Source: Akkermansiaceae bacterium
GTDB lineage: Bacteria; Verrucomicrobiota; Verrucomicrobiia; Verrucomicrobiales; Akkermansiaceae
Direction: 5' to 3'
DNA: 64,000 nt
Assembly (NCBI GenBank): GCA_029253285.1
Contig: JAQWZU010000206.1
Coordinates: 1-64,000 of the forward strand
Shown: piece by piece, positions 1 to 64,000 of the stretch
How positions within the stretch are numbered: position 1 is the first letter of the stretch
Layout: each line of letters begins with the position of its first letter
The notes under the pieces: generated by a model
Told to the model about the DNA's origin: nothing
What the model saw: the letters and a program-made list of their open reading frames with translations, nothing else
Databases searched by the model: none
Program-made: the position numbers and the translations under genes

Positions 1-52
1 CTGAACCGATACAAATCAAGCTCACTGCGGTTACGGTAAATTGTTTTTTCAT
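1..52 (-). CDS. Partial secreted protein, N-terminus only
   Basis: An ATG at 52 on the minus strand opens a frame that runs off the left edge after 17 codons (MKKQFTVTAVSLICIGS). Two lysines followed by a hydrophobic stretch look like the start of a signal peptide, so the product is probably exported. Nothing more can be said about its function. It lies downstream of the terminator at 72-114 and in the same direction as the secreted gene at 120-680, so it probably has its own promoter. Confidence 0.45.
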   Translation of the reverse strand, partial: MKKQFTVTAVSLICIGS

Positions 53-71
53 GAATTTCTTAAAATGAAGT

Positions 72-114
72 TAAAAAGAGGCCAAGGGATTGGCATTTGC
101 GCTTCCCTTGGCCT
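72..114 (-). terminator. Rho-independent terminator of the gene at 120-680
   Basis: An 11-bp perfect inverted repeat (AGGCCAAGGGA at 79-89 with its complement at 104-114) encloses a 14-nt loop. Read on the minus strand it is followed by a T-rich run (72-78). It begins 6 nt after the stop codon of the secreted-protein gene. Confidence 0.85.
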
Positions 115-119
115 GAAAA

Positions 120-680
120 TTAGAGAGTCGTGATACATGGCGGAATAGGCACCGGTGCGAACACAGGTGGCAGTCCCGGAGGCATTAGCGGGGACTCTCC
201 ACGGGGAGGACCCACAGGGTCACCAGAATCACCTGGCGTATCCAACGGATTGGGCGTGTCTACAACAGCTATCCCTTCCTTACTGAGACCACCCTTTTCA
301 GAGTGACCCTCGCCTCCGGCCTTGTCATACTTCTCTACGACAGCCTGAATTTTGGCAATTGCATCAGGTGCAATGGCGATTGCGCACTGGGCAATAATAC
401 GGAGTTGATCCGGAGCTTCCAAAATCGCGGTATCCACGATCAGAGCGACGGTCTTTCTGTCTGCGTCGGATGCAACGATAGCAGCCTTCACAATCTCGCA
501 AGCGCAAGACTCGTTGGAAGCCACTTGAGTGGCGACGATCTCGAGCACATTGTTCGAGTCAGCGATTACAGCGGCTTTCACAGCATCACTTACCTTGACG
601 CAATCAACATCTTTGGCAGATGCCAAAGGAGCGGCGGCGAGAAGCACTGCAGTTAGCGCGAATTTCAGCGTTTTTTTCAT
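120..680 (-). CDS. Secreted alanine-rich protein with proline-rich tail, function unknown
   Basis: 186 residues. A signal peptide (KK, hydrophobic core, ending ASA near residue 22) is followed by a helical, Ala/Ile/Val-rich region of about 100 residues. That region contains a Cys-rich spot (SNESCACEIV, about 56-65) and further Cys at about 27 and 99. The C-terminal third is rich in Gly, Asp and Pro and low in complexity. Export is supported. The paired cysteines could form disulfides, which is inference. I do not recognise the family. A strong terminator follows and tRNA-Gly lies upstream on the same strand. Confidence 0.75.
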   Translation of the reverse strand: MKKTLKFALTAVLLAAAPLASAKDVDCVKVSDAVKAAVIADSNNVLEIVATQVASNESCACEIVKAAIVASDADRKTVALIVDTAILEAPDQLRIIAQCAIAIAPDAIAKIQAVVEKYDKAGGEGHSEKGGLSKEGIAVVDTPNPLDTPGDSGDPVGPPRGESPLMPPGLPPVFAPVPIPPCITTL

Positions 681-731
681 GATTTTTGAGATTTTCTAGG
701 GATGGATTTTTCTTTTAAGTCTTTCTTTTGG

Positions 732-802
732 AGCGGGTAGAGGGAATCGAACCCTCATGATCAGCTTGGAAGGCTGGAGCTTTACCATTAAGCTATACCC
801 GC
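732..802 (-). tRNA. tRNA-Gly(UCC)
   Basis: Read on the minus strand, the 7-bp acceptor stem GCGGGTA pairs with TACCCGC. The D-arm has AATGGTA, the anticodon loop is CTTCCAA (anticodon UCC), and the T-loop is GGTTCGATTCC. The discriminator is U, as usual in bacterial tRNA-Gly. CCA is not encoded. The outermost anticodon-stem pair (C-A) appears mismatched. Confidence 0.95.
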
Positions 803-901
803 TTTGATAGTTAAACTTTTAGCGGCCAGCCCTACAGGTCGCAAGCCTTTTTTTGGGGCTAATCCATCTATTTTTGGGATATTTTCAGGCATTCCGCCCA
901 A

Positions 902-1657
902 TCAGAGCCCGGTGGGATAGTCAATAAAGACCGATTTAAGACCAAATCTCTCCCCGATAAGTTCCGCGAGAGCCTTCACTCCAAAGGTCTCAGTAGCGTA
1001 ATGACCTGCATATAGGACATACAACCCCAATTCCTCTGCCAGGGGATGACTCCAATGAGGCCCCTCCCCCGTAATAAAAGTCTGGATCCCCTCTCTCTCC
1101 ACTGCCTCAACCTCGCTTCCCGCGCCTCCGGTGATAATCCCAACTAATCCTGCGGGAGAATCGAGCTCTCCCCTCACAAGCACTTCCCCTCCAACAGCGG
1201 CAACTGCCAACTCCTTTAATTCCCCCACCGAACCTCCAAATCGAGCCTTTCTCCCCAATTCGATCCCTTTCCATGAAAAGAATGATTCTGTGTCCTTCAA
1301 GCCTAGTTTTTTCGACAAAAGAATATTATTCCCAAGACTGGGATGAACATCCAAGGGGATATGCGAGCTATAAATTGCCAATCCAGCGTCCATCGCCAGC
1401 TTAAGTTTATGATACCCCGCGCCCGTGACGGGACGCACTCCCTGCCAAAACATGCCATGGTGCACCAACAGTAAATCGACCTCCTGATCGATGGCTTTTT
1501 CGATGACCGGGAGACTGGCGTCCACGGCCGCTCCCACCTTGGTGATCGCCCCACCATTCTGGAGCTGCAAACCATTATGCGCACCGGGGTAATCAGGAAT
1601 CTCTGATGTTTTTAACTCTTCGTCCAGCAACTCCACTATCTCGTCCAATTTCGCCAT
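902..1657 (-). CDS. Nif3-like dinuclear metal centre protein
   Basis: 251 residues from the chosen start. Family hallmarks are visible: NGLQLQN near the N-terminus, LLLVHHGMFWQG (metal-binding His pair), YSSHIPLDVHP, ITGEGPHWSHPLAEELGL, and the C-terminal GHYATETFGVKAL with a metal-binding His and Glu. Nif3/YbgI proteins form toroidal hexamers with a two-metal site and are often mislabelled GTP cyclohydrolase I type 2. Their physiological role is not settled. The start at 1657 gives MAKLDEIVELLD, which fits the family; an in-frame ATG at 1675 would add six residues. It stands alone on the minus strand. Confidence 0.9.
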   Translation of the reverse strand: MAKLDEIVELLDEELKTSEIPDYPGAHNGLQLQNGGAITKVGAAVDASLPVIEKAIDQEVDLLLVHHGMFWQGVRPVTGAGYHKLKLAMDAGLAIYSSHIPLDVHPSLGNNILLSKKLGLKDTESFFSWKGIELGRKARFGGSVGELKELAVAAVGGEVLVRGELDSPAGLVGIITGGAGSEVEAVEREGIQTFITGEGPHWSHPLAEELGLYVLYAGHYATETFGVKALAELIGERFGLKSVFIDYPTGL

Positions 1658-1861
1658 AGCTCCGATCAAGAACATCTCAGCGTTTCACGCCAAGACCAAA
1701 TTCTTAGAAATCATTGAACCGAGAGCTATCAGCGATCAGGGGTCAATCCCCCGATTCTCATGTCGGGACGACGATTCAAAACCCGAATTGATGCGCAAGC
1801 ACCTCAGCATGTTTGCATAAAATCCCTTTCAAATCTCAAATCTCTAACTAAAAACGCGCCC

Positions 1862-3172
1862 ATGTCCGACATGGAGCACACTTTGGCAGCCGAAGCCACC
1901 CTCGAAGGAACCTCACTTCACACAGGCGAAAAAGTTACCCTCAACCTGAAACCAGCCCCGGAAGGTCACGGATTCAAATTTCGCCGCGTCGATCTCCCCG
2001 ACAAACCCTTCATCGATGCCGACGTCTCCAAAGTCCAAACCGTCGAACGAGCCACCACTCTCGCCGAGGGATCGGTTCGCGTTCACACCGTGGAACACGT
2101 TCTTTCAGCCCTCGTCGGAATGGGCATCGACAATGCCTTGATCGAAATGGATGCCAACGAACCACCCATTGGGGATGGCTCCTCCGCTCCCTACGTCGAA
2201 TTAATCAAAAAAGCCGGAATCCAGAAACAATCAGTCCCCCGCCAGATCTGGGAAATCCGCGAACCCATTCATCTGGAGGTCGGAGACGGCTCCCTCATTA
2301 CAATCGTCCCCTCCAAGGAATTTCGCGTCTCCGTCACCAACGTGGGGAAAGACGGACGCTTCGTTCAGTATTTCTCCACCGTCGTGAATTCAGAGATCTA
2401 CGAAAAAGAGATCGCTCCAGCCCGAACCTTTACCTTCTACGAGGACATCAAACCACTTCTGGACAAAGGCCTCATCAAAGGAGGCTCTCTCGAAAATGCC
2501 GTCGTCGTCCGGGGCGACGAAATCATGTCCAAGGAGCCTATGCGATTCGACAACGAATTTGCGCGACACAAGGCCCTCGACCTCATCGGCGATCTAATGC
2601 TTTCCGGGAAAAAATTCAACGGACACGTCATCGCCGTCAAACCCGGCCACGGTCCAAATACCGAAGCCGCTAAGGCTCTCCAAAAAAACTACGCCGCGAT
2701 GCGCGCGATGGTTCCTCCGGTCAAACTTCCCGAAGCCGAAGCGGTTCTCGATATCAAGGACATCCTCAAAATCCTCCCCCACCGCTACCCCTTCCTCCTC
2801 ATCGATCGCGTCACCGGTTTCTCTTCCGAGATGAAATGCACCGCGATCAAGAATCTCACCATGAACGAGGAATTCTTTCAGGGACACTTCCCCGGACACC
2901 CCGTCATGCCGGGAGTCCTGCAACTGGAAGCGATGGCACAAACAGCCTCCATTCTCATCATGCGCATGCCAGATAACCAAGGGAAGATTGGCTACTTCCT
3001 CAGCGCCGATGCCGTCAAATTCCGCAAACCAGTGGTCCCGGGTGACACTCTTTTCATTGACGCCGAAATCACGAAACTCCGCCGCAATATCGGTCAAGCC
3101 ATCGCCACCTGTTCGGTAAATGGCGAAATCGTCTCCAGTGCCGAACTCAAGTTCGCCGTAATGGACGCCTAA
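1862..3172 (+). CDS. lpxC/fabZ: Bifunctional UDP-3-O-acyl-GlcNAc deacetylase / 3-hydroxyacyl-ACP dehydratase (LpxC-FabZ fusion)
   Basis: 436 residues. The N-terminal LpxC domain (about 1-285) carries Glu78-His79 in HTVEH, the second metal ligands in HKALDLIGD (His236, Asp240) and the late His263 in PGHG. It removes acetate from UDP-3-O-acyl-GlcNAc, the committed step of lipid A synthesis. The C-terminal FabZ domain (about 297-436) has LPHRYPFLLIDRV, GHFPGHPVMPG with catalytic His342, and LQLEAMAQ with Glu356. It dehydrates 3-hydroxyacyl-ACP. Both activities draw on the hydroxyacyl-ACP pool. The fusion is known from Bacteroidota and relatives. The start at 1862 gives an LpxC-like N-terminus; an upstream in-frame ATG at 1760 would add 34 residues with no domain signal. 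Confidence 0.95.
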   Translation: MSDMEHTLAAEATLEGTSLHTGEKVTLNLKPAPEGHGFKFRRVDLPDKPFIDADVSKVQTVERATTLAEGSVRVHTVEHVLSALVGMGIDNALIEMDANEPPIGDGSSAPYVELIKKAGIQKQSVPRQIWEIREPIHLEVGDGSLITIVPSKEFRVSVTNVGKDGRFVQYFSTVVNSEIYEKEIAPARTFTFYEDIKPLLDKGLIKGGSLENAVVVRGDEIMSKEPMRFDNEFARHKALDLIGDLMLSGKKFNGHVIAVKPGHGPNTEAAKALQKNYAAMRAMVPPVKLPEAEAVLDIKDILKILPHRYPFLLIDRVTGFSSEMKCTAIKNLTMNEEFFQGHFPGHPVMPGVLQLEAMAQTASILIMRMPDNQGKIGYFLSADAVKFRKPVVPGDTLFIDAEITKLRRNIGQAIATCSVNGEIVSSAELKFAVMDA

Positions 3173-3220
3173 ACGCCGTGATACTTGACCGTCGGTAGAT
3201 GGAATCTACATTTCATCACC

Positions 3221-4177
3221 ATGATCATCTTTCGGCTCTTCATCCTATCCTTCCTCTCCATTTCTCTCCTGAATGGACAGGAGAAGGAACGTTCGCCCGA
3301 AGATCGCTATTTCGGAGATTTGGTCAAAGCCTATAATTTTATCATCGTCCAAGAGGAAGCGTTGAAGGCGGTCGCCAGGCAATTCCCGGAACTCGCGCCT
3401 GATGTTGACCAAGTCATCGCCGAACAAAAAAAATCCTCCCTTGGCACGGCTATCGCCGCCCTCAAAAAAGAGATCGGTGAACGCCTCGGCAACAAAATGG
3501 ATAAGACTGAGCAGGATCTCCGCCAGCGAATCACCAAGAACGACCTGAGCGTTCCATTGACCCAAAAAAAAGCCCGAACCATGGCCAAACAATACGCCAA
3601 GGTCAAAGACGGCTTGGTCCCCACAGACATTCTTCGCATTCTGGTTTCACTTCATCCCGAATACATCGAAACGCCCACAAAAGAAATCGAAGACGGGTGG
3701 CTCCAACCCATCGAAAAACGCAGCGGTGGAAAAACCTTCTCTATGTTTTTCCCCGGCAGTTGGAAACCTCGGGAAATGAAGAATCCCCGCAACCTGATCG
3801 GTGTGGTGCACAAAGCGGGCTATGGAATCTGCACGATGTCACTCACCGCGATTCCGGTAGCTCCACAACTATACGAGCAGGAATACGCCAAACATTCCCC
3901 CGTCGAATTGGCCAAGCTTCTCATTCCCAAAAACACGAAAATCATTTCCGCAGCAGAAGTTGACTTTACCGAAACCAAAGGAGGCTTTTCGGTCTACGAC
4001 ATTCAGGACGATGGACCTCCCAAAGCACGCGTCATGCAGTTCGCCGCCTACCAGGGGGAGCATTTCATCCTTCTGCAACTTTCCTTCGCTTTGAGAGATG
4101 ATCACGACGTCGATTTCCTCACCAAAAAATTCAAACCCGTCCTGATGCGCTGCGCCCAGAGCCTGCGCATCAAATAG
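3221..4177 (+). CDS. Secreted protein of unknown function
   Basis: 318 residues. The ATG at 3221 gives a clean signal peptide (MIIFRLFILSFLSISLLNGQ). The mature part starts with a charged, helical region rich in Lys and Glu (about 30-130), followed by a more globular half with several Trp and Gly. No motif I recognise. It follows lpxC-fabZ by 48 nt and may be co-transcribed. A hairpin (4194-4230) separates it from pckA. Confidence 0.75.
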   Translation: MIIFRLFILSFLSISLLNGQEKERSPEDRYFGDLVKAYNFIIVQEEALKAVARQFPELAPDVDQVIAEQKKSSLGTAIAALKKEIGERLGNKMDKTEQDLRQRITKNDLSVPLTQKKARTMAKQYAKVKDGLVPTDILRILVSLHPEYIETPTKEIEDGWLQPIEKRSGGKTFSMFFPGSWKPREMKNPRNLIGVVHKAGYGICTMSLTAIPVAPQLYEQEYAKHSPVELAKLLIPKNTKIISAAEVDFTETKGGFSVYDIQDDGPPKARVMQFAAYQGEHFILLQLSFALRDDHDVDFLTKKFKPVLMRCAQSLRIK

Positions 4178-4193
4178 TCGACACCAAAAGCAC

Positions 4194-4230
4194 CCGGGAT
4201 GGAATTCTCCCTTCCGACTTGGCATCCCGG
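4194..4230 (+). promoter_or_regulatory. Intergenic hairpin upstream of pckA
   Basis: A perfect 8-bp inverted repeat, CCGGGATG / CATCCCGG, with a 21-nt loop ends 16 nt before the pckA start. No T-run follows, so it is not a typical intrinsic terminator. It could be a transcript-end structure of the upstream gene or a leader element for pckA. Confidence 0.3.
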
Positions 4231-4246
4231 ATGCTAGGCCTTGGGC

Positions 4247-5833
4247 ATGGAATTGATCGACCTATCCGCATACGGAATCGAATCTGCAACCATCATTAGA
4301 AATCCCCCAGTCTCAAGTCTCTACATGGAGGCTATTCGTTACGAGAAATCCACCAGCCTCTCAGATCTCGGAGCACTCATCGCTTACTCCGGAGAAAAAA
4401 CCGGACGCTCCCCCAAAGATAAGCGCATCACCAAAAATTCCGCCTCGGAGAATGTCGTCTGGTGGGGCGACATCAACATCCCCATCGACGAACACACTTT
4501 CGAAATCAATCGCGAACGAGCCAAGGATTACCTTAATACCTGCGAACACCTCTACGTCATCGACGCCTTCGCCGGCTGGGATCCCGACGAACGCATCAAG
4601 GTCCGCGTCATCTGCACCCGACCCTACCATGCCCTCTTCATGCAGATCATGCTCATCACTCCGACAGAGGAAGAATTAGCAGGCTTTGGAGAACCTGATT
4701 TCACAATTTACAATGCTGGACGATTCCCCGCCAACCGCCTCACCGAAGGCATGACCTCCAAGACCTCCATCGATGTCTGCTTCGAAGATCAGGAAATGGT
4801 CATTCTGGGAACGGAATATGCCGGTGAAATGAAAAAAGGAGTCTTCACCCTGATGCACTACCTTATGCCCTTGAGGGGGCACCTTTCCATGCACTGTTCC
4901 GCCACGGCCGATCCCGAATCAAATCGCAGCGCCGTCCTCTTCGGGCTCTCCGGCACCGGAAAAACCACTCTCTCCGCCGATCCAAACCGCAAGCTTATAG
5001 GTGACGACGAACATGTCTGGACCGACAAAGGCGTCTTCAATATCGAAGGCGGGTGCTACGCCAAAGCCATCGATCTTAGCCAGGAAACCGAACCCGATAT
5101 TTTCCATGCCCTCCACTACGGTGCCGTTCTTGAAAATGTCGTCCACGACAAAAACTACGTCGTCGACTTCCACGACACCTCCATCACCCAGAATACCCGC
5201 GGGGCCTATCCCATCGAATTCATCAAGAACGCCCAACTCCCCTGCCTCGCCGGCCACCCCACGGATCTCATCTTCCTCACCTGCGATGCCTTTGGCGTCC
5301 TCCCCCCCGTTGCCAAGCTCAACCCATCTCAGGCCATGTATCACTTCATCTCCGGATACACCGCCAAGGTTGCCGGAACTGAAATGGGCGTAACCGAGCC
5401 AGAGGCCACCTTTTCAGCCTGCTTTGGCGCCCCCTTTCTTGTCATGCACCCATCCCGCTATGCCGAGCTCCTCGCCGAAAAAATGAAGGGGCACGATGTC
5501 AATGTCTGGCTCGTCAATACCGGTTGGATCGGCGGGGGCTTTGGTAAAGGAGAGCGGATCAAACTCAAATACTCCCGCGCTATCATTAAAGCAATCTACG
5601 ATGGCAAACTCGCTAACGCCCCCACGAAAACCGATCCCGTCTTCGGATTCGAGATGATCTCCGAGTGCCCCGAAGTGCCCCCGAGCGTCTTGATCCCCAG
5701 GGAATGCTGGAGCAATTCGGGAGACTACGACGCAAATGCCCGAAACCTCGCCGATCTTTTCATCGAGAACTTCCGATCCTATCAAGACGGTGCAAGCAAG
5801 GAGATCCTCTATGGCGGACCGTCACCTGCTTAA
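4247..5833 (+). CDS. pckA: Phosphoenolpyruvate carboxykinase (ATP)
   Basis: 528 residues, full length. It converts oxaloacetate plus ATP to phosphoenolpyruvate, CO2 and ADP, the entry to gluconeogenesis. The kinase-1a P-loop GLSGTGKTTLSADPNR lies at 233-248. The second nucleotide/metal motif LIGDDEHVW lies at about 250-258, followed by EGGCYAK and RGAYP. GRSPKDK near residue 53 and NAGRFPANR near 157 are substrate-site segments of the ATP-type family. The start at 4247 (ATG) was preferred over an in-frame TTG six bases upstream. No downstream partner lies in the same operon. Confidence 0.97.
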   Translation: MELIDLSAYGIESATIIRNPPVSSLYMEAIRYEKSTSLSDLGALIAYSGEKTGRSPKDKRITKNSASENVVWWGDINIPIDEHTFEINRERAKDYLNTCEHLYVIDAFAGWDPDERIKVRVICTRPYHALFMQIMLITPTEEELAGFGEPDFTIYNAGRFPANRLTEGMTSKTSIDVCFEDQEMVILGTEYAGEMKKGVFTLMHYLMPLRGHLSMHCSATADPESNRSAVLFGLSGTGKTTLSADPNRKLIGDDEHVWTDKGVFNIEGGCYAKAIDLSQETEPDIFHALHYGAVLENVVHDKNYVVDFHDTSITQNTRGAYPIEFIKNAQLPCLAGHPTDLIFLTCDAFGVLPPVAKLNPSQAMYHFISGYTAKVAGTEMGVTEPEATFSACFGAPFLVMHPSRYAELLAEKMKGHDVNVWLVNTGWIGGGFGKGERIKLKYSRAIIKAIYDGKLANAPTKTDPVFGFEMISECPEVPPSVLIPRECWSNSGDYDANARNLADLFIENFRSYQDGASKEILYGGPSPA

Positions 5834-5972
5834 ATTTGCTTCGCACGCGATCCGCCGGCCCACCTTTGAGAAAATGGTGCTATAATTTACTCCGACACTT
5901 AAATCACTTCTAACTCCCAGCGAATGTGTTTTCGTGATTGTTCCTAGTCCCTGATCTTGTCACAACTCCGCC

Positions 5973-7319
5973 ATGCGCTTCACCGCTCTCCTTTTCACCA
6001 TCTGTCTTCCCTTGAATGCTCTAACCATTCAAATAGACTACAGTCTGGACTCCAATAATTTCTTCTCCGCCTCTGGAAACCCCGGTGGCGCTAACGGAGC
6101 AACCAAGGCCAGATCCGCCCTTGAAGCCGCGGCAGCCCGTTGGAGCGCAATCATCACCCAAACACTTCAGCCTGTCTTTGCGAACGATCACCCCACCGCT
6201 GACATTCGCCTCTCCTTCCCCGATCCGTCCAACTTTACCGTCGGAGGGGGAAATCAAACAGCAGTTTTTGAAGTCTACGAAGCAAGTTCCGCCGCATCCG
6301 CCGAGACAGACTCATTGGTCAGCCCTGGCTTGAGGCCCCCTGCCAATCAATATCGCAATGGCATCTCGATTCCCGCCAATACCTTTGTCATTTATGTTGG
6401 AGGTCGTGGCCTTCTGGAAGACGCCCTGACCGGAGGACTCATCGGCAACAACTACGACGCTGTCATCAACGACCCGGACAGCTTTCTCAATCGCGGATTT
6501 AACAACGGAAACCTAAGCCTACCCACTTGGGGATCCTCCATCTCTTTTAACTCCAATGAAAATTCGGACGCCGATCCAAACACCCTCGAAAGAAAATGGC
6601 ACTTCGACCACACCACAGAGGTCCCCGAAGACACCAAAGACTTTTACTCAGTCGCCCTGGCTGAAATTGGACATGCTCTCGGCGTCGGACTATTTTACAA
6701 CGATTGGACCAAATCCATCGTTAACTCGGAATACCGCGGACCATTCACCCTCGCGATGTATCGGGCCGAAAATGGCGGTGCCATCGACAGCCTGGAATTG
6801 CAAGGTCCTCAGAAAAGATACTTCGCCAGAGGGTTCTATACCTCCAAGATCTTCAGCGGCGGCAACCCCAATTACGTTGGAACCGTGGGGCCCGATGCCC
6901 AACAACCTCTCCTCTTTCAGGCCCGCCCTAATGCACCTCCTCCTTCGTCCCCTGACCTTCTCGACTTCGTCCCCGGGATTATTCACGGCGAACGGTTCGA
7001 AATCACCAATCTCGACGTTGCGGCAATTAATGACATTGGATGGAGTCTGATCGCCCGCCCACCTGAAAACGAAGTCTCCTACGTCACCCTCACCAGAGGT
7101 CCTGAAGCAACAGTCACCCTGACCTTCCCATCCGAAGTCGACTCCTCCTACACCATCCAAACTTCCACAAATATGGTAGACTGGATGAACGTCACCCCCG
7201 CTTTCCCAAGCGAGGGAACCACAAGCGACTGGAAGGACGGGGAAGCAGGATTTAGCGACCCCCTTGGCTCGGCTTTTGCGCGGAGCGAAAAATACTACCG
7301 TGTCTTAAAGAACAACTAG
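5973..7319 (+). CDS. Secreted metzincin-like protein with degenerate zinc motif
   Basis: 448 residues with a signal peptide ending near residue 16 (LPLNA). The N-terminal 350 residues resemble secreted matrixin-like proteins of this phylum. They include the ARWSAII segment and the helix VALAEIGHALGVGL at about 227-240. A metzincin needs HExxHxxGxxH. Here the first position is Ala230 and the eleventh is Leu240; only Glu231, His234 and Gly237 remain. The protein is therefore probably not a normal zinc peptidase. The last 80 residues (YTIQTSTNMVDWMN) form the small beta-rich module common at the ends of verrucomicrobial secreted proteins. No PEP-CTERM anchor is visible. No clear operon partner. 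Confidence 0.7.
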   Translation: MRFTALLFTICLPLNALTIQIDYSLDSNNFFSASGNPGGANGATKARSALEAAAARWSAIITQTLQPVFANDHPTADIRLSFPDPSNFTVGGGNQTAVFEVYEASSAASAETDSLVSPGLRPPANQYRNGISIPANTFVIYVGGRGLLEDALTGGLIGNNYDAVINDPDSFLNRGFNNGNLSLPTWGSSISFNSNENSDADPNTLERKWHFDHTTEVPEDTKDFYSVALAEIGHALGVGLFYNDWTKSIVNSEYRGPFTLAMYRAENGGAIDSLELQGPQKRYFARGFYTSKIFSGGNPNYVGTVGPDAQQPLLFQARPNAPPPSSPDLLDFVPGIIHGERFEITNLDVAAINDIGWSLIARPPENEVSYVTLTRGPEATVTLTFPSEVDSSYTIQTSTNMVDWMNVTPAFPSEGTTSDWKDGEAGFSDPLGSAFARSEKYYRVLKNN

Positions 7320-7720
7320 CGCATCTGCTCTCCAAACCGCGCAGATACGCCATATCTTGATTAGGAAAACACCCTTAGTCATTGCGAATCAACAGTGCGC
7401 TTGCGACGGCAACCTAGAATGAGTCCCCCTTCCATCGCCATCAAACCCAAGCTTGGGTCGGGAATCTTGAAATGACCCACAATTTGAAATCCGTTAAGCG
7501 CCGTCCTCTTCAATTTCGCTTTCCGAATCCATCCCCATAATTGTTACGATTTCAGCAAGCACTTTGGATCCCTCTCTACTTGGATCTTTTAAGGCCCCTT
7601 CGAGCTTCCAGCTTCGTGATTCCCTCCCAAATCATTCAATGCCCTGAAAGAATCATCATTCCAGAGTCGTTTTTTATTGCGAAACAGTCTCAATAAGCTT
7701 TCTTTTCTCTAACGACCACC
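7320..7720. other. Non-coding interval between the metzincin-like gene and feoA
   Basis: No credible open frame. It contains a perfect 14-bp palindrome, ACCCAAGCTTGGGT, at 7445-7458 and the inverted repeat at 7674-7696 just before feoA. The first 40 bases hold a weak repeat (ATCTGC / GCAGAT) without a T-run. The interval probably holds the feo promoter. Confidence 0.4.
7674..7696 (+). promoter_or_regulatory. Candidate operator of the feo operon
   Basis: An inverted repeat of TTATTG and CAATAA is separated by 11 nt and lies 24 nt before the feoA start. AT-rich dyads of about this size at this place are typical of iron-responsive repressor sites (Fur or DtxR/IdeR families). It does not match a textbook consensus of either closely, so the regulator is not assigned. 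Confidence 0.35.
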
Positions 7721-7969
7721 ATGTCCAACCTCGCACTACATCTAGAACGTGACTCCGCGCTGACGCTCAGTCAGGCCTCGACGGGTTGTGATTTCCAGAT
7801 CCGGGCCGTTGATGGCCCGGCCTGTCGCCAACTACGGGATATCGGATTTTGCGAGCAAATGCGCGTCCGCAAGCTCACCAACGGCCGCAACATGCTCTGC
7901 ACCGTCTGCGGGACCCGGCTCGCCCTGAGCAAAGATCTCGCTGACCAAATTCAGGTCATTCCGGCCTAA
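7721..7969 (+). CDS. feoA: FeoA-domain ferrous iron transport protein
   Basis: 82 residues. A small SH3-like protein that works with FeoB in Fe(II) uptake on the cytoplasmic side. The FeoA pattern is visible: LSQASTGCDFQIRAVDG near the start, CRQLRDIGFCEQMRVRKL in the middle, and TRLALSKDLADQIQV at the end. The family normally has LxxLGxxxG at the central turn; here it is RDIGFCEQM. Extra Cys occur at about 24, 36, 46, 60 and 63, more than usual for FeoA. feoB follows after 20 nt, so the two are co-transcribed. Confidence 0.92.
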   Translation: MSNLALHLERDSALTLSQASTGCDFQIRAVDGPACRQLRDIGFCEQMRVRKLTNGRNMLCTVCGTRLALSKDLADQIQVIPA

Positions 7970-7989
7970 TCTCACCGACTTCTTCTCCG

Positions 7990-9975
7990 ATGAGTTCTTC
8001 CTCCATCGAGGCCCATATCGCCCTGATCGGAAATCCCAATTCCGGAAAAACCACCCTTTTTAACGCCCTCACCGGGCAAAATCAAAAGGTTGGCAATTAC
8101 GCAGGAGCAACCGTCTCCCGAAAATCCGGCCAGTTTTTCACCCCGCACGGACACCAGTTCGAAGTCATCGATCTTCCCGGCTGCTATTCTCTCAGCCCAA
8201 ATTCCCCGGACGAAGAAGTCACCCGCGATTTCCTCCTCGGTGATCAGGAGGGCGAAACCCCACCCGATCTCATCCTCTGCGTCCTCGATGCCACCCAACT
8301 CGAACGCCACCTTCAACTTCTCCTTCAGGTCATCGATCTCGGCTACTCCGTCGTCGTTGCCCTCAACAAAATCGATAGCGCCGAAGCCCAGGGCCTCCGC
8401 ATCGACCCCACTTCGCTGAGCGAAGACTTCGCTGTTCCTTTCGTCCCGCTCAGTGCGCTCAACGAACGCGGCATCGTCCAACTCAAACAAGCTCTCCGCT
8501 TCCCCTTCCCATCCGCTCCCGGTCGCCTTTGGAAAGGCCCCGCCGAGTTGGAAGAATCCATCGAGCTCTCCACCAAGGTTGCCGAAGAGGAAGGACTGCC
8601 TAAACCAGAGGCCCACGGCATCCAGCGAATCGCCTGCCCTGAAGATGCCGACACCGAAGCCGAACAATTCATCGTCAAGACGCGCACCGAATTCATCCAA
8701 CGCGCCGTCGAAGCCGGACTGCAACGCCCCGACGGCTCCGCCCAGGATTTCACTGACAAAATCGACGCCCACGCCCTTCATCCCATCAAAGGCTGGTTCC
8801 TATTCTCCGGCATCATGTTTGCGGTCTTTTGGACTATCTTCGAATTCGCCTCCATCCCGATGGACTGGATCGACGGAGCATTCGGCTCGCTTGGCGAATG
8901 GGTCACCAGCAAGATGAACGAAGGCGATTTCCAAAGCCTCATTGTCGATGGCGTCATCGCCGGAGTTGGCGGCGTCCTCATCTTCCTCCCACAAATCGTT
9001 CTTCTCTTTCTCTTTATCAGCCTGCTCGAAAGCAGCGGCTACATGGCCCGCGCAGCCTACCTCATGGATCGTGTCATGAGCAGAGTAGGGCTCTCCGGAA
9101 AATCCTTCCTCCCACTCCTCTCCGGATACGCCTGTGCCATCCCCGGCGTCATGGCTACCCGCACCATCTCCAACGCCAAGGAACGGCTTACTACCATCCT
9201 CATCCTTCCCTGGACCTCCTGTTCGGCCCGCCTTCCGGTCTACGTCATGTTAATCCCGTTCCTCGTCACCGGCAGCCTTTCTCAAACCGCCATCATGTTC
9301 GGCATTTACGCCGTCGGCACCATCACCGCACTCCTTGCCGCCAAGTTCCTCAAACCCCGCCTCGGCGCCACCGAACCACCGCAATTCCTCCTCGAACTTC
9401 CCCCTTATCAAAAACCCCAGTGGCGTCATGTATTCCATCAGGTCAGGGAGCGCGCCTTCTCCTTCGTTAAGAAAGCCGGAACGCTCATTCTCGGCATCAG
9501 TATCCTCCTCTGGTTTCTCGGCACCTATCCCAAGAGCGATTCCGATGACCCTGTGGTCCAACAGGAAAACTCCGCCATGGGCCGCGCGGGGAAACTCATC
9601 GAGCCCATTGTCTCTCCCCTCGGCTGGGACGCCCGCATGGGAACCGCCATGCTCACCTCCTTCGCCGCCCGCGAAGTCTTCGTCAGCAGCCTCGCCGTAT
9701 CCTACTCAGCCGACAGCGATGAACCCGAATCGGTCCGCGAAACCGTCACCAATGCCAAACGACCCGACGGCTCACCTCTCTTCACTCCTCTGGTCGCTCT
9801 CTCGCTCCTCGCCTTCTTCATCTACGCCCTCCAGTGCCTGCCCACCACCGCCGTAGTCAAACGTGAAACCGGTTCGTGGAAATGGGCCCTTGGCCAACTC
9901 GGAGGCATGACGGCCTTCGCCTACCTCGCCGCCCTGGCCGTCTACCAAATCGGCAAACTCATCGGCTATTCATAA
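7990..9975 (+). CDS. feoB: Ferrous iron transporter FeoB
   Basis: 661 residues. The N-terminal G domain has the P-loop GNPNSGKTTLFNALTG (about 14-29), the YAGATV switch (G2), DLPGCYSL (G3) and NKID (G4). A cytoplasmic linker follows (about 165-255). The membrane domain (about 260-660) has the conserved Gate pattern, GYMARAAYLMDR and GYACAIPG in the first half and SFAAREVF in the second. FeoB imports Fe(II) across the inner membrane under GTPase control. feoA lies immediately upstream. The next small gene starts inside its stop codon (TAATG). Confidence 0.97.
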   Translation: MSSSSIEAHIALIGNPNSGKTTLFNALTGQNQKVGNYAGATVSRKSGQFFTPHGHQFEVIDLPGCYSLSPNSPDEEVTRDFLLGDQEGETPPDLILCVLDATQLERHLQLLLQVIDLGYSVVVALNKIDSAEAQGLRIDPTSLSEDFAVPFVPLSALNERGIVQLKQALRFPFPSAPGRLWKGPAELEESIELSTKVAEEEGLPKPEAHGIQRIACPEDADTEAEQFIVKTRTEFIQRAVEAGLQRPDGSAQDFTDKIDAHALHPIKGWFLFSGIMFAVFWTIFEFASIPMDWIDGAFGSLGEWVTSKMNEGDFQSLIVDGVIAGVGGVLIFLPQIVLLFLFISLLESSGYMARAAYLMDRVMSRVGLSGKSFLPLLSGYACAIPGVMATRTISNAKERLTTILILPWTSCSARLPVYVMLIPFLVTGSLSQTAIMFGIYAVGTITALLAAKFLKPRLGATEPPQFLLELPPYQKPQWRHVFHQVRERAFSFVKKAGTLILGISILLWFLGTYPKSDSDDPVVQQENSAMGRAGKLIEPIVSPLGWDARMGTAMLTSFAAREVFVSSLAVSYSADSDEPESVRETVTNAKRPDGSPLFTPLVALSLLAFFIYALQCLPTTAVVKRETGSWKWALGQLGGMTAFAYLAALAVYQIGKLIGYS

Positions 9976-10091
9976 TGGATTGGCAAACTCCAGCAGCCCT
10001 CACAGTCGTGATCCTCACGATCATTCTTTTCCTCACGAAAAAGAAATCGTCCAAATCCTGTGGCAGCGATTGCAAGTGCCCTAAAAGATAG
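9975..10091 (+). CDS. FeoB-associated Cys-rich small membrane protein
   Basis: 38 residues, overlapping the feoB stop codon by one base. One transmembrane helix (about 6-24, TPAALTVVILTIILFL) is followed by a basic, cysteine-containing tail (KKKSSKSCGSDCKCPKR). This layout matches the small FeoB-associated Cys-rich membrane proteins found at the end of feo operons in many bacteria. Their role is not firmly known; the cysteines may bind iron. Position and translational coupling support it being a real gene. Confidence 0.8.
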   Translation: MDWQTPAALTVVILTIILFLTKKKSSKSCGSDCKCPKR

Positions 10092-10132
10092 CCTCTTGCG
10101 GATGAAGAAATCGGTGCTTTGTTCCCTCTCCG

Positions 10133-10705
10133 ATGAAAAGACTTTTCGCCTTCATCCTCCTCACTTCCTGCGCCATCAACGCCCAGGAGCCGGTGACTCC
10201 CTCCTACAGCTCTGAAGCCCCTCTTCCCAAAGGCTGGCCCCAACCCGGTCCCTACAATCAGGTTGCCGAAAAATCATATCCAAAATACCGTGCCGCCATC
10301 ACCAAGGGTGGAGGCAACACCATGTCCTTCTGGCGCCTCTTCGGGCATATCAAAAAGAAAGACATCCCCATGACTGCTCCCGTCGAAATGGCCCTGGAAG
10401 AAAACGACGATAAGATGAAGCGCGCCTCCATGGCCTTCCTTTACCAAAATACTGAAGTCGGAACCACCGGAGCTGATGGCAGCAAAATCGCCGTCGAAGA
10501 TATCAAGCCTGAAAAAGTCCTAAGCTACGCCTGGATGGGCGACGATAACGACACCAACATGGAGAAAGCCAAAGCTGCTCTCGAAGCATCGCTCAAAGAA
10601 AAGAAGCTCGCTCCAAAATCCTTCCGCCTCCTCGGATACAACGGTCCGGGAACGCCGAAGACAAAACGCACCTACGAGCTCCAAGCGATTCTCGAAAGCA
10701 GGTAA
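10133..10705 (+). CDS. SOUL-family heme-binding protein, secreted
   Basis: 190 residues with an N-terminal signal peptide (MKRLFAFILLTSCAINAQ). The mature protein follows the SOUL/HBP pattern: YPKYRAAI, MSFWRLFGHIKKKDIPMTAPVEM (the conserved IxMTxPV element), MAFLYQNTEV and a C-terminal LLGYNGPGTPKTKRTYEL. SOUL proteins bind heme or related tetrapyrroles. It starts 41 nt after the feo small gene in the same direction, so co-expression with iron uptake is plausible. A lipobox reading (LLTSC) is also possible, in which case it would be a lipoprotein. Confidence 0.85.
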   Translation: MKRLFAFILLTSCAINAQEPVTPSYSSEAPLPKGWPQPGPYNQVAEKSYPKYRAAITKGGGNTMSFWRLFGHIKKKDIPMTAPVEMALEENDDKMKRASMAFLYQNTEVGTTGADGSKIAVEDIKPEKVLSYAWMGDDNDTNMEKAKAALEASLKEKKLAPKSFRLLGYNGPGTPKTKRTYELQAILESR

Positions 10706-11112
10706 GCTTCCTCATTCCACCTTCTCGGCCAATCGATCCAAGGACGGAAAATCTCATTGGACGCCACGACGAGTAGATCATTGTGGCATCCTCCGTTTAT
10801 CGAGGAGAACTCCTTTCCCACAAAAGGCAAAAGTTCAAACAAGCTCTCGCTATACCCGTGCGGAATCGCCTAATTAACCGATCCATGCACGATCAAAAAA
10901 GGCTCCTTCATGCCCACGATTCGATCGAAATTCATCAAGCGATCCCCAGGGGAAATCGGAACTCCCGTCACCGTGCGATAGGTCGACTCAAAAGGTGAAA
11001 TCAACACCATTCCCACATACTCTTTCTTCGAAGCCAACCAACAAGCCCAACCACCCTCCACTGATTCACCCACCAAAACGAGCGCTGCGACAGAACGCTG
11101 CTGGCAAACAAA
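10672..11112 (-). pseudogene. Alpha/beta-hydrolase pseudogene (5'-truncated, in-frame stop)
   Basis: Reading the minus strand from 11112, one frame of 147 codons carries hydrolase motifs in order. They are AALVLVGES followed by GGWA (nucleophile elbow), VLISPFES, PFLIVHGS, then a TAG at 10870-10872, then AIPHGYSESLFELLPF and SINGGCHNDL (catalytic His). The codon expected to encode the catalytic Asp after HG reads Asn, right before the TAG. A TGA at 11113-11115 closes the 5' side, so the N-terminal half is missing. The remnant overlaps the end of the SOUL gene on the opposite strand. It fits a decayed BEM46-like or dienelactone-hydrolase-like protein. Confidence 0.75.
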
Positions 11113-11229
11113 TCAAAGTTGAACAAAACCATCTTTTTCTCACGTTCCGTATGATGGAATCTCTCCCAAATTCTCGTTCAAGCAAAACTTGAATTTCTCG
11201 CAAACCCACCCCAAGCTCCCCCCTTTCCC

Positions 11230-12150
11230 ATGAATCTCCTTTCCATCGAACAATCCAGCGCACAGCAGATCGACTATCTTCTCGACCTCGCCGCGGATCT
11301 CAAAGCAACCCGGGGGGCGCATAAATCCAAGCCTCTCGCCGGACAAACTTGGGCCATCATTTTCACCAAAGCCTCCACCCGCACGCGGGTCTCATTTGAA
11401 GTCGGCATTCGCGAACTCGGAGGCAGTGTCATGTTCCTCTCCAAGAATGACATTCAACTCGGACGCGGCGAACCGATCAAAGATACCGCACGCGTCCTGG
11501 GAAGTATGGTGCACGGAGCCGTCATCCGGACCTATGACCAACAGGACGTCGTCGACTTCGCCCAATTCTCCGGCATTCCCACCATCAATGCCCTTACCGA
11601 CGAAGAGCACCCCTGCCAGATCCTCGCCGACCTTCTCACCATCCGTGAAAAACTCGGTGGCTGGAATGACAAGAAAATCGTCTTCATCGGCGACGGAGAC
11701 AACAACATGTCTCGCTCCTGGATGTGGGCTGCCAAGTATCTCGAATTCGAATTGGCCGTCGCCGCGCCTGAATCCTGTCTCCCGTCCGAAGACTACATGA
11801 CGCACCTCAACGCGCCCAACGTCACTCTCACCACTGATCCGGTCGAAGCAGCCAAAGACGCTCACGTCATCAACACCGACGTCTGGCTCTCCATGGGACA
11901 GGAAGGCCAGACCGCAAAAGAAGCGCTCTTCGGCTCCTACCAGGTCAACGCCGAACTCCTCACTCATTGTGCCGACGATCACATCGTCCTCCACTGCCTT
12001 CCTGCCTACCGAGAGAAAGAAATCACCGAGGAGATTCTTGAGCTCCACGCCGACACCATCTTCCAGCAGGCCGAGAACCGCCTCCACGCCCAGAAGGCCG
12101 TCCTCGCTCGAATCGACCCCATCGATTCCCTCTTGCACACCAACCCATGA
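11230..12150 (+). CDS. argF: Ornithine carbamoyltransferase
   Basis: 306 residues. It joins carbamoyl phosphate and ornithine to citrulline in arginine synthesis. The carbamoyl-phosphate loop STRTR is at 49-53, HPCQ is at about residue 125, and the ornithine-side motif HCLPAYR is near 256. The segment DVWLSMGQE fits the OTCase family rather than aspartate carbamoyltransferase. The next gene (GtrA) overlaps its stop codon by 4 nt (ATGA). No other arg genes lie nearby. Confidence 0.95.
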   Translation: MNLLSIEQSSAQQIDYLLDLAADLKATRGAHKSKPLAGQTWAIIFTKASTRTRVSFEVGIRELGGSVMFLSKNDIQLGRGEPIKDTARVLGSMVHGAVIRTYDQQDVVDFAQFSGIPTINALTDEEHPCQILADLLTIREKLGGWNDKKIVFIGDGDNNMSRSWMWAAKYLEFELAVAAPESCLPSEDYMTHLNAPNVTLTTDPVEAAKDAHVINTDVWLSMGQEGQTAKEALFGSYQVNAELLTHCADDHIVLHCLPAYREKEITEEILELHADTIFQQAENRLHAQKAVLARIDPIDSLLHTNP

Positions 12151-12644
12151 TCGCCCGCCTGATCGGCGAAGCCTGGTCCCACTTCCGGGAACACGGCTTC
12201 AAGAAGACTCTCCTCAGCCGCGACACGCCCTTCCTGATTCAGTTCGGAAAATACGGCGTTTGCGGTGTCCTCTCAGTCGTTGTATTCATGGCCGTCGCAA
12301 AAACTGGCGAGCATTTCTATCCAGAACAATTCTCCCTAGACCTCTCCGAGGGACAACGTGCAAAGAACCTCTTCGTTCTCCATCTCTTCGCGTTCCTTCC
12401 CTCCAACCTCACCGCCTACGCCCTCAACCGCTGGCTCGTGTTCACCCCCGGACGTCATAGCAACCGCAAAGAACTCTCCCTCTTCACCCTGATCTCTTTC
12501 ATCAGCTTCGCCATCGGCGAACTCATCCCCGTTTGGCTCGTCAATTCCTTCAACGTCCCAAACAACGTGGCCCACCTCTCCTTCGTCATTTCCTCGGCAA
12601 TGGTGAACTTCGTCTGCCGGAAATTTCTCGTCTTCGAGAAATAG
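12147..12644 (+). CDS. GtrA-like membrane protein
   Basis: 165 residues with four predicted membrane segments (about 38-55, 74-96, 108-128, 138-158). The GtrA pattern QFGKYGVCGVLSVVV, followed by NLTAYALNRWLVF and a C-terminal VNFVCRKFLVF, is clear. GtrA proteins are thought to take part in flipping or handing over undecaprenyl-linked sugars used by GT-C enzymes. The downstream GT2/GT-C pair at 15-17 kb could be a partner, which is inference. It is translationally coupled to argF, but no functional link is obvious. Confidence 0.85.
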   Translation: MIARLIGEAWSHFREHGFKKTLLSRDTPFLIQFGKYGVCGVLSVVVFMAVAKTGEHFYPEQFSLDLSEGQRAKNLFVLHLFAFLPSNLTAYALNRWLVFTPGRHSNRKELSLFTLISFISFAIGELIPVWLVNSFNVPNNVAHLSFVISSAMVNFVCRKFLVFEK

Positions 12645-12855
12645 TTATTTTTTTTCTCCGATAAAATCGCCCCCGGCGTTTCTTGTTAGGATGCCACGGG
12701 TCCGGAGGCCTCGTGCCCTCAATTCATCAACACCGATCTAAGCAATGAATACCACCATCCGCCACTTCAAGCTCCTGACCGCCATCAGCGGATTACAAAC
12801 TCCGCGAGCCGGAAAGGTTGAATTTTCGGGGAAATAACCCTATTTTCTCGCCCCC

Positions 12856-15006
12856 GTGGAAGCCAAGAACGTCAGAGACCGTCCCGGTCACTTCCTTTTA
12901 TGGGGAGGCGGAATCCTTGTGGCACTCCTCCCCTACCTCCTTCTCTTCGTCAAACCGGAGTGGCGGGCTTCGTGGATTCTCGATCCCGGACGCTTCGCGG
13001 ACAATCTCGCCATCGCGATGCGGCACGTCCTCATCGGCGCGACCTTGGGTGGCTGGTTGTGGTTTCTCATCAACCGAGTCAATCCAATCTCGACGCTGCG
13101 CTCCTGGTGGAAAACGCCCAATCCCTTCAACTGGGTTTGGTTTGCTCTCAGCCTGACCATTTATTCGCTGCACAACATTCTCGTCCTGATGAATCTCCCC
13201 CTCGGCACCGGGGAATTTGTTTCCGCTGCCGCCGGACGCATCCTCACCGCACTCATCGTACTTTCCTTAATCTGGATCGGCGCGCGCATTGCCAGCCTCT
13301 CGGCACCACGCAAGCTTCGCATGCTCCCCTGGGTCATCCCCGCCCTCATCCCGGGCTTTCTCGGAGCCGACGCCCTCGCCATCATCTTTTGGAAAAATTC
13401 CCTGCGCTTCGTCATTAATAAGATCGACGAAGACGGCCCCATCGACATCGCCCGTCAACTCGCCGCCGGGGGCATTCATCATTCGCCCGCGGTCGTGATC
13501 ACCGCGCTCCTCATTTTCGGAGCCGTTCTCTGTGGACTTTGTTACGCCAGCTTCCGTCTCTCGAAAAAGACCTATCCCAAGATGGGCTACAAGCCCGCCT
13601 ATATTTTCTTCACCCTCGGCCTGACTTGGGGAGGCATCGCCGCGGAGAAGGCCTCCGGCTTCGCCTGGAAGTCGCGCAAGGCTCTTCGGATGGAACACAA
13701 TTCCTACGAGATTCATCTCACTCCGATCAAACCGGAGCCCGGAGTCGTTTCCTATCGTGCGATCTGGAAGCAACCGGTCCGACCAGAAATCTCAACCCAC
13801 GCCACTTCGCAGCCGGACATTTTCTTTTTCATGCTCGAGTCCGTCCGTGCCGATGCCATCTCAGAAACGCACGCGCCTTTCCTGACGAAATTTCGCGATC
13901 AGGAATGTCAGCAACTTGGCCAAACCTGGGCCGGCTCCAACGCGACCCACCTCTCCTGGTTCTCCGTCTTCAATGGACAACTCCCGCCCTTCTGGGGGAA
14001 CGCCATGGAAACGATTCGCGACGGAAAAGACCTCCCCGCCTCTCCCTTCATCGAAATCCTCAAGAAGTCCAACTTCAATCTTGAGGCCCGCACCATCTGC
14101 GACCTGTCCTACCTCGGAATGGGCTCGACCAACTTTGGCTCGCCCCACGAACTGGGCGTTCTCAAAAGCGCACCAAACGGTTCTGATTTCGAAAATCTCC
14201 CCTACGCCGAACGGGAACGCCAGAACCTTGAAGAAACGATGGAGGCTCTCCGCGACGCACCTTCTAGCGGCAACTTCCATCTTCTCGCCTACGACACTCC
14301 GCACTTCGATTACTCATGGCACGATGCCTTCACCCCGCCATACAGCGACTACGAACCATCGGGCGGCTTCCACGCTTATCCGACTCATGAGGATATTGAA
14401 CGCGTCCGCCGTCGTTACTTCAACGCCATCGCTTGGACCGATCACGAGATCTCTCGCTTCGTCGACTTCCTAAAAGAGGAGGGTCGCTATGACGATGCCA
14501 TCATCATTGTCACCGGCGACCACGGCGAAGAATTTCAGGAAAACGGATCGTGGTTCCATTGTTCATCGGTCGAGCCCGAACAAACCGCCGTTCCTCTCAT
14601 GATCAAGTGGCCCAAAGGCACCGAAGCTCCCGACCAAATCAGCGCCTCCCACCTCGACGTCCTTCCATCGCTCCTCGACTACCTCGGCTGCCCCGAATCC
14701 ACCTTCTCTTCACTCCCTGGACATTCCCTTCTCAAAGCCCGCGACGAGGAAGCTACGCAGATCAACATCACCTCCTACTGCGGCATCATGGGTATCGCCA
14801 TGGCCTGGCATCGCGGCGACTACACCGCGACCTTCCGCTGGGACAACCCCTGGGCCACCCAACTCCCCGACACCATTTCCCTCGACGATATCACCGGATC
14901 TGATGGCTCCCTCAATCTCGAGACTCCCGAGCAATGGGATCAGGCACTCAAGAAGCATTTCCCCGACGCCGCCGAACGCTACTTCTCGAAGTTTGAGAAA
15001 AAGTAG
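12856..15006 (+). CDS. Membrane phosphoglycerol-transferase / LTA-synthase-like protein of the sulfatase fold
   Basis: 716 residues with a GTG start. Five or so N-terminal membrane segments (about 13-230) precede an extracytoplasmic alkaline-phosphatase/sulfatase-fold domain (about 320-700). Visible catalytic-site elements are DIFFFMLESVRADAIS, the nucleophile-region NATHLSWFSVF (Thr near residue 361), and IIIVTGDHGEEFQENGSW near 555. Relatives transfer phosphoglycerol or phosphoethanolamine to envelope polymers or lipid A. The exact substrate is unknown. It converges with the membrane-protein gene at 15011-16471, leaving only 4 nt between stops. Confidence 0.75.
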   Translation: MEAKNVRDRPGHFLLWGGGILVALLPYLLLFVKPEWRASWILDPGRFADNLAIAMRHVLIGATLGGWLWFLINRVNPISTLRSWWKTPNPFNWVWFALSLTIYSLHNILVLMNLPLGTGEFVSAAAGRILTALIVLSLIWIGARIASLSAPRKLRMLPWVIPALIPGFLGADALAIIFWKNSLRFVINKIDEDGPIDIARQLAAGGIHHSPAVVITALLIFGAVLCGLCYASFRLSKKTYPKMGYKPAYIFFTLGLTWGGIAAEKASGFAWKSRKALRMEHNSYEIHLTPIKPEPGVVSYRAIWKQPVRPEISTHATSQPDIFFFMLESVRADAISETHAPFLTKFRDQECQQLGQTWAGSNATHLSWFSVFNGQLPPFWGNAMETIRDGKDLPASPFIEILKKSNFNLEARTICDLSYLGMGSTNFGSPHELGVLKSAPNGSDFENLPYAERERQNLEETMEALRDAPSSGNFHLLAYDTPHFDYSWHDAFTPPYSDYEPSGGFHAYPTHEDIERVRRRYFNAIAWTDHEISRFVDFLKEEGRYDDAIIIVTGDHGEEFQENGSWFHCSSVEPEQTAVPLMIKWPKGTEAPDQISASHLDVLPSLLDYLGCPESTFSSLPGHSLLKARDEEATQINITSYCGIMGIAMAWHRGDYTATFRWDNPWATQLPDTISLDDITGSDGSLNLETPEQWDQALKKHFPDAAERYFSKFEKK

Positions 15007-15010
15007 GTAG

Positions 15011-16471
15011 CTACTTCTTCCGGTAAATTCTCACCGATTTGTAGGCGAAGGTCTCGACTACTTCCCAGCCTGCTTTCTCGAGCCGCTCGGGAGTAAACCC
15101 AAAGTCATCCTGCACCGAGTAGTGCGCATCCCAAATTAGCAAGGTCCCCGAGCAAAGCTCCGGTGACTCTGGAGTATATCCGCCCCAGGCTTCCAGCTTT
15201 TTCACCCCGGTCTCGTAAAGCCAAAACGAAGCCGCCGCGTGATGGTTGAGCACCTCGGCCCCACCGGCATTTTTAATGACCCACTCGCTGGCCTCCCTCA
15301 CTCCCTCACCAAAGCGACTCTGCTTCATCGGCGGCGCAATTGGTTTCAAGCTGGCATTGAGAACGGGCAATCCCGGAATGTGATTATCAGAAACACCCCA
15401 TTGTTGCTGGGGCATCATCAGTCCGGTCACCACCACTACTGCCAGAGCCGCCGCAGCGGGCTTGATACCATACTTCTCCCACAACCCATTGAACCCCCGA
15501 AGCGCCACCAAGGCCACAAAGGGCGCCATTGGCATGATAAAGTGATAGTATCCTCCCGAAGCAAACAGCCCCTTCCAAAAGATCAAGCTATGCATGATCA
15601 AATACGCCGGGTAGGTCGCCCACAACCAGAGGCTCCAGTCGAGGTGACGCCACTTTTGAAAGGCTCCAAAAACCATCAACAAAACCACCGGGATTCCCGC
15701 GCCGGTTGCGAGGTGCTTCAAGTACAACCAAATCGGCCCCGAGCCATAATACTCTGTCGGCTTCGATTCAAAGAACATCATAAACGGCCACTCACCACGC
15801 ATCAATCCGGTCGCAACGTTCATCACAATCAAGGGCAGGAAGGTGCAGAAACCCAACCACGCCGCTCTCGGAAAAGCCTTCAAGGCCTCATTCCATTTCC
15901 CCTTCAGCAAATGCCGCGCGAATCCACCCGGCGCAAAAATAATCCAAAGCCCAAACAGAGCAGACAACGCGATTCCCTCATGCCGCACGAGGGGAAGATA
16001 TCCCCAGCACAAAGCGGCCCATGCCATCTTCTTACGCATCGCGAGAAAAACCCCGCCAACCCATACCACCATGAAGGGAGTCTGCGTCAGCACAGGATAG
16101 CTCAGCTCCGGAAACCACCACTGGAATCCCATTAAGAGCGGCAGGATTGACAAGCCAACCATGCCAAGGCGCTTTCCTTCGCGACCCGTCAGCCACATTG
16201 CAAAGCCCGCCAGGGCCAGCGTCCAAAGCCGCGCCGCCGTGAGACCAAAGTAAGCCGGGATGAATTGCAAAATGTTCCGCCCCGGTCGGCTCCATGGATG
16301 CCAAAGCTCACGCGGATCACTCCAGACATCCTTCGAGATCATGTAATGGGCGATCTCGTCATCAAGAATCCACGCTTCGTTAAAGAGAGCCCGATAAAGA
16401 CTCCACGCCATGGCCACGCCCCAGCAGACCCAAAACCACTGGCCCAGTCCTCCCTTTGTGCGATCACTCAT
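15011..16471 (-). CDS. Multi-spanning GT-C-like glycosyltransferase
   Basis: 486 residues with about ten hydrophobic segments. Just after the first helix is ILDDEIAHYMISKD, an acidic pair in the first periplasmic loop, as in ArnT/PMT-type enzymes that use polyprenyl-phosphate sugars. The C-terminal 120 residues are periplasmic and soluble. The upstream DPM1-like GT2 overlaps it by 8 nt, and that enzyme class makes the lipid-linked sugar GT-C enzymes use. The pair therefore probably acts as one route. The acceptor is unknown. The family call rests on topology and the acidic motif only. Confidence 0.65.
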   Translation of the reverse strand: MSDRTKGGLGQWFWVCWGVAMAWSLYRALFNEAWILDDEIAHYMISKDVWSDPRELWHPWSRPGRNILQFIPAYFGLTAARLWTLALAGFAMWLTGREGKRLGMVGLSILPLLMGFQWWFPELSYPVLTQTPFMVVWVGGVFLAMRKKMAWAALCWGYLPLVRHEGIALSALFGLWIIFAPGGFARHLLKGKWNEALKAFPRAAWLGFCTFLPLIVMNVATGLMRGEWPFMMFFESKPTEYYGSGPIWLYLKHLATGAGIPVVLLMVFGAFQKWRHLDWSLWLWATYPAYLIMHSLIFWKGLFASGGYYHFIMPMAPFVALVALRGFNGLWEKYGIKPAAAALAVVVVTGLMMPQQQWGVSDNHIPGLPVLNASLKPIAPPMKQSRFGEGVREASEWVIKNAGGAEVLNHHAAASFWLYETGVKKLEAWGGYTPESPELCSGTLLIWDAHYSVQDDFGFTPERLEKAGWEVVETFAYKSVRIYRKK

Positions 16472-17210
16472 CGTCAGCGCTCTTCCATTCGGTCACGTTC
16501 CGATCCAGAATATTGTAACGAACGATGCACCAAATCGCGCGAAAGCCATCACGCAACCCGATCTTTTTCCCCTCGTCGTAACTCCGCGGATAATACGCTA
16601 CCGAAGTTTCCATCACGCGGAGTTTCATTTTGGCCAGCTTCGCGGTGACCTCGGGCTCGAAACCAAAACGATTTTCCTCAATCGGAATAGCCTGAATCAC
16701 TTCACGCCGAAATCCTTTGTAGCAAGTCTCCATGTCCGTGACGTGCAAATCGCTCATCATATTGGAGAGCAGCGTCAAAAAACGATTTCCCATGGTATGC
16801 CAGAATCGCAAGACCGCCCGGGTGTCCTTTTTCAAATACCGGGATCCATAAACAACATCGGCTTCATCATTCGCGATGGGCGCAATCACTTTTTGAAAAT
16901 CCACCGGATCATATTCCAGATCGGCATCTTGCACGATGACGTAGGGCTTGGTCGCTCCGGCGAAACCCGTCCGCAAAGCCGCTCCCTTCCCCTGGTTATG
17001 GGTGTGCTGAATAAAGCTTACACGCTCTTCCTTTTCTTCCCAGCCATGCGCAATGGCCGCGGTCTTGTCCGACGATCCATCGTCCACCAAAACCACCTCG
17101 CCCACCATTTCCTGCGCGAGGATCTTTTCGAGCACCTCACTTAGCGTTCCCGCTTCATTATACATCGGCACGACGACCGACAATTGGCCCGGGGAAACAG
17201 CTTCATTCAT
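16464..17210 (-). CDS. Family 2 glycosyltransferase, polyprenyl-phosphate sugar synthase type
   Basis: 248 residues, GT-A fold. SVVVPMYNEAGTL starts the domain, EVVLVDDGSSDKT carries the nucleotide-binding Asp residues, NQGKGAALRTGF follows, and IVQDADLEYDP holds the DxD-like metal site. The pattern is that of dolichyl/undecaprenyl-phosphate mannose or glucose synthases, without C-terminal membrane helices. It probably charges undecaprenyl phosphate for the GT-C-like protein encoded by the overlapping downstream gene. Confidence 0.88.
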   Translation of the reverse strand: MNEAVSPGQLSVVVPMYNEAGTLSEVLEKILAQEMVGEVVLVDDGSSDKTAAIAHGWEEKEERVSFIQHTHNQGKGAALRTGFAGATKPYVIVQDADLEYDPVDFQKVIAPIANDEADVVYGSRYLKKDTRAVLRFWHTMGNRFLTLLSNMMSDLHVTDMETCYKGFRREVIQAIPIEENRFGFEPEVTAKLAKMKLRVMETSVAYYPRSYDEGKKIGLRDGFRAIWCIVRYNILDRNVTEWKSADDE

Positions 17211-17275
17211 GTGGGGGATGAGTGAACCCTAATTCCCGCCCGCACTCAACCCCCATTCCTGGGAGAGCGATCTAA

Positions 17276-17521
17276 TCAAATCCCGTCGAAAGCCTTGCTT
17301 TTGATGCCCGCTGACAGGCTGCCGAGCATGGCCTCACTCACTGCCTTCATGAGATCTGGTGTGATTTTTTCGGAGGTCGTCAATTTCCCCATGATGCCCT
17401 GCACCTTCCCGATACTAACTTCGATGCGCTCCTTCAATTAGGGCGAGGAGACAGAATTTTTCGCAATCTTGTCTTGTGCCCGCTGCTTAAAAGGTCCGTT
17501 CCAAATCGATTCAAAAAACAT
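17276..17521 (-). pseudogene. Small gene interrupted by an in-frame TAA
   Basis: From ATG 17521 the minus strand reads 27 codons (MFFESIWNGPFKQRAQDKIA...) to TAA at 17438-17440. The same frame then continues for 53 sense codons (KERIEVSIGKVQGIMGKL... SAGIKSKAFDGI) to TGA at 17276-17278. Both parts look like a helical soluble protein and keep one frame, so a point nonsense mutation in an 80-residue gene is the simplest reading. A TTG at 17437 could restart translation. I do not recognise the family. It is divergent from selD. Confidence 0.45.
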
Positions 17522-17601
17522 CAGAAAAATCGAAAAAAATATTCTGTGACATTTTCGCCTTATGGGGTTCTCAAATCCCAAAGGTGGTCTATTCTGCCCC
17601 C

Positions 17602-18654
17602 ATGAGTCGCGAAGATATCAAACGCCTGACAGAATTATCCTCCTGCGGAGGATGAGCCTCCAAGCTCGGCCAAGCCGAACTCACGCAGGTCCTGCGTGGC
17701 ATCACCAATATCTCCGACCCCAATCTCCTTATCGGTTCCGCCAGCTCGGACGACGCCGCCGTTTATAAAATTTCGGAAGATGTCGCGATTGTGCAAACCC
17801 TCGATTTCTTCACGCCGGTCGTCGATGACCCCTACCTCTTCGGACAAATCGCGGCCGCCAACTCCCTCTCCGACGTCTACGCCATGGGAGGCAAGCCGAT
17901 CACCGCGATGAACATCGTGGCCGTCCCCACCGATGAACTCTCACTCGACGTCATCAACCAAATCCTCCTCGGGGGAGCCGACAAGGTGGCCGAAGCTGAA
18001 TGCGCCCTCGCCGGTGGCCACACTGTGCTCAATCCCCAACCGCTCTACGGACTTTCCGTTACCGGCTTGGTCAACCCGCACCGCACCATCGCCAACACCG
18101 GCGGCAAACCCGGCGATCACCTCCTCCTCACCAAACCACTCGGCACCGGCATCATTTCCACCGCGATCCGCAAAGGTCTCGCCTCAGAAGAACTGGAAGC
18201 AAAAGTATCCAAGCAAATGGCCGAACTCAACACCCCCGGTTCCGCTCTGGCCACCGTGGGCATGACGCGCGCCGGTACCGATGTGACCGGCTTTGGGCTT
18301 CTCGGACACCTGAGCCACCTTTGCCGCGAATCCGGCGTGACCGCTCGCATTGATTCTTCGGCTGTTCCAGCCATCGATCCCGCTGTCATGAAATTCATCA
18401 CGGAAGGCCACGTCCCCGGTGGCAGCCGCAAGAACCTCGAACTCGCCAAGGAATTCACCACCTTCGCCGACGACGTTTCGGAAGAAACACAAATCCTCCT
18501 GGCCGATGCCCAAACTTCTGGTGGCCTCCTCCTCGCCGTCAAACCAGACGACCTTCACGACGCCCAGGAAATCCTCTTCGCCAACGGAGCCAATATCGTC
18601 GCCGAGATCGGTGTCCTGACCAGCCAGGATGAGAAGGCGGTCGTGGTGTCGTAA
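17602..18654 (+). CDS. selD: Selenide, water dikinase with selenocysteine at the active site
   Basis: 350 residues if TGA at 17653-17655 is read as selenocysteine (residue 18). The frame from ATG 17602 gives LTELSSCGG, Sec, ASKLGQAEL, which aligns with the GCGCK active-site stretch of SelD with Sec at the catalytic Cys position and Lys21 after it. Downstream are SSDDAAVY, TLDFFTPVVDDP, GQIAAANSLSDVYAMGG, LAGGHTV, GTDVTGFGLLGHL and DAQTSGGLLLAV, all standard for the AIRS-like fold. SelD makes selenophosphate from selenide and ATP, feeding selenocysteine and selenouridine synthesis. Gene finders that stop at TGA will start it late, at 17791. No other sel gene is in the window. Confidence 0.93.
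17682..17698 (+). promoter_or_regulatory. Candidate bacterial SECIS hairpin in selD
   Basis: CACGCAG (17682-17688) pairs perfectly with CTGCGTG (17692-17698) around a three-base loop, GTC. The loop begins 33 nt after the TGA and its first base is G, consistent with the loose rules for SelB-recognised hairpins. A shorter 5-bp hairpin (TCGGC/GCCGA, 17666-17678) lies nearer and could be part of the same fold. Not folded computationally. Confidence 0.5.
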
Positions 18655-18693
18655 ATAGATTCTCGCTTTGTTCATAAGCGCTGCCGGTAATTT

Positions 18694-19284
18694 ATGATTC
18701 AGATTATCTATCGCACCATTCTCCTCTGGGCGGTCGGTGGTCCTCTGATGGCGATCTATCTCATGATCAATCATCGTGAGAACTTGGTCCACAATGCGGT
18801 CACGATGCCGGAATGGGTTCCTTTCTGGCCTCTTCTTGCAATTCCCTATCTGGGAATGCTTGTCGTCCCGGGTTGCCTCTCTCTGTTCATCAAAGAACAA
18901 CGTGACTTTTATCAATACCTCGTCTCGATCACCATCGCCTTCCTCGTCGTTGGGAGCATCTGGTATTTCTATCCCACCGAAATGATCCGGCCTCCGATCC
19001 CCGGGGACTGGCAGAGTGATGTCTACCGCGAAATGGTTTCCGTCGACAATCCGGTCTGCATCGTCCCCTGCGGCCACGTCATCACCCCGATCGCCGTGTT
19101 TTGTATTCTCGTCCGACAAAACTCCAGGTGGCTCTTCTGGCTCATCCCTCTGTTAGTCTTGGGAATCATTTCCATCGTTGTCACCTGGCAACATCGGCCC
19201 GTCGATGTCATCTACGGCACCCTTATTTCCTTCTTCGCGGTGGTCCTCACGCGAAGACTCTTCGAGAAAGCGGCGCAAGGATAG
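18694..19284 (+). CDS. PAP2-like membrane protein
   Basis: 196 residues with about six membrane helices. Three PAP2 phosphatase/transferase elements appear in order. They are FYPTEMIRPP, VPCGHV (normally PSGH) and WQHRPVDVIYG, which supplies the His-x3-Asp of motif three. The layout fits the inositolphosphotransferase (Aur1/Ipt1) type of PAP2 proteins, which act on membrane lipids or isoprenoid phosphates. The Ser-to-Cys change in motif two is unusual; the general-base His is kept. It starts 39 nt after selD and may share its transcript without a functional link. Confidence 0.7.
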   Translation: MIQIIYRTILLWAVGGPLMAIYLMINHRENLVHNAVTMPEWVPFWPLLAIPYLGMLVVPGCLSLFIKEQRDFYQYLVSITIAFLVVGSIWYFYPTEMIRPPIPGDWQSDVYREMVSVDNPVCIVPCGHVITPIAVFCILVRQNSRWLFWLIPLLVLGIISIVVTWQHRPVDVIYGTLISFFAVVLTRRLFEKAAQG

Positions 19285-19315
19285 CTCACCGGAACGCGTA
19301 AAGTGTCAATCCGAT

Positions 19316-20749
19316 ATGAAACTTCTCGTCCTCCTTCTCCTCACCCTCACCTGCCGTGCCGCCAAGCGCCCCAACATCCTCCTCTGTATTGCCGATGACT
19401 GGGGCTGGCCTCATGCCTCGATCTACGCGAACGACACCGTAGTACAAACACCTGCCTTTGATCGTATCGCCGGGGAAGGAGCCCTCTTCCACAACGCTTA
19501 CGTTTCCTCACCTTCCTGCACTCCCTGCCGAAATTCCCTCATGACCGGGCAATGGCACTGGCGACTCGGAGCCGGGGCCAATCTCTACGGGACCCTTGCA
19601 CAATCAGTGGAAACCTATGCCCGTCTTCTCAAAAAATCCGGCTACCACACCGGTTCCTGGCGCAAGTCCTTCGGCCCCGGAAAACTCCAAGGGAAATTCC
19701 TCGAAGACCACCCCGCCGGAAAGGTTTACAAAAAAGGCTTCCCGGCTTTCCTCGCCGAGCGACCCAACAAAGAGACACCTTTCTGCTTCTGGCTTGGTGC
19801 CAGCGACCCGCATCGCGGCTACAAAAAAGGATCTGGAAAACAGTCAGGCATGGACATCTCGAAGGTCAAAGTCTTCCCACACTTCCCCAATGACGAGGAA
19901 GTCCGTAGCGATGTTGCGGATTACTATTTCGAAGTGCAACGCTTCGATTCCGATGTCGCAAAGGCCATCGCCCAACTCGAAAAGATCGGCGAACTCGACA
20001 ACACCATTATCGTCATCACCGGCGATCACGGCATGCCCTTTCCACGCTGTAAGTCGAACCTCTACGACAGTGGCACGCGCGTTCCTCTCGCCATCCGTTG
20101 GGGCGGAAAAATCAAACCCGGCGAAGTCTTCCAAAACTTCGCCTCCCTCACCGACCTCGCTCCCACCTTCCTCGCCGCTGCCGGAGTGCCCCAGCCAAAA
20201 GACATGACCGGCAAGAACCTCCTCCCCGCGCTCACCGGAGGAGGTGACATGGAACTCCGCCCCTTCATTCTCACCGGAAAAGAACGCCACGTCCCGAGTC
20301 AGGAGGCCCCCGACATGGGCGGCTATCCCTCCCGCGCCTATCGCGACCATCAGTATCTCTACATCCGCAACTACGAAACCGGCCGCTGGCCCAACGGCAC
20401 TCCCAATTGGCAGAAGGCTGCGATCAAAGACGCGTGGTATGGCGACACCGACAACGGGCCAACCAAATCCTACCTCATCGACAGAAAGGACGACTCTCCC
20501 GAATATCAACGCTTCTACGATCTTTCCTTCGCCAAGCGCCCGGCCGACGAGTTGTTCGATCTCAAAACGGATCCCGATCAGCTCAACAACATTGCGGCCG
20601 AAAAACCCGAGCTTCTCAAGAAATACCAAGCCCTCCTCGCTACGGAACTCTCCAAGTCCCGGGACCCCCGGAACGGCGGCCCGGCCTTCGACTTCGATGC
20701 CCAGCCCTACGGTGGTGGTAGCCCTAAATTCCCCAAGAACAGGCGCTAG
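19316..20749 (+). CDS. Secreted sulfatase (S1 family, SGSH-like)
   Basis: 477 residues. The chosen ATG at 19316 gives a signal peptide (MKLLVLLLLTLTCRA). NILLCIADDWGW holds the metal-binding Asp pair. The formylglycine signature is SSPSCTPCRNSLMTGQ, with the convertible Cys68 and Arg72 and Cys instead of the usual Ser at the fourth position. IIVITGDHGMPF is the second metal cluster. The order and spacing are like N-sulfoglucosamine sulfohydrolase relatives, so a sulfated polysaccharide is the likely substrate. Activity needs a formylglycine-generating enzyme, not seen here. Confidence 0.88.
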   Translation: MKLLVLLLLTLTCRAAKRPNILLCIADDWGWPHASIYANDTVVQTPAFDRIAGEGALFHNAYVSSPSCTPCRNSLMTGQWHWRLGAGANLYGTLAQSVETYARLLKKSGYHTGSWRKSFGPGKLQGKFLEDHPAGKVYKKGFPAFLAERPNKETPFCFWLGASDPHRGYKKGSGKQSGMDISKVKVFPHFPNDEEVRSDVADYYFEVQRFDSDVAKAIAQLEKIGELDNTIIVITGDHGMPFPRCKSNLYDSGTRVPLAIRWGGKIKPGEVFQNFASLTDLAPTFLAAAGVPQPKDMTGKNLLPALTGGGDMELRPFILTGKERHVPSQEAPDMGGYPSRAYRDHQYLYIRNYETGRWPNGTPNWQKAAIKDAWYGDTDNGPTKSYLIDRKDDSPEYQRFYDLSFAKRPADELFDLKTDPDQLNNIAAEKPELLKKYQALLATELSKSRDPRNGGPAFDFDAQPYGGGSPKFPKNRR

Positions 20750-20843
20750 GAAAAATCCGCCGGCAATTAGTCACAATTTCCCTTGAGCCCTTTTTTTCAG
20801 TTCTATCGGCCTGACTGATGCGCAGTCGGCAAACTATTGCCCC

Positions 20844-21374
20844 TCACGGTTTCGCAACCGTAGCGCTTTCTTCCGCTGCCTTGGCTGGCTTGGGGTCTTT
20901 ATACATGGTGACCAGGCAGCCACCCACGGCCGCCAAAACAATCCCGGCAAAAAATTGCCAACGCAGCATTCCGATCCCTCCCAACGGAGGATGAAGAATC
21001 AAAGCCACCACCGCATTCACGATCGGAGCTCCGGCAAAAATAATCGACATTACAGCAGGCGGTTTTCCACCCGCACCAAATGCCAGCAACACGCCGAGTG
21101 CACCCACCGCTCCGACCACTCCGGCAATCAAGGCCCACCAAAATCCTTTCGCCGGCATACTGAGACTCGCGCCCGACGCTTTCAAAAGCACCAGCGGAGC
21201 CAACACCGCCACCAGGAAGTAGGCAATGCCCACCACGAGGAATGCTTTGTAGCGTCCAAATTGCGGGTCCTTCATTCCCATCGCTCCGTTGTGAAGGAAA
21301 ATTCCATACAGGCCCCAAAAGGCCACCGTCATCAGGGAAAACATTAACCAATTCATGGATTTTTTCTGAGTCAT
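20844..21374 (-). CDS. EamA/DMT-type small membrane protein
   Basis: 176 residues with about five hydrophobic segments and an Ala/Lys-rich soluble tail. The spacing of helices and segments such as WGLYGIFLHNGA and GVVGAVGALGVLLAFGAGGKP resemble one EamA (drug/metabolite transporter) repeat, half the size of a classical ten-helix DMT protein. It lies 48 nt after the thioesterase gene on the same strand and may be the last gene of the operon at 21.4-26.2 kb, possibly moving its product. That role is inference. Confidence 0.55.
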   Translation of the reverse strand: MTQKKSMNWLMFSLMTVAFWGLYGIFLHNGAMGMKDPQFGRYKAFLVVGIAYFLVAVLAPLVLLKASGASLSMPAKGFWWALIAGVVGAVGALGVLLAFGAGGKPPAVMSIIFAGAPIVNAVVALILHPPLGGIGMLRWQFFAGIVLAAVGGCLVTMYKDPKPAKAAEESATVAKP

Positions 21375-21422
21375 CGATCGAGAGATTTGGATAATGGCGC
21401 AGCTTCCCGCGATTGACCATCC

Positions 21423-21815
21423 CTATTGTTCCAACCGGGCCCGAATATCCTCGGGAATCTCCATCGCCTTCATCGTCGCCAGCTTCACGCAAACCGAAAT
21501 CATCTCACCGGTCGCGCGAACGGTGTCGTCGTCATTTACGAAAAACTCAAAGGAGTAACACACCGAGCGAGTCCGTATCTCGGAAACGGAGACCCGCACT
21601 CTCACCAAGTCACCAAACTTAATTGGCTTCTTAAAATCCGCGGAAGCATTCACACGCGGCCATCCGATCTCACCATCGTGCAACTCAATCCCCCGCTCGC
21701 GCAGAAAGGCGTGCTCGGCCGATTCCATCCAGCGATAGAAATTCGAAAAGTGGGTAATCCCCGCCAGGTCAGTTTCATAGAACTCCACCGGACGAGACCA
21801 TTCAAATGTGCTCAT
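21423..21815 (-). CDS. Acyl-CoA thioesterase, hotdog fold (YbgC/4HBT-like)
   Basis: 130 residues. The signature RPVEFYETDLAGITHFSNFYRWMESAEHAFL contains the active-site Asp16 and the Y/F-rich turn of 4-hydroxybenzoyl-CoA thioesterase-type proteins. The second half (KFGDLVRVRVSVSEIRTRSVCYSFEFF) is the typical central strand pair. It hydrolyses an acyl- or aroyl-thioester. Its start overlaps the end of the upstream GT4 gene by 4 nt (ATGA), and the operon also encodes a chorismate-lyase-like protein, so an aromatic thioester is a reasonable guess. Confidence 0.85.
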   Translation of the reverse strand: MSTFEWSRPVEFYETDLAGITHFSNFYRWMESAEHAFLRERGIELHDGEIGWPRVNASADFKKPIKFGDLVRVRVSVSEIRTRSVCYSFEFFVNDDDTVRATGEMISVCVKLATMKAMEIPEDIRARLEQ

Positions 21816-23083
21816 TTCTCCACCACCTTTCGAAAAATTTGTTCAAAGCTCTTCGCCATTGCCCCGACATGATAACGATCCTCGACCGCGATCCGACCCT
21901 TTTCTCCCATCGTTTTCCGCAAGCTCGAATCCTCCAAAACTGTTTGCAAACCCTTGGCTAGCGCTTCGGCACTGCCGGGTTCCACCAAAATCCCACACTC
22001 CGCAGGCTCGACGATCTCGGTAAAAGCCGAAGCCCTCGGCATGACCACCGGCACGCCACAAGCCATTGCCTCAACCAAATAAAGCCCGAATCCCTCGGGA
22101 TAAATCGCCGGAACCGAGAAAACCGAAAGACTTTCCAGAAAAGCCGCTTTCTCTTCCCTGCTCACGTTGGCATGCCACGACACTTCGTCCTCCAAACCAT
22201 ACTCCCCGAGTTTCTTCTTCAAGCCCGCAACATACTCCTCGTCGCCCCCGCCCATCGTTCCGGCTACTGCGAGCTTCGTCTTCTCATCACCCAACTTCGT
22301 TCGCAAATGGATAAAGGCGTCCACTAACAAGCTCAGGCCTTTGTAATGATACATCCGCGCAAAGTAGCCAATTTTCCCCTCTCCCGATCCCACTTCGTAT
22401 CCTTCAAGATCGATGCCATTCGGAACCACTTCAGATGACACTCCAAGTCTTTTCTCCATCAGACTGGCGAAAAATTGACTCGGAGAAATCAAGGCATCAC
22501 ACTCCCTCGTCCGGAGCCCCATCTCATCCCAACACTTCGTCTTCCACGGTTCGGGCAGACCGTCGAGAAAGGAATCCTCCCCCTGAAAAGTGCACACCAC
22601 CGGTGCCCCTAAACGCCGCTTCAGTTCGCGAGTCAATCCTCCCAGCAGGGCATTCGAAAGAACAACCACGTCAGGCTTCCCGTCGCGCTCCAACCACTCC
22701 ACCAGTTTATCGAGTTCCTTGCCCAAATGGCTCTCCTCAAAATTCAACATGAGATACGTCATCTCACCCTGCTCCTTGGCCGAGGTCATGTGGCTCCGCT
22801 TCGCCACGGCCCGAAGCAACCCCCGCCCGTTGAATAAGCGATCAACCCAACGCGGCAATTTCCGAAAAATGCGATACTTCTCCTGAAGCCATACATTGAT
22901 CCCACCAAAAAAGACGGGGGTCTCGACATCTGCACGCTCTTCATCGAGCTGCATCGGCAGATACATCGGAACGAGATGAGCGTCGTGCCCAAGAGCTCTC
23001 AGAGCCTTCGCCAGCGCATTGTCCCGCATGCAGGCTCCGCAGTAGTAGCTCCCCGTGCCGGCAGTTAGGATCGTAATTTTCAC
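21812..23083 (-). CDS. Family 4 glycosyltransferase
   Basis: 423 residues, GTG start one base after the upstream stop. The N-terminal Rossmann half begins ITILTAGTGSYYCGACMRDNALAKAL. The C-terminal half has KIGYFARMYHYKGLSLLVDAF, VFSVPAIYPEGFGLYLVEAMACGVPVV (nucleotide-sugar and catalytic E-x7-E pattern) and GILVEPGSAEAL. It uses an NDP-sugar and retains anomeric configuration. The acceptor is unknown. Membership in the tightly packed operon suggests it glycosylates the pathway product, which is inference. Confidence 0.88.
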   Translation of the reverse strand: MKITILTAGTGSYYCGACMRDNALAKALRALGHDAHLVPMYLPMQLDEERADVETPVFFGGINVWLQEKYRIFRKLPRWVDRLFNGRGLLRAVAKRSHMTSAKEQGEMTYLMLNFEESHLGKELDKLVEWLERDGKPDVVVLSNALLGGLTRELKRRLGAPVVCTFQGEDSFLDGLPEPWKTKCWDEMGLRTRECDALISPSQFFASLMEKRLGVSSEVVPNGIDLEGYEVGSGEGKIGYFARMYHYKGLSLLVDAFIHLRTKLGDEKTKLAVAGTMGGGDEEYVAGLKKKLGEYGLEDEVSWHANVSREEKAAFLESLSVFSVPAIYPEGFGLYLVEAMACGVPVVMPRASAFTEIVEPAECGILVEPGSAEALAKGLQTVLEDSSLRKTMGEKGRIAVEDRYHVGAMAKSFEQIFRKVVEK

Positions 23084-23084
23084 C

Positions 23085-24362
23085 TTAAGTTATGGCTGAG
23101 CCCGCCACTGTCTTCCCATGTGGAAGGTCTTCCGGCAGCTCGGCAAATTCGCTCACGCGATCGAAGAGTTGTCCGTAATCCTTGTCGATCAAATCACCGA
23201 TCAGGCAATCGGTCAGATCCCGACGCACTTCAGCATATTTCATCGCGACATCCTTGAAGCTGAAATTTTCGTCGTAGAAGGCATATACCAATTTCCGCAT
23301 CCATTCGATTCCTTTACAGACCCGCTCGCCATAACCCAGAAATCTTTCCGCACTGACATCATTAGCCTCAAGAGCATCCGCCACAGCATCCGCCCCCAGG
23401 GAGCCTGTTGTCAGTGCCAAATAAACCCCCGATGAGAAGACCGGATCTAGAAAGGCAAAGGCATCACCAATGAGCAACAGGCCATCCGTGGCACAATTTT
23501 CGGCACGATAGGAATACTCCCCAGTGACCCAATACTCGCCGATCTGCTCACCTTCCGAAAGATGCTCTTCCACCCACTTATTCTCCTTGATTTCACGTTG
23601 GTAAATCGCATGGAGATCACGACCATCGCGATAGAGGTAGTCCCTCTCCGCTACGATCCCGGTGCTCACGATGTCATCCTTGAGAGGGATATTCCAAAAC
23701 CACCCCTTCCCCTGCACATACGCCACCGTAGTCGCACCTTCGTCGACACCAGGATCACGCTTCGCTCCTTTGTAGTTCGTCCAAATAGCGATTTTGTTGA
23801 GCTTGGGATCACGCTTCCGCCATTTCTTTTTCCGCTGAAAAAGGGCATCGCGACCCGTCGCATCCATCGTCATGGATGCCCGCACTTCAAAAACCTTCCC
23901 CGACTCATCTTCCGCAGTTACACCGACAATCACCCCCTCTTCCTCCAAGAAATCCAAGACCTTGATCCCCTCCCGCACTTCAGCTCCCGCCTCGCGCGCT
24001 CGTTCCATCATCATGGTGTCGAAAGTCGCCCGATCCACCTGCCAGGTCTTGGCCCGGGGATGATCGGTGTGTTTGGAAAAATAGAATGGAGCAGAAAGCT
24101 CGCCATCAGGATTCACGAACTGCACGCTTTGCTTGCTTTGAAAGCCTGCCCCATTCAGACGATCCACCATCCCAATCCGCTCCAGCGTGTCATAACAATG
24201 CGGAATCAAAGACTCCCCCACGTGATAGCGCGGAAAATGCCCCTTTTCTAAAACGATTACTTTCTTTCCCTTTTCTCCTGAAAGAATCGTCGCAGCCGTC
24301 GACCCGGCCGGGCCAGCTCCAATGATAAGAACATCGCAATCGTTTTTCAGTTTTGAAATCAT
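23085..24362 (-). CDS. FAD-dependent oxidoreductase of the flavin-dependent halogenase type
   Basis: 425 residues. The dinucleotide fold starts DVLIIGAGPAGSTAATIL. GESLIPHCYDTLERIG and AGFQSKQSVQF follow, with Lys77 close to the catalytic Lys of tryptophan-halogenase-like enzymes. GWFWNIP at 220-226 matches the WxWxIP motif. GDAFAFLDPVFSSGVYLAL is the second FAD-binding segment. Such enzymes need FADH2 and halogenate phenols, pyrroles or indoles, but many relatives are simple monooxygenases or reductases. The operon's chorismate-lyase-like gene overlaps its start by 4 nt and suggests a phenolic substrate, so chlorination or bromination of a hydroxybenzoate is possible. Confidence 0.8.
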   Translation of the reverse strand: MISKLKNDCDVLIIGAGPAGSTAATILSGEKGKKVIVLEKGHFPRYHVGESLIPHCYDTLERIGMVDRLNGAGFQSKQSVQFVNPDGELSAPFYFSKHTDHPRAKTWQVDRATFDTMMMERAREAGAEVREGIKVLDFLEEEGVIVGVTAEDESGKVFEVRASMTMDATGRDALFQRKKKWRKRDPKLNKIAIWTNYKGAKRDPGVDEGATTVAYVQGKGWFWNIPLKDDIVSTGIVAERDYLYRDGRDLHAIYQREIKENKWVEEHLSEGEQIGEYWVTGEYSYRAENCATDGLLLIGDAFAFLDPVFSSGVYLALTTGSLGADAVADALEANDVSAERFLGYGERVCKGIEWMRKLVYAFYDENFSFKDVAMKYAEVRRDLTDCLIGDLIDKDYGQLFDRVSEFAELPEDLPHGKTVAGSAIT

Positions 24363-24886
24363 GGTTTTTCTCTAGGTAGAATTTCTAAAATTCGGGAAAT
24401 CACCCGGTTTTCTTCATCAAGGAGGGTATTATAACGGCCAAAAAGAGATTCGCCACCCGTCGGAGGAAAAAAGTCCGGAGAAAATTCACCCGGCGCGATT
24501 TTTAAAAATCCCACCGGCTTGCTTTGGTAGGCAATCCCGCTATCATTCAAGATGCCCCCTAGCGGTTCCGCTTCCGCTAGAATTCGTCCGCGCAAATCAT
24601 CCCGGCAATGATTCAGATGCACTTCGATCAGGCCATATTCCACGGGCTTCTCGTCTGAATAGAGAATCACTTCGCGTAGATATTTATCTTCACTCCGCCT
24701 GGTCTTCAACACCTTCAGAGCAATCTTCCCGCCATGAAACTTCGCCAAAGTCGAGGTCATATCCCGACCATGATGCAGCAAGTCGCGGTAAGGCGCCTCA
24801 ATATCATCCGGCTCGACTGGAACAAAGTCGACCTCCTTCAACAACGACGCTCCCAGCAATCGCGTGATCTCTTGCGAGAAATCCAT
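24359..24886 (-). CDS. Chorismate pyruvate-lyase-like protein (UbiC/UTRA fold)
   Basis: 175 residues. The middle and end follow UbiC: KYLREVILYSDEKPVEYG (Arg of the active site), EPLGGILNDSG, and a final strand pair FGRYNTLLDEENRVISRILEILP that supplies the C-terminal catalytic Glu. UbiC turns chorismate into 4-hydroxybenzoate plus pyruvate. The overall identity to UbiC looks low by eye, so another small aromatic substrate is possible. The start is 2 nt after the stop of the radical SAM gene; the gene ends inside the start of the halogenase-like gene. No ubiA-type prenyltransferase is near, which argues against a ubiquinone role. Confidence 0.65.
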   Translation of the reverse strand: MDFSQEITRLLGASLLKEVDFVPVEPDDIEAPYRDLLHHGRDMTSTLAKFHGGKIALKVLKTRRSEDKYLREVILYSDEKPVEYGLIEVHLNHCRDDLRGRILAEAEPLGGILNDSGIAYQSKPVGFLKIAPGEFSPDFFPPTGGESLFGRYNTLLDEENRVISRILEILPREKP

Positions 24887-24888
24887 CA

Positions 24889-26208
24889 CTAGACAATGCG
24901 GTCAGTGCGATGCTCGGGCAGGAAAAAGTCATGCAAGATATTGTCGACACACAACAAGCCATCGCGCTCGAGGAGAATCTTGCCATCGGTCACATTGAGC
25001 AAGCCCTCGTCAGTCAGCTGCTCGAGCTCGTCACTCCAGCGATTGACAACATCGACACCAAACTTCTGGTCGAAGTAGGAACTGTCCACCTTGCCCAATT
25101 TCATCTGAAGAATGAACTCACGAATCATGCGCTGTTCTTCAGTCGTGCGGAAGCTTCGCTTGGTCGGCATCTGGCCGGCTTCGATGGCTTTGGTATAATC
25201 ATCAATCTCGGTGAGATTTTGATAATGAACTCCAGCTGCATGTGAGAAGGAAGCCACGCCCAATCCGAGCAAGTCAGCGCCTCCCCAGAGGGAATCACGA
25301 TATTCAAATTTCGTCTTCTCCGGATTCTTCACTGCAGTGTAACCCGAGCTAATCGTGTAACCCGCGCTCTCAAGAGCCGCGAAGGCTTCCTTTACCCAGC
25401 GACGCTTCGTTTCCCAATCGGCCACGGGAGCAACGAGTTTTCCGTTGTCCTTCATCTCCTTGTAGATCGTCGTATTATACGGGATCTCCATTTGGTAAAT
25501 CGTCACGCTGTCCGGCGCATACTCGATCGTCTTTTCGATGTTACGCTGCCAGTTCTCCTCGGTCTCCTCGATCATGCCAGAAATCAAATCGATATTGATC
25601 TGATCAAAGCCTTCCGCCTGCGCCCGCTCGTAGGCCCGGCCCACTTCTTTCGAGCGATGCGCCCGACCATTGATCTCGAGAATGTGGTCGTCAAAGTTTT
25701 CAATACCCAAACTCAAGCGCGTCACCCCGATATCTTTAATCGCCGCCAGCTTGCCCGGATTCAAGGTTCCCGGCTCACACTCAAAGGCCACTTCCTCGGC
25801 ATCGTCCCATGGAAGAATAGCTTTCATTCGGTCAGTCAACTCTCCCAACTGCTTCGCCGAGAGATACGAAGGCGTTCCACCGCCAAAATAAATGAACTTG
25901 GGCTTTCGTCCCTCGATAAGCGGCTTGCGTGCCATCATCTCAAGTTCGGTCACCGTCGAATCCAGGTAGTGCTTGATCTCGTCCGCACTCTTATCGGTAT
26001 AAACGCGAAAGTAGCAGAAATGACAGCGTCTCCGGCAGAAGGGAATGTGGTGATAGAGACCCAGTGGCACTCCCTCTTTCGACGGTTGATCGTAAACGGC
26101 CTCAACCTGGGCATTCTGATCATCCGACCAAAACGAAAAGGGAGGATAATTCGAAATGAAATAATTCCCCGCCCGGGTGGCTTTCTTTTTATCTGCGACT
26201 GAACTCAT
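24889..26208 (-). CDS. HemN-like radical SAM protein
   Basis: 439 residues from ATG 26208; a GTG at 26247 would add 13. LYHHIPFCRRRCHFCYF holds the 4Fe-4S cluster Cys (C58, C62, C65 from this start) in the HemN spacing CxxxCxxC. FIYFGGGTPSYL and VTRLSLGIENFDDHIL are the SAM-binding and barrel motifs, and a HemN C-terminal domain follows (about 320-439). Family members include anaerobic coproporphyrinogen III oxidase, the heme chaperone HemW and class C radical SAM methyltransferases of natural-product pathways. As the first gene of an operon with UbiC-like, halogenase-like and glycosyltransferase genes, a tailoring role is at least as likely as heme synthesis. Confidence 0.85.
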   Translation of the reverse strand: MSSVADKKKATRAGNYFISNYPPFSFWSDDQNAQVEAVYDQPSKEGVPLGLYHHIPFCRRRCHFCYFRVYTDKSADEIKHYLDSTVTELEMMARKPLIEGRKPKFIYFGGGTPSYLSAKQLGELTDRMKAILPWDDAEEVAFECEPGTLNPGKLAAIKDIGVTRLSLGIENFDDHILEINGRAHRSKEVGRAYERAQAEGFDQINIDLISGMIEETEENWQRNIEKTIEYAPDSVTIYQMEIPYNTTIYKEMKDNGKLVAPVADWETKRRWVKEAFAALESAGYTISSGYTAVKNPEKTKFEYRDSLWGGADLLGLGVASFSHAAGVHYQNLTEIDDYTKAIEAGQMPTKRSFRTTEEQRMIREFILQMKLGKVDSSYFDQKFGVDVVNRWSDELEQLTDEGLLNVTDGKILLERDGLLCVDNILHDFFLPEHRTDRIV

Positions 26209-26494
26209 TGATTCGTGAAGTTTGCGAACTATCAGCCGACAATACACTGCCGAAAGTGGTTTTTTTACAGGAGAGTTTTAGAACCGCACCCTCGGGAATT
26301 TAGAAATCCCCGTCGTTTACCAAGCTGGCGATTAGCGATTCGGTTTGAGCCTGTAGCTTTCCTGCAATGTGGAGCGTGGGATTTCTGCCCTGTGCCCGGC
26401 TTTTGGCCGGCCAGAACCTGCCCACTCCCAAATTATGCAGTTTTTGCAGCATTTAATCTTGCACCCATTTTCAATTGTGCTATTTTTCCAGCAC

Positions 26495-27145
26495 ATGAAA
26501 ACAAAGGCCCTCTTTCTCATTCCCGCTCTCATCATCACCTCTTGCTCTTCTCAACTGGCTTCCTCACCAGCTTCCAGCTCTATTCCAGCAGAATCAGACG
26601 GAGCTTCGCTGAATCGCAAGCTCACCAAGAAGGCTTCCATGACGATGAAAAGCCGTTCCCTCAAATCCAGCGCCGACAAATCAATCGCGCTCGTAAAAAC
26701 CTACCATGGCCACCTCCGTTCTTCGTCAATGAGCGAGAATCGCTATGAGGCCACCATTAAAGTTCATCCCACCTACCTCGAGCCCCTCCTCACTACATTG
26801 GAATCCGCAGGAAAGGTCACCCATAAGCACATTTCGAGCGACGATGTCACCGCCCAACACCGCGACCTCTCTGCCGAACTCAAAAACAAGACCGCCCTGC
26901 GCGCCCGGCTCCGCAACCTCCTCGCCCAAGCCACCGAAGTCTCGGACATTCTCAAAATTGAAAAGGAACTCGCCCGCCTTCAGACCGAGATCGACCAACT
27001 CTCCCAGCGCCTCAATTCCCTCAACTCAATGGTCAAGCTCTCGACCCTCACCCTCACCATCAAACGCGACCGCATCCCCGGCCCCCTCGGCCTCGTCACA
27101 AAAAGCGGTGGTTGGGTCTTCGATAAGCTCAACTACTTGAACTAA
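26495..27145 (+). CDS. DUF4349-type lipoprotein
   Basis: 216 residues. MKTKALFLIPALIITSC ends in a lipobox with Cys17, so the protein is lipid-anchored. The body matches DUF4349: an N-terminal beta part with KKASMTMKSRSL and YEATIKVHPTYLEPLLTTLESAGKV, then a coiled coil (about 130-190, ILKIEKELARLQTEIDQLSQRL), then STLTLTIKRD. The family usually ends with a transmembrane segment, here weak or absent. Function unknown. A 286-bp intergenic region with no gene separates it from the divergent radical SAM operon. Confidence 0.8.
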   Translation: MKTKALFLIPALIITSCSSQLASSPASSSIPAESDGASLNRKLTKKASMTMKSRSLKSSADKSIALVKTYHGHLRSSSMSENRYEATIKVHPTYLEPLLTTLESAGKVTHKHISSDDVTAQHRDLSAELKNKTALRARLRNLLAQATEVSDILKIEKELARLQTEIDQLSQRLNSLNSMVKLSTLTLTIKRDRIPGPLGLVTKSGGWVFDKLNYLN

Positions 27146-27304
27146 ACACCGATCCGCTTTTCGGCTTGGGTTCGGGACCCTTGGCGGAATTTAGATCTGG
27201 AGGCTTAAGATTCATAAATGCCCGTGTCTCCGGCTAGGATGTGGTCGCTCCTGTAATATACCCTATTACCTCTGGTCACCGTAAAAGAAACATCTCTTCC
27301 TCAA

Positions 27305-28738
27305 CTACGGCCTCCAGGGCTTTTCCTTCTGCCCCTTCTTCGGCTGAAGAAACTTTGCATCGGTTTCCTTATACCAGGCGTGCAATTTTGCGCGCATTGA
27401 TTTCACGAGCCCTTCATTCTCCTTCTGCAAATCCTTCAACTCACCGGGATCATCCTTAAGATTATAGAGATGCACGCGGCCGTCTTCGTATCGCTCGACG
27501 AGCTTCCAGTCTCCCATTCGCACCGCACCTGAGGGAAACCCACCCTGATTACTATAGTGCGGATAGTGCCAGAAAAGCGCCTCGCGCTTCAGCTCGCCGC
27601 CTTTCAGCAGTGGCATCAAATCCACGCCATCGATTTTCGCCTTCACCTTGCCTCTCGAAGCGTTGACGAAAGTCGGCATGAAGTCGGTGCTCATGACGGG
27701 CACGCTGCTCACGGTGCCCGCTTTGGTCACTCCGGGCCACTTCACGATAAAGGGCTCACGAATCCCTCCTTCATAAATCCATCCCTTGCCTCCACGCAAT
27801 GGAAGGTTCGAAGTTGGTGAGCCTTCCGAGGTCGAAAGGCCGCCATTGTCCGAGGTGAAGCAAATCACCACATCATCATCCAATCCCAACTCGGTGACTT
27901 TCTTCATCACCTTACCGACGGCTTGGTCCATCGCCTCCACCATCGCGGCGTAGACGGCATGCTTTTGCAAAATACGGACTTTGCGGGGCTTCTTCCCGAA
28001 GACCTGTTCCTCCTCACCGAATTCCTGTCCGGAAACCTCCGCGGCTTTCTTACGATACTTCTCCACCAAGTCAGGGCGGCCAATCAAGGGAGTATGCACC
28101 GAGTAAAACGACAGCATCGCGAAGAAAGGCTTCCCTTTGTTCGCTTCCATAAAATTACAGGTCTCGGTCGCGAGACGATCCGGCAAGTGCTCGCCATCCG
28201 GTCCGTCACTCAAGCGCGGATTCCCATAAGGCGAAAAATACTTCTTCCCGCCATACGGTCCGCCTTTCGCAAAGCCACCCGCATTGACATCGTAGCCATG
28301 CTTCTTGGGCCAAAACTCCTCCGTCGGTCCAAGATGCCACTTGCCCGCAAAAAATGTCGCATAGCCCTGTTCCCTCAGTGCCTCGGCAATCGTCACTTCG
28401 TCGTGATCCAAGCGATCGTGCAAAGGAGCACAGGCGAACTTCCCGCCGCGTCTCCCGCTGAAGAAATTCGTGCAGTCCTTTCGTGTCGGATAACGCCCTG
28501 TCTGAATCCCAAAGCGCGTCGGCGAGCACACCGGATTGGCCGCATAGCCGTCGGTGAATTTCACCCCCGACTTCGCCAATGCATCGATATTCGGCGTTTC
28601 GTAAAAACTCTTCGGATTATATGCCCCGATATCCATGTAGCCCAGATCATCCACGAGGATGAGAACATACGATTTCGCCTGAGCCTGCGCCCACACTCCC
28701 GCCACAGCAGCCAACAAGCACCATTTCTTCAACATCAT
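27305..28738 (-). CDS. Secreted arylsulfatase (S1 family)
   Basis: 477 residues with a signal peptide ending AQA near residue 21. LILVDDLGYMDIG gives the metal Asp pair, NPVCSPTRFGIQTGRYP is the formylglycine signature (Cys71, Arg75), and GKWHLGP and CFTSDNGGL are further active-site elements. Most similar in style to arylsulfatase A / N-acetylgalactosamine-6-sulfatase relatives acting on sulfated glycans. It is divergent from the PVC heme-binding gene with 86 bp between starts, so the two probably share a promoter region. Confidence 0.9.
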   Translation of the reverse strand: MMLKKWCLLAAVAGVWAQAQAKSYVLILVDDLGYMDIGAYNPKSFYETPNIDALAKSGVKFTDGYAANPVCSPTRFGIQTGRYPTRKDCTNFFSGRRGGKFACAPLHDRLDHDEVTIAEALREQGYATFFAGKWHLGPTEEFWPKKHGYDVNAGGFAKGGPYGGKKYFSPYGNPRLSDGPDGEHLPDRLATETCNFMEANKGKPFFAMLSFYSVHTPLIGRPDLVEKYRKKAAEVSGQEFGEEEQVFGKKPRKVRILQKHAVYAAMVEAMDQAVGKVMKKVTELGLDDDVVICFTSDNGGLSTSEGSPTSNLPLRGGKGWIYEGGIREPFIVKWPGVTKAGTVSSVPVMSTDFMPTFVNASRGKVKAKIDGVDLMPLLKGGELKREALFWHYPHYSNQGGFPSGAVRMGDWKLVERYEDGRVHLYNLKDDPGELKDLQKENEGLVKSMRAKLHAWYKETDAKFLQPKKGQKEKPWRP

Positions 28739-28824
28739 GATCCCCTACCTATCGAAACCCGCGCTCCTTTCAACCAGAGAAATTGCTTGATACTGAGCGC
28801 GCAATTGGGCGTATTGATTTTCTC

Positions 28825-31485
28825 ATGAGAAAAAGTCTCGCCTTCCTGTTAATTACTCCCCTTCTGGCTCAAGAAGACTGGAAACCCAAAGACACTCCAG
28901 CCAACGTCGACACCTCGGCCTTCAAAGCCATGGGTGATCTCGAAGTCTCAGTCTGGGCCACCACTCCAAATCTCTACAACCCCACCAACATGGACATCGA
29001 CCACGCCGGTCGAATCTGGGTGGCCGAAGGCGTCAACTACCGACGCCACAACGGCCGGCGTCCCGGAGGTGACCGCATCGCGGTCCTTCAGGACACCAAT
29101 GGCGACGGAAAATGCGATTCCTCCCACACCTTCGTCCAAGAAAAAGGCCTCATTGCTCCGCTTGGTGTGGCCGTTTTCGGAAATGAAATCTGGGTCTCCC
29201 AACCACCCGATCTGATCAAATACACCGACGTCGATAACAACCTGAAATTCGATCCCAAGATCGACAAACGCGAAGTTATCCTCACCGGGTTCAACGCACG
29301 CAACCATGATCACTCGCTCCACTCCGTCACCGGCGGACCCGACGGAAAGCTCTATTTCAACAACGGAAACTGCGGCGCGATCTTCAAAGACAAGTCCGGC
29401 AAGACTTTCTACATGGGCGGCACTTATCAAGGCGGCGGCGGAGATTTTCTCGTCGATCACCGCGCCAGCTCCGGCAAGAAATCCGATGACGGTCACGTCT
29501 GGACGTCCGGCTTCACCGTCCGTATGAATCCCGACGGCACCAATGCCGAAATCACCGGACACGGCTACCGAAATTCCTACGAACAATCCGTCAGTTCCTT
29601 TGGTAATACCTTCCAGAACGACAACGACGATCCACCGGCTTGTCGTGTTTCCTACATCCTGGAATACGGATGTGCGGGATACTTCACACGCGATGGCAAG
29701 CAAGGCTACCGCGATGTCAAACGTCCCGGCCAGGAACACCAAAGCGCTCACTGGCGTCAGCTCGATCCCGGAACAATGCACGCCGGCGATGTCTACGGCG
29801 GCGGTTCTCCCACCGGAGTCACCATGTATGAGAACGGAGCACTCGGGGAATCCTTCGTGGGCTCCTTCCTTTCCTGCGAGCCTGGACGGAATACGATCTT
29901 CCACTATCAGCCCACTCCGGAAGGCGCGACCTTCAAGCTCGACCGCGGCAGTTTCCTCACCACCAACCTCAAGGATGAGTTCTTCGGCTCCGACTTTGTT
30001 GGAGGCACCCGCAAGATGAGCAAGGAGACCCGCTACCAGTTCCGCCCCTCCGATGTCACCGTTGGTCCCGACGGCGCGGTCTACGTCACTGATTGGTTCG
30101 ACGGACGCGTTGGCGGACACGCCGACCTCGATAATTCCTGCTCCGGCACGATCTACCGCATCGCGCCAAAAGGATTCAAATCCAAGGTCCCCAAGTTTGA
30201 CCTCAAGGCCATCGACGGCGCGATCACCGCTCTCAAGTCACCCGCCATCAACACCCGCTATCTCGGGTTTATGGCACTGAAGAAACACGGAGAAAAAGCC
30301 GTTCCCGCCCTGCAAAAAATGCTCAGCAACCCCAACGCCAATAGATTTGTCGCTGCCCGCGCGATCTGGGTTCTTCCGCACCTTGGCAAATCCGGTCGGG
30401 CTACTTGCGAGATGCTCCTGAACAACAAAAAGGACCCGCAAATCCGCATCGCGGCCTACCGCGCCTTCCGCCGTGCCGGACAGGATATCCTGCCCTACGC
30501 CGCCAAACTCGCCAACGACCCCGACACCGGAGTTCGTCGAGATGTCGCCCTCTCCATGCGCGACCTTCCCGCCGACAAGACGAAGAACATTTTCATCACT
30601 CTCGCCAGGAAGCTTGAGGTCGATGACAAGAACGCCCTCGAAGCCTTCGGACTCGGAGCGGCCAACAAGGAGAACGAAATCTGGCTCGCCCTCAAGGAAG
30701 CCAGCAACCAGGAGTGGTCCGAGCGCGCCCTGAAAGTCACCTGGCGTCTCTGGCCCTCTGCTGCTGTCCCCGATCTTTTGGAGTTCGCGCAATCCAATAA
30801 TCCCACCGCCGAGCAACGCGCCTTGGCTATCGAGTCCCTCGCCTTCATCAACCATCGCTCCGCTGCCGACGCCATGTTGACGCTTTGCGACAATTCCCTC
30901 ACCAAGAAAGACGCCACATACTGGCTCTTCCGAAATGCCATCGGCGAATGGCGCGATTATGACCTGATGGCAGAGCTCAAGAAGCGCGGCATTTACGATC
31001 CCGATAAAGTCGTGGCTCTGCCGATAGCAGCTCCCCGTCAAGAAAAGCCCAAGTTCTCCGTCGAGGACGTTCTCAAGCTCAAAGGCAATGCCGCCAAAGG
31101 CAAAACCACTGCGACCCGCTGCATCATGTGTCATGAGTTCAACGGAGCCGGTATCAACTACGGTCCCAGCCTCAAGGGATGGGGCGGAGGCCAACCCGCC
31201 GACGTCATCGCCCGGGCCATCGTTGACCCCACCGCAGACATTTCCCACGGATTCAAAGGCACCACTCTTCAACTGAAAGATGGTAAGAAAATCCAGGGAC
31301 TTGCCTTCGCCAAAACCGACCCCACCACGATCACTTCCACTGGAGGCGTCACCCAGTTGATTCCCCGTAAAATGATCAAGAAGCAGAGTGGGATGAACTA
31401 TTCACTAATGCTCTCCGCCGACCAAATGGGCCTCAGCCCCCAGGATGTCGCCGACCTCGTAGCCTTCCTAAAGGAATACAAGTAA
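28825..31485 (+). CDS. PVC-type heme-binding CxxCH protein (membrane-bound dehydrogenase-like)
   Basis: 886 residues. The ATG at 28825 gives a signal peptide ending near LLAQ. The N-terminal beta-propeller of about 470 residues follows the Pirellula/Verrucomicrobium pattern (LYNPTNMDIDHAGRIWVAEG, VTDWFDGRVGGH), like pyrroloquinoline or soluble aldose dehydrogenases. A HEAT-repeat helical region follows (about 480-720). A c-type heme site CIMCH at 766-770 lies in a cytochrome c domain ending with QDVADLVAFLKEY. Such proteins are abundant in this superphylum and probably oxidise sugars, passing electrons to the heme. A strong terminator follows 15 nt after the stop. Confidence 0.92.
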   Translation: MRKSLAFLLITPLLAQEDWKPKDTPANVDTSAFKAMGDLEVSVWATTPNLYNPTNMDIDHAGRIWVAEGVNYRRHNGRRPGGDRIAVLQDTNGDGKCDSSHTFVQEKGLIAPLGVAVFGNEIWVSQPPDLIKYTDVDNNLKFDPKIDKREVILTGFNARNHDHSLHSVTGGPDGKLYFNNGNCGAIFKDKSGKTFYMGGTYQGGGGDFLVDHRASSGKKSDDGHVWTSGFTVRMNPDGTNAEITGHGYRNSYEQSVSSFGNTFQNDNDDPPACRVSYILEYGCAGYFTRDGKQGYRDVKRPGQEHQSAHWRQLDPGTMHAGDVYGGGSPTGVTMYENGALGESFVGSFLSCEPGRNTIFHYQPTPEGATFKLDRGSFLTTNLKDEFFGSDFVGGTRKMSKETRYQFRPSDVTVGPDGAVYVTDWFDGRVGGHADLDNSCSGTIYRIAPKGFKSKVPKFDLKAIDGAITALKSPAINTRYLGFMALKKHGEKAVPALQKMLSNPNANRFVAARAIWVLPHLGKSGRATCEMLLNNKKDPQIRIAAYRAFRRAGQDILPYAAKLANDPDTGVRRDVALSMRDLPADKTKNIFITLARKLEVDDKNALEAFGLGAANKENEIWLALKEASNQEWSERALKVTWRLWPSAAVPDLLEFAQSNNPTAEQRALAIESLAFINHRSAADAMLTLCDNSLTKKDATYWLFRNAIGEWRDYDLMAELKKRGIYDPDKVVALPIAAPRQEKPKFSVEDVLKLKGNAAKGKTTATRCIMCHEFNGAGINYGPSLKGWGGGQPADVIARAIVDPTADISHGFKGTTLQLKDGKKIQGLAFAKTDPTTITSTGGVTQLIPRKMIKKQSGMNYSLMLSADQMGLSPQDVADLVAFLKEYK

Positions 31486-31500
31486 GCGCGCTCACTTTAC

Positions 31501-31536
31501 AAAAGGCCACTCTGACAAAGGGTGGCCTTTTTTTTG
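31501..31536 (+). terminator. Rho-independent terminator after the PVC heme protein gene
   Basis: AAAAGGCCACTC pairs with GGGTGGCCTTTT (12 bp with one G-T pair) around a 7-nt loop and runs into eight T residues. Confidence 0.92.
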
Positions 31537-31717
31537 TGTCTTAACCCTTCCGACTCCCGCCTTTCATCAGCTTTGTGGGTCTTGCTTGTGATATCTGAAA
31601 AACTGAAGCCAATCGCCCCTGCTCATCAACGATTGATGAGTAAGGAAACTGACAATTCATCGAAGGCGTGTCTTGAGGCCAGAGGAAAACACACCGCCAT
31701 TTCTTGCTCCTCATCCC

Positions 31718-32869
31718 ATGTTGGGACACACTCCCTCAATGAGTTTAACTCCGCGCGGCGCAGCATTTCTGGGAGCTTCCCTGGCCCTGTTCTCGGCGGG
31801 TATTCTCAGGATTGACGGTCCGCTCATCTCCCTCGGACTGGTGGGACTGATTGTCCTCGCCATTGTCTTTGCCATCGGGCGTTGGAATCTCTCGAATCTC
31901 AAACTCCACCTCCAGGCCCCCGCCCGGGTTTTCGCCGACACTCCGATTGATCTTCGGCTCTCGCTCGAAAACCATCGCAGCCTCTTTGATACCTACGGAA
32001 TCGACATCCAACTCGATCTCTCCAATGGCACCCGCATTCATACCCACGTCAAATGGGCTGCGGCCGGATCCTCGGCGACCTCCAAGTTGCGCGGCTCCAT
32101 CCCCAACCGGGGCGCGGTCAGCAATCCCCCCTGTCTTCTCTCCTCCGGCTTTCCGCTGAACATTTTCACCTACCAAAAACGAATTACAATTAGGCTGGAA
32201 ATTCTTGTCTTCCCCAAGGCCCTCCTACCCCGGGAATTCTTCGCCAGCGGCGAGTTCGACGACGCCTGGCACGGCGAAGGATTCCAAACCGGCAACGCTC
32301 CGGGCGAGCCCCGAGGACTCCGTCCCTTCCGCCCCGGCGATCCCGCCAAGCGACTCCACTGGCCCGCCACCATCCGCTCCCTCGCCCGTGGTCGAGCTCC
32401 CCGCGTGCGTGAATTTGATCCACCCGGCATTCGCCCCCGCAAGGCGACCGTCATTTTCCACAGCTTCGGCACCGACGGCACCCTCATCCGCACCGACCTC
32501 TTCGAACGTGCGCTCTCCCTCCTTTGCGGCACCTTGCGGCACCTGCGCAGCATCGGCGTGCCCGCCGCCTTCACCAGTGATTTCCTCGCCTGGAAATCTC
32601 TCCCCAGCTTCCAATTTTCAGCCTGGAGCGAAGCGCTCACTGTCCTGGCAAGTGCCCAACGCGCCGGCGATACCGAAGCCCACAATCTCGTCGCTACCAT
32701 TTTGGAAACGCCCCCGGAAGATGCCCTTGTCATTATTTCCGACATGCCTCCGGCGGCCTGGAGCCACATTCTCCCCGATCGCAAAGTCCTCATCGTTGAT
32801 ATTCAACAGCACAATTACGGCAAGCGGGACATGAACTTCAAAAAAACTCCGGTCAAATCCTCCCATTAA
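31718..32869 (+). CDS. DUF58 domain protein
   Basis: 383 residues from ATG 31718; a second ATG at 31739 is possible. Two membrane helices (about 12-50) precede a beta-rich domain and the DUF58 signature LRPFRPGDPAKRLHWPATIR followed by VREFDPP (about 215-250). A von Willebrand-A-like fold is expected for this region. DUF58 proteins usually sit beside MoxR ATPases and transglutaminase-like proteins; none is adjacent here, which is less common. Role unknown, presumably envelope-related. The dus gene starts on the last base of its stop codon. Confidence 0.8.
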   Translation: MLGHTPSMSLTPRGAAFLGASLALFSAGILRIDGPLISLGLVGLIVLAIVFAIGRWNLSNLKLHLQAPARVFADTPIDLRLSLENHRSLFDTYGIDIQLDLSNGTRIHTHVKWAAAGSSATSKLRGSIPNRGAVSNPPCLLSSGFPLNIFTYQKRITIRLEILVFPKALLPREFFASGEFDDAWHGEGFQTGNAPGEPRGLRPFRPGDPAKRLHWPATIRSLARGRAPRVREFDPPGIRPRKATVIFHSFGTDGTLIRTDLFERALSLLCGTLRHLRSIGVPAAFTSDFLAWKSLPSFQFSAWSEALTVLASAQRAGDTEAHNLVATILETPPEDALVIISDMPPAAWSHILPDRKVLIVDIQQHNYGKRDMNFKKTPVKSSH

Positions 32870-33900
32870 TGCTCCCCACCGATAGACCCGCTCTTTTTCT
32901 TGCTCCCATGCAGGACGTGACCGACCTGCCCTTTATGCGGGTCATGGCGCAGTTGGGCGGTGCCGACGTCTACGTCACCGAATACTTCCGCGTCCACATT
33001 CACTCCAACCTCGATCCTTACATCCTCCGCTCCATCACCGAGAACCCCACTGGACGCCCGATCATCGCGCAGTTGATCGGACAAGACGCCAGCGAATTGG
33101 TCCGTACTGTTAATCTACTCAAAAGGCATCCCATCGCCGGAATCGATCTCAACCTTGGCTGTCCGGCTCCGGTTGTTTGTCGTAAGGAAGCCGGCGGGGG
33201 ACTTCTCAGAAACCCAGACAAAATTAACGAACTCCTCGGCGCCTTGCGCGAGGCTTGCGATGACCTTCACTTCACCGTGAAGACCCGCGTCGGATACGAA
33301 TCACCCGACGAATTCGACGGCATCCTCTCTGTTTTTAAAAAGCACGCCATTGATCTCCTCACTGTTCACGGGAGAACTGTTAGAGAACGATACCAAACGC
33401 CCGTTCATCCTGAGAAAATTCGCCAGGCCGTCGAAGAGCTTCCCTGTCCGGTCATCGCCAATGGCAATGTCGTCAACCTCCCCACCGGCCTCGCTTATCT
33501 CGAGGAGACCCAAGCCGCCGGGCTCATGATCGGTCGCGGGGCTATCCGCCACCCCTGGATCTTTCCGCAACTCCACGCCGCCTTTCTCGACGAACCAGTC
33601 CCCGTCGTCACCGGAAAAATGGTGAAGGCATACATCGAGTTGCTTTACGAGGAAACGGCCCGGGAAATCCCTGACTTTATCGAGGCCAAGCATATCCAGA
33701 AGATGAAGAAATACTTGATCTACATCTCCCAGGGACACGTCCCAGAATTCGAACACACCATTCGCAGGGTGAAGACGAGGGAAGAGTTTTTTGGCACTTG
33801 CACCGAGTTTCTCGATCATGATCAACCCGCTCCTGATCTTCCTCCGGAGAACTCCAAGCTCTTCTGCGGATTTTCCCAATTTCTCCCTCCCGAAGGATGA
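32869..33900 (+). CDS. dus: tRNA-dihydrouridine synthase
   Basis: 343 residues, FMN-dependent TIM barrel plus helical tail. LAPMQDVTDLPFMRV opens the barrel. IDLNLGCPAPVVCRKEAGGGLLRNP carries the catalytic Cys (NxGCP then C), VKTRVGYESP and LLTVHGRTVRERY follow, and ANGNVVN with MIGRGAIRHPWIF binds the FMN phosphate. It reduces specific uridines in tRNA to dihydrouridine using NADPH. The start overlaps the DUF58 stop (TAATG), showing translational coupling. Which Dus subfamily it is cannot be decided by eye. Confidence 0.93.
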   Translation: MLPTDRPALFLAPMQDVTDLPFMRVMAQLGGADVYVTEYFRVHIHSNLDPYILRSITENPTGRPIIAQLIGQDASELVRTVNLLKRHPIAGIDLNLGCPAPVVCRKEAGGGLLRNPDKINELLGALREACDDLHFTVKTRVGYESPDEFDGILSVFKKHAIDLLTVHGRTVRERYQTPVHPEKIRQAVEELPCPVIANGNVVNLPTGLAYLEETQAAGLMIGRGAIRHPWIFPQLHAAFLDEPVPVVTGKMVKAYIELLYEETAREIPDFIEAKHIQKMKKYLIYISQGHVPEFEHTIRRVKTREEFFGTCTEFLDHDQPAPDLPPENSKLFCGFSQFLPPEG

Positions 33901-33967
33901 ACAAGTTTCACATTGACTTCACCGGTCTCAGGCGAGACCCTCACCCTTGAAATTACTCAGGAAAGCA

Positions 33968-34171
33968 GTGGACCAGGAAATCTTACATACCGAAAAAATT
34001 CTCGCGGATCGGAAGATCTTTTTTATGGATCTCAAAGAAAACCAACGTGGACGCGTGGTGAAAATCACGGAAGATGTCAGCGGCAATCGCGACACCATCA
34101 TGGTGCCTGCTGAGATCCTCGGAGATTTCATCGCGGCCTTGACTGACATCAAGGAAACGGCGGACCAGTAA
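33968..34171 (+). CDS. DUF3276 PUR-like small protein
   Basis: 67 residues with a GTG start at 33968 preceded by AGGAAAG. A TTG at 33947 would add seven residues. The sequence (EILHTEKILADRKIFFMDLKEN, VVKITEDVSGNRDTIMVPAE, ILGDFIAALTDI) has the beta-beta-beta-beta-alpha pattern of PUR-alpha-like DUF3276 proteins from Bacteroidota, spirochaetes and Verrucomicrobiota. PUR domains bind single-stranded nucleic acid; the bacterial role is not well known. It follows dus by 67 nt. Confidence 0.75.
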   Translation: MDQEILHTEKILADRKIFFMDLKENQRGRVVKITEDVSGNRDTIMVPAEILGDFIAALTDIKETADQ

Positions 34172-34399
34172 ACGCCACTGCTCCACCAATCGGAGGACTC
34201 CGTCCTTGAGATCATTCATTCTTAGCGAAACGAAACGCGAAGGCACGTCTCCCTCCATGGGACTGGGAATGCGCCTGCCCACAGAGAAGGGCCCCATGAA
34301 TGAAATTAATAGTTAACTCATTTGATCAATTTTTTCGGAGCGCGTTTCTTTTTTACTTGCCGCCCCGCATCTCGATCCAAGGATAGCCCATCTCTCGAC

Positions 34400-35674
34400 A
34401 TGAAACTTCCAATTCTTTTTTCATTCCTCGCCCTTTCGTCCCTGGCAGCCGTTGACTGGCCTCACTTTCTCGGGCCCACCCGCGATGGATTCTCCACCGA
34501 AACAAACCTTCTCAAATCCTTCCCCAAGGAAGGCCCTGAGCTTCTCTGGGAAGCCAAACTCGAGGAAGGCTTCGGAGGTGCTGCCGTCGTGGGCGACGAA
34601 GTCTTTATTGTTGATCGCGTCTCCAAGGAAAAAGACATCCTGCGCTGCCTCAGCTTGAAAGACGGCAAGGAACAGTGGAACTACGAAAGCCCCTCCGAAG
34701 GGGAACCTCCCTTTCCCGGCTCCCGGAGTGTCCCTACTGTGGAAGAGGACGCCGTCTACTTCATCGGACCATTCGGAGAGGTCTTCCGCATCAACCGTGA
34801 GACCCACAAGCCCGACTGGAAAATTTCTCTCAAAAAACGATACCCCGATGCCGACACCCCGAAATGGGGCTACGCCCAGTGCGTCCTTGTCGTCGATGAT
34901 GTCGTCATCGTCACGCCCTTTGGTGAGGACACCGGTATTGTTGGTTGGGATAAAAAGACCGGCAAGGAACTTTGGAAAAGTGACGGCTTCGGCAACACTC
35001 ATTCCTCTCCGACCATCATGAATCTTTGTGGAGAAGAACAAATCGTCATCCTCACCACTGACGGGACCGGACTCTCCAGCTTCGAACCCAAAACCGGGAA
35101 AAAACTCTGGCAAAGCGACCTATATCAAAACCGCATTCCCATCACCGTGCCAGTCCAAGTCGGTCAGAACCGCATCTTTGCATCGGGCGGATATGACGGT
35201 GGCTCCAAAATGCTCTCAGTTAAGAAGCAAGGGAGTGAATATAAGATCGAGACCCTCTGGGAGATCAAGAAAGGGACCCAGGTTCACCCGCCGCTTCTCA
35301 TCGACAACCACCTTTACTTCCTCGCCAACGAAAACTCCAACCACAAGGTCAAGGCCAAACGTAAGACCGGCGGGTTGGCTTGCTACACTCTCGAAGGAAA
35401 AGAACTCTGGAACACCGGCGACGAGCCGTTCATGGGGCGGGGCAACAGCATCTTTGCCGATGGCATGATCATCATTCAAGATGGCGAAAGTGGCGTCCTC
35501 CGCCTCGTTGATCCCGATCCCTCCGGCTTCAAACTTCTCGCCGAATCCAACGTCTTCGAGACCAATCTCGATAAACGTCGCGACCTGAAATACTGGAGCA
35601 CCATGGCCCTCTCCAACGGCCACCTTCTCATGCGGGGCCAAAACAGGCTCCTCTGCCTCAAGATGTCGAAGTAA
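34400..35674 (+). CDS. Secreted PQQ-like beta-propeller protein
   Basis: 424 residues with a signal peptide (MKLPILFSFLALSSLAAVD). The mature protein begins WPHFLGPTRDGFSTE, the usual opening of planctomycete and verrucomicrobial PQQ-repeat proteins. Blades repeat a G-x-x-LW pattern (PELLWEAKLEEGFGG, KTGKELWKSDGFGNTHSSP, KTGKKLWQSDL, EGKELWNTGDEP). The fold is that of quinoprotein dehydrogenases and BamB-like scaffolds. PQQ ligands cannot be assigned by eye, so enzyme activity is unproven. It stands alone, with a 228-bp gene-free interval upstream. Confidence 0.85.
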   Translation: MKLPILFSFLALSSLAAVDWPHFLGPTRDGFSTETNLLKSFPKEGPELLWEAKLEEGFGGAAVVGDEVFIVDRVSKEKDILRCLSLKDGKEQWNYESPSEGEPPFPGSRSVPTVEEDAVYFIGPFGEVFRINRETHKPDWKISLKKRYPDADTPKWGYAQCVLVVDDVVIVTPFGEDTGIVGWDKKTGKELWKSDGFGNTHSSPTIMNLCGEEQIVILTTDGTGLSSFEPKTGKKLWQSDLYQNRIPITVPVQVGQNRIFASGGYDGGSKMLSVKKQGSEYKIETLWEIKKGTQVHPPLLIDNHLYFLANENSNHKVKAKRKTGGLACYTLEGKELWNTGDEPFMGRGNSIFADGMIIIQDGESGVLRLVDPDPSGFKLLAESNVFETNLDKRRDLKYWSTMALSNGHLLMRGQNRLLCLKMSK

Positions 35675-35833
35675 TGCAACTCCGACCCTATCGGGACTAA
35701 CTAATCGATCTTTGGCGGACCTGCAACTTGATCGCTCCGGTCAACGACCCCTTCCGCGGCATTGAGCGGAAGTCTTAAGAGCCTGTGGACCAAACTATGT
35801 GCCAGCAAAGTAACATTCGAATAGCTCTTACTC

Positions 35834-35867
35834 AAAAAAAGCCCGCCGGAACGAATCCCGACGGGCT
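35834..35867 (-). terminator. Rho-independent terminator of dapL
   Basis: Read on the minus strand, AGCCCGTCGGG pairs with CCGGCGGGCT (one mismatch) around a short loop and runs into seven T residues. It starts 18 nt after the dapL stop. Confidence 0.85.
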
Positions 35868-35885
35868 GAAAAATTAGGTAGGCCC

Positions 35886-37115
35886 TTAAACCATCTCCAC
35901 GAGTCGACGGCAGACTTCCTCGACGTTTTCACGTGAGTTGAAGGCTGAAATCCGGAAGAATCCTTCGCCCGCTGCGCCGAATCCGGCACCGGGGGTGACC
36001 ACGACTTGTGCGCTTTCGAGCATCTTCTGGAACATGCCCCAGCTATCGACACCCTCGGGACAACCGACCCAGACGTAAGGAGCGTTTTCGCCGCCCCAGA
36101 CTTTTAGGCCGAGTCCTTCGCAGGCTTCTTTGAGAAGCTTGGCGTTCGTCATGTAGTGCTTCACCAGTTCAGCGACCTCGGCTTTTCCAGCCTCGGAGTA
36201 GATGGCCTCGGCTCCACGCTGAACAGGATAGGATGCTCCGTTGAACTTGGTGGAATGACGACGTCCCCAGAGTTGCTTGAGAGGGACCCGCTCTCCGGAA
36301 GCAGTTGCACCGGTGACCGTTTCGGGAATCACGGTGTAGGCACAACGCACGCCGGTGAATCCACCGTTCTTGGAGAAGGAGCGAAACTCAATCGCGCAAT
36401 TCTTGGCTCCTTCGATTTCATAAATCGAACGAGGAACTGATTCGTCCTGCACGAAGGCCTCGTAAGCGGCATCGTAAAGAATGACCGCGTCGTTCTCGAG
36501 AGCGTATGCGACCCAGGCTTCGAGCTGCTCACGAGTCGCAGTCGTTCCCGTTGGATTGTTCGGATAGCAAAGATAGATCAGGTCGACCCTCTCCTCGGGA
36601 AGGGCGGGCACGAAGCCGTTCTCGGCGGTGCACTTGAGATAAACGAGACCTTCATACTCCCCTGCTTCGTTCGCCTCACCGGTGTTTCCGGCCATGACAT
36701 TGGTATCGACGTAGACGGGATAAACCGGGTCGGTCACCGCGATCTTATTCCCTTCTCCGAAGATATCGAGAATGTTGCCCGAATCGCATTTCGAACCGTC
36801 CGAGACGTAGATATCACCCGCATCGATATCGAGACCGGCGTAGGCATTTTCAGCGATTGATTCCCGCAGAAAAGGATACCCTTGCTCGGGACCATAACCA
36901 CGGAAAGTTCCGCGATTGCCTAGTTCATCGACCGCCTTCTTCATGGCCTCGCGGGCGGCGACAGGAACGGGTTCGGTGACGTCGCCGATTCCACAACGGA
37001 TCAGGCGCTTGGCCAATTCAGGTTCTGCATCGGTGTATGCGTTCACACGACGGGAGATCTCAGGGAAGAGGTAGCCGGCCTTGAGCTTCTGGAAGTTTTC
37101 GTTGATACGAGCCAT
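35886..37115 (-). CDS. dapL: LL-diaminopimelate aminotransferase
   Basis: 409 residues from [20 protein letters not shown], the typical DapL N-terminus; an ATG at 37124 would add three. [46 protein letters not shown] and the PLP lysine in [15 protein letters not shown] are all family marks. DapL turns tetrahydrodipicolinate directly into LL-diaminopimelate, bypassing the DapC/DapD/DapE steps, for lysine and peptidoglycan. It is used by chlamydiae, cyanobacteria and Verrucomicrobiota. Followed by its own terminator. Confidence 0.95.
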
Positions 37116-37224
37116 GACGGACACCGTCTAGCGCGGCACGGGCCTTCGGGCAAGAGCAGGGTAACCGAAAATTCTACTTTTGGTGCAGAACCCCGGCCAC
37201 TGGCGTCAAAAGCACAGCTTTCGA

Positions 37225-38085
37225 CTACTCTCTCCAAATCCAGCGCAAGGTATCAGGAAAAATAGCCCCACCGTGCTCGCCATTGTGCCCTCCTTTTCCA
37301 GGGACGAACTTATAATCGTAGTCCCGAAACTTGAGCGCCTTGTCCATCTGGAGGTTCGCGAGCCACCAATTCCCGTGCTGATTGTTCAAATCCTGGTCGC
37401 CGTCCTGTAAAAAGACTCGGATCGGCCGCTTATCGCCCTTCCGAATCAAGGCCGGATAAACATGCCCACCCCGGATGTTGGTAAAGCTTCCGATGTGGCT
37501 GATCACCTTGTGAAATAGATCCGGCCGCTCCCACGCCACCGTGAAGGCACAAATCCCGCCCGAACTCATGCCACAAATCGCGCGCTTCGCGGGATCCTGG
37601 GTCAATTTCACCATCTTGCCCACTTCGGGGAGAATCTCCTTTTCTAGAAACTCGGCGTAGTCGCCATTCAGACTGTCATACTCGACGCTGCGATTGCTCC
37701 CCTTCTTCATCTTCCATCCCTGAACCCCCTCAATCTTGTCGGTGAACAATCCAGGGTTCAAAAAAATCCCCACCGTCAGCGGAATCTCTCCCTTTGCGAT
37801 GAGATTATCCATCACGGTCGAGGCCCGGATTTGCCCCTTTGGACCGATATAGGCATGACCATCTTGAAAAACGAGAACGTTGGCCTCTTTGGTCCCGTCA
37901 TACTGGGCCGGCACATAGACGTAATACTGCCGCAGCGTACCTTCGAAAACTTCACTCCGCCATTCATGCCGCGTCACTTTTCCCTTCGGCACACCTTCCT
38001 GAACCATCGAGTCCGGACCGAGTTTATATTTTTCCGCAAGAAGCGGAGCGGCGAGGCAAAGAGCGAGGGTGAGAGCTTTGATCAT
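37225..38085 (-). CDS. Secreted esterase-D-like alpha/beta hydrolase
   Basis: 286 residues from ATG 38085, which starts a signal peptide (MIKALTLALCLAAPLLA). EVFEGTLRQYYVYVPAQYDG, NVLVFQDGHAYIG and the nucleophile motif RAICGMSSGGICAF place it with enterochelin-esterase/esterase-D-like proteins. A late Asp lies in FLQDGDQDLN and His in GKGGHNGEHGG. Many relatives in this phylum cleave acyl groups from polysaccharides. The longer open frame to 38385 lacks a signal and is probably not used. Divergent from the alpha-2-macroglobulin gene. Confidence 0.88.
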   Translation of the reverse strand: MIKALTLALCLAAPLLAEKYKLGPDSMVQEGVPKGKVTRHEWRSEVFEGTLRQYYVYVPAQYDGTKEANVLVFQDGHAYIGPKGQIRASTVMDNLIAKGEIPLTVGIFLNPGLFTDKIEGVQGWKMKKGSNRSVEYDSLNGDYAEFLEKEILPEVGKMVKLTQDPAKRAICGMSSGGICAFTVAWERPDLFHKVISHIGSFTNIRGGHVYPALIRKGDKRPIRVFLQDGDQDLNNQHGNWWLANLQMDKALKFRDYDYKFVPGKGGHNGEHGGAIFPDTLRWIWRE

Positions 38086-38194
38086 AGCGATAGCGCTCAA
38101 ATTACCTGCCTTTCGTATAAGTCCTGTCAAAGAAGGCCTTTCTTGATACTTTTTTGTGAATCGTTTGGTATCTGTGACGTTAAACCTAACAACA

Positions 38195-41100
38195 ATGAAA
38201 GTTCTTCTCTTCCTCCTCTCCCTGAACTGCCTCCACGCAACCCCTCGACTGAGTTCCAGCAACCGTCCCATCAATCCGCAATCCACCATCGAAATCGTTT
38301 TCGACAAACCGATGGTCACGGAAGATCGTCTCGGAAAAGAACAAGCCAACGACCTTCTGAACATCAAGCCGGTCTGGAACACCAAGATCCTTTGGCGCGC
38401 TCAAAATATCGCCCGTCTCGTTCCGCAGGAGGCCCCGACCGTCGGCGTGAGTTACAAAATCTCCACCGCCTCCGAACTCACTGCCCGGGACGGCAGCAAG
38501 GTCGAACAAACTACTTTTGATGATCTCGTAACCGAGGGATTGAGCGTCCAACGAACCCGCAAGCGGGGAACATTGCGCTCGGGAGGCTACGTCCTTTTCT
38601 TCAACGACGACATCGATCCTCTCACCGCAGCGCCCTTCTTCCACTTCGTCCGACCCGAAACCAAAGAACAAGGCGCCCTGATCGTCGCCGCCCGAACCCG
38701 ACAGGCCCGGTGGGGTGATTTCGGAAGTAGCTATTATTACACCCAATCATGGCAGGAACGATTCCTGAAAAAAGACCGCCCCAAAGCTCAACCAAGCCAC
38801 ACCGTCATCCCTCACGCCATCGTCGTCGAGCCCATGACGCCTCTTCCCGTCGGCTCAAGCTGGTCCCTAAAACGCATCCAAGGCGTTCCCAACAAAACAA
38901 AGACCGCCAGCCTTAATGAGGAGAACGCTTACAATGTCGGTAACATCGTTCCCTTCGTCGCCACCTCCGTGAGCACCGTCTCCATTCCCGACGCCGACCG
39001 CCAGGTCCGCATCTACTTCAACCAAAAACTCCCCTCTCACCTCAATCCGGAACATTGCCTACAGTTTATCACCTTCGAACCCGCCGTCGCAAATCTCAAA
39101 GCCACGACGGATTACCGAAAACAAAAGCTCTACCTCCACGGAGACTTTAAAAAACAGGACGTCTACACCATCCACATCAATCAATCTCTCACCAGCTCCG
39201 AGGGGCTTCCTTTGCAAACCGCCGTTAAGAAAAACCTCAAATTCACCCGCGTCACACCAAGCCTCTCCCTCCCCAGCCACGACGAAGCGCAACTCGCGAG
39301 CGGAACCCGCACCTACGAGATGACTTCCACCAACAACAAGTCACTCCACCTCCGCATCAAAAAACTCACGCCCGAGGAACTCGTCCGCGTCTCCCAGGGA
39401 TACCGCCGCTACACCGGAGATGGGCCGAACAACGACCGCATCAGAAACCGAAACGATCTCCCCTTCGAGCTCATCACCGGCACCACCGTCTTTGATGAAG
39501 TTATTCCCGTCAACGCACCCCTCGACACGACATACACGCACCAAATTAAGTGGGATCAGTTTCTCCCAGCCGACCAAAAGACCGGAGCCTTCTTCCTCTC
39601 TGTCACCGGAGATCCTGCCGACCACCCGGATCTCGCCAAGTCCTCTCAAAAAGTTGCTCAAGCGCTCGTCCAACTCACCGATATCGGTCTCGCCTGGAAG
39701 TTGACCGGCGACTCCGCCTTCCTCTACGCCTATTCCTGCCAGACCGGCAAAGCCCTTCCCGGCGTGCAACTTTCCCTCTTCGGTGAAGATGCCCGCCCTC
39801 TCCATCAAGGCGCCGTCGGTGTCAATGGCCTCGCCACGCTTCCCCGCAAGCCGGAACACCGCCACCTCCGTGCCACCAACGGAAATGACACCCTCATTCT
39901 TCCTTACGATGGCGATCTTCCCACCGTTTCGATGTGGCGCTTCCCCGTCAATTACGCTTGGCGCGACCTTCCCGAAAAGCAGCGCAAGACACTCCTCTTC
40001 ACCGACCGCCAACTCTACCGTCCCGGCGAGACGATGCGACTCAAGGGCCTCGTCCGCATCCTCCAGAACGACAAGCTGACCCAACCCACCAAGCTCTCAC
40101 CCACCCTCGTCCTCACCGACCCCGCCGGCCGCGAGGTGCACAATGCCAAGGTCAAACTCTCGCCCGTCGGTTCATTCGACTTCACCTACAAACTCCCCAA
40201 CACGACGGTGGGGCGTTATTCCGCCACCTTAAGCTGGCCCGAAGAACTCGAAGCCGCCCGGGGAATGGAAAACTGGTGGGCCGGCAACCAGGCCAAACAA
40301 TCCGCCCGCTTCGTCCACGCCTTCCAGGTTCAGGAATTCAAGCGCAATGCTTTTGAACTCACCGCCGGTCTTGAGGAAACCGAAATCCGTGAGATCGCCT
40401 TCGAGCTCGAGGCCAAATACTTCCAGGGCACCGCCGTCGCCGAGGGCAAAGTCGATTGGTATCTCTCGGCCAGCCCCACCGGCTTCTACCCCGCCAAGTA
40501 TCGCGACTTCTACTTCGGCGACCACCGCCGCTACGATTCCTATTACTGGAGTCACTACTTCGGCTACAATGACGACAGCAGCTCTTCCCGATCCGGCAGC
40601 CACGATGAAGATGGTGAAGCCCGACTCGACGAAGGCGGGAAGCTCTCGCTCAACTTCAAACTCCCCGAAATCAAGTTCCCCAGCCCTCGCCGCGTCACCG
40701 TCACCACGGAAGTCACCGACGCGAACAGCCAAACCCTCACCTCGCGCGACAGCCTCACCTTCCACTCGTCCGATTTCTATCTTGGCATCGCCCGTCGAGA
40801 TCAACTGTCCCGCGTAAACAAGGAGATTTCCTACAAGTTGGTCACGGTCACACCAGAAGGAGAACCCTTTACCGGCAATACTCCGGCCCAGGTCACCATC
40901 ACCCGCGAGTTCAATAAGCAGACTAAATCGAAAGCCGCCAACGGACGCATCATCGTCAAAAACGAAACGGAAATCCTCCCAGTCTCCCAAACCGATTATC
41001 TCATCGTCGGAGGGGACCTCAACATCTCCTTCACCCCGACTGCCGCCGGCCGACACTTCATGTCCATCACCGCGCAGGACGCCTCCGGCCGGCCCGTGCA

Positions 41101-43894
41101 AACTGTCGTGTCCCTGCACATCTATGGAACAAATGAATATCCCTGGGCCTACGAATCCGGCATGCGCATTAAACTTGTTCCCGAGCAACAACGCTACCAG
41201 GCCGGCGACACTGCCCGCATTTTGGTCCTCTCTCCCATCGAAGGAGAAGCTCTCATCACCATCGAGCGCAAGGGCGTGATCCGACACTTCCAGACCGCCC
41301 TCAAAGCCGATAACCCGATCATTGAAATCCCCGTCACCGAGGAAGACGCACCCAACACTTTCGTCTCCGTCCTCATTATCAAAGGCGCGACGGATTCGAA
41401 AAGAAAGCATCCCGAACCACAGCTTCGTCTGGGATATTGCGAACTCACCATCGACCCCACCAAAGATCGTCTCAAGGTTGATCTCGCCACCGCCGAACCA
41501 GAGACACGTCCCGGCGAAACAATCCTGGTCTCCGGAAAAGTCACCGACCATCAGGGTCGCCCCGTCACCAATGCCGAGGTCACTTTCTACGCTGAGGACG
41601 AAGGAACCCTCGCCGTCATGGGATACGAAAACCCCAACCCCATTCCCTACTTCCACGCGCCGCGTCCTCTACGCACCGAGAACGGCACTTCGCTCGTCAA
41701 CTTTATCCCTGAAGCTCTCGGCGAACGCTTCCACACCAACAAAGGATTCATCGTCGGGGGTGGCGACAGTGTCGCAGGCATGAGGGCTCCTATGTTCGAT
41801 GATCTTCGTCGCAACTTTGATCCCTGCGCCGCCTGGTTCCCCACCATCACCACGGCACCGGACGGAAGCTTCGAAGCAAAATTCCCCGCGCCCGACACCC
41901 TGACACGCTATCGCCTCATCGCCGTCGCTCACTCGGACAGTTCGCGCTTCGGCGTCGGCACCGGAGAAGCCGTCGTCAACAAGCCCCTCATGCTTGAGCC
42001 TTCCCCCCCTCTCTTTGCTCACCAGGGCGACCGGATCAAGCCGAGGGCACTCCTCCAAAACACCACCGACATGGCGGGCACCTGGCAGGTCACCCTGCAC
42101 CTCGATTCCCTCACCGGAAGCGGAGCGGTCAATTCCGAGAACCAGCAAGAGAAACTTATCGCCGCCGTCCATCTCCCAGCCAACGGTCAGGGCTCGGTGG
42201 AATTCGATGTTCATTTCCACAACACCGGAACCGCTAAATGGACTTGGCACGCCGAACCGATCTCGCTTGATCAATCGGAATTAAACGCCGGACTCAAACA
42301 CGAATTCTCCGACTCCGTCGAATCCGCCTTCGAAGTGCGCTACCCCATGCCACTTCTTCGCGAAATGCAATTCGTTACCTTCAACGACCCCAACGAGCGG
42401 AACAACCTTCTCAAGGACTTTTCCAGAAACCTACTCGAAGGCAAGGGACACCTCGACCTCGAGTTCTCGCGCTCCCGCCTCCTCGAAGCAGGTGGTGCCA
42501 TCGACTACCTCCTTCGCTATCCTTACGGGTGTCTCGAGCAGACCACCTCATCAACCATCCCTTGGGTCGCTGCCAAAAAACTTCGCCCCATCGCGCCTAA
42601 ATTCCAGGCTCGTTCGATGGCTTCGATTGAAAAAAATATTCAGGCCGGAGCCGACCGCTTGCTCTCGATGCAAACCGCCGACGGTGGACTTTCCTACTGG
42701 CCCGAATCCCTCCAGCCCAGCCCATGGGCCAGCTCCTACGGAGGACTTGGAATCCTCCTCTGCCAGGAAGCCGGAGCACAGGTTCCCTCTTCCAGCCTCG
42801 ATCGCCTCGCAGTCTATCTCTCCAACCAGCTACGGAATCTCTCCAAGGCCAAGACATCCTACGACCTCGACGTGCACGCCCGCGCGCTCTACGTTCTGGC
42901 ACGCCTTGGCAAAGCCGAACCCGCCTATCAAGCCAAGCTTCTCGAACAAATCGACAAGCTCTCCGGGACTGCCCGCGCCTTCCTCGCCCTCGCAGTTCAC
43001 GAGTCAGGGCAGCAAGGCGCTCTCGCCATCCTGAACGCTCCTCAACCAGAACCCGAAAAGACTGGTTACTGGATGCGCTACGGCACGAGTGATGCCGCCC
43101 GCCTCCTCGCCTGGTCCCATATTTCGCCCAAGGCCGATGAATGCGAGATCACACTCTCCATGCTCCTCCGCACCCGTTCTTCCCGCGGACATTGGCGCAC
43201 TACTTGGTGCAATGCCTGGACGCTCCTCGCCATGGGCGCCTACGCCGAGGCAAACGAAATGAACCCCACCGACATCGTCCTCACTATGGAGACCGCGGAC
43301 GGCGAACAACAAGTCACCATTCCCCGTAATCAAGCCTCGCACTCCGTTCGCTTCGACCTCCACAATGGCCTCAAGCTCTTCGCTTCTTCCAGCTCGCGAC
43401 TCTATCTCCACAGCTCGCTGGCCGCCAAACCCAAGATCACACCAGTTCAACCGATCTCGAAAAATGGCGTCTCGCTTACCCGGGTTTACGAACGCGTTCT
43501 TCCCAGTGGCACCACCGAGCCGCTGGGACAACCCAAGGTCGGCGACCTAGTGAAAGTCACCCTCACCGCCGCTCTTCCCGATCGCTCGCTTCGCTACCTC
43601 GCCATTGACGATCCACTCCCTTCATCCTTCCAGGCCATCAACACGCTCTTCGACAGCCAAACCTCGGGCCGCACAAAGGAACAGAGCAACTGGCGTATTT
43701 CAAATACCGAAGTCCGCAGCGATCGCGTTCTTTTCTTCGTCGATTACATCCAGGCCTCGCAGAATTTCGAAATGAGCTACCACGCCCGCGTCACTCACGA
43801 AGGAGAGGTCTACGCCCCACCCACCAAGGTCGAGGAAATGTATGATCCTGAAAACTACGCCCTCAGCGCCTCGAAAATATTGACCGTGCGATGA
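38195..43894 (+). CDS. Bacterial alpha-2-macroglobulin with thioester motif
   Basis: 1899 residues with an N-terminal signal peptide. The MG-domain series includes the conserved TDRQLYRPGETMRLKGLVR at about 603. The A2M domain starts near AWFPTITTAPDGSFEA (about 1215). The thioester motif is YGCLEQTTSS with Cys1446, followed by the helical thioester domain and a C-terminal receptor-like domain. Such proteins trap proteases that reach the periplasm. The next gene is pbpC, overlapping by 4 nt, as in the classical yfhM-pbpC pair, and the two are thought to guard and repair the envelope together. The N-terminal Cys in LSLNC has a poor lipobox, so it may be soluble rather than lipid-anchored. Confidence 0.93.
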   Translation: MKVLLFLLSLNCLHATPRLSSSNRPINPQSTIEIVFDKPMVTEDRLGKEQANDLLNIKPVWNTKILWRAQNIARLVPQEAPTVGVSYKISTASELTARDGSKVEQTTFDDLVTEGLSVQRTRKRGTLRSGGYVLFFNDDIDPLTAAPFFHFVRPETKEQGALIVAARTRQARWGDFGSSYYYTQSWQERFLKKDRPKAQPSHTVIPHAIVVEPMTPLPVGSSWSLKRIQGVPNKTKTASLNEENAYNVGNIVPFVATSVSTVSIPDADRQVRIYFNQKLPSHLNPEHCLQFITFEPAVANLKATTDYRKQKLYLHGDFKKQDVYTIHINQSLTSSEGLPLQTAVKKNLKFTRVTPSLSLPSHDEAQLASGTRTYEMTSTNNKSLHLRIKKLTPEELVRVSQGYRRYTGDGPNNDRIRNRNDLPFELITGTTVFDEVIPVNAPLDTTYTHQIKWDQFLPADQKTGAFFLSVTGDPADHPDLAKSSQKVAQALVQLTDIGLAWKLTGDSAFLYAYSCQTGKALPGVQLSLFGEDARPLHQGAVGVNGLATLPRKPEHRHLRATNGNDTLILPYDGDLPTVSMWRFPVNYAWRDLPEKQRKTLLFTDRQLYRPGETMRLKGLVRILQNDKLTQPTKLSPTLVLTDPAGREVHNAKVKLSPVGSFDFTYKLPNTTVGRYSATLSWPEELEAARGMENWWAGNQAKQSARFVHAFQVQEFKRNAFELTAGLEETEIREIAFELEAKYFQGTAVAEGKVDWYLSASPTGFYPAKYRDFYFGDHRRYDSYYWSHYFGYNDDSSSSRSGSHDEDGEARLDEGGKLSLNFKLPEIKFPSPRRVTVTTEVTDANSQTLTSRDSLTFHSSDFYLGIARRDQLSRVNKEISYKLVTVTPEGEPFTGNTPAQVTITREFNKQTKSKAANGRIIVKNETEILPVSQTDYLIVGGDLNISFTPTAAGRHFMSITAQDASGRPVQTVVSLHIYGTNEYPWAYESGMRIKLVPEQQRYQAGDTARILVLSPIEGEALITIERKGVIRHFQTALKADNPIIEIPVTEEDAPNTFVSVLIIKGATDSKRKHPEPQLRLGYCELTIDPTKDRLKVDLATAEPETRPGETILVSGKVTDHQGRPVTNAEVTFYAEDEGTLAVMGYENPNPIPYFHAPRPLRTENGTSLVNFIPEALGERFHTNKGFIVGGGDSVAGMRAPMFDDLRRNFDPCAAWFPTITTAPDGSFEAKFPAPDTLTRYRLIAVAHSDSSRFGVGTGEAVVNKPLMLEPSPPLFAHQGDRIKPRALLQNTTDMAGTWQVTLHLDSLTGSGAVNSENQQEKLIAAVHLPANGQGSVEFDVHFHNTGTAKWTWHAEPISLDQSELNAGLKHEFSDSVESAFEVRYPMPLLREMQFVTFNDPNERNNLLKDFSRNLLEGKGHLDLEFSRSRLLEAGGAIDYLLRYPYGCLEQTTSSTIPWVAAKKLRPIAPKFQARSMASIEKNIQAGADRLLSMQTADGGLSYWPESLQPSPWASSYGGLGILLCQEAGAQVPSSSLDRLAVYLSNQLRNLSKAKTSYDLDVHARALYVLARLGKAEPAYQAKLLEQIDKLSGTARAFLALAVHESGQQGALAILNAPQPEPEKTGYWMRYGTSDAARLLAWSHISPKADECEITLSMLLRTRSSRGHWRTTWCNAWTLLAMGAYAEANEMNPTDIVLTMETADGEQQVTIPRNQASHSVRFDLHNGLKLFASSSSRLYLHSSLAAKPKITPVQPISKNGVSLTRVYERVLPSGTTEPLGQPKVGDLVKVTLTAALPDRSLRYLAIDDPLPSSFQAINTLFDSQTSGRTKEQSNWRISNTEVRSDRVLFFVDYIQASQNFEMSYHARVTHEGEVYAPPTKVEEMYDPENYALSASKILTVR

Positions 43895-46110
43895 TCGCCC
43901 CTCCCTCCATTTCCCGGCTGGCACCCTGGTCGCTCTTGCTCCCACTGGTGCCCCTGCTCGCGCCTCTCCCCGAGGCCCTGCAGGAGCCCCCGGCACCGCA
44001 TGCGGTGTTGCGGGACCGGAATGGACAGGAGCTCACGCACTTCCCCCGCGACGACTATTTTCGCCATCATCCGGCTACTCTCGGTGAGATCCCGGAGCAC
44101 CTCGTCAAAGCCACTCTCGCCGCCGAAGACAAACGCTTCTTCGAACACCCCGGCATTGACTACGCCGCCACGCTCCGTGCCTTCCGTGATAATTCACAAC
44201 ATCAACGAATCACCTCGGGAGCTTCGACCATCACGCAGCAGTTGATCAAAATCTCCACCCCGGCAGCTAAGCGAAACTGGCAAAAGAAAGTTAGCGAAGT
44301 CCTCGCCGCCCGCCGTCTGGAATCACAATGGAGCAAAAAGGAAATCCTCACCGCCTACCTCAACCGACTCGACTACGGTTCCCACCAACAAGGGTGCTCC
44401 GCTGCCGCACGTCACTTCTTTGGAAAGCCCCTCGCCGATCTCTCGCTCGCCGAATCAGCCCTCCTCGCCGGGCTTCCCCAGGCTCCTTCCCGTCTCAACC
44501 CCCACCGCAATCCCCAGGACGCATTGATCCGCCGTAACTGGATTCTCGACCGCCTGCAGTCCGAGTTTCACTACGACGATAACGTCATCTCTCGCGCCAA
44601 GACAGAACCCATTCTGCTCGCCGACAGGAGCATTTCCAATCCCATCCCTCACCTCGCTCGGGACTACGACGAGGCGACCCGCCTCAGCATCGACGCCGAC
44701 CTGCAACGCGAAACCCACACTATCCTCACCGACGAACTCGCCCGACTTCGTGAGAAAAATGTCCAGCACGGCGCACTCGTCGTCCTCCACAATCCTACTG
44801 GTGAAATCCTTGCCTTCCACGGTTCGTCCGATTTCGCCAGCCCCAATGGCGGACAGATCAACGGCGCCCTCGCTCCCCGCTCCGCAGGGTCCACGCTCAA
44901 ACCCTTTACCTACCTTCTGGCCTTTCAGAACCAATCGCTCTTCCCCGGATCGATCATCGCCGACATCCCCACCGACTACCAAACCGAGGAAGGACTCGAC
45001 GCGCCCAAAAACTTCGACCGCCGCCATTACGGCCCCGTTTCCATCCGCCACGCCCTTGCAAATTCACTCAACGTCTCGGCCATGCGCATGCTCAATCAAG
45101 TCGGCGGCCCGGAGCCTCTGCATCGTCTCCTCACCGAGCTCGACCTGACCACCCTCCACCGTCAACCCACCGAATACGGACTCGGCCTCACCATCGGAAA
45201 TGCCGAAGTCAATCTTCTCGAACTCACCAATGCCTACGCCACCCTCGCCCGTCTCGGCGAACACCTCACCACGACTTTTCTCCCCGATCAAGAACCCACG
45301 AGTTCCTATCCCTTCACCAGCGACGCCTCCTATCTCGTCACCGACATTCTCGCCGACAATTCCGCCCGCTCCGCCGCCTTCGGCATTCATTCCAATCTCC
45401 GCCTCCCCTTCCCCTGCGCCGTCAAAACCGGCACTTCCTCCGACTTCCGTGACAACTGGTGTCTTGGCTTCACCGGCGAATTCACCGTCGGCGTCTGGGT
45501 CGGAAATTTCGACAATTCACCCATGGCCGGCATCTCAGGGGTCAGCGGTGCCAGCCCCATCTTCCACCGCACCATGCTCGCCCTCCACGAAGGGCAACGC
45601 CCGACCTTTCCAAAGCAACCCGCCACCCTCGCGCGCATCTCCATCGACGAGCGAACCGGCCACCGCTTCCTTATTTCACCGGCACAAAACACACCCTTCC
45701 AACGACGCGAACTCTGCTTCAAGAATCACCTTCCCCTCCCCATCTCTCCCATCAACTTCACCAAGGAAAACAAAGCCCTCCTCTCCCTGGAATACGCCGA
45801 GTGGTTTAAGTCGGAAGACAACACCAAACGCCACGCCTTTGCCCTCGCCGACTCCAAACCACCCTTGCAGGAATCCCTGCAAATCCTGACCCCTCTTCCC
45901 AACGCAACCTACTACCTCGACCCCGAACTCCCCGGTAATTCCCCCGAGCTCAATCTCAAAGCAAACCTCACCGACGGCCACTGGCTCAGCGACACCCTCA
46001 GCATCCAAAACGGAGTCGCCCAACTCACCCCCGGTGAGCACACCATCACCCTGGTCAACCCCGACACCCGCCAGGAAGTCACCTGCCAGTTTCAAGTGGA
46101 ATCACTCTGA
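43891..46110 (+). CDS. pbpC: Penicillin-binding protein 1C
   Basis: 739 residues. One N-terminal membrane anchor (about 10-30). GT51 transglycosylase domain: AAEDKRFFEHPGIDYAATLRA and SGASTITQQLIKI with both catalytic Glu regions present. Transpeptidase domain: SAGSTLKPF (Ser334, Lys337), NSLNVSAM (SxN) and KTGTSSDFRDN (Lys512). A C-terminal beta domain of the BiPBP_C type follows. It polymerises and may cross-link glycan strands. It starts inside the alpha-2-macroglobulin stop codon, so the two are translated together. Confidence 0.95.
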   Translation: MIAPPSISRLAPWSLLLPLVPLLAPLPEALQEPPAPHAVLRDRNGQELTHFPRDDYFRHHPATLGEIPEHLVKATLAAEDKRFFEHPGIDYAATLRAFRDNSQHQRITSGASTITQQLIKISTPAAKRNWQKKVSEVLAARRLESQWSKKEILTAYLNRLDYGSHQQGCSAAARHFFGKPLADLSLAESALLAGLPQAPSRLNPHRNPQDALIRRNWILDRLQSEFHYDDNVISRAKTEPILLADRSISNPIPHLARDYDEATRLSIDADLQRETHTILTDELARLREKNVQHGALVVLHNPTGEILAFHGSSDFASPNGGQINGALAPRSAGSTLKPFTYLLAFQNQSLFPGSIIADIPTDYQTEEGLDAPKNFDRRHYGPVSIRHALANSLNVSAMRMLNQVGGPEPLHRLLTELDLTTLHRQPTEYGLGLTIGNAEVNLLELTNAYATLARLGEHLTTTFLPDQEPTSSYPFTSDASYLVTDILADNSARSAAFGIHSNLRLPFPCAVKTGTSSDFRDNWCLGFTGEFTVGVWVGNFDNSPMAGISGVSGASPIFHRTMLALHEGQRPTFPKQPATLARISIDERTGHRFLISPAQNTPFQRRELCFKNHLPLPISPINFTKENKALLSLEYAEWFKSEDNTKRHAFALADSKPPLQESLQILTPLPNATYYLDPELPGNSPELNLKANLTDGHWLSDTLSIQNGVAQLTPGEHTITLVNPDTRQEVTCQFQVESL

Positions 46111-46148
46111 TACTCGAAATTTCTCACAGGCAAAAGTTGTCAAGATCA

Positions 46149-46400
46149 AGAGTAACAGGAAGCTTTAAAATTGTTAAGAGAGATTATTGAAGATAAAATG
46201 ACTCTCAAACAGATTGCCGAAGCGCAACCGATGATTAGCCATCAGGAGAAGTAAAATCTCCCTCTATTCTCACCCTCGGCGATCAAACAAAAAACCGGGG
46301 AGAAATTCGTGACGGACGTCAAATTATAATTTCAGGCGATTGGGTGGAAGTTCCGAAGCACTCGACATTATCGGCCCGGACGTTTACTCAGGCCCCGTTC
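46149..46400 (+). pseudogene. Possible coding relic between pbpC and the ABC-F gene
   Basis: The 290-bp gap has lower GC than its flanks. Two frames read like parts of one protein. 46156-46254 gives QEALKLLREIIEDKMTLKQI and AEAQPMISHQEK. After a frame change near 46245, GEVKSPSILTLGDQ and RGEIRDGRQIIISGDWVEVP run straight into the ABC-F frame. Neither part has a convincing start and no family is recognised. A decayed gene with a frameshift is the best guess; chance is not excluded. Confidence 0.3.
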
Positions 46401-48275
46401 ATGACACTTCTCTCCGCAAACGAAATCCGCCTCGCCTACGGGCATCAGACTCTTCTCGATGGCGTCACTCTTGCCGTCGCGGCTGGAGAGAAAGTCGGAC
46501 TCGTCGGACGCAACGGCTGCGGAAAGACCTCTCTCCTCAAAATACTCGCCGACGAAAACCAAGCTGACTCAGGCGACATCTCGAAACGTCGAGGCATCCG
46601 CATCGGTTATCTTCCCCAGGAATTCGAACTCGATCTTGAGAAATCCGTTCACGAAAACATCTCCGCCGGTGCTTCAGACGTTGTCGATGCCATCACACGC
46701 TATGAGAACGGCGATGGCACCGAGACCGAACTCGCCGACTTCCTTACCTTCATCGATCACACCGACGGTTGGAATCTCGACGCACGTATCCAGTCTCTCT
46801 CCAACGCACTGGGCACTCCCCCTCTTGAAGCCGGAACCGGCCCGCTCTCCGGTGGCGAAAAACGCCGTGTTGCTCTTTGCCGCGCTCTTGCCTCCCAACC
46901 TGATCTCCTTCTCCTCGACGAGCCGACCAACCACCTCGACGCCGATTCCATCCGCTGGCTGGAAAGCTTCCTCGAAAACTACGGCGGCGCGGTCATCTTC
47001 GTCACGCACGACCGCTACTTCCTCAACGTCATCGCCACCCGCATCATCGAAATCGACAACGGCAAGGCCTATTCCCACCCCGGAAACTACACGGCCTTTC
47101 TTGAGTCCAAAGCGATCCGCCAAAACATCGCGGAGAATTCCGAGAAAAAGCGCCAAAAGTTTCTCAAAGAAGAACTCGAGTGGGTCCGCGCCGGAGTCAA
47201 AGCCCGCACCACTAAATCCCGCTCCCGCCTCGACGCTTTCTACAAAGTCAAAGACCAGGAAGCGCCTCCCGAAGAGATGCAAATGGATCTCCTAATGCCG
47301 CCTCCACCGCGTCTCGGCGACACCATCGTCGATCTCGAAAAAGTCGGCATCAACTTCGGATCCGAAACCTCACCTCGTTGGCTCTTTCGCAGCCTTGACC
47401 TCAAACTAGAAGCAGGACAATGCACTGGTATTGTCGGACGTAATGGGGTCGGTAAAACGACTCTCCTCAAGATCTGCCTCGACCAACTACAGCCAACACA
47501 AGGCACGGCCAAGTTGGGGAAGCAGGTAAAGATCAACTACATCGACCAAACCCGGATGCAACTCGACGGAACCGGCTCTCTCCTCGATGAAATCTCCGAC
47601 GGCAACGAAAAGATCTTCTTCGGAGAAGAAACCATCGGTGCCCGAGCCTATCTCAAGCGCTTCCTCTTCTCCGACGACCGCATTAACGAACGCGTCGACC
47701 TCCTCTCCGGGGGCGAACGCGCCCGCCTCATGCTCGCCAAAGTCCTCAAGACCGGCGGCAACCTCATCGTCCTCGACGAACCAACCAACGACCTCGATCT
47801 CCCCTCCCTCCGCATGCTCGAGGAAGCCCTTGCCGCCTTTGGAGGCACCATCATCGTGGTCTCCCACGACCGCTATTTCCTCGATCGAATCTGCGACCAA
47901 ATTATCGCCTTCGAAGACGAGGGCGTCCGCGTGACCCCCGGCAACTATTCCTACTATCTCGAAAAACGACAGGCCCGAGAGAATGCCGAACGCGCCCAAG
48001 CCAACGCACTCGCGAAAAAGAAGAAGCCCATCGTCAAAAAAGACAAGCCCCGGAAGCTCACCATGGCCGAAGGCATGGAACTCGAGAGTATGGAGGAACG
48101 CATCGTGGAGGCCGAAGAAAAAGTCAGCAAACTCGAAGCCCAGTGCAACGACCCTGCCGTCCAATCCAACTTCGAAGAGATCCCCAAAGTAACCGCCGCT
48201 CTCGAGGCCGCGAAAGCTGAAACAGAAACACTCTACTCCCGCTGGGAAGCACTCAGCGCGCTCAAAACGAACTAG
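46401..48275 (+). CDS. ABC-F family ATPase (Uup-like)
   Basis: 624 residues from ATG 46401 (MTLLSANEIRLAYG), the usual ABC-F start. Two ABC domains: Walker A GRNGCGKTS (36-44) and GRNGVGKTT, signatures LSGGEKRRVALCRAL and LSGGERARLMLAKVL, Walker B LLLDEPTNHLD and IVLDEPTNDLD. A linker of about 80 residues joins them and a C-terminal coiled coil (about 555-624, charged) is as in Uup. ABC-F proteins bind ribosomes or DNA structures rather than transport. No membrane segments. An in-frame upstream GTG at 46344 lies in the relic and is unlikely. Confidence 0.93.
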   Translation: MTLLSANEIRLAYGHQTLLDGVTLAVAAGEKVGLVGRNGCGKTSLLKILADENQADSGDISKRRGIRIGYLPQEFELDLEKSVHENISAGASDVVDAITRYENGDGTETELADFLTFIDHTDGWNLDARIQSLSNALGTPPLEAGTGPLSGGEKRRVALCRALASQPDLLLLDEPTNHLDADSIRWLESFLENYGGAVIFVTHDRYFLNVIATRIIEIDNGKAYSHPGNYTAFLESKAIRQNIAENSEKKRQKFLKEELEWVRAGVKARTTKSRSRLDAFYKVKDQEAPPEEMQMDLLMPPPPRLGDTIVDLEKVGINFGSETSPRWLFRSLDLKLEAGQCTGIVGRNGVGKTTLLKICLDQLQPTQGTAKLGKQVKINYIDQTRMQLDGTGSLLDEISDGNEKIFFGEETIGARAYLKRFLFSDDRINERVDLLSGGERARLMLAKVLKTGGNLIVLDEPTNDLDLPSLRMLEEALAAFGGTIIVVSHDRYFLDRICDQIIAFEDEGVRVTPGNYSYYLEKRQARENAERAQANALAKKKKPIVKKDKPRKLTMAEGMELESMEERIVEAEEKVSKLEAQCNDPAVQSNFEEIPKVTAALEAAKAETETLYSRWEALSALKTN

Positions 48276-48315
48276 GCCTATCTTCGTCCAGACCAGTCAT
48301 TCATAAGCCAAGACC

Positions 48316-49110
48316 ATGAGAGTTCTCTTCTCCATTCTGCTGCTCGCTCTCTCGTTATCCCTTCCCGGGCAGGCGGAAGAATCCAAACTCCGCTATCGCA
48401 TCGAAGCGAAAACCTTCGAATACGGCGAAGCGGACATTCGCAAGGTGCTCGAATACACCGCGCGCCCTTTGTGGAAAAATTTCCCCGGCTACAAAGTTGA
48501 ACCCATGGTCATTACGAAGAGCAATTCCGGCCCCATCGTCATTTTCCAACGCAATGCCCGCCAGGAAATCGTAGTCAAGCTGGACACCCACAAAACCTAT
48601 TGGAGTCAATACGCCTATCAATGGGCCCACGAACTTTGCCATGTGCTGTGCGGCTTCCGCGAAGACGGTCGGGAGAACAAGTGGTTTGAGGAAACCCTCT
48701 GCGAACTCTCCTCACTCTTCTGTATGCGGGCGATGGTTTTGGACTGGGAAAAAAAGCCCCCCTACCCGAATTGGAAAAACTACTCGGAGAGCCTCCAATC
48801 CTACGCCGACAACGTCATCTCCAACTACGAGAGGGTGGATATGCTGGGGCTCGCCGCTTACTACAAAAAGCACGAGCCCGAGCTCAGAAAATCCGCTACT
48901 CTGCGCAATCTCAACGGAACGATGGCGGCCGCGCTTTTACCCGTCTTCGAAAAAAATCCCCAACACTGGGAGGCGATCCGATACCTCAACGTGACCCCGG
49001 CCAGATCTGGACTCACCTTTAAGCAATACCTCGCCAAGTGGAAAAAGGACGCCCCTAAAAAACACCACGGCCTGATCGATGGCATCGCCCGCGTGTTTGC
49101 GGTGGAATGA
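48316..49110 (+). CDS. Secreted HExxH protein, putative gluzincin-like metallopeptidase
   Basis: 264 residues with a signal peptide ending near residue 20 (LPGQA). WAHELCHVLCGF provides HExxH at 105-109, and WFEETLCELSS supplies Glu125/126 about 16 residues later, a plausible third zinc ligand as in gluzincins. The rest is helical, with a segment ADNVISNYERVDMLGLAAYYKK. No family name comes to mind. The active-site reading is from motif spacing alone. It is preceded by a 40-nt gap after the ABC-F gene and has no clear functional partner. Confidence 0.65.
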   Translation: MRVLFSILLLALSLSLPGQAEESKLRYRIEAKTFEYGEADIRKVLEYTARPLWKNFPGYKVEPMVITKSNSGPIVIFQRNARQEIVVKLDTHKTYWSQYAYQWAHELCHVLCGFREDGRENKWFEETLCELSSLFCMRAMVLDWEKKPPYPNWKNYSESLQSYADNVISNYERVDMLGLAAYYKKHEPELRKSATLRNLNGTMAAALLPVFEKNPQHWEAIRYLNVTPARSGLTFKQYLAKWKKDAPKKHHGLIDGIARVFAVE

Positions 49111-49303
49111 TCTACCGCCCCAACCACTCAAGATAAGCTTCGCTCCCCGAGTCTGGCGAACTCACAAGAAACCCGGGCTCCTCGCGGGGGGGTGGAGATT
49201 ACGGAAAACCGCCTCGAGATCCGTCATCTTGGCTTTATTTGTCCTCAAAATCGCGGGGGTAGATTGATGCGCAAGGCAAGAGAGTGTTTACGCAGGCTAC
49301 CAG

Positions 49304-50521
49304 TTGCTTTTCGACCGGGTGTGTGCCAATCTGTCGCGCCAATCACATATCGCTTTGAAATCCGCCGTCCTAGACAAGCTTCTCGACCGCCTCGACCAAA
49401 TCGAGCCCGGTGAGTTACAGGGCTTGCTCTCGAAGCTCGTTCGCGAGAAGGGATTGCTCCAAAAGGTCTTCGAGGCACTTCGTGAAGGCGTTCTCCTTCT
49501 GGATTCCGAAGGCCAAATTAACTTCATCAATGCCGCCGGTTGCCGCTTTTTCGGAACCTCCCCCGATCAGGCCCAGGGGGAATCCATTGAGCAGACGATC
49601 CGCGGTCTGGAATGGAGCCAACTGGTCAGCTCGCCCCGCAGCACCGTGAGCCGCGACCTTGAGGTCTTTTATCCTGAGAACCGCTACCTCAATTTCTACC
49701 TCTCTCCCGTCGCCGAAGAAGACGATGCCGACCTGGGCTACGTCATGCTCGTTCGTGACGTCACGCGCTCGAAAGCGGAGGCCGAAGAGGAATTGGAATC
49801 CGAAAAGATCAACGCCCTCACTCTTCTGGCTGCCGGAGTTGCCCATGAGATCGGAAACCCGCTCAATTCTCTTTCGCTTCACCTTCAATTACTAGAGCGC
49901 AGGGTCCGAGATCTCCCCGAAGGCGATCAACAATCTCTCAGTGATCACCTTGGCACGGCGCGCAACGAGATCGAACGGCTCGATACCATCCTGAAGCAAT
50001 TTCTTCAGGCGATGCGCCCCACCACGCCCGTACGCGAGGCCGCCGATCTTCACGAACTCCTCGAAAAAACGGTCCTCACCCTCAAGCCGGAGCTCGAAAC
50101 GCGCGAGATCGCGGTGCAATTGAATCTCGCCGGTGAACTCCCCAGCCTGAGCCTCGACGCCGCACAAATCCAGCAGGCTCTCTACAACCTGATCCGCAAT
50201 GCTTATCAGGCCATCAGCCCGCCGAACGGAGAGATTGTTATTCAAAGCGTCGTCACCGAATACGAGGTTACGCTTTCCATTTCCGACAACGGCAGCGGCA
50301 TTTCTCCGGAAATGATGGGTGCGATGTTCGAGCCCTTCCAAACGACAAAAAACTCCGGTACCGGACTGGGCATGCTCATCGTGCGCCGCATTCTCCGTGA
50401 ACACGGCGGCGAGTTGGAGGTCGAAAGCGAGGAAAACGTCGGCACCAAAGTCTCTCTCTTTTTCCCGCGAACCGATAAACGTGTTCGCCTTCTCAGCAAC
50501 CAAGCCCCCATCGAAGTCTAA
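49304..50521 (+). CDS. NtrB-like sensor histidine kinase
   Basis: 405 residues if the TTG at 49304 is the start; a TTG at 49355 would remove 17 residues. A helical N-terminus leads to a PAS domain (about 53-155, ALREGVLLLDSEGQINFINAAG). The HisKA helix carries AAGVAHEIGNPLNSLSLHL with His181. HATPase boxes follow: NLIRNAYQAI (N), ISDNGSGISPEMM (G1) and TGLGMLIVRRI (G2). No membrane helix, so it senses a cytoplasmic signal. The response regulator starts immediately after its stop codon. Confidence 0.92.
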   Translation: MLFDRVCANLSRQSHIALKSAVLDKLLDRLDQIEPGELQGLLSKLVREKGLLQKVFEALREGVLLLDSEGQINFINAAGCRFFGTSPDQAQGESIEQTIRGLEWSQLVSSPRSTVSRDLEVFYPENRYLNFYLSPVAEEDDADLGYVMLVRDVTRSKAEAEEELESEKINALTLLAAGVAHEIGNPLNSLSLHLQLLERRVRDLPEGDQQSLSDHLGTARNEIERLDTILKQFLQAMRPTTPVREAADLHELLEKTVLTLKPELETREIAVQLNLAGELPSLSLDAAQIQQALYNLIRNAYQAISPPNGEIVIQSVVTEYEVTLSISDNGSGISPEMMGAMFEPFQTTKNSGTGLGMLIVRRILREHGGELEVESEENVGTKVSLFFPRTDKRVRLLSNQAPIEV

Positions 50522-51922
50522 ATGAAAACCCTCCTCATCGTTGACGACGAGAAAGCGACCCGCGACGCCTTGCGGATGGCCCTGGAAGAGTCCTTTGACT
50601 GCTACCTCGCCGCCGATCTCAAGCAAGCGACTCTGATTCTCAAAAACGAAGACGTCGACCTTCTCCTCACCGACCTCCGGCTTGGTGGCGATTCCGGAAT
50701 GGAGGTTCTCGATGTCGCAAATTCCCGTCCCAATCCGCCGGTCTCTCTCATGATGACGGCTTACGGTTCGGTCGACACCGCGGTGGAAGCAATGCGACGC
50801 GGGGCTTGGCATTTCGTCACCAAACCACTCAATCTCGATGAGGTCGAACTCCTTCTCAAGCGCGCCGTTCGCAGTCGCTCGCTGGAAAAGGAAAACAAGA
50901 TTCTCGTCAGAGAAAACGAATCCCTTCGCGAAAGCGGAGCCAAGACCAGCAAAGGGCTCGGCCGTCTCATCGGCAGTTCCGCACCCATGGCCAAGGTCAC
51001 GGGCATCATCGAACAAATCGCGCAAACCCGCGCCACGGTCCTCATCGAAGGCGAGTCCGGCACCGGAAAGGAAGTCGTGGCACACGTCCTACACGATCTC
51101 TCCGGCCGTCCTGGCGAAAAATTTGTCGCGGTCAACTGCGCGGCCCTCTCGCCCCAGCTCCTCGAAAGCGAGCTCTTCGGCCACGAAAAAGGCGCCTTCA
51201 CCGGCGCCACGCAGCGGCGCGTCGGGCGATTCGAGCAAGCACACGGCGGAACGCTCTTCCTCGACGAAATCGGCGAAATTGACTCCGCTACCCAGGTGAA
51301 ACTCCTCCGAGCCCTCTCCGAGCGCACCATTGAGCGTGTCGGATCCAATACTCCGGTTCCCATCGATGTTCGCGTCATCACCGCCACCAACAAACACCTC
51401 ACCGATTTAGTGGCCGAAGGAGAATTCAGGGAAGACCTTTTTTTCCGTCTCAACGTTCTTGCGATCGACATGCCGCCCTTGCGGGAGCGCCGGGAGGACA
51501 TTGTCCTCCTCGCGAATGCCTTCCTACAGGAGTTTGCCGAGGAAAATGGACGCCCGGAAAAACCCCTCACCGAAGCAGCAATGACCCGCCTCGTTGCCTA
51601 CAATTGGCCCGGAAATGTCCGCGAATTGCGCACCGCCATCGAGCATGCCGTGGTGATGTCGAACCAATCATCCCTCGATATCCAGCATTTGCCCGAATTC
51701 CTCTTCAGTGGAGAGGCTCTCACAGAATCAAACTCTAAGAAAAACGCCCTTGCTCCCACGGAGGAATTCAACTTGCATGCTCTAGAGCAACGCGCAATCC
51801 ATGGCGCTCTGACGGCAACCGGTGGAAATCGCACCAAAGCCGCTGAGTTATTGGGGATTAGCCGCCGCACTCTTCAGCGAAAACTTCGCGATACATCCTC
51901 TCCCGACAACACCGCAACATGA
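50522..51922 (+). CDS. NtrC-family sigma-54 response regulator
   Basis: 466 residues. Receiver domain with phosphoacceptor Asp51 (LLLTDLRLGGDSG). AAA+ domain with Walker A GESGTGKE, the sigma-54 loop GAFTGA, Walker B GGTLFLDEIGEI and the arginine-finger region FREDLFFRLNVL. The C-terminal Fis-type HTH is GNRTKAAELLGISRRTLQRKL. It activates sigma-54 promoters when phosphorylated by the adjacent kinase. Its stop overlaps the start of the GT-C-like gene by 4 nt, which is an odd partner. Target genes are not evident in the window. Confidence 0.95.
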   Translation: MKTLLIVDDEKATRDALRMALEESFDCYLAADLKQATLILKNEDVDLLLTDLRLGGDSGMEVLDVANSRPNPPVSLMMTAYGSVDTAVEAMRRGAWHFVTKPLNLDEVELLLKRAVRSRSLEKENKILVRENESLRESGAKTSKGLGRLIGSSAPMAKVTGIIEQIAQTRATVLIEGESGTGKEVVAHVLHDLSGRPGEKFVAVNCAALSPQLLESELFGHEKGAFTGATQRRVGRFEQAHGGTLFLDEIGEIDSATQVKLLRALSERTIERVGSNTPVPIDVRVITATNKHLTDLVAEGEFREDLFFRLNVLAIDMPPLRERREDIVLLANAFLQEFAEENGRPEKPLTEAAMTRLVAYNWPGNVRELRTAIEHAVVMSNQSSLDIQHLPEFLFSGEALTESNSKKNALAPTEEFNLHALEQRAIHGALTATGGNRTKAAELLGISRRTLQRKLRDTSSPDNTAT

Positions 51923-53739
51923 GCAGCTTAAACAAACCCGGAGCCATGGACGCCCCCGTCCTGATCCGTCGCCTCCTTTTCTTCGTCCTCCTCTTCGGAC
52001 TCGTCTTTTTCTACCTCGTCCTCTCCTTCCAAGGGCTCACTTCGTCCAAGGGAATTGATCAGGCGCAAATTGGACGCGAAATTGCCCGCGGAAACGATGC
52101 CACGACCAAGATGATTCGCCCCCTCGCAATCTGGCAGGCCGAGGAAAATACCGGGAATGGCGAAATCAGTCTCGACCAAATTTACGACACCTATCACTCG
52201 CCCCTGAACCCCTATCTCCTCGGAGCTGTGATCAAAGCCGTCGGCGGAGATGATTTCGATAAATTTCAGATGGTCGAAGACAAGCGCACCATCTACCGAC
52301 TCGATCGGGTCATCGCCGCAGTTTCCGTCATCTGTTTCCTGGTCGCCATTGGCATCAACTACCTGCTGATCTCGCGGATCTTCGACGTGCGCATCGCCGG
52401 AGTCACCGCCCTTCTGATGGCACTCTGCGACCTCAACTGGAAGTTCACCCATACCGGGCTCCCCCAGATGTTGATGCTGCTCCTTTTCTCCTGCGCCCTT
52501 TTCTTCATCTATCGCGCCGTGGAAGCCTCCATCGACAACCGCGCAACAATTGGCTCGATCCTGCTTGCAGCCGTCTTCCTGGCACTCCTCGCTCTCGCCC
52601 ATTGGCTGACGCTTTGGATTACGATTGGTTTCGTCCTCTACGCCGCTTTCTTCCTCCGCCCCAAAGGAGCCGCAGCCCTTTCAATCATCGGTGTTATTCT
52701 AGTCTTCAGCCTCTACTTTATAGGCAAGAACCTTGAGTGGACCGGATCACCTGCCGGAACGGCCGGAATGTCGCTCTATGGCGGTCTTCTGGAAACGGAA
52801 GATAACATCATGCGGACTAACGATCCCAGCGAGGAAACCTACGCGGTTCTCTACAATTTAAACTCCCTCATCCTGAATACCACGACGAGCCTGCTGAGAC
52901 AGACCGATCAACTCTATTCCAACCTCGGAGCGATTCTCGCCGCGCCACTCTTCTTCTTCGCCCTCCTCCATCCATTCAAACGAGAATCCATTGCCCAATT
53001 TCGCTGGATCATTCTCTTGATGTGGTTTGTCGGCAGTATCGGAATGGCCTTATTTGGGCTCTCGGCCAAATCTACCGACGCCAATCAACTGCACATCCTT
53101 TTTTCTCCCATCATGACGGCCTACGGGCTGGCTTTCTTCTCCATTCTCTGGAGTCGACTTGAATTCACCGGGAGCGGAGGCATCCTTCGCAATGCACATT
53201 TTGTTATCGTTATCCTTGTCAGTGCAGGCCCACTGATTCTCTCAATTCCCCAGGCCATGCGGAGCGGTCTGGCCTCCGACAAACAAACGCGCCCCGTCTG
53301 GCCACCCTACTGGCCATCCATCCTGAGCCGGACTTTGCATGAAGCAACTGGCGAAAAAGACATCATCTTCTCAGATCAACCTTGGGCCGTCGCCTGGTAT
53401 GCAGATCGCCGCTCGATCTGGCTTCCCAAAAAGGTTTCCGAATTTGAAAAGCTCGAAAAACTCGTCGAGGACCAACAACTCACCAGCGCCGGCATCCTGA
53501 TGAGCCCCTCGTCTTTCAAAGACAATCCACTCTACAAGGTCGGACACTTTGGAGGCAACGAAGAGTTCGCCGCCCTCATGCTGGACGGGCCATCAGTCGG
53601 GGCGACCGCCGGAGGTACTCGCGGACTGCGGAGCCAAGCCCCTCTGTTATCCAGCGTTCTCGCCCGCTACCCTGAATCCAGGCATCTTTTCCCCTTCCGC
53701 TTGGTATATTACTCCAAAAAGCCCATCATCGACCAATAA
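51919..53739 (+). CDS. Membrane protein resembling GT-C glycosyltransferases
   Basis: 606 residues with about ten to twelve hydrophobic segments. After the first helix comes GIDQAQIGREIARGND, the acidic first-loop pattern of ArnT/PMT-like enzymes, then HSPLNPYLLGAV. The soluble C-terminus (about 480-606) is periplasmic. It likely transfers a sugar from a polyprenyl phosphate to an envelope acceptor, inferred from topology and the loop motif. The start lies in the stop codon of the NtrC-like gene, so expression may be tied to the two-component pair. Confidence 0.65.
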   Translation: MSSLNKPGAMDAPVLIRRLLFFVLLFGLVFFYLVLSFQGLTSSKGIDQAQIGREIARGNDATTKMIRPLAIWQAEENTGNGEISLDQIYDTYHSPLNPYLLGAVIKAVGGDDFDKFQMVEDKRTIYRLDRVIAAVSVICFLVAIGINYLLISRIFDVRIAGVTALLMALCDLNWKFTHTGLPQMLMLLLFSCALFFIYRAVEASIDNRATIGSILLAAVFLALLALAHWLTLWITIGFVLYAAFFLRPKGAAALSIIGVILVFSLYFIGKNLEWTGSPAGTAGMSLYGGLLETEDNIMRTNDPSEETYAVLYNLNSLILNTTTSLLRQTDQLYSNLGAILAAPLFFFALLHPFKRESIAQFRWIILLMWFVGSIGMALFGLSAKSTDANQLHILFSPIMTAYGLAFFSILWSRLEFTGSGGILRNAHFVIVILVSAGPLILSIPQAMRSGLASDKQTRPVWPPYWPSILSRTLHEATGEKDIIFSDQPWAVAWYADRRSIWLPKKVSEFEKLEKLVEDQQLTSAGILMSPSSFKDNPLYKVGHFGGNEEFAALMLDGPSVGATAGGTRGLRSQAPLLSSVLARYPESRHLFPFRLVYYSKKPIIDQ

Positions 53740-53750
53740 CGATAGAGCCC

Positions 53751-54053
53751 ATGGCGGTCAAAAAAGCAAAGAAATCAAAAGCTCCCGCTCCATCTTTTGA
53801 AGATGCGGTAGAGGAACTGGAGAATATCACCAAGAGACTCGAGAAAGATCCCGAGAGCCTCGGCAATCTCCTCGATGACTTCGAAAGGGGGCAGGAACTA
53901 CTGAACTTTTGCCAAAAGACCCTTAAATCAGCCCGAAAACGGCTCGACCTTGTCGAAGCTTCCCTTCATGCAGAGGGCGACGACGAGGATCCAAACCCTG
54001 AATCCTCAAGCGACGACGCCGACCCAGACGATCAAGATGTCCGACTCTTCTAA
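53751..54053 (+). CDS. xseB: Exodeoxyribonuclease VII small subunit
   Basis: 100 residues. SFEDAVEELENITKRLEKDPESL and FERGQELLNFCQKTLKSARKRL are the XseB two-helix core; the acidic tail beyond residue 75 is extra. XseB binds XseA to form exonuclease VII, which degrades single-stranded DNA. The 3' end overlaps dxs by 17 nt, an xseB-dxs order common in bacteria (often with ispA between, absent here). xseA is not in the window. Confidence 0.93.
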   Translation: MAVKKAKKSKAPAPSFEDAVEELENITKRLEKDPESLGNLLDDFERGQELLNFCQKTLKSARKRLDLVEASLHAEGDDEDPNPESSSDDADPDDQDVRLF

Positions 54054-55917
54054 AGCACCTCTTCTCAGCCAAATCAATGGCCCCGATGACCTCAAAAAAA
54101 TTGCTCCGGAAAAGCTTCCCGAGCTCGCGCAGGAAATCCGGGACACCCTGATCGATTCTCTCTCCAATACCGGTGGTCACCTGGGACCAAACCTGGGAGT
54201 GGTCGAACTCACGATCGCGCTGCACGCCGTCTTTGAATCACCCGAGGACAAATTCCTTTTTGACGTCTCCCACCAGGGCTACGTCCACAAAATGCTCACC
54301 GGCCGCGCTGCCGAAATTGGCACCATTCGCCAATACGAGGGCCTCAATGGCTTTCTCCTCCGCACCGAATCCGAACACGATTGCTACGGAGCGGGACACG
54401 CCGGCACCGCCCTCTCCGCAGCTCTCGGCATGGCCTCGGCCCGCGACCTGAAAGGTGAAGACAGCAATGTCGTCGCTGTCGCCGGTGACGCCGCCTTCAC
54501 TTGCGGCGCCACCTTGGAAGCCCTCAACAACATCGCCGAGACCACCAACCGCTGCATTGTCATCCTCAATGACAACGAATGGTCCATTGATAAAAACGTC
54601 GGCGCTCTCGCAAAATACTTCAACGCCCTGCAGACTCACAGCACCTTCAGCGGCATCCGCGAAAAAACCGCTGACTTTGTCGAAAAGATCGCTGGTTCCG
54701 GCGTGCGCAAACTCGCTCATAAGATCGAGCGCAACGCCAAAAACATGCTCGTCCCAAATGTTCTCTTCGAGAAATTCGGCATGCGCTATTTTGGCCCCAT
54801 CGACGGACACGACATTCCTCTTCTTATTAAGACCCTCGAATACCTCAAGGATCAAAACGAGCCGGTAATACTCCACATCATTACCGAGAAAGGACGTGGC
54901 TACCAGCCAGCCCTCGACAAACCCGGCAAGTTTCACGGCCTCGGACCTTACAATGTCGAAGACGGCTCCACCGCCGCCGGAGCACCGACTTTTTCGGAAC
55001 TCTTCGGACGCGCCGTCACTGACTTTGCCAAAGAGGACAAAACGATCACCGCCATCACCGCCGCCATGCCCGGCGGAACCAAGCTCGAGACCTTCAAAGC
55101 AGAAATTCCCGAACGCTACTTCGATGTCGGCATCGCCGAGGAACATGCCGCGCTCTTCGCCTGTGGCCACGCCACCCAGGGCCTCCGTCCTTTTCTCGCG
55201 ATCTACTCGACCTTTATGCAGCGAGCCTATGACATGATCCTTCACGACATGGCTTTGCAAAACCTTCCTGTGCGACTTTGCATGGACCGCGGCGGCCTCT
55301 CGGGTGACGACGGTCCAACTCACCACGGACTCTTCGACATCGGCTATCTTCGGCACGTTCCCGGCCTCGTGCACATGCAGGCCAAGGATGAAGATGAATT
55401 CATCGACATGCTCTGGACCATGGCCAACTACGAAGACGGTCCCATCGCCATCCGCTACCCTCGTGGCAACGGACCCGGTGCAACCATCAAAGAGAAGCCA
55501 GAACTCCTTACTATCGGTGAAGCCGAAGTCATCCAGACCGGAACCGACGTCTGTCTCATCCCGCTGGGAACCATGATGGAGCTTGCCCTGGAGGCCAAAG
55601 AAACCCTCGAAGCCAAAGGCTATAGCGTTACCTTAATCAATCCGCGTTGGATCAAACCCCTCGACGCCCGCACCATTTCGGAGCACGCCAAGAATGCCAA
55701 AGTCGTTTGTACTTTCGAAGATCACGTCCTCTACAACGGCTTCGGACTTTCCATCATCGAACTTCTCCACGACGATGTCATCGGCACTCCTGTCGAACGC
55801 ATCGGTTGGCCTGATGAATTCGTCGAACACGGACGCCCCGAGATCCTCCGGAAGAAACACGGCCTCACCGCTGCCAATGCTGTGGAGAAAATTCTCCCGC
55901 ACCTCCCGGCGGAGTAG
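54037..55917 (+). CDS. dxs: 1-deoxy-D-xylulose-5-phosphate synthase
   Basis: 626 residues. It condenses pyruvate and glyceraldehyde 3-phosphate, the first step of the MEP isoprenoid pathway, using thiamine diphosphate. GGHLGPNLGVVELTIALH, SHQGYVHKMLTGR, the TPP motif VAGDAAFTCGATLEALNN ending in NDNEWSID, FFGPIDGHD-like YFGPIDGHD, GIAEEHAALFACG and DRGGLSGDDGPTHHG are all present. The TPP motif has GDA where most Dxs have GDG. The ATG at 54037 lies inside xseB; earlier in-frame starts would only add xseB-overlapping sequence. Confidence 0.95.
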   Translation: MSDSSKAPLLSQINGPDDLKKIAPEKLPELAQEIRDTLIDSLSNTGGHLGPNLGVVELTIALHAVFESPEDKFLFDVSHQGYVHKMLTGRAAEIGTIRQYEGLNGFLLRTESEHDCYGAGHAGTALSAALGMASARDLKGEDSNVVAVAGDAAFTCGATLEALNNIAETTNRCIVILNDNEWSIDKNVGALAKYFNALQTHSTFSGIREKTADFVEKIAGSGVRKLAHKIERNAKNMLVPNVLFEKFGMRYFGPIDGHDIPLLIKTLEYLKDQNEPVILHIITEKGRGYQPALDKPGKFHGLGPYNVEDGSTAAGAPTFSELFGRAVTDFAKEDKTITAITAAMPGGTKLETFKAEIPERYFDVGIAEEHAALFACGHATQGLRPFLAIYSTFMQRAYDMILHDMALQNLPVRLCMDRGGLSGDDGPTHHGLFDIGYLRHVPGLVHMQAKDEDEFIDMLWTMANYEDGPIAIRYPRGNGPGATIKEKPELLTIGEAEVIQTGTDVCLIPLGTMMELALEAKETLEAKGYSVTLINPRWIKPLDARTISEHAKNAKVVCTFEDHVLYNGFGLSIIELLHDDVIGTPVERIGWPDEFVEHGRPEILRKKHGLTAANAVEKILPHLPAE

Positions 55918-56409
55918 GCGTTTGGTCAGGTCTTATTCCGATCCCTGCCACCGAGACACAGGATCGCTTTAGTCATGAAATGCGTTTCTTGCTTTTCATC
56001 CCTGTTATCGCGAATGCCTTTGCCCTTGGGAACCCTGCTTAACATCAGTTCTTTGATGTCCACGTTGTGGGGGGAATACAATCCCGACAGGCTGATCGCG
56101 GCTGATGAGCCCCCTCTTGGTAAGCCCCCGTGAAGCCACCCAAACCACACCTCTAATTCGTGACCCCATCCTTTCCGGATGACAAAACAGCCTTTTCCAT
56201 CTCGGATGGAATTATTCTCGCCCTCTGAAAATCCGAAGCGCCCAAGGCGTCGCAACATTACAAAAATGTCCTAATAGACTCATTTTTAAATATTCCAGTT
56301 AGCCCGAAATCTTAACCATTCTGTGGATTAGCCTTCACAACAAGAACGAGAGGAGCACTGACATAGGGCTGAATATCCGCGTTTATTCCATCCCCAAAAA
56401 AGGCGTGCG
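55918..56409. other. Gene-free interval between dxs and the class III aminotransferase
   Basis: About 490 bp between convergent genes. A 110-codon minus frame (55926-56258) is open but has no motif and ends directly behind dxs, so I do not call it a gene. No tRNA, clear terminator or repeat was seen. The half nearer the aminotransferase is AT-richer than the flanks. Confidence 0.35.
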
Positions 56410-57663
56410 CTAATTCCCATGAGCTAGAATGTCGGCAATTGTGTCGATCGCAAAACCCGTCTCTTCTTTCGAAATCAAATAGGGTGGAGTGAAGGCAAGG
56501 ACGCTCCCCTCTTTCCCATCCGCCAACATAATCAGTCCAGCTTTCAGCAACTCGCCCAGCAAGGCTCCTGCATTACGATCCAACTCGACACCCCACATCA
56601 TTCCCCTACCCCTGACATCAATGATTCCCGGAGCCTCCATATTTCTCAGAGCTCTCTCCAAATAACACCCCGCGCTCTTAACCATATCCCCGATCTCGGC
56701 CCTTTTCAGAATTTCGAGCGAAGCCAGTGCCATCGCACAACCAACCGGATTCCCCAAAAAAGTGCTCGTGTGTAAAGCCTCTCCCGTCGACTCCGGCCAG
56801 GCATCCATCACCGACTCTTTCCCAACGCAGGCCGATATCGGAAACCCTCCGCTAAGTGCCTTCCCAAGGCAGATTAGATCAGGAACCACTCCATCCCACT
56901 CACAGGCAAACATTTTTCCGGTCCGAAAAAAACCGGTATAGATCTCATCGAAGATTAATACTGCTCCGTGTTCATCACACCACTTTCGCAAGCGCGGAAG
57001 AAACTCCGGCGGAGGCACGATCTTCCCGGCACGCCCCTGAATGGGCTCTACCAGAACCGCTCCGATTTCGTCCGGGCTAATCTGCTCGATCTCATCTCCT
57101 CCAAATGGAAGGCGCACCGTGACATTCGCCAACTGATCTCCAAAGGGACCGTGAAACTTCTCAAGGTCCGTGCCCAAAAGGCTCCCATATCCCAATCCAT
57201 GGTAGGCGTTGGAAAAAGCGATCACCTTTCGTTTTCCACTCGCAAGCCGCGCGGTCTTAAGCGCCGATTCAACGGCTTCAAATCCTGAGCTCGACAGCAC
57301 CGCCTTTGCCCCCCCCACTCCCCAACGTTCAAAAGTCACCGCAGATAGCTGCTCACAAAGATCTCCCTTCAAGGCCGTCGGATGCACATCGCCCATCCCA
57401 TGCAAGAGCTGCTGGGATTGTTTCTGCATCGCCGCCACAACCTCGGAATTTCCATGTCCCAGTCCTGCCACGCCAAAGGCACTGGTCAGATCTAAAAACC
57501 GATTACCATCGGCATCCCAAACATTTGTTCCCTCAGCCCGTTCCCAAAAAACCGGCCAGTCTCCATCCATATAGGTGACGTTCCGACTTTCATACCGCCG
57601 CAACTTCTCTGCCAGCGACAACGAGCGCGGTCCGGGAATCCTTGTGTAGAGATCAGGCAGCAT
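56410..57663 (-). CDS. Class III PLP-dependent aminotransferase
   Basis: 417 residues. The start at 57663 lies right after the stop of the rhomboid gene. VWDADGNRFLDLTSAFGVAGLGH, SSSGFEAVESALKTAR, FSNAYHGLGYGS, AVLIFDEIYTGFFRTG (PLP-binding Asp) and LICLGKALSGGFP (PLP Lys) define class III. Relatives include acetylornithine, 4-aminobutyrate and glutamate-semialdehyde enzymes. The amino donor and acceptor cannot be told from sequence alone. No arginine or polyamine genes are near. It is probably co-transcribed with rhomboid. Confidence 0.9.
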   Translation of the reverse strand: MLPDLYTRIPGPRSLSLAEKLRRYESRNVTYMDGDWPVFWERAEGTNVWDADGNRFLDLTSAFGVAGLGHGNSEVVAAMQKQSQQLLHGMGDVHPTALKGDLCEQLSAVTFERWGVGGAKAVLSSSGFEAVESALKTARLASGKRKVIAFSNAYHGLGYGSLLGTDLEKFHGPFGDQLANVTVRLPFGGDEIEQISPDEIGAVLVEPIQGRAGKIVPPPEFLPRLRKWCDEHGAVLIFDEIYTGFFRTGKMFACEWDGVVPDLICLGKALSGGFPISACVGKESVMDAWPESTGEALHTSTFLGNPVGCAMALASLEILKRAEIGDMVKSAGCYLERALRNMEAPGIIDVRGRGMMWGVELDRNAGALLGELLKAGLIMLADGKEGSVLAFTPPYLISKEETGFAIDTIADILAHGN

Positions 57664-57665
57664 GG

Positions 57666-58835
57666 CTACTGAAGGAGCATAGCCGCAATCGCAGCCAATG
57701 CCGAAAGACAAATTAAAAGAAGTGCCCCCACGCCCATGGCAAAATCGCGTTTGAGAATTATCGGCCGGCCGGCCGAAGAAGACTTTGGAAAAACCACGAG
57801 AGCATAAACCGCTCCAGCAACCAACCCGCCAAAGTGCGCGGCATTGTCAATGAATTGAAATCCCAGGGCCCCAATAACCACCAAGGAAACCAAGATCCCC
57901 AACAAGCGCTGCCTCGCAGACTTCGGGACCAACGGTTTGTGCAGCGTTTCGAAAACGAGCAAGAATCCCAGCAGTCCGCAAACCGCTCCAGACACCCCAA
58001 CACTACTTCCCTCCGAAACCCATGCCGTGGTGGCCCAACCGGCCCCCATTACCGAAACAAAAAAGACCATCGCCAAATGCGGCCACCGTCCCAAAGTTTC
58101 CAATCGTTTCCCCAAATACCACAGCGCACTGACATTCATCAAAAAGTGCAAGGGGTTCCCGTGCATGAAAGCCGCCGTATGAACCCGCCACCACTCGCCA
58201 GCGGCATATCGGGCCTTCACCAAACCCGCCTCGGCAAATCCTCCTCCGGTAAGATATTGCACCAGGCCCACTGCCGTGATCAACCCGATCAGCAGCATCG
58301 TGATCCAAGACTTCTGGAATTGCAGCCAGAGCTCAAATCGCGCCTCGGGAATCTCAGCCGCAACGCTTTCCTTGTTCGTCGCCCGAAGTCCCTTGATCTC
58401 TTGCAAACCCGACCAATATGGACGAATCGCGAAGAAAAAAAACAGCATCACTGCAATCCCAACGGTCTGGGTGCTTCCAACCGCCGCCCACCGTCCCCGC
58501 GCATAGGCCGCGTAAATCACATAGATCAAAATCGCGCCAAATAAGAAAAGTCCGCGCTTTCCATCCTGAAGATCATACTCCGAAAACAAACGGCGACGCT
58601 TTTTCAAGGTCGAAACCAAGGAGGGGTATTCTTCCGGCGCGATTAAGCGACCATGTTCCGGCACCCAGATCCAAGCCAGCTTTCCTTTGCCGGAAGAAAG
58701 ATACCTCTTCAGCCCGTCCAACTCATCAAAGCTGACTAACTTTCCTTTTTCGTCGCGACAGCCGTAAGGTGAAACATCCGGCTTCAGCGGAAAAGCCTCC
58801 TCGCGAGCCCAAACCGGCAACGCGAGATCACTCAT
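57666..58835 (-). CDS. Rhomboid-family intramembrane serine protease
   Basis: 389 residues. An N-terminal cytoplasmic region (about 1-95) is followed by two helices, a linker and the six-helix rhomboid core. HTAAFMHGNPLHFLMNVSALWYLG is the HGxxHxxxN helix. GVSGAVCGLLGF holds the catalytic Ser in GxSG, and IDNAAHFGGLVAGAVY supplies the catalytic His. All key residues are present, so it should be active. Rhomboids cut membrane proteins within the bilayer; the substrate is unknown. It starts 18 nt after secG and is followed at once by the aminotransferase. Confidence 0.93.
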   Translation of the reverse strand: MSDLALPVWAREEAFPLKPDVSPYGCRDEKGKLVSFDELDGLKRYLSSGKGKLAWIWVPEHGRLIAPEEYPSLVSTLKKRRRLFSEYDLQDGKRGLFLFGAILIYVIYAAYARGRWAAVGSTQTVGIAVMLFFFFAIRPYWSGLQEIKGLRATNKESVAAEIPEARFELWLQFQKSWITMLLIGLITAVGLVQYLTGGGFAEAGLVKARYAAGEWWRVHTAAFMHGNPLHFLMNVSALWYLGKRLETLGRWPHLAMVFFVSVMGAGWATTAWVSEGSSVGVSGAVCGLLGFLLVFETLHKPLVPKSARQRLLGILVSLVVIGALGFQFIDNAAHFGGLVAGAVYALVVFPKSSSAGRPIILKRDFAMGVGALLLICLSALAAIAAMLLQ

Positions 58836-58853
58836 GAACAAAAGAGAGTTAAA

Positions 58854-59381
58854 TTACTCTCCGGCCGGAGCAGGAGTCTCTTCAGTTGGAGCATCCTCAG
58901 TTGGAGCGTCCTCAGTTGGAGCATCCTCAGTTGGAGCGTCCTCAGTTGGAGCGTCCTCAGTTGGAGCGTCTTCTTTAGGATCATCCTTTTTCGCGCTCTC
59001 GAGTTCTTTCTTAAATTCCTCGGCGGGATTTACGGGATTCACTTCCACGGGTGCAGCGGGCACAACTACTTGCTCCGCGGGTTCCGAAGACGCACCGTCT
59101 TCATCAGCGCGCTTTCCTTCGATGGCATTACGCTTTCCGAAGAGGATCGCGAGCACGAGCGAGAATACGAAGAAGAGTGTTCCGAGGTAAACGGTTCCTT
59201 TTTGAAGAACGTCCGTGGTGCGGGCACCCCAGGCGGCATCAGTCATACCGGAGCCAAATGCCGCGCCGAGGCCTTCCTGCTTGGGACGTTGCATCAGAAT
59301 GACGAGAATGAGCAAAAGGGAAACCACTACGTGAGCGATTACCACCAGGTTGATTGCAATAGAGAGCCAGCCGAAAATCAT
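58854..59381 (-). CDS. secG: SecG with repeat-encoded acidic tail
   Basis: 175 residues, against roughly 75-120 for ordinary SecG. Two helices (about 5-27 and 64-84) with LILVILMQRPKQEGLGAAFG between them are SecG, the accessory subunit of the SecYEG translocon. From about residue 95 the protein is a hydrophilic Glu/Pro/Ala tail ending in six APTED-type five-residue repeats encoded by a tandem DNA repeat. The tail would lie on the same side as the second helix's end. Its role is unknown and its length probably varies between strains. Confidence 0.93.
   Translation of the reverse strand: MIFGWLSIAINLVVIAHVVVSLLLILVILMQRPKQEGLGAAFGSGMTDAAWGARTTDVLQKGTVYLGTLFFVFSLVLAILFGKRNAIEGKRADEDGASSEPAEQVVVPAAPVEVNPVNPAEEFKKELESAKKDDPKEDAPTEDAPTEDAPTEDAPTEDAPTEDAPTEETPAPAGE
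58882..58971 (-). repeat. Six 15-bp tandem repeats inside secG
   Basis: Six near-identical units of tcagttggagcgtcc (plus strand), varying at one or two bases (gca/gcg, last unit ending tct). They encode five residues each, so copy-number change keeps the secG frame. It has no spacers and is not a CRISPR. Confidence 0.95.
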
Positions 59382-59476
59382 GGGAAGCGGGACTTTATGG
59401 ATGGATCGCGACTTGTAAAGCCGGACTTTTCCCTGATTTCATCTCCGAATTCAGGCTTCAAAGGGAACAATTCCCC

Positions 59477-59824
59477 CTAGTTAGTTGATTTGATGATCTT
59501 ATTGTCCTCATTGAGAACATGCCGCAATGGCAAAATTCGGGTATCGGAGATGGCAAAAGCCATGATCGTCACACATTCGCCTTTCTTAATTAAATGCGCC
59601 GCACCCCCGTTGATAATAATGTTTCCCGTCCCCGGCTCGCCCGCTTGCACATATGTTTCCAAGCGTCCGCCAGAGGTCATCGAGGTCACGAGAACACGCT
59701 CTCCCTCCCAAAGATCCGCCGCTTCCATCAAATCCAGAGGAATCTCGATACTGCCCTCATAATCAATATCAGCTTGCTTAACAATTGCGCGATGCAGTTT
59801 CGACTTCAGAAGAATGCGGTTCAT
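59477..59824 (-). CDS. panD: Aspartate 1-decarboxylase
   Basis: 115 residues from ATG 59824 (MNRILLKSKLHRAIVKQAD). YEGSIEIPLDLMEAADLW contains the Gly24-Ser25 self-cleavage site that makes the pyruvoyl cofactor. GGRLETYVQAGEPGTGNIIINGGAAHL and GECVTIMAFA complete the fold. It makes beta-alanine from aspartate for pantothenate and coenzyme A. Starts 95 nt before secG on the same strand (59382 to 59476 is gene-free). panB and panC are not in the window. Confidence 0.96.
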   Translation of the reverse strand: MNRILLKSKLHRAIVKQADIDYEGSIEIPLDLMEAADLWEGERVLVTSMTSGGRLETYVQAGEPGTGNIIINGGAAHLIKKGECVTIMAFAISDTRILPLRHVLNEDNKIIKSTN

Positions 59825-59918
59825 GCCGGGACAGAATAAGGGAATCCCCCACTGGTCAAGCGATGAAAAACTCAATTGTTGAAAAAATCACCGCTCATCC
59901 TACCCTTTTACCACACCC

Positions 59919-60983
59919 ATGAAGATTCTAGCCTGCGCGATCCTCATCCTCGCCCCTGCTCTCTCCAGTGCCCAGGAAGAAACCCGCACTGTTCCCGCCG
60001 CGGCTCTCAACAAGGCCTTGCAGTGGATGCAGAATGATGACCCTGCCCGCCGTGCCGCTGCTTACCGCACCTTCTACCTTTTCGGAAAAGAGGCCCAACC
60101 CGCCTACAAAAGAACCCTCGAAAAAGCCCAGCGTCTCCACGAAAAAAAGCTCGGCCAACTCATCGAAGACTCCCGCTCCAATCCCTTCAGTGAATTGGAA
60201 ATCATTGCTGATGACCTCAAAATCGAACGCGAACGAATTTTTAAACTTATTCAAACCGACTACAAAAAACAGGGCGACAAAGTGCGCATGCTCGTCAACG
60301 AGATACAGGGGCTTAAAAATAAGAACGAGGAAATCCGCAAAGTTGCCGCCAGGGATTCCGCCACCTTTGAAAAATCTGTCAATACCCTCGCCCTCGCTCT
60401 GGCCGAAGTAAAACGCGAACTCCTCGTCCTCGAAGGCGAAGAACTTCCGGATGAAAAAATCGACTCAGATAAATCCCTCGCCGAGGCCCTCAACAATACC
60501 TTCGAAGGAGAAAGCTATCTCAAAACAAAAGCCATTGTCGATATGGTCCGCAAGGAAGTTAACAATCTCACCACAACCAACTCTAACAACGCCGCAGCCC
60601 AATGGGCCAACTCTTCCCAGAAAGCCTTTTCAAAACATCTGAACGAATTCCGCTCCCTCTTTAAACTCGGACTCTTCACCATGGAGGAACGGCTCTCCGC
60701 CGCTGCCAACGATCACTCCGTCGACATGGCAACCGTCGGATTTTTCTCCCACACCTCTCCAGTCAAAAACAAAAAATCTCCCGGCGACCGCGCTCGCCTC
60801 GCCAAATTCCAGCACCGTTGGACCGGCGAAAACATCTTCGTAGGCTCCGGCTCCCCAATCGCCGCCTACAACGCCTGGTTTGCGTCCGACGGACACCGTT
60901 TTATCATGTTTGCAAAAGGCCCCAACCTCATTGGAATCGGCCCCCACGGGAAGCACTGGACCATGATGACCGGCCGGAAATAA
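59919..60983 (+). CDS. Secreted CAP-domain (SCP/PR-1-like) protein
   Basis: 354 residues with a signal peptide (MKILACAILILAPALSSAQ). A long helical, coiled-coil-rich region (about 25-225) leads to a C-terminal CAP domain. That domain has LNEFRSLFKLG, LSAAANDHSVDMATVGFFSHTSP (CAP motif with His), WTGENIFVGSG and AYNAWFASDGHRFIMF (second His). CAP proteins have been linked to binding of lipids or peptidoglycan or to protease inhibition. The long coil may position the domain away from the membrane. Convergent neighbours are absent; the terminator at 61167-61211 follows. Confidence 0.88.
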   Translation: MKILACAILILAPALSSAQEETRTVPAAALNKALQWMQNDDPARRAAAYRTFYLFGKEAQPAYKRTLEKAQRLHEKKLGQLIEDSRSNPFSELEIIADDLKIERERIFKLIQTDYKKQGDKVRMLVNEIQGLKNKNEEIRKVAARDSATFEKSVNTLALALAEVKRELLVLEGEELPDEKIDSDKSLAEALNNTFEGESYLKTKAIVDMVRKEVNNLTTTNSNNAAAQWANSSQKAFSKHLNEFRSLFKLGLFTMEERLSAAANDHSVDMATVGFFSHTSPVKNKKSPGDRARLAKFQHRWTGENIFVGSGSPIAAYNAWFASDGHRFIMFAKGPNLIGIGPHGKHWTMMTGRK

Positions 60984-61166
60984 TCCTTCTCATTCTAAAA
61001 AAAATATTCTTCCCGGGAAAAGCGGGAAGCCATTACGAATCAATGGAATTCAGCTACTGCGGCAGCACTTTCCTTCGAAAAAGATCTCGCTTTCGAAAGA
61101 TCTTCCCACCCCGAGCGGTATCAATAAGAAGAAAGTCTATTGTGATAGAATTTCCGTGTGTGTGAT

Positions 61167-61211
61167 AACCGCGGCCGGTGCCTCCCCAGCGAGACCCGAC
61201 CGCGGTTTTCT
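61167..61211 (+). terminator. Likely terminator upstream of the D,D-carboxypeptidase gene
   Basis: AACCGCGGCCGG pairs with CCGACCGCGGTT (11 pairs, one C-A mismatch) around a 17-nt loop, followed by TTCTT. It lies 180 nt after the CAP gene and 66 nt before the next start. An upstream hairpin at 61009-61029 has no T-run on this strand. Confidence 0.5.
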
Positions 61212-61276
61212 TGTACTGCGATCCCCACCACGGCAAATCCCTTGCCAGCCCATCCCTCTCGGGCAATCTTCACCCC

Positions 61277-62158
61277 ATGACCGTTCGGGAGATTATCACC
61301 CTCATCATTTGCCTTTTTCTCGTCTCCTGCAATACAAACAAACCCACCCCCGGCATTCAAAATGCCTATTCCAATCCAAGTCCGTTCATCGTCACCCCAG
61401 AGACGCCGCGAGCCGATCCCCCGCCTACCAACAGCCCCATCGTCCGGGCCGAAAGCGCCATCGTCCTCGACGCCACTTCCGGGCGAATCCTTTACCAAAA
61501 AAATGCGCGCACCGAACGAGCCGTCGCAAGCACTCAAAAGCTCCTCACCGCCCTCGTCGTTTCGCGCAGCGGCCCCCTCTCCGACCCCGTCACCGTGACC
61601 ACCTCCGACACTCAAGTCGAACCATCCAAACTCTATGTTAAACCCGGAGAAACCTACGCCCGCAAAACCCTCGTCAAAGCTCTCCTCGTCAGAAGCGGCA
61701 ACGACATCGCAAAAGCCCTTGCCCGAGACGTTGCCGGAACGGAAGCCAACTTCTGCAACCGCATGAACGAAATGGCCCGCGCCGTGGGCATGCGCCAATC
61801 GCATTTCAAAAACCCCCATGGACTCACCGAACCCGGCCAATACTCCACCGCCCTCGATATCGCCCTCCTCGGTCGGCAAGTCATGAAACATCCTTTCTTA
61901 CGCGAATGTATGCGAATCAAAAACTACACTTTCACCTACTCGGACGGCCGCACCAAAGTTCTCAAAAACACCAACAAGCTCCTGACCCGTCTCCCCTACT
62001 GCACCGGTATGAAAACTGGCACCACCAATGCCTCCGGACGCTGCCTCATCTCCGCCGGCACCCACAAGGGACGCTCCGTCATCGCCGTCGCCCTGGGCTC
62101 CACCTCCGCCGAAATCTGGAACGACTCCGAAAAACTCCTCCGCTGGGCGTTGGAGTAA
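61277..62158 (+). CDS. D-alanyl-D-alanine carboxypeptidase lipoprotein (peptidase S11)
   Basis: 293 residues. LFLVSC ends a lipobox at Cys18, so it is lipid-anchored. The active site is complete: STQK at 85-88, SGN at 140-142 and KTGT at 246-249. It removes the terminal D-Ala of peptidoglycan stem peptides, like PBP4*/5-6/DacA-type enzymes, but lacks their C-terminal beta domain and amphipathic anchor, so it is short. ATG 61277 starts the lipoprotein signal; earlier in-frame starts do not. The lipid anchor replaces the usual C-terminal helix. Confidence 0.93.
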   Translation: MTVREIITLIICLFLVSCNTNKPTPGIQNAYSNPSPFIVTPETPRADPPPTNSPIVRAESAIVLDATSGRILYQKNARTERAVASTQKLLTALVVSRSGPLSDPVTVTTSDTQVEPSKLYVKPGETYARKTLVKALLVRSGNDIAKALARDVAGTEANFCNRMNEMARAVGMRQSHFKNPHGLTEPGQYSTALDIALLGRQVMKHPFLRECMRIKNYTFTYSDGRTKVLKNTNKLLTRLPYCTGMKTGTTNASGRCLISAGTHKGRSVIAVALGSTSAEIWNDSEKLLRWALE

Positions 62159-62159
62159 T

Positions 62160-62404
62160 TTATTCCTTGAGCAACAAAGGCTGAATCGCCTTCTCAAATC
62201 TGACTATCATCGTCGGAATGAGAGTTCTCCTCAGTGTTATCGGAATATTGGAATGAAACGCTTCTGTGAGTAGTTGATTTTCCTCGTAAACAGCCACCAC
62301 ATAATCGATCCACCAATTGCGCCATTTCGGCTTTCTCCACTTTTCCCTTTCTCCCCAACAAGGTTGAACCCAAAAAACACCACCACCAACAACAAGCTCC
62401 TCAC
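62160..62404 (-). pseudogene. Possible small secreted protein with a frameshift
   Basis: From GTG 62404 the minus strand reads a signal-peptide-like stretch, VRSLLLVVVFFGFNLVGEKG. At the run of four A residues that follows (about 62340) a one-base change leads into the frame KWRKPKWRNWWIDYVVAVYE, continuing NQLLTEAFHSNIPITLRRTL and RFEKAIQPLLLKE to TAA at 62160. Each half alone looks incomplete. A frameshift, real or a sequencing error in a homopolymer, is the simplest explanation. No family recognised. The stop is directly behind the convergent carboxypeptidase gene. Confidence 0.35.
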
Positions 62405-62494
62405 CCTAAAATAATCTCCTACTCTTAAACTCTATCCACTACAAACTCCCCAACCGGGCGTTCGAAGTTAGATGCTCAGTGTTCACCTCCCGCC

Positions 62495-63625
62495 ATGCCC
62501 GATAACGAACTCACCTCCCTCCGCGAAAACGGCCTCCTCCGCTCCCTTCGCGAAATCTCTTCCCCCAAGCCTCCGTTCGTCACCATCGCAGGACAGGATC
62601 TGATCAATTTTTCCTCCAACGACTACCTCGGTCTTTCCTCACACTCCGCTCTCGCCGCAGCCGCCCACGAAGCAATCGCAACATACGGCACCGGCTCCAC
62701 GGCCTCTCGGCTCGTCTGTGGATCGCTCGACATCCACCACCAACTAGAGGCAGCTCTCGCCACCGCAAAAAAAACCGAAGCAGCCCTCACTTTCTCCAAC
62801 GGCTACGCCACCGCGCTCGGCACCATCCCCGCCGTCGTCGGAAAAGGCGACACCATCATTCTCGACAAGCTCGCCCACGCCAGCCTCATCGACGGAGCCC
62901 GACTCTCCGGAGCCACCCTTCGTGTCTTCCCGCACAATGATCTCAACAAACTCGAACGCTTATTAAAGACCGCGCAAGGCCGTGTTCTCGTCGTCACCGA
63001 ATCCGTCTTCTCCATGGACGGCGACCTCGCCGCTCTCTCTGAAATCGTTGCCCTCAAAACTAAACACGAGGCCCTCCTTCTCCTCGACGAAGCCCACGCC
63101 GTCGGCGTCCTCGGACCCAATGGCCAGGGCCTTACCGAACATCTCGCCCTTCAAGACCAGATCGATTTCCAAATGGGTACTCTCGGCAAGGCCCTGGGCT
63201 CTGCCGGAGGATACATCGCAGCTTCACAAGACTGGATCGATCTCCTCATCAATAAGGCCCGCGCGTTTATTTACTCTACCGCTCCCCCCCCTTCGCAAGC
63301 CGCCGCCTCGCTGGCCGCCCTGCAACTTCTTAACACCCCCGAGGGCTGCCAACTCCGTGAAAAACTGAACCACAACATCGCCCTCCTGACCTCCCTCACC
63401 AGGCAAACCACCTCTCCCTCTCCGATCATCCCCATCATCATCGGAGAAAACGAGGGGGCCCTCGCCGCTTCCCGATCCCTTCTCGACGACGGATTTTTAG
63501 TCCCCGCCATTCGCTTCCCCACCGTTCCCAGAAACACCGCACGCCTCCGCATCACCCTGAGCGCCTCTCACTCCGAAGAGCAAATTCAAGGGCTCGCTCA
63601 AAAGATTTCCTCTCTTGAACAATGA
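62495..63625 (+). CDS. bioF: 8-amino-7-oxononanoate synthase
   Basis: 376 residues, class II PLP enzyme. FSSNDYLGLSSH, GTGSTASRLVCGSLDIHHQLE, FSNGYATALGTIP, DEAHAVGVLGPNGQG and the PLP Lys232 in GTLGKALGSAGGY are all diagnostic. It joins pimeloyl-ACP (or -CoA) and alanine, the first ring-forming step of biotin synthesis. 2-amino-3-ketobutyrate ligase is similar; no tdh gene is nearby, and the active-site string favours BioF. Other bio genes are not in the window. Confidence 0.88.
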   Translation: MPDNELTSLRENGLLRSLREISSPKPPFVTIAGQDLINFSSNDYLGLSSHSALAAAAHEAIATYGTGSTASRLVCGSLDIHHQLEAALATAKKTEAALTFSNGYATALGTIPAVVGKGDTIILDKLAHASLIDGARLSGATLRVFPHNDLNKLERLLKTAQGRVLVVTESVFSMDGDLAALSEIVALKTKHEALLLLDEAHAVGVLGPNGQGLTEHLALQDQIDFQMGTLGKALGSAGGYIAASQDWIDLLINKARAFIYSTAPPPSQAAASLAALQLLNTPEGCQLREKLNHNIALLTSLTRQTTSPSPIIPIIIGENEGALAASRSLLDDGFLVPAIRFPTVPRNTARLRITLSASHSEEQIQGLAQKISSLEQ

Positions 63626-63629
63626 TCTT

Positions 63630-63929
63630 TTAACGGTCGGAAAACTCATCCTGATAGACCTGCAGAAACTTTTCATCTTCGGAACTCAACTGCGCTTTTG
63701 TCGCCATCGATTTGACCTTGCGATGCCATTCAGGAAGACCCGCGGTGGAGGGCAGCCGTTGGACATGGCACTGCGAGCACTTCTCTTGGTAGATCTTGTG
63801 GTCCTTTTTCAGGGCGCCATACGGCTTCCCGCTCACCTCGGCCATGTACTGCGTTGGTTTCAGCGTGGCAATCGACTGGGTATCCTGACAACCAACCCAC
63901 GCCAGTATTCCAGCTCCACATAATCCCAA
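63630..63929 (-). CDS. Small monoheme cytochrome c, probable lipoprotein
   Basis: 99 residues from a TTG start at 63929; upstream in-frame choices are limited by a TGA. The short hydrophobic N-terminus ends in WVGC, a lipobox. YQEKCSQCHVQRLP supplies the CxxCH heme site near residue 54, and PEWHRKVKSMATKAQ with a late Met could give the axial ligand. It is probably an electron carrier anchored in the membrane. The start is uncertain. It converges on bioF with only 4 nt between stops. Confidence 0.75.
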   Translation of the reverse strand: MGLCGAGILAWVGCQDTQSIATLKPTQYMAEVSGKPYGALKKDHKIYQEKCSQCHVQRLPSTAGLPEWHRKVKSMATKAQLSSEDEKFLQVYQDEFSDR

Positions 63930-64000
63930 AAAATCATTTCTGCATAATCACAGCCGAACATTTTCTCTTTCCGATTCAAAGACCGGAGAATCCAGATCTT

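Follow-up and report, generated by a model that had tools for sequence, protein, structure and literature searches.

A selenoprotein-type selD gene with a covarying candidate SECIS hairpin in an Akkermansiaceae genome

SelD proteins containing selenocysteine (Sec) form an established selenoprotein family (PMC4561486; PMC1794560). The bacterial representatives from Pasteurellales, clostridia and delta-proteobacteria share an in-frame UGA at the catalytic position, a SECIS-like hairpin lying directly downstream within the coding region and the presence of selA, selB and tRNA-Sec in the genome. The selD gene analyzed here follows this known arrangement, being solidly supported and ordinary in kind, but differs from these bacterial Sec-SelDs in its active-site motif CGGUASK, which has the form CxxU and carries Ser in place of the Cys found two residues after Sec. 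The Cys-type SelD of E. coli (3u0o) belongs to the same enzyme family over its full length and retains the equivalent Lys20, whereas it has Cys17 and Cys19, where our sequence has the predicted Sec18 and Ser20, and lacks a SECIS-like stem. Verrucomicrobia are not named in the main text of the selenium surveys and tRNA-Sec literature searched, a silence with little bearing on priority.

The gene lies in the window (the whole stretch of 64,000 nucleotides analyzed) at positions 17602-18654 of the forward strand. Translation from ATG 17602 gives a frame that is open, as the earlier note had claimed, except for a TGA at 17653-17655, the next stop being TAA at 18652-18654. Read through this TGA, the product is a full-length SelD of 350 residues, which matches TIGR00476 over model positions 1-310 of 311 (379.8 bits vs. 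a cut-off of 125) and PRK00943 with 353 bits, and which has the solved SelD structures 3u0o and 2yye among its homologues. The alignment with 3u0o extends over residues 4-331 and bears out the former placing of the TGA (forward strand) at the catalytic Cys, followed by Ala-Ser-Lys. In the N-terminus MSREDIKRLTELSSCGGUASKLGQAEL..., which is kept in relatives, U18 of the segment SSCGGUASK aligns with E. coli Cys17 and K21 with Lys20, the two residues that we take to be essential for catalysis in the E. coli enzyme. Lys occupies the K21 position in all 128 SelDs compared, and a TGA at the same codon place is found also in the selD of many other phyla. The product is predicted to synthesize selenophosphate, and the UGA at 17653-17655 is almost certainly read as selenocysteine. 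A plain ORF caller, by contrast with the full-length frame, starts at GTG 17791 and returns 287 amino acids, so that the first 63 residues are indeed lost, as had been anticipated.

Downstream of the TGA we found a candidate bacterial SECIS hairpin at 17681-17699 (forward strand), with the sequence TCACGCAG-GTC-CTGCGTGG. Its 8-bp stem comprises seven Watson-Crick pairs, joining 17682-17688 with 17692-17698, plus an outer U-G pair, and encloses the loop GUC at 17689-17691. The 7-bp hairpin with G-starting loop of the earlier note is thus real, but the 33 nt given there as its distance corresponds to the interval between TGA and loop; the 7-bp stem itself starts 26 nt after the TGA. With the loop GUC, a stem of 8 bp, a distance of 33 nt and a 50-nt fold of -18.4 kcal/mol, the hairpin stays inside each of the four limits that are quoted for the bacterial SECIS model in PMC13188914. 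When synonymous codons were resampled, a stem of at least 7 pairs arose at the same position in 0.8% of trials, and in 4% if any position of the permitted range was counted. The fold energy of the single sequence is only mildly unusual with respect to shuffles (z about -1.5 to -2.2). Because energy alone is weak, it is conservation and covariation that carry weight for the hairpin.

Across 39 distinct Akkermansiaceae sequences, 97% of the stem cells are paired, in comparison with at most 92% in shuffles and 18-59% when the partners are slid. In the closing pair, the third position of a Gln codon is matched with the first position of a Leu codon. Either base can vary with no effect on the protein, yet the two vary in step: the combinations observed in the family are CAA-TTG in 25 cases, CAG-CTG in 9 and the other two in 4 (p 1e-5). 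Other phyla show the same pattern, the concordant combinations numbering 10 and 23 vs. 6 discordant (p 4e-5); since these p values ignore relatedness, they are indicative, and the recurrence of the pattern outside the family makes the stronger case. Another stem pair follows a change of amino acid, as seen in ACG-CGT, GCG-CGC and TCG-CGA. No such stem exists in Cys-type SelDs, where 24 sequences show 0-3 pairs at the corresponding place. As read from these alignments, the covariation is a mark of selection on RNA structure, as a SECIS requires, and the segment 17681-17699 may well be the element recognized by SelB. Between the UGA and this element, single-sequence folding also yields a weaker hairpin at 17660-17679 (forward strand; TCGGC-CAA-GCCGA). 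It is probably not the SECIS, for its loop does not start with G, and genera with a selD encoding LDPxSL there do not conserve the region.

The host genome is that of an Akkermansiaceae-type Verrucomicrobiota (4.3 Mb in 224 contigs, 97% complete), the nearest named relative by SelD being an Akkermansiaceae MAG with 81% identity. The earlier note had implied that such a host would possess selA, selB and tRNA-Sec, and all three were found in the same genome: selA with 491 bits, selB as a protein of 647 aa matched over the full length of its model (292 bits), and a tRNA-Sec recognized both by ARAGORN (anticodon TCA) and by Rfam (54 bits, gathering score 47). Together with selD they lie on four different contigs. 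The genome also has mnmH and contains no second selD. The claim that selD is a selenoprotein gene is therefore supported by the decoding genes, by a TGA conserved in 64 genomes and by the covarying hairpin; the co-occurrence of TGA-selD with selA in the family and the further host genes with TGA at redox positions, FdhA among them, also speak in its favor. We hold with very high confidence the complete scheme in which SelB and the hairpin decode the UGA to yield a SelD with Sec18.

Among the alternatives to this scheme, the one that survives best, though very unlikely, is that the cell makes a short SelD from GTG 17791, or that the UGA is read through with another residue such as Cys or Trp. 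A GTG start does exist at 17791, and low-level read-through might occur beside selenocysteine insertion; yet relatives conserve the first 63 residues, in which the catalytic position and Lys21 lie, the hairpin covaries at synonymous positions and the selenocysteine pathway in the genome is complete. Still less credible is that an ancestral Cys codon has been turned into TGA by a sequencing or assembly error, or by recent loss in a decaying pseudogene. The window does belong to a draft assembly of 224 contigs, but exactly one TGA interrupts selD in 64 of 260 Akkermansiaceae genomes, which were assembled independently and show it at the same codon in every case examined, so that a sequencing error is not the explanation. 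Moreover, the frame is otherwise intact and conserved, the genome has no other selD, and those relatives whose SelD is of this kind carry TGA rather than the sense codon that had been named as the finding that would speak for an error. Reassignment of UGA to an ordinary amino acid (e.g., Trp or Gly) has nothing but the open frame in its favor and can be set aside as exceedingly improbable, given that TGA is the stop of 11 of 35 long ORFs chosen mechanically in the window, that SelD has no further in-frame TGA, that the genome encodes a tRNA with the selenocysteine fold and a TCA anticodon and that the SelD position requires Cys or Sec.

Returning to selenocysteine insertion, the gene content suggests the following scheme. 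SelB, charged tRNA-Sec and the hairpin at 17681-17699 would decode the UGA at 17653-17655 as selenocysteine, giving a SelD of 350 residues with Sec18 in its mobile active-site loop. This enzyme would convert selenide and ATP to selenophosphate, which SelA would use to form the Sec-tRNA-Sec on which SelD and the other selenoproteins alike depend, while MnmH would use it to introduce selenouridine in tRNA. In this way selenophosphate would reach MnmH as well as SelA, the latter serving at least nine selenoproteins, SelD among them. Because the gene is the genome's only selD, we infer that selenophosphate synthesis would depend on Sec, and SelD on its own product.

Family searches, which set a lower bound on the selenoproteome, revealed at least eight other likely selenoproteins in the host genome, each encoded by a gene whose TGA falls at a redox-active site. 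These are FdhA, a SelW-like protein and six proteins of AhpC/TSA or thioredoxin-like type (loci L135, L177, L161-L164, L168 and L173, at C58:84284-86302, C11:52505-52693, C53:33204, C75:27335, C30:14821, C171:715, C147:5519 and C37:2133). In view of these genes, the possibility that SelD is the only selenoprotein of the host was set aside. FdhA is a Sec-type formate dehydrogenase with the motif NCSRAUHAPTVAG, the SelW-like protein has CAQU, and the motifs of the other six are GGUT, FWUA, WUGPC (twice), GUGPC and WUPPC. The SECIS region of FdhA contains a 7-bp stem with G-starting loop, its single-sequence folding giving z +1.4. The thioredoxin-like L168 (C147:5519-5866; SWUPPC) has a stem of just 3 bp within the usual range of a SECIS, and either its SECIS is unusual or its TGA is due to chance. 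The host looks rich in selenoproteins, and most of its other TGA genes are kept with TGA in the genus. Scanning of the 64-kb window for TGA-interrupted frames followed by a SECIS-like hairpin retrieved selD and six further candidates, which look like chance occurrences.

Residues 15-20 of SelD (CGGUAS; window 17644-17661) place a Cys three positions before Sec. This CxxU arrangement is present in 41 of 42 Akkermansiaceae Sec-SelDs, none of which has the Cys two residues after Sec that corresponds to the E. coli pattern, and CxxU and UxC exclude each other, never occurring together in 128 SelDs. In ocean data, about 5.6% of single-domain Sec-SelDs are reported to have CxxU (PMC2398784). That Cys15 acts as the resolving thiol is a guess. 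We consider possible, but rather less than probable, the broader idea that Akkermansiaceae able to decode Sec form a selenoprotein-rich lineage of Verrucomicrobiota that has been overlooked, and that their SelD replaces UxC with a Cys15-Sec18 pair working as a unit for redox chemistry or selenium handling.

Our survey of 260 genomes of the family found 67 with TGA in selD (64 full-length genes and three fragments) and seven with a stop-free, Cys-type selD. Of the 67, 61 carry selA, as do nine genomes with no recognized TGA-selD, and all seven Cys-type genomes lack it (Fisher p 3e-42 when relatedness is ignored). Exceptions are thus these nine, among which G192 retains no more of selD than its 3' part, and six of the reverse kind; we take them to be gaps in incomplete assemblies. 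The Cys-type SelDs (L021-L027; genera g6 and g8) come from the same family of organisms and belong to the same enzyme family, but they have the motif GAGCGCK and their genomes lack selA. An mnmH-like frame adjoins selD in all five Cys loci examined, one being confirmed by model. A tree of 127 SelDs clusters the Sec forms of Akkermansiaceae with one from Verrucomicrobiales and the Cys forms with a Burkholderia sequence, which suggests separate acquisition of the Cys-type gene rather than a change from Sec to Cys. The Cys-type SelD may stem from horizontal transfer. Two relatives of the same genus as the host, G239 and G241, possess TGA-selD, selA and a TGA-type SelW-like gene, and a family search found no TGA-type FdhA in either. 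Considering their SelW-like gene, other selenoproteins may keep the Sec trait in these genomes.

Selenoproteins can be handled by dedicated annotation pipelines, and the gene model that plain ORF callers cut short is now corrected for selD. Decoding of UGA, as judged from these genomes, is documented in Akkermansiaceae; Akkermansia muciniphila, by contrast, is predicted not to use selenium (PMC12341817). A single bacterial family thus appears split between members having the Sec trait with Sec-SelD and members that combine Cys-SelD with the lack of selA and, in the loci checked, with mnmH.
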